Positions 1 through 22,478 of a DNA stretch of 22,478 nt are shown in pieces. This stretch comes from a virus. The stretch covers positions 1-22,478 of IMG/VR virus record IMGVR_UViG_3300044627_003703. One strand, written 5' to 3'. A program made the position numbers and the translations under genes. The notes under the pieces are model-generated. The model searched no databases. It was not told the DNA's origin and was given only the letters and a program-made list of their open reading frames with translations. The number at the start of each line of letters is the position of its first letter. Within the stretch, counting starts at the first letter, position 1.

Positions 1-914
1 GTTGGATTTGTAGAATAATTGAATTCGTTGTTAGAAATTCTTACAAAGTAAAAGTCTTGATGTTTTATATCTACTGCTCTTGCAGTAAAACCATTACCTG
101 TTACTGCTGCACCACTTATAGCGGTGAACAACTTATAACTATTATCTCCAGCTACATTACTTCCAGTTACAGTATTGAATGATGATGATTGATTCAAAGA
201 ATCCGCAGATATTAGAATTGTACCAATATCTGAATAAACTAGTCCATAGTAATGTGGATTTGATGGATTATAAATGCCGTCATCCAAACTACCACTAACA
301 AGATTTCTAACAGGGGATGGTATTCCATTATATCCTAAACCGTCACTCTTATCAACAGAATCATCAATAAGTTTTATAATCTGTGGGTTTGAACCAGATA
401 CTTGAACTGCACTTCCAGTGTGAGAAGAATTTACTTTTCCACTACCACTCAATGCCGCGATATTTATTTGGAAATTTCCTGGGTCAAGTTTATCACCAAC
501 TTTACTTCTATTGAAGTTTATGGCGTAAAAATCATAAATTGTTGTTTGTGATGAATTTCCTAACTTGAATAATGTTTCATCATGTTCAAGACAGAGTAGT
601 CTATATTGTGAATATATTGCCTTGGAAGGAGTATCACTAATCTCTCCACCAGGAGATGCAGAACCCGAACCAGCATAGTGTCCGTATGCAACTGAAAATA
701 TTTGTGCATCTTCACAATCTAATGAAGCTGAGCTCCAAACTTCATAATAATATTCTTTAGAAGAGGTTGTTTGTAATGAGCTCGTAAAAAATGTAAACAA
801 CTCTCCTGTCCCATTAGACCAAAGACCCCGTGTTTCAACAACAGTTTCAGCGGATTCCATTGGCATATTTGTTGCATCTAATGGTCTACTGACAGCTCTA
901 TAAATTCTTGACAT
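1..914 (-). CDS. Phage structural (tail/virion) protein, N-terminal part, cut by the window edge
   Basis: This reading frame is open from an ATG at 914 to the left edge, so 304 residues are visible and the C-terminus is missing. An AGGG sits about nine bases before the ATG. The protein begins MSRIYRAVSRPLD and is rich in Ser, Thr, Gly and Asn, with short beta-prone stretches (for example FYAINFNRSKVGDKLDPGNF near the middle) and almost no charged clusters, signal peptide or membrane segment. That composition fits an extended beta-structured virion protein such as a tail or fibre component. It is the last visible gene of the baseplate/tail operon, 25 bases after the stop of the 225-residue gene. 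I do not recognise a named family. The structural role is inferred from composition and neighbours. Confidence 0.75.
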   Translation of the reverse strand, partial: MSRIYRAVSRPLDATNMPMESAETVVETRGLWSNGTGELFTFFTSSLQTTSSKEYYYEVWSSASLDCEDAQIFSVAYGHYAGSGSASPGGEISDTPSKAIYSQYRLLCLEHDETLFKLGNSSQTTIYDFYAINFNRSKVGDKLDPGNFQINIAALSGSGKVNSSHTGSAVQVSGSNPQIIKLIDDSVDKSDGLGYNGIPSPVRNLVSGSLDDGIYNPSNPHYYGLVYSDIGTILISADSLNQSSSFNTVTGSNVAGDNSYKLFTAISGAAVTGNGFTARAVDIKHQDFYFVRISNNEFNYSTNP

Positions 915-939
915 AATAAAATTCCCTATTTGTTTTTAC

Positions 940-1617
940 TTATAAACCGGTTGGTCGTTTATCTAAAGTAACATTCACTACAATTCTACCACCAGTTTCA
1001 TTTGCAGTTACAATAACCTTTGTTGTTTTTGTGGTAGAAATGAAATCAGCAGCTGGCTTTGGTGATACCTGAAATTCTAAACCTATTACTGACATAGAGT
1101 TTGCTGTTTCAGAATCTCCTGACATAGATGCAACTGGGTTGTTGGCATTTGCGATGCCTCGACCTGTAATTGTCATATAGGTACTGTCTAAAAGAGTTGC
1201 GGTGTAACCCAACTGAGCATTTAGTGCAGTTGCCTGTACACTTGTCCCGTTGAATCTTGTTTCTGGGATTATATTCTGTCCTTGTGGAATTGTTCCGGCT
1301 ACAAGTGAAACTGTTTGTGGCGTTACCAATGTCAAATATGGAATTGCAGTTGTTCCTTTTGGAAGTGTAATCAATTTATATTTCATTGATTGTGTTTCGT
1401 CTGGAACCGCCTCTGTTATTGGCATATTTTCGATTGCAACACCATAATAATCAGATCCAAGTGGGTGTGCTGGATTCCATAAATCATAATCAATTTCATC
1501 ATCTGCTAATGCAAACTGTGTAATTTTGAAATTGTTTCTACCTTTTGCCAAAAGTTCGCGACCTTTCTTTGTCAAGATGGCATCTACGGTAATCGAGGTA
1601 TTGTCTAAATAACCCAT
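940..1617 (-). CDS. Conserved phage structural-type protein (225 aa), function unknown
   Basis: The ATG at 1617 is preceded by AAGGAG at a good distance, which fixes the start. The N-terminus has a helix with the motif ITVDAILTKKGRELLAKG (residues 8-25), followed by FKITQFALADDEIDYDLW, then a beta-rich remainder of low charge ending in a conserved-looking strand (KVIVTANETGGRIVVNVTL). The pattern of a short helix, then a DDEIDY segment, then beta domains resembles small virion proteins that follow the baseplate genes in marine T4-like phages, from memory only. It lies 62 bases after the 1340-residue gene, the widest gap in the left half of the window, and that gap holds a candidate promoter element. 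Role in the baseplate, neck or fibre is inference. Confidence 0.8.
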   Translation of the reverse strand: MGYLDNTSITVDAILTKKGRELLAKGRNNFKITQFALADDEIDYDLWNPAHPLGSDYYGVAIENMPITEAVPDETQSMKYKLITLPKGTTAIPYLTLVTPQTVSLVAGTIPQGQNIIPETRFNGTSVQATALNAQLGYTATLLDSTYMTITGRGIANANNPVASMSGDSETANSMSVIGLEFQVSPKPAADFISTTKTTKVIVTANETGGRIVVNVTLDKRPTGL

Positions 1618-1651
1618 GTTAGTTACTCCTTGTTGAATATAATGTTACTCA

Positions 1652-1661
1652 TATAAATATA
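1652..1661 (-). promoter_or_regulatory. Candidate promoter element TATATTTATA
   Basis: On the minus strand this reads TATATTTATA, about 35 bases before the ATG at 1617, inside the 62-base gap between two structural genes. The identical ten bases occur in the gap before the gene starting at 21233, and the core eight (TATTTATA) lie 45 bases before gp6. It could be a phage late promoter element (its reverse complement equals the T4 late core TATAAATA) or a relaxed Bacteroidetes -7 box (TAnnTTTG). No -33 element is evident, and the sequence is AT-rich, so chance is possible. Confidence 0.3.
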
Positions 1662-1679
1662 CATATTCTTTATTTTCCT

Positions 1680-4600
1680 TTAGATTCCACTATTCGCAGA
1701 ATACTGATTTAGATTTATTTGATTCGGATCTACGAAAAATAATTCTACAACGGCCTTTCCATCTGGTGTAGATCTTGTTTCAATGTTTACATCCGGTCCT
1801 GATAATTTACATCCTTCAAATCTTTGATTACGAATTGAATTAGTCAAATTATTTGGATTTTCAAAACTTGCGGTTACAAATTGATATGAAGAGTAGTTTC
1901 TTTCATCAATATCTCTACTACTCGTATAATAAAACTTGTAAGCACTATAATAATTATCAAGTCTATATGATTGATACGTTGTAAATACGAATGTAGATTT
2001 TCCAGAATCTACACTAGATGTTGCCCATCCAGTTCCATAACCAACATCAGGGCTTCCTTCAAAATATTCAACATTTAGTTTTTTAGAAGGGCTTGAGAAA
2101 TTTGTATCAAACAACGCAAACAGAGTAGAACTTCCAGAACCAAATACAGAAGAAATGTTGGCTATTACTTTACCAAAATTTTTGTTAGCGATAACTGAAA
2201 AATAGTTTACATATTGAGACGAAATAGAACTCGTTGATATTTGTATACTTGTTTTTATTGGTGTAAACCTATCACGTATAAAATTGCCAACGTGACCTCT
2301 TGAACTCGATATAATTGCAGAATATGGTTTTGCAAATCCAGTTGGTGTTACAACTTGATTATAATCACCAGACACATTTATATCTTGAGAAGATTCTATT
2401 TCAAGTGGTATATCAAATTCACCTTCAATTTCTTGATAAGAACTTTCATTTTCAAATCCAATCAAGATAGTTGCTTTTTTAGAAGATACAGAAACCGTTG
2501 GTGTACCTGATGATGATATTTCGTTTGTTCGTAGTGAGTTGTTTGGTTCTCCACTAAAGTTTCTTACTACTTTTACTTTTGAACGTTCAAGTACATTTGG
2601 TTCAATTACCAAACCAAGTATCTCATTTACACGGGCCGGAAGTGTTTGACGTATCTGTTCAAAAACACTCAAATCAAATTGAGATATTAGTCGTATGTAT
2701 GCCGTAAAATCATTCTTGTTTGGATATTTTTTCCAATATTCACGGGCAAACCATTTTAGTTTTGGATATTCTTCTTTATCAATATTGGAGTATTCTCCAA
2801 AATAATCATCAATAGTAGTATATCCGATTGCCTCGTATATGTCCTCATTTATAATATTCTGTGGAGAAAACGCAACCATCAATTTGTTAGAATCAATACT
2901 AAACTTATCAAATTGAGAAACTTCAGACGAATAGTTTGGATCTAATCCACCAATCAAAGAACCAGAGTCAATCCTTACCTTTTCAGAAAATGGAGTATTG
3001 TTTCCAACCGTTGCAACTTCCATATTATAGGTTTCGGTTATTGATTCAAACGCATCATAGTTAAAACCAATCAATGAGGCAGATTTTGGAGATGTGTAAA
3101 AACTTGTCTTTGTTTGGTCTGGGTGAGAACTTACGATACTTGATGTTTGAGTCGTATCAAATTCTTGCCAGAACTTGAATTGTGCTTGTAAATCGTAGAA
3201 TGATGATGTTGCTGTATTACCATTGTATGCACGAGGTGCCATGACATGGTTGTTGAAAGAACTCTCATTTAGTTTATTTGTCCAATATCTCAATTCAAAA
3301 ATTGAACCTGATAGTATGTTACTGGTTTGTGGATTCGAACCAGAGCCAATGTATAATGTTCCATCAGACGACCAAGACCTATTGTAACTACCGCTAGTTG
3401 TTCCATTTACAACAATACTACCAGAACGTTCTATTACAAGTTTTCCGTACTTAGAAGTCTTTACATAGAATCTGTAAATTTGATTTGATGATGTTGCATC
3501 ATTACTATACTCTCTTGTTATCATAAGATTCAGAGGCACATCATCGTAGAAATAATCGTCATATATTGATGCAGACGTATAAGTAGTTCCATTACCTAAC
3601 CAAAAAGTAACAGAACCTTTACCAACATCTGTTCCATTCTTCTCCATAGTTACAAACCAATCAACTCTACTTCCAGAATTTTTTTGAAGAAGAGTTTGTA
3701 TTTGATTTCCAGTATAGGAATATCTTGATTCTGGTTCCATCTTCCAACGGAATGTTAGAGTATCAGGATATAACCATGAACCAGTTGGTGTTGTTATTTT
3801 TTCCCAAGGAGTAGTTACATAATTTGGTACAGTTGGTACTGGTAAAGACCCTCTGATGTTTAGATAGTAAGTATGTTTTTCCCACTCTGTTCTTGGAATA
3901 ATTCCTAAATCTGCATTATCGGGTCCACCAAATTCTCTTATCGTTAGAAGAGTTTGTGGAATACCATAGGCAGCAAGTAAAGCCTTTATACCGCGAGCAG
4001 TTCCTTTTGTTTTGTAAATGTATGGGAGATTATTGAAAATACGTCTCCATACTTCTTTAGTTCTTTCTTCATATGTCTTGGAAAAATACTTGCCTATAGT
4101 TGTTTTACCAGTCCATATTGGTTCTGTACTACCACTTAGTCCGAGGGCATATTCCCATAAATCCTTTGTCTGTGTTCCATGTGAAAGAGTCCAACCAAAG
4201 TTACGAGTTGCATCATAAATCAAATCTTGAGATAAACCAGATCTAGGATTTTCTTCTCGAAGATTCTTTTTCAAAATGTGATCTGTGTATAGATACATTA
4301 TATCAAAATGTTGTCCAAGCATATTGACAAATGTAACAGCTTGTTCGTTATCAGAGTCTTCTCGAATGTGGTCTGGTAGTGCCTTTGAGAGGGCGTAATA
4401 ATTTTTCGCATCGTATTCGTTTGCAAGTGTTATTATAGAATCAGACCAATCCTCAACAAACGAAGATGTATAGGAGTAAAAATTGAATTTTCCTACTTTA
4501 GTTGATATATCATAAACACTAGCAGTCGAGTTCAATTCATATTTTGGGTACGGTGAAATTGATGCACTTATTTGATACGTGTAACTGAAACTACCAGTCG

Positions 4601-5702
4601 AATCATAATACAAGTATTTTTCAAAACCATCAAAACCAGAGATAACTTTATCTCTCAAAAGTTGAATTTTTATTCTATTTGAACCAACTGATCCAGATAT
4701 TCCATTTATTCTACCGAGTTCATTATTGTAAAACTCCACAAGTTCCATTTTGTATAAAAAGTTCTCTACACGGTCTCTTGCATTTGAATAGTAAATGAAG
4801 TTTTTGAATTCAGAGTAATCTATATTCAATGTGACTGGAAGATTAGAGCCAGTCAGGTATCTATTGAGTAATTGTTCAGAAGTTTGAACATTTTCACTCA
4901 ATATGTCTGTCCATGATTTATACTCGGTATCAGATGTTATCCAGTAGTCATAATCAACTTCAAAATTAGGTCCTTGTATTGATGGTACTTCTGGTTCAAA
5001 TGTTTCAGGTAGTATGTTTACCGTATCAATATACGGTTTCATTATCTTTATAGAAACCCAACACGTAAAGAATAAATCCAAGTCCGGTGGAAGTGGTTCA
5101 AACAACTTTACATAAAAAGATACTGGGTCTCCATCTGATGTAACATTTATTACGTCTACTAATTTATTCTCACCAAAATTTAAAACAATTGGTGGTAGGA
5201 ATGTTTTTGGTCTAATATTTTCAAGAACAAATCTAGCAAGCTCCAATCTACCAGTTACTGACTCCGGTGAAACTAATGAAAGTTTCAATTCTTTTCGGTC
5301 ATCAGAAATATCAGATATAAAAAGATTGTTACCAGATTCATGAGAACCTATCATGTTTCTCAAGAAATTATAAACCACTTTATATTCAGTCGGTGGTACA
5401 TTCAAATTCTCTAAGTCTTTATGAATCTGTAATCTTAGTTTTGGAATTTCACTAGTTGAATCTAAATAAAACGTGTTTATATTATAAGCAGATCTAATGT
5501 ACCCCAAGTTTCTTAGAAAAGTGTGGAGTTCTATATTGAATGGATTTGTATTTGTTATTGGGTCAACAAAGTTTGGATCAAAATCAGGAACAACTACTCG
5601 TTTCTCTAATAATGCCAAGTCTTCCAAAGGAATGGTAACACCTCTTTTTGGAAAATTTTCGGAACGTATTTCGTCAATATTTTTATATTCAAAGTTTGCC
5701 AT
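1680..5702 (-). CDS. Large baseplate protein: tail-protein-I/gp7-like core plus LamG-like domain
   Basis: This is the largest protein in the window (1340 aa). Around residues 550-585 it carries LPYIYKTKGTARGIKALLAAYGI, the KGT..gi..LL..yGi pattern typical of tail protein I (P2 gpI, Mu gp48), the counterpart of the core of T4 wedge protein gp7. Residues roughly 645-825 look like a concanavalin/LamG beta-sandwich: FRWKMEPES at the start, DGTLYIGSGS and GSIFELRYWTN at the end. A conserved-looking block near 925-1040 contains FTAYIRLISQFDLSVFEQIR and LGLVIEPNVLERSK. The C-terminal 300 residues are Ser/Thr-rich and beta-prone. gp25 and gp6 lie upstream in the same operon, supporting a gp7-like wedge role; T4 gp7 is 1032 aa, so this one is longer. 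The LamG-like part may bind glycans. Domain calls come from motif reading only. Confidence 0.8.
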   Translation of the reverse strand: MANFEYKNIDEIRSENFPKRGVTIPLEDLALLEKRVVVPDFDPNFVDPITNTNPFNIELHTFLRNLGYIRSAYNINTFYLDSTSEIPKLRLQIHKDLENLNVPPTEYKVVYNFLRNMIGSHESGNNLFISDISDDRKELKLSLVSPESVTGRLELARFVLENIRPKTFLPPIVLNFGENKLVDVINVTSDGDPVSFYVKLFEPLPPDLDLFFTCWVSIKIMKPYIDTVNILPETFEPEVPSIQGPNFEVDYDYWITSDTEYKSWTDILSENVQTSEQLLNRYLTGSNLPVTLNIDYSEFKNFIYYSNARDRVENFLYKMELVEFYNNELGRINGISGSVGSNRIKIQLLRDKVISGFDGFEKYLYYDSTGSFSYTYQISASISPYPKYELNSTASVYDISTKVGKFNFYSYTSSFVEDWSDSIITLANEYDAKNYYALSKALPDHIREDSDNEQAVTFVNMLGQHFDIMYLYTDHILKKNLREENPRSGLSQDLIYDATRNFGWTLSHGTQTKDLWEYALGLSGSTEPIWTGKTTIGKYFSKTYEERTKEVWRRIFNNLPYIYKTKGTARGIKALLAAYGIPQTLLTIREFGGPDNADLGIIPRTEWEKHTYYLNIRGSLPVPTVPNYVTTPWEKITTPTGSWLYPDTLTFRWKMEPESRYSYTGNQIQTLLQKNSGSRVDWFVTMEKNGTDVGKGSVTFWLGNGTTYTSASIYDDYFYDDVPLNLMITREYSNDATSSNQIYRFYVKTSKYGKLVIERSGSIVVNGTTSGSYNRSWSSDGTLYIGSGSNPQTSNILSGSIFELRYWTNKLNESSFNNHVMAPRAYNGNTATSSFYDLQAQFKFWQEFDTTQTSSIVSSHPDQTKTSFYTSPKSASLIGFNYDAFESITETYNMEVATVGNNTPFSEKVRIDSGSLIGGLDPNYSSEVSQFDKFSIDSNKLMVAFSPQNIINEDIYEAIGYTTIDDYFGEYSNIDKEEYPKLKWFAREYWKKYPNKNDFTAYIRLISQFDLSVFEQIRQTLPARVNEILGLVIEPNVLERSKVKVVRNFSGEPNNSLRTNEISSSGTPTVSVSSKKATILIGFENESSYQEIEGEFDIPLEIESSQDINVSGDYNQVVTPTGFAKPYSAIISSSRGHVGNFIRDRFTPIKTSIQISTSSISSQYVNYFSVIANKNFGKVIANISSVFGSGSSTLFALFDTNFSSPSKKLNVEYFEGSPDVGYGTGWATSSVDSGKSTFVFTTYQSYRLDNYYSAYKFYYTSSRDIDERNYSSYQFVTASFENPNNLTNSIRNQRFEGCKLSGPDVNIETRSTPDGKAVVELFFVDPNQINLNQYSANSGI

Positions 5703-5705
5703 TGT

Positions 5706-7496
5706 TTATCCTATTTTTAGCCAAGACCCGCCTCTATCAACAACATTACTTATTTCAGATAAAATTCTCAATACTCGTAGTATCATCTGTGTATCATTTG
5801 TAGCTCTTATTAGACTTATTCCCTTTGTTTTTGTATCCCCATCAGTTTTACCAGTAAATGAATAAGTAGGATCCATTTCTAAAATTGATTTTCTTACAAT
5901 AGGTCTTCCAACTCCCAGTGCACCACCAATATCTCTAGACCACTCATCAAATACAACTTCTATCACATTTTTTATATCAGATATTCCACCATTGTTTGAT
6001 GATAATTTTTTTGTCTCTGTAAGTATAGAATTTGCCTTTGTCTTATCAGTAACTCCATTTACCAAGTCTTTAAATTGAGATTTATATGTATCATTCCATT
6101 TTAGAATTTGGTTTATTTCTTGACCAGGACCAAATGAATTACTCGCGGCTGGTGGAACAAATATATAGTCGAGTCTTGATGGCGGAGATTTTACTTCTAA
6201 CGTTTTCAATATACTTTCAACTGATGAGTATCTACTGTTAGATATTGCATATATCTTATCCCATTCAGTAAATATCTGTTTGATAATATCAGCGGCAGGA
6301 TTTCCAGGTTCTGGTTCTGGTTCTTTTGGTTTGAGTGCATCAGCAATACCACCAACGGCCTTTTCAAATGCGGCAAGTTGTTTTGCTGCCGACTCTTCTG
6401 CTTTCTTGGCTTGGGCTTCAAGTTGTGTTGCCAATGCATCGAAAGCGTCTGCGGTATTTGTAAGTTGTTCAGATACTTTACCTTCCAATTCGGTAATAGT
6501 AGAATCTATCACTTCGTTCAAAGTAATAATTGTGTCATCTTTTATAGCATTTTCATCTAGAATTTGATTACGTTTATCTGACAGCTCTTCTATCACACGA
6601 GAAAGGTCGTCTATACCCTCTTGTTTTAGTTGTACTAACTCATTTAGGTTGTCTACCTGTTCAGATAAATTTTGCACTTTTGCTTGTAATGAAGGTACTG
6701 TGTTTGAATCTTCTACTATCAATCGTTTCAAATTTTCAGTAAGAGATTGTTGATCTGTTGGAACTCCTGTTCCCGTTCCAGTTTCATTTCCATCACCACC
6801 TTGACTCGGAAATAGTGTAACAAATTCAGCTGCTTTTTTCAATACATTTTTTTCAGCAACAATTGCATCTGGTAAACTTTTGAATTCATTTGGAACCACA
6901 TAATTTACTGAAGTTATTGTGAATCTCTCATCGAGAACTTCTACGTTTATAGAACCTCTATTTCTGATGTAATTATCAAATGATGTTACTCTGCCCGTTT
7001 CATCCCTAGTAACGGCTACAGTAGTATCTATGTCTTGTTGTGTTTTTTTAGTCAGTTCATTTAGAATATTTTTTAGCTCTTCCGATGGAAGAACTCCACT
7101 TTCACTTCCAGTTAGAATTTTTCTGACTATAAAACCAAAAAACGGATCCAATGGTTCAGACTTTATACTGTCTAGTAAATTTGTATCTTTTGTTATGTTT
7201 CCAGCAGAAATTTCATTTCGTATCAAAGTTTCTTTTGCTATGTATTTTTTTACATAATCATAATCTGTGGATGATTTGAATTCCTTCAGTCTTTGAAGTA
7301 ATTCCTCTCTTGGTGGATATGATTCTTTTCTTGGATTATTTGCAATTTTTTTTACCAACTTTATATTACGTTGTTCAAAAAATTCAAAAAACTCATCAGT
7401 TGTATTGAACATAATATTGGGAAATTCAGATATTATAGATTCTGCCTGAGTTTCTTCAACGTATTGCTCAAATAAAAATTGTTCTATACGAATCAT
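5706..7496 (-). CDS. Coiled-coil virion protein of the baseplate operon, function unknown (596 aa)
   Basis: The ATG overlaps the stop of the 390-residue gene by four bases (ATGA), and the stop is three bases from the next start, so the three genes are translationally linked. The N-terminal 150 residues are helical and charged, beginning MIRIEQFLFEQYVEE. A linker GGDGNETGTGTGVPTD (about 234-249) leads into a long heptad-type coiled coil (about 255-385: LQAKVQNLSEQVDNLNELV and onward, ending in an Ala-rich stretch). A proline hinge KPKEPEPEPGN (about 390-400) is followed by a compact C-terminal domain of about 195 residues with a SYSFTGKTDG-like end and a helical tail. No signal peptide or membrane segment. 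Coiled coil plus hinge suggests a trimeric or dimeric rod joining two parts of the baseplate; I do not recognise the family. Confidence 0.8.
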   Translation of the reverse strand: MIRIEQFLFEQYVEETQAESIISEFPNIMFNTTDEFFEFFEQRNIKLVKKIANNPRKESYPPREELLQRLKEFKSSTDYDYVKKYIAKETLIRNEISAGNITKDTNLLDSIKSEPLDPFFGFIVRKILTGSESGVLPSEELKNILNELTKKTQQDIDTTVAVTRDETGRVTSFDNYIRNRGSINVEVLDERFTITSVNYVVPNEFKSLPDAIVAEKNVLKKAAEFVTLFPSQGGDGNETGTGTGVPTDQQSLTENLKRLIVEDSNTVPSLQAKVQNLSEQVDNLNELVQLKQEGIDDLSRVIEELSDKRNQILDENAIKDDTIITLNEVIDSTITELEGKVSEQLTNTADAFDALATQLEAQAKKAEESAAKQLAAFEKAVGGIADALKPKEPEPEPGNPAADIIKQIFTEWDKIYAISNSRYSSVESILKTLEVKSPPSRLDYIFVPPAASNSFGPGQEINQILKWNDTYKSQFKDLVNGVTDKTKANSILTETKKLSSNNGGISDIKNVIEVVFDEWSRDIGGALGVGRPIVRKSILEMDPTYSFTGKTDGDTKTKGISLIRATNDTQMILRVLRILSEISNVVDRGGSWLKIG

Positions 7497-8665
7497 CTTG
7501 AAACCTTGAAATAATACTGGTTATCGAATATTTGAGATATATTGCCACCATCTGTTTCCGATTTGATTAAAACTCTATAAAATCTTTCTGGTTGAAATGA
7601 ATCCATCCACAATTTGAAATAATTACCATCTCCATCGCAGCTAAGTTTTGAACCAGTCTTATCGAATGGAATTATAATTTCGTCTGTATGTGCATCTCTG
7701 ATTTCGTAATAAGAAGATGTTGGTAGAAAATAATTTTGTGTGTAATATGACTGTGTTGTGTATGTTTTTTGTGGATATTTGCTATTCACATATACTCGTA
7801 TTTTTGCCTTTTCTGTTTCAGAATATGATTTTTTTAGATTTACATTGATTAGTGTATCATCTAAAGAAAGTTGTGTGAGGCTACCAGTCTGAAATGATGA
7901 ATCATCCCATACAACAAAAAGTCTTGGGACATAAATCGTGTTACTATCAGTTGAGAAAAATTTCAAGCTAGGAAGTGTTTCCGTTGAGGACTCTATATCG
8001 TTTGAAAATTTTAGTATAAATCCTTCGTTATCAAATCTACCAGATCCAGTTATCCATTTTTTTACGATTGAAGTCACATTCATATAAATGTCAGATGATT
8101 CATATGAGAATGACTGTGTGCAAGTAGTATTTTCAAATGTCCACCATGTTCCCCCACCGACTGATGAGAAGTATGAACCGGTTGACGAAGCATATAATGC
8201 TCCAAAAATTAGATTAGCATCCACCCAGCTATCGGATATTTCATCCCATTCATAATTTAGACCACCAGTTACTTCGGTTACACCCCATAATTTTCCAACT
8301 GACTTAGAAGAACGATATTTCCAAGAAACACCATCTGTTGTTATCGGTGTGTTGTTATATTTACCCGTTCCGTTTACCCAAGAACCACTTATAGGATATG
8401 CATATACTGTATATTCTTGTGGTATTTCTCTAACGTCTGCAGTCCTTAGCTGTAAGTAATATTTTGCGTTTGAAGATATTTTTCCAGAGTTTACGTCCGA
8501 TTCTATACCTGATACATCAAATTTCATCAAAATTCTACTGTTGTATTTTGATGAACTACCTACCAATTGATGGGATAATTCCAAAATTTGGTCTGTACCA
8601 GTATTTAGAGATTCTGTTCTTTCATATATTGTAGAATCAAATTTAGGATAAATGGTGTATATCAT
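7493..8665 (-). CDS. Baseplate-associated protein with DNRLRE-like N-terminal domain (390 aa)
   Basis: Both ends overlap neighbours by four bases (gp6 upstream, the coiled-coil gene downstream). The N-terminal half follows the pattern of DNRLRE/carbohydrate-binding-like beta-sandwich domains: IYPKFDSTIYERTESLNTG at the start, then RILMKFDVSGIES (the rsLlrFDls.i motif), then AKYYLQLRTADV, and later YMNVTSIVKKWITGSGRFDN, which matches the usual V...V..W..G...N.G segment. The C-terminal 150 residues are a second beta domain (KIRVYVNSKYPQKTY, ERFYRVLIKS). Proteins with this fold usually act as extracellular surface or adhesion modules in bacteria. In a baseplate operon it probably forms a peripheral wedge or fibre-attachment part (inference). 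No enzyme motif is visible. Confidence 0.8.
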   Translation of the reverse strand: MIYTIYPKFDSTIYERTESLNTGTDQILELSHQLVGSSSKYNSRILMKFDVSGIESDVNSGKISSNAKYYLQLRTADVREIPQEYTVYAYPISGSWVNGTGKYNNTPITTDGVSWKYRSSKSVGKLWGVTEVTGGLNYEWDEISDSWVDANLIFGALYASSTGSYFSSVGGGTWWTFENTTCTQSFSYESSDIYMNVTSIVKKWITGSGRFDNEGFILKFSNDIESSTETLPSLKFFSTDSNTIYVPRLFVVWDDSSFQTGSLTQLSLDDTLINVNLKKSYSETEKAKIRVYVNSKYPQKTYTTQSYYTQNYFLPTSSYYEIRDAHTDEIIIPFDKTGSKLSCDGDGNYFKLWMDSFQPERFYRVLIKSETDGGNISQIFDNQYYFKVSR

Positions 8666-10566
8666 CCGAATGCCCTCACTCTACCAATAATATCATTATC
8701 AGGGTATTTTATTTCAAAAATTGATGGATCAAGTGATGGAAAAACTATACCATTTTTAGTCGCGGTATCTATGTTGTAAGAATATTTCGAATATCCAAGA
8801 GTAGTATCATAAAAATTCACTATTCTAACATTAGATACGGTTTGAACACCTTCAACTCTATCGAGTTCGGTATAGATATTACTTATAACGATTGGTTGAT
8901 TTATTTGCCATCTTTTTATATCAAAGTATCGTTTTAGTTTATCTATACATCTCAATACAACCTGATTTCCATTTTGATCTGGCATTGTAATTATATCGAA
9001 TTCAATTCCGATGTTTATTATGTATGCGTCTTTTATGTTTATTGCGTCTGTCAATATTCTATGATGACCCAAATATGTTTTTAGATTTTCTTTGGTTGCA
9101 ACATTTATTGTTGTTAGTTTACTATTTGAATCATATCCCAAAACGTAAAAGTTCAATGCTAAATCGTTTGCAACTCTATCGCTATTGAATATGGATTCTT
9201 CTGTAAGTTGTGTGTCTTTTGTTATGTATGCCTTTGCTATTGACCCGTACTTCTGCGGAAGACTATATGCCCGAATAATATAATCTTCTTTTGTAACTGC
9301 ACGATTCTGTGAGGCAAATGATGCGAGAGCATTTTGACGAATTTCATTTATTGTCTCACCATCCTTACCACCAGTAGCAGGTTCAGGGTTTGTTGTTGCG
9401 ATACTACCAATTACTTGATTGTATAGTGTTATGTCTAGACCGGTTTCATCCAAAAGTATAGTTTTACTTACAATTCGTGTCAGTCTTTCTGATGCAACGT
9501 TGTCTCTTACACCACCACCCTGTGTGTAATATATTGTGAGTGTGGTATTGTTTGGGGCTAATCCATAAGTTTTTGTGTACAAAAAATTAGATGGGTCTAT
9601 ATTTGGAGATGTTGATGATTCAATTCCAGTAAGAGATGAACCAATCAAATCTGGGTTTGGTATTAGTTCTTCATCGTCAAAGTCAGAAACACCAGCACCA
9701 AAACTTATTTCATAGGAACTGGTGAAGTTATTTCCAAAAGCTCTTGAAGAAAATCGTCTAGAAACCCTATTCAATTTCAACAAATAAGGTGTCTCAGTTC
9801 TATATGAACTCAGTTGTTTATCATTTCTTGGTATGTTTGCAACAGATTCAAAGATAGTATCTTGTGCGAGATAAGGCACGTGCGTCCATTTGTTTCCGTC
9901 TGAATCTATCGCATATAGTATTTCTATGATTCTATCGTCGTTCAGAATGACTTTATCATATGGTTTTGGGGAACCAAAAGAGTAACTTGAAGTTTTTATT
10001 ACACCAGAAACTGCCTTTACAGACTTTTTCAGCAGATAAAAAGTTGGTTCCGTAGAATCTAAATCGTCTACCTCAAAAACAGTTACTTCAGTTGGTTCAA
10101 AAGAACTACTAAATCTAAAATCAAGATATTCTATTGTTCTAAATTGTATAGAGTTATCAGATTCGTCAGCAACAATCATACCAGGCTCTATTGCAAAAGC
10201 GTAACTCCAATCGGGAGTATTATTCACGCCAGTACCGATAGCAGGTACAATCTGAAATACGTCTATCGAAACATTAGCAGCAACAGAAGTCTTTGGTGTA
10301 TAACCAAATGATTGGGCAAGATTTATTATGTTTTGAGTTTCGGATGCCTGTAGTATCATTGACTCTTGGAGTGCAACATCCGTATAATACGAAAGCACAT
10401 CGCCGACGTATGCAGACATTTCCATAAACATCATACCAGGTGATGATTCGTTGAAATCTTGGTATGAATTTGGAAAATAGTTTTTTGCAAAATCTATAAG
10501 ATTCTGTCTCAATGAACCGAAATCTCTTGAGAGATAACGAATATCCTTTTTTACTAAATCTGCCAT
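8662..10566 (-). CDS. 6: Baseplate wedge protein gp6-like (baseplate J-like)
   Basis: At 634 residues it is close in length to T4 gp6 (660). The N-terminus shows the hallmark of the family: LSRDFGSLRQNLIDFAKNYF, then SSPGMMFMEMSAYVGDVLSY with YTDVALQES, then ASETQNIINLAQSFGYTP (roughly residues 12-92). The middle holds the J-like core with RQNALASFASQNRAVTKEDY (about 407-426), the segment leading into the conserved domain that multimerises around the hub. gp6 dimers tie together with gp7 and build the ring that holds baseplate wedges. The start overlaps the gp25 stop by one base (TAATG), with a GAGG ten bases upstream. gp25 directly before and a gp7-like protein three genes later give the canonical wedge-core order. 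Confidence 0.93.
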   Translation of the reverse strand: MADLVKKDIRYLSRDFGSLRQNLIDFAKNYFPNSYQDFNESSPGMMFMEMSAYVGDVLSYYTDVALQESMILQASETQNIINLAQSFGYTPKTSVAANVSIDVFQIVPAIGTGVNNTPDWSYAFAIEPGMIVADESDNSIQFRTIEYLDFRFSSSFEPTEVTVFEVDDLDSTEPTFYLLKKSVKAVSGVIKTSSYSFGSPKPYDKVILNDDRIIEILYAIDSDGNKWTHVPYLAQDTIFESVANIPRNDKQLSSYRTETPYLLKLNRVSRRFSSRAFGNNFTSSYEISFGAGVSDFDDEELIPNPDLIGSSLTGIESSTSPNIDPSNFLYTKTYGLAPNNTTLTIYYTQGGGVRDNVASERLTRIVSKTILLDETGLDITLYNQVIGSIATTNPEPATGGKDGETINEIRQNALASFASQNRAVTKEDYIIRAYSLPQKYGSIAKAYITKDTQLTEESIFNSDRVANDLALNFYVLGYDSNSKLTTINVATKENLKTYLGHHRILTDAINIKDAYIINIGIEFDIITMPDQNGNQVVLRCIDKLKRYFDIKRWQINQPIVISNIYTELDRVEGVQTVSNVRIVNFYDTTLGYSKYSYNIDTATKNGIVFPSLDPSIFEIKYPDNDIIGRVRAFG

Positions 10567-11084
10567 TAGTTTTGAGCCTCTTCAATTACACGAATAGTTG
10601 CTGTTTCAGATATAAATATCCTAACTGGCAAATATATGTTTGTTCCTGAAATTAATACACGTAGAAAAATACTAATTGCATGATTTGGATCATCAACTCT
10701 ACCATCGTCGGAAATGTTCAGATTTACTGTTAGTTCTGTTACAATTAGATACGGTAACCAAATTGAAATTGCAGTCTCTATATCTCCTCGAATTCTATTT
10801 GTAAATTCTTCTTCATCGGTTATATTCTCAAATAATATAGATCTAATATCTGTTCCAAACTCTGGCTCAAAATATCTTTCACCTTTTGCAGTAAGTAAGA
10901 GATTCTTTAGATTACTCAGTACCTGATTCTTGTTTGTTGTACTCGTAAAGAATATACCATTCGGATTGTTGAACGGCAATGTTACCCCGATTGGTTTTAT
11001 TACACCAGGTCTCCTCAAATCTTGAACTTGAGATGTATTTGAGTCAGTTGGATTGAGTAATAGTGTTTTCCTGCGAAATGCCAT
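10566..11084 (-). CDS. 25: Baseplate wedge protein gp25-like
   Basis: This 172-residue protein has the gp25/W family core: LSNLKNLLLTAKGERYFEPE (residues 57-76) leading into FGTDIRSILFENIT, i.e. the family's G.R...P.fG signature, then EEFTNRIRGDIETAISIWLPYL and a strand pair (ELTVNLNISDD, ISIFLRVLISG) as in the gp25-like lysozyme-fold domain. A family member sits at the heart of every contractile baseplate wedge and triggers sheath assembly. An extra 45 N-terminal residues (RRKTLLLNPTDSN and following) extend the core compared with T4 gp25 (132 aa). AGGAG seven bases before the ATG fixes the start. The lysozyme-like fold of this family is structural; I claim no enzymatic activity. Confidence 0.92.
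   Translation of the reverse strand: MAFRRKTLLLNPTDSNTSQVQDLRRPGVIKPIGVTLPFNNPNGIFFTSTTNKNQVLSNLKNLLLTAKGERYFEPEFGTDIRSILFENITDEEEFTNRIRGDIETAISIWLPYLIVTELTVNLNISDDGRVDDPNHAISIFLRVLISGTNIYLPVRIFISETATIRVIEEAQN
10611..10618 (-). promoter_or_regulatory. Candidate promoter element TATTTATA upstream of gp6
   Basis: The minus strand reads GGATATTTATATC here, within the 3' end of the gp25 gene and 45 bases before the gp6 ATG. It shares the nine bases ATATTTATA with the two intergenic elements at 1652 and 21277. Being inside coding sequence, it is the weakest of the three as a promoter. Confidence 0.2.
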
Positions 11085-11086
11085 TA

Positions 11087-11527
11087 TTAGACTCCTTTTT
11101 TCTCATTTATTTTTGCCATGAGAGCAGAATAATCACGAGTAAGTGCCTTTGATACTTCTGGTGTTATTTCTTCTTGATTATATCCATCTGGTATCATTCC
11201 ATTATTCATTCTCCCTGACATAATCGAATCGGTATTGAATCGCATTTCCGGATATTCTTCTTCCTGCATCGCGTGTTCCATTGACATTCTTGTTTCATTT
11301 AGAATATCTTGAATACTAGATAATCCAGTTTTTGAAGGTCTTGATGGTTTCATTTCCTTTTGAGGTTGCTTCTTTATCGAGGATAATTCTTTCATCAAAG
11401 ACATACCATGTTCTAATGTTTTTTTATCAGTAGTCTTTTTAGACTCATTGATTTTTTTATCAAGAGCATATTCGATTTCTTCTCTGATTATTACTCTTAT
11501 TTGTTTCAGGAGTTTATCCAAACTCAT
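11087..11527 (-). CDS. Small helical protein of the baseplate operon (146 aa), unknown
   Basis: GGAG seven bases before the ATG supports the start, which lies one base after the stop of the 902-residue gene; the stop is two bases before the gp25 ATG. The protein is Lys, Glu and Met-rich and predicted mostly helical: an amphipathic helix KLLKQIRVIIREEIEYALDK (residues 5-24), a basic disordered stretch KKQPQKEMKPSRPSKTG, a helix around LSSIQDILNETRMSMEHAMQ, then EVSKALTRDYSALMAKINEK near the end. No Cys, no membrane segment. Position between hub and wedge genes suggests a tail assembly chaperone or a small baseplate component such as the T4 gp26/gp51/gp53 class, but I see no sequence signature for any of them. 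The N-terminal IIREEI helix resembles leaders I recall in many marine phage proteins. Confidence 0.75.
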   Translation of the reverse strand: MSLDKLLKQIRVIIREEIEYALDKKINESKKTTDKKTLEHGMSLMKELSSIKKQPQKEMKPSRPSKTGLSSIQDILNETRMSMEHAMQEEEYPEMRFNTDSIMSGRMNNGMIPDGYNQEEITPEVSKALTRDYSALMAKINEKKGV

Positions 11528-11528
11528 A

Positions 11529-14237
11529 TCATATCTCCATTATATTTCTTAAAATATTGAAAGCAGCAGGATTCAATTCTTTGTCTTTTTTTACTTGTAA
11601 GTCGTTTACATATTTCTTGTAAGTTTCAGTTTGTTTGACACTAAATCCAATTCCGTTAGTATATGGTTTTGCATCTCCTCGTCTATGGACAAAGAAATAC
11701 GGTATTTTACCATTGAAATCGTGAATACCGGTATATTTTTTGAATCCATACTCCTCCCCATTTCCATCCGAGTTGTCTAGTCCGGTATTTCCACCTATAG
11801 TGTATATCTCACCGGTCGGTGAAAAATGTAATAGTGTTTCTACGTGACCAGAACCGTTACCGTCAGGTCTTCTCACCACAAATGCACCTGGCCAATTTTT
11901 TATCTTATCCCAAAGTTGTTTACCAGCTTCAGTAAAACCTTTTGTTGTCCAATGAAATCCATTTTCAAATAATGCAACAACGTTATTTTCATTATAAACA
12001 GTACCGGAAGATGAATTTTTTGAAATACTATCCAATTCTGATTGATATTCTTTTATATCATCTTCCAATTTTTTGTTTGCATTCTCTAAGTTTTGTATTT
12101 CTCTCTCAAGGTTTTTAACTTTTATGTAGAATCCATCTATCTTTTTTTGATTATATTTTGTTGGATCTGTATTGTCTCTATAGTTTGCTTCATTTTTTTC
12201 TGCATTTTGTTTTTCTTTTTCTAGTGATGTTTTCTTTGTTTTTATTGAAGAGTTATTACCAGAAATGGTTCCTTTTTTAGAAGATATATCATTCTGTAAT
12301 TTCTTTTTTCGACTATCCAATCGTTCTCCAAAAATGTTAAATGGTGATTTGGAATAAAGTGTTGGGGCGTTTCTTGTGTTTGTTATGTCCACAGGATTAC
12401 TATCAGATGAATATTTACTATTAGAATAAAGCATAAAATTTGTACACAGACCACACCAAAATGGATTTGCAGCCCAATTTGTATCTATCTCATCTGGGTG
12501 GTCGATAACGGAAGCGAATGAACCTATACCCCCTTGTGATTCTTTTACTACACTACGAGCTCTTGTTATTGCGGCGTGTATTTCCGACCCTTCCCCAAAC
12601 ATATACGGCCAATTTTTATTGAATCTACCAACTCCACCGGAATTCATTAGAAGTGCCGCATCTATTGGAGATTCAACAGTATATCCTTTGAAAATTTTAT
12701 CCAATTGAGAACCAAAAGAGAATAGATTTTTAAATCTACTTTCAGTACTGCCAAAATCTATTGGGGGTTGTGAGTTTTTTGGGTGTAATTTTGCACTTAT
12801 TCCTCTAAAAAATATTCCATTCGTCGGATCTTTACCAACACTATTCATCCATTTTATAAAAGTCAATGCGCGTGGTGGAATCTGTGTCATTGCTTTTGGT
12901 TTTTTATCTTCAGGTATTGGTTTTGATTTTTCCTCTATTTTTACAGTTTTACCTTCAGGTAAATCGGGATTAGAACCATCGGGTACACCATTTGACTTTT
13001 CTTTTACTTGTTTTTTTTCTAAAGCATCCGACTCTTCTGATTTTCTCTGAGCTTCTGTTTCTTGTTTTTTCTGCTCTATTTCTTTATTTACTACTTCTTT
13101 ATTTACTTCACTACCAGGTTGTACTTTATCTTTAGATTGTGAATTTACCTTTTCTGTTTGAATTTGTTTTATTTGACTTTCACTATAATAGTCTTCAACA
13201 ACTGGGTCATCTTGTAAAAATACAGTTGATAAGTAATTTGAACTTCCAGTATTCTCCGTTCTTATAACAATTTCGTCATCTTTTACAGCTTCTATTGAGA
13301 GATATTTTCGAGTATTACCAGAAGTTCCAGCTTGAGGTGTTGCATTTGTTTGACCGGAATCCGTGGTCTGATTATTTACTTCTTCGGTTGTACCGATAAC
13401 ACCAGTTGTACCAGCTACACCAGCTACACCAGCTACTCCACTAACACCAGTTGTACCAGCTGCACCAGTTACTCCACTAACACCAGTTGTACCAGGATTT
13501 TGTGGTGTACCAAAAAGTTCATCCCATCCTTCCGGTTTTGGAAAAATGTTATTGAACTCGCCACGTACTCCCTCATTAGTACCATCGGGTATATCAATAA
13601 ATGAATTTACTATGACAGGTATGGATGATATTTCTAGAAAATTAGTACCTTCCAGTTCTTCATTTATACTTTCTATATGTTTAGAAAATCCTTTATTTTC
13701 ATTTATCTGTGAGATTGGATATGATAAAGAAGATAATGCTTTACTAAGTTCTTGATATGATTCTGCAACTATGGTGTTGTAATCTGTTCTAATACTTTCT
13801 ATTAGGGATGGATTTGTTTCATTTGGAAGTTTTAGATATGATGTTTCAAACACACCAACATTCAATGAGAATTTCTTATTTATAAAAGTACCTGTTTGTG
13901 AAATTCCACAGTAACCGGTCAGAAGTAAATAACCAAATGGTTCATCTTTGTTTGATAGTTTGTCTTGAAAATCTTTTCTTATTTTTGACCCACGTTGAGA
14001 TGTTGGAAGGTTCAAAAAATCCCATAACAGTTCATCTTTTGGATAAAAATCATTCGCTGTATAAAAAGCAGAAATATAAGATGAATCAATCAAACCACGT
14101 TCAGGGTCTGATATTTGCAGTTTAGAATATCTTTTTACTTCTTGGGTAATTTGAGAACTAAATATACCCTGAAGTTTTAGAATTTTTTCCTTTCTGTCTT
14201 TTCTATATTTTTCCGCGAGTTCTTCTCTTGTTGCCAT
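11529..14237 (-). CDS. Tail-associated CHAP-type hydrolase with collagen-like tract and coiled-coil insertion
   Basis: This 902-residue protein looks modular. Residues 1-240 are an N-terminal domain of unknown fold. Residues about 247-285 are twelve Gly-X-Y triplets (GTTGVSGVTGAAGTTGVSG and onward), followed by an acidic and Gln/Lys-rich low-complexity linker to about 450. The C-terminal part matches an NlpC/P60-CHAP amidase/peptidase: NPFWCGLCTNFML with nucleophile candidate C595, PGAFVVRR then GHVETLL with H798, and IGGNTG with N817. CHAP domains cleave peptidoglycan, so it is probably the baseplate enzyme that opens the cell wall. Unusually, about 200 residues separate Cys from His, including a strong coiled coil at 638-740; CHAP domains usually have well under 100. 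It sits next to a gp5-like protein that lacks a lysozyme domain, which suggests the two share the hub role. The start is the ATG at 14237. Confidence 0.82.
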   Translation of the reverse strand: MATREELAEKYRKDRKEKILKLQGIFSSQITQEVKRYSKLQISDPERGLIDSSYISAFYTANDFYPKDELLWDFLNLPTSQRGSKIRKDFQDKLSNKDEPFGYLLLTGYCGISQTGTFINKKFSLNVGVFETSYLKLPNETNPSLIESIRTDYNTIVAESYQELSKALSSLSYPISQINENKGFSKHIESINEELEGTNFLEISSIPVIVNSFIDIPDGTNEGVRGEFNNIFPKPEGWDELFGTPQNPGTTGVSGVTGAAGTTGVSGVAGVAGVAGTTGVIGTTEEVNNQTTDSGQTNATPQAGTSGNTRKYLSIEAVKDDEIVIRTENTGSSNYLSTVFLQDDPVVEDYYSESQIKQIQTEKVNSQSKDKVQPGSEVNKEVVNKEIEQKKQETEAQRKSEESDALEKKQVKEKSNGVPDGSNPDLPEGKTVKIEEKSKPIPEDKKPKAMTQIPPRALTFIKWMNSVGKDPTNGIFFRGISAKLHPKNSQPPIDFGSTESRFKNLFSFGSQLDKIFKGYTVESPIDAALLMNSGGVGRFNKNWPYMFGEGSEIHAAITRARSVVKESQGGIGSFASVIDHPDEIDTNWAANPFWCGLCTNFMLYSNSKYSSDSNPVDITNTRNAPTLYSKSPFNIFGERLDSRKKKLQNDISSKKGTISGNNSSIKTKKTSLEKEKQNAEKNEANYRDNTDPTKYNQKKIDGFYIKVKNLEREIQNLENANKKLEDDIKEYQSELDSISKNSSSGTVYNENNVVALFENGFHWTTKGFTEAGKQLWDKIKNWPGAFVVRRPDGNGSGHVETLLHFSPTGEIYTIGGNTGLDNSDGNGEEYGFKKYTGIHDFNGKIPYFFVHRRGDAKPYTNGIGFSVKQTETYKKYVNDLQVKKDKELNPAAFNILRNIMEI
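13389..13497 (-). repeat. Collagen-like Gly-X-Y coding repeat
   Basis: A tandem array of nine-base codon units encodes GTT/GVS/GVT/GAA/GVA/GVI triplets. Within it, a perfect 25-base copy (13435-13459 and 13471-13495) recurs with a 36-base (12-residue) period, pointing to recent expansion by slippage or recombination. Collagen-like tracts in phage tail proteins form triple helices that trimerise and extend fibres. Confidence 0.85.
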
Positions 14238-14241
14238 ATCT

Positions 14242-15573
14242 TTACTCGTTGAAAGTTACTGTTCCAGATTTATCACCACCTTGTTTTTCAGGTACCTTTA
14301 CAATAAAGGAATTCTTCTTAAGTTCACTAAACTTATTTTTATCTACGCTAGATGGTCCACCAGAAAACTCATTTACGAAAGCGAATTTACTCGCGATTTT
14401 AGGTAATGAATTTATTAATCTAGATAAAGCATTGACATAACTCACGTATTCTCCACTATTAATTGGTGTACCCGAAGGACCTACTCCAGTTGGATGTGTC
14501 ATCTTTACAATAGATTGATTCATGTCAATCAAAATATCCATTAGGGACTTTAGGACTTCTATAAGCCGATCACCCAATATAATCGGAGATGTTGCGTTGA
14601 ATCCCAAAGAAATCCTACCACCCTCAATCTCAACTATATTCTTGGCGTTTAGTGCTAAAGTTTTTTCCGTGGCAAACCCAATACCTTCTTTTGCAAAACC
14701 AACCAGTTCTTGTTTATTTGAGTTCAGAACTATTCTATCGGACGCAAGTATTATTTGATTACCACCAAATAAGTTCTTTCTAAACAGACCAATCTCTTTA
14801 TCAAAGATTGATGGCGTATATGTTGAAGACGGTGTAAATTTTACAGACTGACCGGATGTTAGCCAAATTGATGCATCGTCATCATCAGGACTTTCTATGT
14901 GAAATTGATTGAATGACTTTTCTATTTTCTTTGGATTTGTTCCATTAGAAATAATAGTTATTGGATTACCTGTTGCACCAGTTCCAACTCCCCACTTTGG
15001 ATTTAGTTGGTATTTACGTCTTGTATCAACGGTGGAGCCAAGACGAATTGATTGCCCCCATCTACCCTCTATAATAAGGTCACCAGAAAATGGTTGTATT
15101 GGATAAACATCATTTCTTTCTGGAAATGTTGGGTCTATTGTTTCCTTTATATCCGTTCTTTCCGAAAGTTTTTTTACTATACCGAGTGATGCATCCGTTG
15201 ATTTCTGTGTGTTATTCCTGTCATCAAGAAGAACTTTATTTGCACCAGGAATTCCATTGTGGTGAACAGAAGACTGTATAGATATTGGATGTGTGTAGTA
15301 GTATTCTCGACCATATCCTGCACCAGAGTGATATGGGGTTGGTGCTTTACAAACTAAAACTATCTCACCTTTTATTGGGATTTGTTTTATATTGGCATTT
15401 ATTGCCCTAGCTTGAATCAAATCAGTTGGAGTTGCAGCAGACTCCGCATTCAAAAACTTACACTTTATGGTATACAGCCTACTTGGGTTACGTGTTTCAT
15501 AATCAACCGAAACTACTTCAGCAGGAGCCCATTCATATTCTTGTGCATTAAGTATTATCTTTTGAAAGTTCAT
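14242..15573 (-). CDS. gp5-like baseplate hub/spike protein without lysozyme domain
   Basis: I choose the ATG at 15573 (443 aa); a GTG at 15600 would add nine residues but has no ribosome site, while GAGG and AGAG precede the ATG. The N-terminal region has the oligonucleotide-binding-type beta barrel expected of gp5/VgrG-like hubs (EWAPAEVVSVDY, TIKCKFLN, IPIKGEIVLVCKAPTP). Next come GDLIIEGRWGQSIRLGSTVD and repeated short beta motifs (SIWLTSGQSVKFTPS, NQIILASDRIVLNSN, KTLALNAKNIVEIEGGRISL), which look like a beta-helix spike core. T4 gp5 has a lysozyme between barrel and helix; no lysozyme-like segment or E..DT catalytic pattern is visible here. A helical C-terminal part (LIEVLKSLMDILIDMNQSIV) follows. 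The gene opens the baseplate operon, four bases before the CHAP protein start. The hub assignment is by motif and context. Confidence 0.8.
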   Translation of the reverse strand: MNFQKIILNAQEYEWAPAEVVSVDYETRNPSRLYTIKCKFLNAESAATPTDLIQARAINANIKQIPIKGEIVLVCKAPTPYHSGAGYGREYYYTHPISIQSSVHHNGIPGANKVLLDDRNNTQKSTDASLGIVKKLSERTDIKETIDPTFPERNDVYPIQPFSGDLIIEGRWGQSIRLGSTVDTRRKYQLNPKWGVGTGATGNPITIISNGTNPKKIEKSFNQFHIESPDDDDASIWLTSGQSVKFTPSSTYTPSIFDKEIGLFRKNLFGGNQIILASDRIVLNSNKQELVGFAKEGIGFATEKTLALNAKNIVEIEGGRISLGFNATSPIILGDRLIEVLKSLMDILIDMNQSIVKMTHPTGVGPSGTPINSGEYVSYVNALSRLINSLPKIASKFAFVNEFSGGPSSVDKNKFSELKKNSFIVKVPEKQGGDKSGTVTFNE

Positions 15574-15919
15574 CTGACTCTGTTGCCTCGTGTGATTCAC
15601 CTATTGTTTTGATCTCTTTTAGAAGAGCATCCTTTTCTTCATCTGTCAAGAATGAACTTCCTTCTTCCGTAGTCTTTGAAACCATACGTTGAATAACAGC
15701 GGCTAATTTTACAAGATGTTCATCATTCTTGACCGATACTTCCATATAATCTTTGATGACAGGAACAAGTAAAGCCGCATCACCTATATTTGTAATAAGC
15801 GGTTTCAAGTCCGCAATCAGAAGATTTATCTGGCGGTCTTTTTTCTTTTGGTTCTCGTAAATGTCTTTTAGTAAGTCCGAGAACTTTTTATTTCCGAATA
15901 TTTCTGCGTCAAAGCTCAT
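15548..15919 (-). CDS. Small helical protein between sigma factor and hub gene (123 aa), unknown
   Basis: The protein is predicted almost entirely helical: FSDLLKDIYENQKKKDRQIN, then LLIADLKPLITNIGDAALLV, then VIKDYMEVSVKNDEHLVKLA and a Glu/Lys/Ser-rich acidic tail. No Cys, membrane segment or enzyme motif. No convincing ribosome binding site precedes the ATG at 15919, so translation may rely on coupling to the sigma-factor gene that ends 14 bases upstream. The stop lies 26 bases inside the start of the hub gene. Small helical proteins in this position of T4-like genomes are often tail assembly factors, but I recognise no family. Confidence 0.72.
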   Translation of the reverse strand: MSFDAEIFGNKKFSDLLKDIYENQKKKDRQINLLIADLKPLITNIGDAALLVPVIKDYMEVSVKNDEHLVKLAAVIQRMVSKTTEEGSSFLTDEEKDALLKEIKTIGESHEATESDELSKDNT

Positions 15920-15933
15920 ATGATATAACTATG

Positions 15934-16665
15934 TTAGTCTTCAATAATGTCTTGTATTTCAAACCAATCCATATCTGCAATGTTTTGACCTTCCGAATAT
16001 GCCTGATAAAGTCTGCCATATATGAATTTGAATTTTGTAATTACATTTGTTATGTACTGTGTTTTTATGCCTGTTCTTTCTCTAATCAGGATATAAAGTG
16101 CCTTTTTGTTATAGTTTTCTATATTTTCTCGCGCTTTGAATAGATAGAGAACAGAATCTGCAACTTGTAAGTCTCTTATTTTTGTAAATATAAGTGGTAA
16201 AAATTGATCCATTATGTCCACAAAAATATCAATAAAATCTTTTTGTTCGTCTACAAACTCACTTCGTAGTTGTTCATTTACGATGTTTCTTTCAGCGTCA
16301 ATAGATTCTATTGTATGTCTCTTCTTGTAAAGATAGTAGTTTTTGTTATTCTCTGCAATAAGATAATTCTTAGCAACGATTGAGAAATAAGAGAATGCTT
16401 TGAATCCACTTTCCCCATCAAATTTACCCAGTTTCTCATGTAGAAAGGCAACAACTTCATGTTTTACATCTTCGTGTGATACGTCAAAGTTATAGAACTT
16501 GAATCGGTGAATCATTATCTCTGCAAGTTTATAGAATGCTGGGTGAATTCTTTTTGTGTAAATGATATTTCGTTCAATAGGGTCTTCACAACGGTTATAC
16601 TCATTTATAGCGTCTTCGGTTTCTTGTGTAAAGTAGACGTTCTGTTTTTTCTTTTTCACTTCCAT
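15934..16665 (-). CDS. 55: gp55-like RNA polymerase sigma factor for late transcription
   Basis: A 243-residue protein with a sigma-70 region 2-like core: helical IERNIIYTKRIHPAFYKLAE, the segment VKHEVVAFLHEKLGKFDGES and then GFKAFSYFSIVAKNYLIAEN (about residues 80-106), which matches the F..yF...v.N.li pattern of region 2 in which sigma contacts the polymerase clamp and opens the -10 DNA. T4 gp55 is shorter (185 aa) and lacks region 4; here a C-terminal helical part (YNKKALYILIRERTGIKTQY, then ITNVITKFKFIYGRLYQAYS) resembles a helix-turn-helix. In T4, gp55 directs host RNA polymerase to late promoters. The TGATG junction overlaps the upstream gene by one base, with AGAGAGG five bases before the ATG. 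An ECF-like sigma of other origin is the main alternative. Confidence 0.82.
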   Translation of the reverse strand: MEVKKKKQNVYFTQETEDAINEYNRCEDPIERNIIYTKRIHPAFYKLAEIMIHRFKFYNFDVSHEDVKHEVVAFLHEKLGKFDGESGFKAFSYFSIVAKNYLIAENNKNYYLYKKRHTIESIDAERNIVNEQLRSEFVDEQKDFIDIFVDIMDQFLPLIFTKIRDLQVADSVLYLFKARENIENYNKKALYILIRERTGIKTQYITNVITKFKFIYGRLYQAYSEGQNIADMDWFEIQDIIED

Positions 16666-16988
16666 CAGAACCTCTCTATTGTACCACGAATGTTTTTTTG
16701 ATTTTCATCTTGCTCTTGTTCCAATTCAAGATAGATTGAAATATCGTTTATTATCTTCTTCAGTTCTTTGAAGAAATAACCAGTTTCATCATCAGATTCA
16801 AATGCACCTTTTCGGTCTAATTGTTTTAGATAAGACTGTTGACTGAGGACTCTATTTCTCATTGACATAATAAAGTCTACATTTTCTTGTGCAATTGACT
16901 CTAACTGAGCATACTTCGTGTATAGATTATAAATGACATAACCGGCACCTAAAAGAAGGAGTATTAGAAACACAACTAAAAATTCCAT
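16665..16988 (-). CDS. Single-pass membrane protein with helical cytoplasmic tail (107 aa)
   Basis: An upstream TTG would add 13 residues, but the ATG at 16988 has AGAGAGG at ideal spacing and begins MEFLVVFLILLLLGAGYVIY, an N-terminal membrane helix (residues 2-19). The rest is charged and helical: YTKYAQLESIAQENVDFIMS, then a Q/L-rich helix to FESDDETGYFFKELKKIIND, and an acidic end. The start lies two bases before the stop of the ClpP gene's frame (overlap of less than five bases), and the stop overlaps the sigma-factor start by one base, so the three are an operon. Function unknown. Possible roles are a membrane anchor or a lysis accessory; neither has direct support. Confidence 0.72.
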   Translation of the reverse strand: MEFLVVFLILLLLGAGYVIYNLYTKYAQLESIAQENVDFIMSMRNRVLSQQSYLKQLDRKGAFESDDETGYFFKELKKIINDISIYLELEQEQDENQKNIRGTIERF

Positions 16989-16989
16989 G

Positions 16990-17649
16990 TCATCCTCTCT
17001 TGAATTTTGGCTCGATGATTGAATCAATTACACCAAGTCCGAGTGCCTCTTCAGGTGATAGATAATAATCTTTGAGTGTTGTTTCTTTCCAAAACTTTGC
17101 ATCCTTGTTTGAGTTTTCACTCATAATCTGAACAAGAACTTCTTCCAACTTTTCCATGTGTTGGACGTTTGCCTTCATATCGGATGACTTACCATAGATA
17201 CCTGATGACATTTCATGGAACATGATTGTACTGTTCTTTGAAGCGGCACGAACACCTGTTCCTGAACAGAGAAGTAGAGCTGCGGCTGACATTGCACGTC
17301 CTCTACAAATTGTGTTTACCTTGACATTGAGTGATTGAATAAAATCAATCATACCGAGCGCCTCATATACATCACCACCGTCAGAATTGATAATAATGTT
17401 GATTGGATTATTCTTCTTCTCATCATCTCTCATGTGAAGAATTGCCTTTATTCTCAACATAAAATCATAAAGAGTTCCATCTGCAATATCACCAAACATA
17501 TACAGAGTTGAACTTTCTACATCAATACCGTAGTCAATTTGGGAAAGAGCTTCTTTCCACTTCACAGGTAAGTCTTCACCTTTATCTTCTGTTTTCTTTA
17601 CAGTTGACTTCTGTGTGTTTTCTTCTTCATCATCATAGAAACCTGCCAT
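16990..17649 (-). CDS. clpP: ClpP-type serine protease with complete catalytic triad
   Basis: The 219-residue product has an acidic/basic 25-residue leader, then a crotonase-fold ClpP body. INIIINSDGGDVYEALGMID (83-102) matches the family's strand-GGxV-helix. RGRAMSAAALLLCSG carries the nucleophile S121, TIMFHEMSSG the His H145, and KDYYLSPEEALGLGVIDSI the Asp D194. The Ser-His-Asp spacing of 24 and 49 residues agrees well with E. coli ClpP (25 and 49). The family usually needs a ClpX/ClpA-type ATPase to degrade folded proteins; a phage copy may use the host's ATPase or act as a virion-maturation protease. AGGAG seven bases before the ATG supports the start. No ATPase gene is visible in the window. 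Confidence 0.92.
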   Translation of the reverse strand: MAGFYDDEEENTQKSTVKKTEDKGEDLPVKWKEALSQIDYGIDVESSTLYMFGDIADGTLYDFMLRIKAILHMRDDEKKNNPINIIINSDGGDVYEALGMIDFIQSLNVKVNTICRGRAMSAAALLLCSGTGVRAASKNSTIMFHEMSSGIYGKSSDMKANVQHMEKLEEVLVQIMSENSNKDAKFWKETTLKDYYLSPEEALGLGVIDSIIEPKFKRG

Positions 17650-17662
17650 AATTCTACTCCTT

Positions 17663-18070
17663 TTATTTTTTCGTAGTTTTTTTCACGGTCTTTTTAGTAA
17701 CTTTATTTTTCTTACCACTTTGAACTAACTTTGCAAATTCATCGGTAATTTTATCGTCTATTGTTGTTTTCTTTTTTCTTTCTTTTGTTGATTCTTTTAT
17801 TTCACTTGGTGGTAACGTTCCAAATAATTCAGGTTGTAATTCGCCTTTATGATATACATTACCATCCTTATCAACAAATTCAGACATAAACTTCCATCCA
17901 CGAGGATAACCACTAACCTTCTTCTCTTCAGGTGGTGGTAACATCATTGCAGTACACTTCCAACAAAGAACAGATTTGGTATGTTCTTCTACCAAAACTT
18001 CTTCATAACAACGTCTACCTTTGAAATACTTACTCGTAGGTTGACTATTTTGACACGTCATATATCTCAT
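17663..18070 (-). CDS. Putative zinc-binding protein with Lys-rich tail (135 aa), unknown
   Basis: The ATG overlaps the stop of the upstream membrane-protein gene by four bases and has GAGG nine bases before it. Four cysteines lie in the first 40 residues (C6, C21, C36, C39), the last two as LCWKC, a likely zinc ribbon-like arrangement. A compact region follows (GYPRGWKFMSEFVDKDGNVY, with HKGELQPELFG), and the C-terminus is a basic, Lys/Thr-rich tail ending KKTVKKTTKK, as in nucleic-acid-binding or disordered tails. Position: after the membrane coiled-coil protein and before ClpP. I do not know the family; a nucleic-acid or adaptor role is inference from the cysteines and lysines. Confidence 0.75.
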   Translation of the reverse strand: MRYMTCQNSQPTSKYFKGRRCYEEVLVEEHTKSVLCWKCTAMMLPPPEEKKVSGYPRGWKFMSEFVDKDGNVYHKGELQPELFGTLPPSEIKESTKERKKKTTIDDKITDEFAKLVQSGKKNKVTKKTVKKTTKK

Positions 18071-19281
18071 ACAGAAATGCCTCGTGAATACCCCGTTGAT
18101 GTTACTGCTGGTAATTGAGTGGGTTGAATTTCCTCCTCATAAAACTTCCTTTGTTCATCATCACTAGATGATTCATCTAATATACTACTTTCCTCTGACT
18201 TTTTCAAATCTTTTGATTTTCTTTTCTTTCTTTCTTTCTTTGGTGTATCATCCACAATATCACCAAGTGCAAGTTCTACTTCTGGTTCTTCAACAACCAG
18301 TTGTGGTTCCTCTCTAATCTGTGTAACAGAATCTGTAATCTGTGACTGTACGTGTAAGTGAGCCTGTGTAACCGAATCTGTAATTTGGTCATTTACAGCT
18401 GGTGGGAAACTTTGTTCTGGTTCTCCATATCCAATTCCTATATCTTGACCAATCTCACTCAATTGATCTAATGTTTCTTTTTGTTTTTCTTTATCACTCA
18501 AATGATTTGCTGCAATCACCAAACTAACCGCAAGTGGGTCAAATACAATGACGAGAAATAGAATAAACCAATTGACAACACTATCCATCGGAATACCTGT
18601 GATACGACTCAAGTAGAGAAGTGGACCAAGTTCTGATGAAAATGTTTCGTTGTTGAGTGTTAGTTTTGTTTGTTCTATTGCAGCGATAGAATCTGAAAGT
18701 GCGAATGACTTTTGTGTAAGAGTGGAAATATCAGAGTTCAACCCTTCGGATGACTTATCTATTGAAGCTATATTCTTTGATAAACCACCAGTTCCACGTT
18801 TCTGTGTTAGTTGTTGTGTGTAAGCATTTTGTTGTGATACACGGATTTGGTCAAGTGATTTTAGACGTGAATTTTTTTCTTCAACTGCTTTGTCTAACTG
18901 AATCTTTTGTTCTTCAAAGAGTTTTTTCTTTTGGTCAAGAAGTACAATCTCATTTTGAGTTTTGTAAACCACCTTCGCGGTTTCTTGGTACGAGTTTGTT
19001 AGATACCCATAAACACCAATAGATGTTATAATCATCAAAACTGCCGCGGCAGATAGAAGATACCCCTTGAAAAGAAGTCGGAGTGTTTTGAAGTTATCGT
19101 GTAAAAAAGTTACAACAACAAGTTTGGAAAGTTCCAACATTGCCGCCATACCAATAATTGACCACGAACCACCTGAAAATAATTTGGATATACCGAATAC
19201 GGAATAATATCCGGAGAATACTGCTAATCCAATCGCACAAAACCAAATAAGGTTTTTTAGACTGAACAGTTTATTTGTCAT
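18067..19281 (-). CDS. Four-helix membrane protein with periplasmic-type coiled coil (404 aa)
   Basis: Three hydrophobic helices occupy about residues 10-33, 38-60 and 74-95; a long heptad coiled coil runs about 100-210 (VVYKTQNEIVLLDQKKKLFE, then LDKAVEEKNSRLKSLDQIR); a fourth hydrophobic helix (237-258) contains FDPLAVSLVIAAN. The C-terminal 145 residues are low-complexity, acidic then basic (KKERKKRKSKDLKKS, then EESSILDESSSDDE), with a repeated ITDSVTQ. The arrangement, small glycine-rich turns between helices plus a coiled coil, resembles membrane proteins annotated as hypothetical in other large phages. No catalytic motif. It may remodel or mark the host membrane, but the function is unknown. 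The ATG at 19281 is preceded by AAGAGTG at a plausible distance. Confidence 0.75.
   Translation of the reverse strand: MTNKLFSLKNLIWFCAIGLAVFSGYYSVFGISKLFSGGSWSIIGMAAMLELSKLVVVTFLHDNFKTLRLLFKGYLLSAAAVLMIITSIGVYGYLTNSYQETAKVVYKTQNEIVLLDQKKKLFEEQKIQLDKAVEEKNSRLKSLDQIRVSQQNAYTQQLTQKRGTGGLSKNIASIDKSSEGLNSDISTLTQKSFALSDSIAAIEQTKLTLNNETFSSELGPLLYLSRITGIPMDSVVNWFILFLVIVFDPLAVSLVIAANHLSDKEKQKETLDQLSEIGQDIGIGYGEPEQSFPPAVNDQITDSVTQAHLHVQSQITDSVTQIREEPQLVVEEPEVELALGDIVDDTPKKERKKRKSKDLKKSEESSILDESSSDDEQRKFYEEEIQPTQLPAVTSTGYSRGISV
18319..18387 (-). repeat. 24-base direct repeat pair encoding ITDSVTQ
   Basis: Two 24-base copies (18319-18342 and 18364-18387) differ at two positions and encode ITDSVTQ twice, separated by 21 bases, in the low-complexity C-terminal tail of the membrane protein. 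It looks like a small in-frame duplication. Confidence 0.8.
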
Positions 19282-19291
19282 AAATTCACTC

Positions 19292-19585
19292 TTACTGTTT
19301 TACCAACTCTACTTGTTTTGTACCAGAATGATTAGAAACAATCTTTCCACCTTCGTATGAAAGAGAATCTATGTACTTCTGAACTTCAGCTTCTGTTGTG
19401 TCCCAACTATAACGTATCTCCGCAAAGAAATCATTGAGTGAATCAAAAACATCTGAACCTGGTTCTATCTCTAATGTCTTACCAACATACTTGTATTTTT
19501 GATTCATAACATTTTGTGGTAAAGATTCAGAAACATAATTTTCTGTTATAATACCAGCGAGTTTTTGTAATCTCTTTCTATCCAT
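19292..19585 (-). CDS. Small protein with basic amphipathic N-terminus (97 aa), unknown
   Basis: A TTG at 19618 and an ATG at 19600 give longer frames, but the ATG at 19585 has GGAG nine bases upstream and overlaps the UVDE stop by eight bases, so I choose it. The protein begins MDRKRLQKLAGIITENYVSE, a basic helix, followed by a mixed alpha/beta domain (VGKTLEIEPGSDVFDSLNDF, with AEVQKYIDSLSYEGGKIVSN). No Cys, membrane segment or recognised domain. The RLQKLAGI leader is reminiscent of N-terminal leaders I recall in other marine phage proteins; this may be a targeting tag (inference). It lies ten bases before the membrane protein gene. Confidence 0.7.
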   Translation of the reverse strand: MDRKRLQKLAGIITENYVSESLPQNVMNQKYKYVGKTLEIEPGSDVFDSLNDFFAEIRYSWDTTEAEVQKYIDSLSYEGGKIVSNHSGTKQVELVKQ

Positions 19586-20495
19586 TTTGAATTTCTCCAT
19601 TGTGTTTACGATATTCAAGTAGTGCCAATTCTTTGGCTTTACATTCCAACATAATATCTACGTTATGACTATAAGTATTTATTTTCTCCAAAATGTAATC
19701 CGCGTGAGCCTGTGGTTTATCCTTTGGATTACCTGACTCTTTTGGTTTCGATGATGAGTAATGAACAACAGGAGTAATACCATCAGGCCATGTTGACATA
19801 GCAAGTTCAAGGGCTTCTTGTTCAGACAAACCGCCTGTGTTGAACGTGTGGTGGTGATAATCAAATACGATTGGAATACCAATACGTTCGTGAATATACA
19901 TCAGGTCTTTGACACTATACATACTCGCCTTATCATCATTCTCAACTGTAAGACGAGATTTGACAGACTCTGACAATCTGTCATAGTTGTCACAAAAACG
20001 TTGCATACTTGCAATTTTATCACCATATGTTCCGTTACAATGGATGTTTATCTTGTTGTATGGTGTATGTGAAAGTTGGAGTAAGTCAAGAACCTTACCG
20101 TGGTTTTCTAAGTCGATGATAGTGTTCTGAACTACTTTCTCATTTGGTGAACAGAGTACGTTGAAAGGGCCAGGATGACACCCTAAACGAACGTCATTGA
20201 GTTTTACATACTCACCTGTACGTTTCATTACCTCTCCAATTTCCTGTATGTTAGGGAGGTTTTCTATACCATATTCGGATGCCCACGGGAACATATCGGA
20301 TGAGATACGGAAAAGTTTGATGTTGTTTTCTACGTTCCAATGAATAATAGTTTCCAAGTCCTTGACGTTTTGGAGACCAAGTTCAGCGGCATAATTGATG
20401 CCACGTTGAAGAAACGTTTTCTTTATCATTGACCGATTGGTGGTAATCTTCTTCTTACCGAGGGTCATATTGATACAGGCATAACCGAGATTCAT
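19578..20495 (-). CDS. uvsE: UV damage endonuclease (UVDE/UvsE family)
   Basis: I choose the ATG at 20495 (305 aa), with AGGA six bases upstream; a longer frame from 20573 would begin inside a terminator hairpin. It opens with MNLGYACINMTLG, the family's N-terminal signature, and shows KLFRISSDMFPWASEYG (60-76), RLGCHPGPF (H107), INIHCNGTYGDK (H152), LTVENDD (E185), VFDYHHH (D212, H214-H216) and VVHYSSS (H245), plus LECKAKE near the end. These line up with the metal ligands of the three-metal TIM-barrel UVDE nucleases, which nick 5' of pyrimidine dimers and (6-4) products. Length matches the family. It would let the phage genome survive sunlight. One residue two before H245 is Val, where I recall a carboxylated Lys in the Thermus enzyme; uncertain. 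A terminator precedes the gene, so it probably has its own promoter. Confidence 0.93.
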   Translation of the reverse strand: MNLGYACINMTLGKKKITTNRSMIKKTFLQRGINYAAELGLQNVKDLETIIHWNVENNIKLFRISSDMFPWASEYGIENLPNIQEIGEVMKRTGEYVKLNDVRLGCHPGPFNVLCSPNEKVVQNTIIDLENHGKVLDLLQLSHTPYNKINIHCNGTYGDKIASMQRFCDNYDRLSESVKSRLTVENDDKASMYSVKDLMYIHERIGIPIVFDYHHHTFNTGGLSEQEALELAMSTWPDGITPVVHYSSSKPKESGNPKDKPQAHADYILEKINTYSHNVDIMLECKAKELALLEYRKHNGEIQNG

Positions 20496-20534
20496 AACAA
20501 TCCTATGATGAATAATGTGAGTTCTAATATAAGG

Positions 20535-20574
20535 AAAAAAACAATGGGAAACAAGAAAAATCTTGTCTCCCATT
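20535..20574 (-). terminator. Rho-independent terminator after the Fib_succ_major gene
   Basis: On the minus strand a 14-base-pair stem (20561-20574 with 20543-20556, one G-U pair in RNA) closes on a four-base loop (20557-20560) and is followed after one base by a run of seven T (complement of 20535-20541). It lies 23 bases after the stop of the 20598 gene and 40 bases before the UVDE start. Best terminator in the window. Confidence 0.88.
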
Positions 20575-20597
20575 CAATTATTTTTATGTGTTATATC

Positions 20598-21233
20598 TTA
20601 TCCCCAGTTTTCACTCGGACGGAATCCATTACTTCCAGTCCATGAACCAGAAAGTATAAGACGGATTGAAAGACCCATTGTTTTTGGTGTATTTATTGAA
20701 ATTGCAGATCTGTTAGACCAGTACAACTTATAAGCTATAGCATCACTTACAGATGCAGTTGTATTTGACCACCAGTTGCCACTCCAAGTCAAATCAAAAA
20801 ACTCACCGTCAACAGTTTGGAATCCACCAGGGTTTCCTTTCCAACCAGAGGCATTGGAACCATTTCCAGATATACGATTCAAAGTTCCCCAGTTTTCTGT
20901 ATTTTTTAGTGGATGTCCTGCTGCTCGTGTACCACCCAAATAAGTTATGAGTGTGTTATAATCAGAAGATGCCGGTACTTTGAACTGTGGATTCTCTACA
21001 ATCGGATGGGCGGTTATTGATGCACTAACAACATACCAATTGTATAATTTTCCGTATGTATCAGCATTACTCGAATCATCATTATAATATCTCCAAGCCG
21101 GTGTACCTGCTGTACAATAGTCTATCCATTGTTGAGAAGATGATGCCTGAGCAATAGATACTCCATCACCAAAAGCATCAACGTCAAGATTTTGGTCGTC
21201 CCAAGTTTGTGTTCCAATAGTTACCAGTGCCAT
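20598..21233 (-). CDS. Fibrobacter succinogenes major paralogous domain protein (Fib_succ_major)
   Basis: The whole 211-residue product is this one domain. It begins ALVTIGTQTWDDQNLDVDAF (the W..qNLdv motif), has AWRYYNDDSSNADTYGKLYN with WYVV, then FKVPASSDYNTLITYLGG (the usual w.vPs..ewn.L..ylGG), AAGHPLKNTENWG, a glycine-rich stretch, and GNWWSNTTAS with GLSIRLIL, matching the family's W.WS.t and G.svR end. No signal peptide or lipobox is present, though cellular members are mostly secreted. GGAG seven bases before the ATG fixes the start. It is a single-gene unit between a strong terminator and a gap holding a promoter-like element. In a phage I infer a tail-tip or fibre adhesin, or a cargo gene taken from a Bacteroidetes/Fibrobacteres host. 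Confidence 0.88.
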   Translation of the reverse strand: MALVTIGTQTWDDQNLDVDAFGDGVSIAQASSSQQWIDYCTAGTPAWRYYNDDSSNADTYGKLYNWYVVSASITAHPIVENPQFKVPASSDYNTLITYLGGTRAAGHPLKNTENWGTLNRISGNGSNASGWKGNPGGFQTVDGEFFDLTWSGNWWSNTTASVSDAIAYKLYWSNRSAISINTPKTMGLSIRLILSGSWTGSNGFRPSENWG

Positions 21234-21276
21234 TTAGTATCTCCATCTACTTCATAATAAAATCATTCATTTCTAC

Positions 21277-21286
21277 TATAAATATA
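21277..21286 (-). promoter_or_regulatory. Candidate promoter element TATATTTATA
   Basis: The minus strand reads TTATATTTATAGTAGAAA here, 44 bases before the ATG at 21233, in a 122-base intergenic gap. It is identical over ten bases to the element at 1652-1661. No clear -33 partner is visible. Confidence 0.35.
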
Positions 21287-21292
21287 AAGTAA

Positions 21293-21321
21293 AATGGAAA
21301 ACCATATTCTGATTTCCCATT
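21293..21321 (-). terminator. Possible weak terminator hairpin
   Basis: A nine-base-pair stem (21313-21321 with 21293-21301, one G-U pair in RNA) closes an eleven-base loop; a U-rich but interrupted stretch (TTACTTTATATTT on the minus strand) follows. It lies 35 bases after the stop of the 130-residue gene and resembles the stronger hairpin at 20543-20574, including the outer AATGGGA. Weak U-run lowers confidence. Confidence 0.45.
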
Positions 21322-21355
21322 ATAACTTATATCAAATGAAGTTTATCATTAGATT

Positions 21356-21748
21356 TTATTGTTGTTTCTTTGGCTTTTTACCCCTACCATCGTCATTCTT
21401 TTTTGGTGTGGATTTTTGAGAAGGTTGGTTATTATTCACATTACCACTCTTCTTTGGCCTGTTAGAATACCGTTTCTTTTTCTTTTCAGGATTAGGACTT
21501 GAAGTAACTGTTGTTGAAGTAACCGTCGTTGAACCGTGCCATCCATCATTTGCATCGAAATTCTTGACTGATTCAATCACTATTTCTGATTCAGATGGTG
21601 TTGACAAGTGTCCACGGAAACTGTTGATGACTGCATTCTTGTCTTCAAGAGTTTCAGTCAATGAATTGATTTGTCTACGATTGTAGAACCAAAATCCCAC
21701 ACCAGCAACAACTGCGGTAATAAGGACTATAAGTAAAGTAAGGGACAT
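21356..21748 (-). CDS. Single-pass membrane protein with basic disordered tail (130 aa), unknown
   Basis: AGGAAGAGG precedes the ATG at 21748. An N-terminal membrane helix (LTLLIVLITAVVAGVGFWFY, residues 3-22) is followed by NRRQ, which by the positive-inside rule puts the tail in the cytoplasm. Residues 29-70 look like a short helix and linker; then a Thr/Val/Ser repeat (STTVTSTTVTSS, about 73-84) and a Lys/Arg-rich tail (EKKKKRYSNRPKKSG to the end) that looks disordered. Such proteins occur in many large phages without known role. It lies twelve bases after the methyltransferase-like gene. No lysis motif is identifiable. Confidence 0.7.
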   Translation of the reverse strand: MSLTLLIVLITAVVAGVGFWFYNRRQINSLTETLEDKNAVINSFRGHLSTPSESEIVIESVKNFDANDGWHGSTTVTSTTVTSSPNPEKKKKRYSNRPKKSGNVNNNQPSQKSTPKKNDDGRGKKPKKQQ

Positions 21749-21760
21749 AACCTCTTCCTT

Positions 21761-22306
21761 TTATTGTTTGAAAATACAAAAAACATAATTACCATCACCA
21801 AATTTTTTTACGGTGAATTTATCATAACTATTTACAAATTCCGTAAAAAGATAATTATCATAATATCGAAGTGTTTCTGACTCGGTTATTCTTATAGTAA
21901 AAATAACACCTTTTCTAGAGTATTCGAGTGAATTTTGTACAACCTCGTTTATAAAACTGAACTGATTGTTTTCATAAATTCCCGAATCAAATAGACCTGT
22001 TATTACAGTCCAGTCTGCATCATTGTGTTCAGAATCAATATACTCTTGGAGAGAACCTTCGAAATAAGAAACAGATTCTCCTTTGAATTTTTTTGATAAC
22101 GATTTTATTCTTTTCTTATTAGGTTCGACCGCAGTTATGAGTTCATTACCGAGTGTGCCGTTATAATCCAAAAGAGTTTCCAAAAACTTACCTTCTTGAT
22201 GACCGGCCCCAAAATTTACAACAGTATCATCTTCAAGAATTCCACAATTTACAATCTCATCAAAGATTGTTATTTCATCCGTATTAGTCATTGTTGTAGT
22301 ATCCAT
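21761..22306 (-). CDS. Class I SAM-dependent methyltransferase-like protein
   Basis: I place the start at the ATG at 22306 (181 aa); a longer frame from 22357 would overlap the upstream gene by 74 bases with no ribosome site, and an ATG at 22291 is also possible. The order of elements follows a Rossmann methyltransferase: motif I VVNFGAGHQEGKF (about residues 29-41), an acidic end of strand 2 AVEPNKKR with E61, then YFEGSLQEYI, a strand ADWTVITGLFDSGIY where motif IV would be, and GVIFTIR for strand 5. The catalytic DPPY or NPPY signature is not evident, so the target (DNA, RNA, protein or small molecule) is unknown. It could be an inactive or divergent member. Upstream lies an unknown gene whose end it overlaps. 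Confidence 0.6.
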   Translation of the reverse strand: MDTTTMTNTDEITIFDEIVNCGILEDDTVVNFGAGHQEGKFLETLLDYNGTLGNELITAVEPNKKRIKSLSKKFKGESVSYFEGSLQEYIDSEHNDADWTVITGLFDSGIYENNQFSFINEVVQNSLEYSRKGVIFTIRITESETLRYYDNYLFTEFVNSYDKFTVKKFGDGNYVFCIFKQ

Positions 22307-22478
22307 AAAAATCCATTGTCTTTTTTCTTCTACGATTGATACGTTTCTTCGTATCATTTGATGAATAATGTTCAGTTCGCATTGGATGTGTTCTATTGAA
22401 ATTTTGTGTCATCTTCAAACTCAAGTCAGCCATTTCCCATGCCTTTTGTGGGTCTTTGGTTGGAGGAAGTAGATGTTC
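22284..22478 (-). CDS. C-terminal end of an unknown gene entering from the right edge
   Basis: A frame open from the right edge runs 64 codons to a TAA at 22284. The visible part reads as a basic, polar protein end: KDPQKAWEMADLSLKMTQN, then a segment with HPMRTEH, then KKRINRRRKKTMDFYGYYNN before the stop. No start codon needs to lie in the window. It overlaps the methyltransferase-like start by 23 bases (or 8 if that gene starts at 22291), a normal overlap here. Too little is visible to name a family. The frame's coherent composition and its consistency with operon spacing support it as real. Confidence 0.6.
   Translation of the reverse strand, partial: EHLLPPTKDPQKAWEMADLSLKMTQNFNRTHPMRTEHYSSNDTKKRINRRRKKTMDFYGYYNND

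Follow-up and report, generated by a model that had tools for sequence, protein, structure and literature searches.

P0001 is a 902-residue protein encoded by an open frame without internal stops on the minus strand of an IMG/VR virus fragment from an uncultured contractile-tailed phage. The window, which is the whole stretch of DNA analysed, is 22,478 bases long, and the P0001 gene occupies positions 11529–14237; all features of the protein given below lie on the minus strand. The gene is located in a baseplate slot, with a spike-like gene upstream (14242–15600, minus strand) and the genes of p146 (11087–11527), a gp25-like baseplate wedge subunit (10566–11084) and a gp6-like baseplate wedge subunit (8662–10566) downstream, all on the minus strand. 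The two wedge subunits were identified with PHROGs profiles (phrog_261 with an E value of 1.9e-14 and phrog_6 with an E value of 9.4e-18, respectively), p146 is a conserved protein of 146 residues recognized by gene order in relatives, and the spike-like protein was named by gene order and by-eye inspection of its sequence, as it gave no profile match. The gene order around the slot is conserved over dozens of loci, the usual order being spike-like protein, slot protein or proteins, p146, gp25 and gp6, and some loci have no slot protein. By gp6 identity, Microcystis phage Mel-JY01 (69%) and the Flavobacterium immuto phages (44%) are the closest annotated phages. The slot between the spike-like and p146/gp25 genes is occupied by a GH19 protein in Mel-JY01 (PP395634) and by a helical protein of 371 residues in the immuto phages. 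Elsewhere in the window, two further regions resemble known proteins by eye: the one at 16990–17649 a ClpP-like protease, and the one at 19578–20573 a UvsE-like UV damage endonuclease.

The N-terminal domain of P0001 (residues 1–240, 13518–14237) is predicted by AF2 to be an alpha+beta domain of unassigned fold, with pLDDT values mostly between 75 and 90. This domain is limited to the coiled-coil lineage, and phmmer found relatives of it in L008, L020–L025 and L028. It is followed by a collagen-like tract (residues 249–284, 13386–13493) that features 12 uninterrupted G-X-Y triplets, the number given in the original prediction. The length of the run is beyond what is expected from composition, as the longest run was 5 triplets in 5000 shuffles of the whole protein and 7 in 20000 shuffles of the local segment. 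The Pfam Collagen profile (PF01391) matches with an E value of 5.7e-5, yet the score of 23.2 bits is under the curated cut-off of 27.2 bits. The DNA of the tract includes a 36-bp tandem repeat, and a relative that is about 97% identical has 15 triplets instead of 12, so that the repeat copy number differs between the two. Many family members carry collagen-like or G-T-S tracts, and several have no long G-X-Y run. The tract leads into a linker (residues 285–447, 12897–13385) that is predicted to be disordered except for one helix at residues 380–413, with pLDDT values mostly between 25 and 58. The DNA of linker residues 301–450 (about 12888–13337) is 79–91% identical to that of L008, and the identity falls to about 50% just past residue 450, which borders on the catalytic half. 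At the sequence level, this drop looks like a mosaic junction left by domain exchange.

The C-terminal half of P0001 features a CHAP-like core in two parts. The first part (residues 511–636, 12330–12707), delimited with the family alignment and AF2, holds the Cys helix, and the candidate nucleophile C595 (12453–12455), in the motif NPFWCGLC, is the second residue of helix 594–605. The second part (residues 745–902, 11532–12005) is predicted by AF2 to contain strands at residues 754–759, 785–789, 798–805, 811–815, 831–835 and 847–852, and a helix at 770–779 precedes strands 785–789, 798–805 and 811–815. The candidate catalytic H798 (11844–11846), in the motif SGHVETLL, was assigned by alignment and profile comparison and begins strand 798–805, and the candidate third residue N817 (11787–11789), in the motif TIGGNTG, was assigned by alignment and lies two residues past strand 811–815. 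E800 (11838–11840) is Glu or Asp in all family members, degenerate ones included, and N540, Y545, E552, W588, W594 and G816 are among the invariant residues, which are also retained in cores that lack the nucleophile. The predicted topology, for which alone the model of P0001 was used, is papain-like, with the Cys at a helix start and the His and Asn on the sheet. The order Cys, His and polar third residue is the canonical one, and in the alignments C595, H798 and N817 are kept together throughout the intact set. The three residues are found where the original prediction placed them, with C595 and H798 separated by 203 residues, close to the 200 it gave.

The relationship of this core to known families was examined with profiles and with predicted structures. 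The CHAP profile PF05257 matches residues 757–817 (11787–11969) with 16.4 bits against a curated cut-off of 26, with the His and the Asn, the latter at the end of the match, in register. TIGR02594 has a match in 11 of 32 members with a best E value of 0.0046, and P0001 itself scores 13 bits versus a cut-off of 70.55. All CHAP and TIGR02594 matches are below cut-off and confined to the His/Asn half, and the Cys half gave no profile match at all; the profile search proposed with the original prediction gave weak CHAP-type matches on one side of the coiled coil and returned nothing on the other. Removing residues 641–744 from the query still gave only weak CHAP/TIGR02594 matches, and family searches with the whole protein returned collagen-like and coiled-coil matches only. 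Comparison by hhalign with intact CHAP domains of neighbouring slot proteins pairs HVE..TIGGN of P0001 with HVG..TIEGN, with E values of 1.5e-4 and 8.7e-4 that are from single comparisons. The fold search with the full model was swamped by coiled coils, so L043, a relative that lacks the long insert, was used in place of P0001, and its core was folded and searched; the AF2 model of the L043 core has a pTM of 0.82 and an element order identical to that of P0001. The best match to this core in a viral fold library has an E value of 0.007, and most of the first 14 matches are CHAP, PlyB-like, TIGR02594 and other endolysins. The CHAP endolysin PlyGRCS is on top of the PDB fold list (E value of 0.071), and LysIME-EF1 and PcsB are found lower, within the first 22. 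No single fold match to the L043 core is significant in either the viral library or the PDB, and PDB sequence and profile searches returned nothing relevant for the core or for the spike-like protein. The family assignment to CHAP/TIGR02594 stays weak. The proposal that a CHAP-like domain is split by a coiled coil is supported by the predicted topology, by the sub-cut-off profiles with the His and Asn in register and by relatives that have no insert.

The element between the two parts is a coiled-coil hairpin of 104 residues (637–740, 12018–12329) that is absent or replaced in relatives. AF2 predicts two helices, at residues 637–689 and 705–740, with pLDDT values of about 80–95. The composition (19% Lys and 10% Glu) and the resemblance of the insert to SMC/Rad50 coiled coils in NCBIfam agree with the strong coiled coil anticipated between the Cys and the His. 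Fold matches to the full model are mostly coiled coils, among which the antiparallel iSH2 of p85 (5dxh_B) fits well, with an rmsd of 2.0 Å over 108 columns and a TMt of 0.77; this match is taken as a likeness of shape and not as kinship. The insert is best read from the model as a self-paired antiparallel hairpin that stands out as an arm. Such a structure favours one role that had been suggested for the coiled coil, that of a projecting arm, and not another, that of bringing three copies together, since the hairpin would pair with itself. In all relatives below 90% identity, conservation is lower in the insert than in the core (11–47% identical for the insert versus 35–57% for the core), for example 37% versus 57% in L022 and 20% versus 51% in L008.

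The family was gathered by synteny, because direct searches with the whole protein reached no further than near-identical relatives plus one or two with about 50% identity. Loci were fetched via the gp6 neighbour, their open frames were searched and the set was later enlarged, for a total of about 45 distinct relatives of the domain. When the whole protein and three family cores were run by tblastn against cultured phages, no relative turned up, and bacterial and archaeal genome contigs, which were also scanned, gave none either. The spacing between the Cys and His columns, read from a 32-row alignment, differs between lineages. It is 195–217 residues in the coiled-coil group, 182 in L081, L089 and L093, 132–137 in most degenerate members (187 in L075), 112–114 in L043, L051, L061 and L078, and 70–72 in L029–L031, which have no insert. 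The last value agrees with the expectation that these motifs normally lie 60–80 residues apart. The length variation is confined to one site, flanked by the Cys helix and the loop after it on one side and by helix 770–779 on the other, and this one site takes different inserts, or none, according to lineage. An ancestral insert that was lost in L029–L031 was also considered; the tree, which was built without the insert and triad columns, gives no order for L028, L029–L031 and the coiled-coil group. The lineage-dependent insertion site, the minus-strand orientation and the loss of the nucleophile in many relatives go beyond the original prediction.

The Cys column is readable in 46 distinct cores. 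Cys, His, Glu and Asn are all present in twenty of these; one of the twenty is a second copy of the window protein, which leaves 19 intact members. The Cys is replaced by Ala, Ser or Asp in the other 26 cores, many of which also feature Tyr, Phe or Arg at the His position. In the 32-row alignment, all 18 members with Cys also have the His and the Asn, and the His is lost in 9 of the 14 members without Cys; the Fisher test for this association gives a p value of 7e-5, which is indicative only since the rows are related. The loss of the nucleophile coincides with the presence of other wall hydrolases. In none of the 19 intact members, two of whose loci (L010 and L089) are truncated upstream, was a further wall hydrolase detected within the protein or in an adjacent frame, and 25 of the 26 degenerate cores carry or adjoin one, in a count made by similarity to queries from degenerate members, which favours detection there. 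The same companion pattern emerges when the 36 aligned members are scanned independently with Pfam and PHROGs. The companions are M15/VanY-like domains, T4-type or other lysozymes, GH19 domains or a separate intact CHAP. The single exception, L195, has its 5' end cut off; in the core it shares 98% identity with L030, a relative that carries an M15-like domain. The intact L093 adjoins a NAGPA-like protein, which was left out of the wall-hydrolase count. On the tree at least two events of change from intact to degenerate took place, and two suffice, so the association with other hydrolases is replicated independently two times and not 26 times.

Several further features were observed in the slot genes. 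A canonical intact CHAP (WCA..GDI/GAL..GH..TIEGN) is encoded in the slot gene adjacent to a degenerate core in L062 (2393–4204), L074 (3064–4050) and L075 (3794–4771). The large slot frames of L175, L178 and L180 have lysozyme and M15 matches, and sometimes GH19 matches, around a degenerate core, and the lysozyme and GH19 calls in these frames may overlap. NAGPA-like (phosphodiester glycosidase) domains are found repeatedly within the slot or next to it (L031, 412–2766; L080, 7380–8021; L093, 2–1822; L091, 3073–4359). An extra conserved region (..IFVVGGI..YSAGVAGGH..) is located between the G-rich tract and the core at about residues 240–420 of the large slot frames of L060, L063 and L077.

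Taken together, it is quite likely that P0001 belongs to the virion-associated peptidoglycan hydrolases and is located at or near the baseplate hub, with a divergent CHAP-like C-terminal half that bears a hairpin arm. Enzymes of this class are recognized by a wall-hydrolase domain encoded in a baseplate or tail cluster, which is the arrangement found here, with the domain itself weakly assigned. Judged from the conserved residues, the core is probably a CHAP-like cysteine hydrolase that is active in this phage. P0001 would be positioned at the baseplate hub and, as the tail penetrates, would cleave peptide or amide bonds in the host wall. The N-terminal domain would attach the protein, the collagen-like tract would serve as a flexible or trimerising linker to that domain, and the tract together with the disordered linker (285–447) would give reach. 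A core that is purely structural in P0001 as well, i.e. a papain-like docking module whose Cys, His and Asn do not cut the wall, is improbable. It would fit with the nucleophile-less cores, which retain the fold and the invariant residues, and with the acidic residue at position 800 in every member. However, Cys, His and Asn are co-conserved down to about 20% identity in lineages without another detectable wall hydrolase, and this joint retention is hard to explain without catalysis. What the degenerate lineages do suggest, since the fold persists after catalysis is lost, is that the core itself also contributes structurally; these lineages would retain the fold and leave the cutting to another wall hydrolase, located in the same polypeptide or encoded by an adjacent gene.

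The role of the hairpin can be read in several ways. Because its sequence changes faster than that of the core and other lineages have other inserts or none, the arm of about 100 residues is likely not catalytic, and a spacer or a contact with another part of the baseplate would be its most likely function. It is unlikely that the coiled coil and the collagen-like tract both trimerise and place three copies of the enzyme around a threefold spike. Collagen-like tracts generally form triple helices, and such tracts, or G-T-S tracts, are found in many family members. The gp5 protein of the T4 baseplate hub is itself a trimer (PMC5380687). This arrangement is at odds with a predicted hairpin that is antiparallel and self-paired, and with the several members that do without a long G-X-Y run. 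By analogy with PcsB, a CHAP enzyme in which a coiled coil clamps the catalytic domain of the partner in an inactive state (PMC7468199), the hairpin might instead shield an active site, either its own or one in an adjacent copy, and release it upon contraction or contact with the wall. PcsB is present in both PDB fold lists, not significantly, and the members without an insert are degenerate (C to A), as expected if the insert serves catalysis. However, the PcsB coiled coil is not located between the Cys and the His, the hairpin of P0001 is conserved less than the core, and the intact L043, L051, L061 and L078 have only about 18 residues at the insertion site, so that a long insert is dispensable in an active-looking enzyme. 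Because of these intact members with a short element, a clamp on the active site is not favoured and is given a low probability, and the spacer or contact role of the arm is preferred.

It is possible, although we lean slightly against so general a statement, that the CHAP fold is an architectural part of the hub for which catalysis is optional. The active site would then be lost once another hydrolase is acquired, the fold would be kept as a dock and the one insertion site would accept lineage-specific arms. In P0001, a large helical arm parts the two halves of the active site of a phage tail enzyme domain, and the slot in question is one at which wall-cutting enzymes are exchanged among uncultured phages. 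The recurrent combination of a degenerate core with a different hydrolase offers a natural set for asking whether the fold serves assembly and whether inserts at the site regulate cutting. It is also a warning for annotation, as many relatives of the domain are not active cysteine hydrolases. A literature search of partial coverage returned no CHAP domain with a coiled coil between the Cys and the His, no degenerate cores beside other hydrolases and no report on Mel-JY01.

Several known systems share parts of this architecture. The CHAP (PF05257; MEROPS C51) and TIGR02594 families have, like P0001, a Cys helix, a strand, a His at a strand start and an (E/G)GN motif after the next strand, whereas P0001 differs in its sub-cut-off scores, in the long element between the Cys helix and the strands and in about 80 conserved residues before the Cys. 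Virion-associated lysins at baseplates are well known, for example the tail lysozyme T4 gp5 (PMC5380687). The gene of T4 gp5, like that of P0001, has the spike and wedge genes of a contractile tail as neighbours and codes for a wall hydrolase, a probable one in the case of P0001; however, P0001 is separate from the spike-like protein and is CHAP-like instead of a lysozyme. The relative L062 has a domain that matches phrog_27932, annotated as 'baseplate hub subunit and tail lysozyme'. The GH19 protein of Mel-JY01 (343 residues) occupies the same slot as P0001 and is an unrelated enzyme without a CHAP-like core. PcsB of Streptococcus pneumoniae (4cgk) combines a CHAP domain and a coiled coil in one protein, as P0001 does (PMC7468199), but it is a cell division enzyme and its coiled coil is a separate domain that is not inserted among the catalytic residues. 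Within the papain-like superfamily, large insertions are known to separate the core helix from the sheet, the fingers of the USP deubiquitinases being one example (PMC10318531). The USP insert is a beta structure that grips ubiquitin, whereas the insert of P0001 is predicted to be a coiled-coil hairpin in a phage hydrolase.
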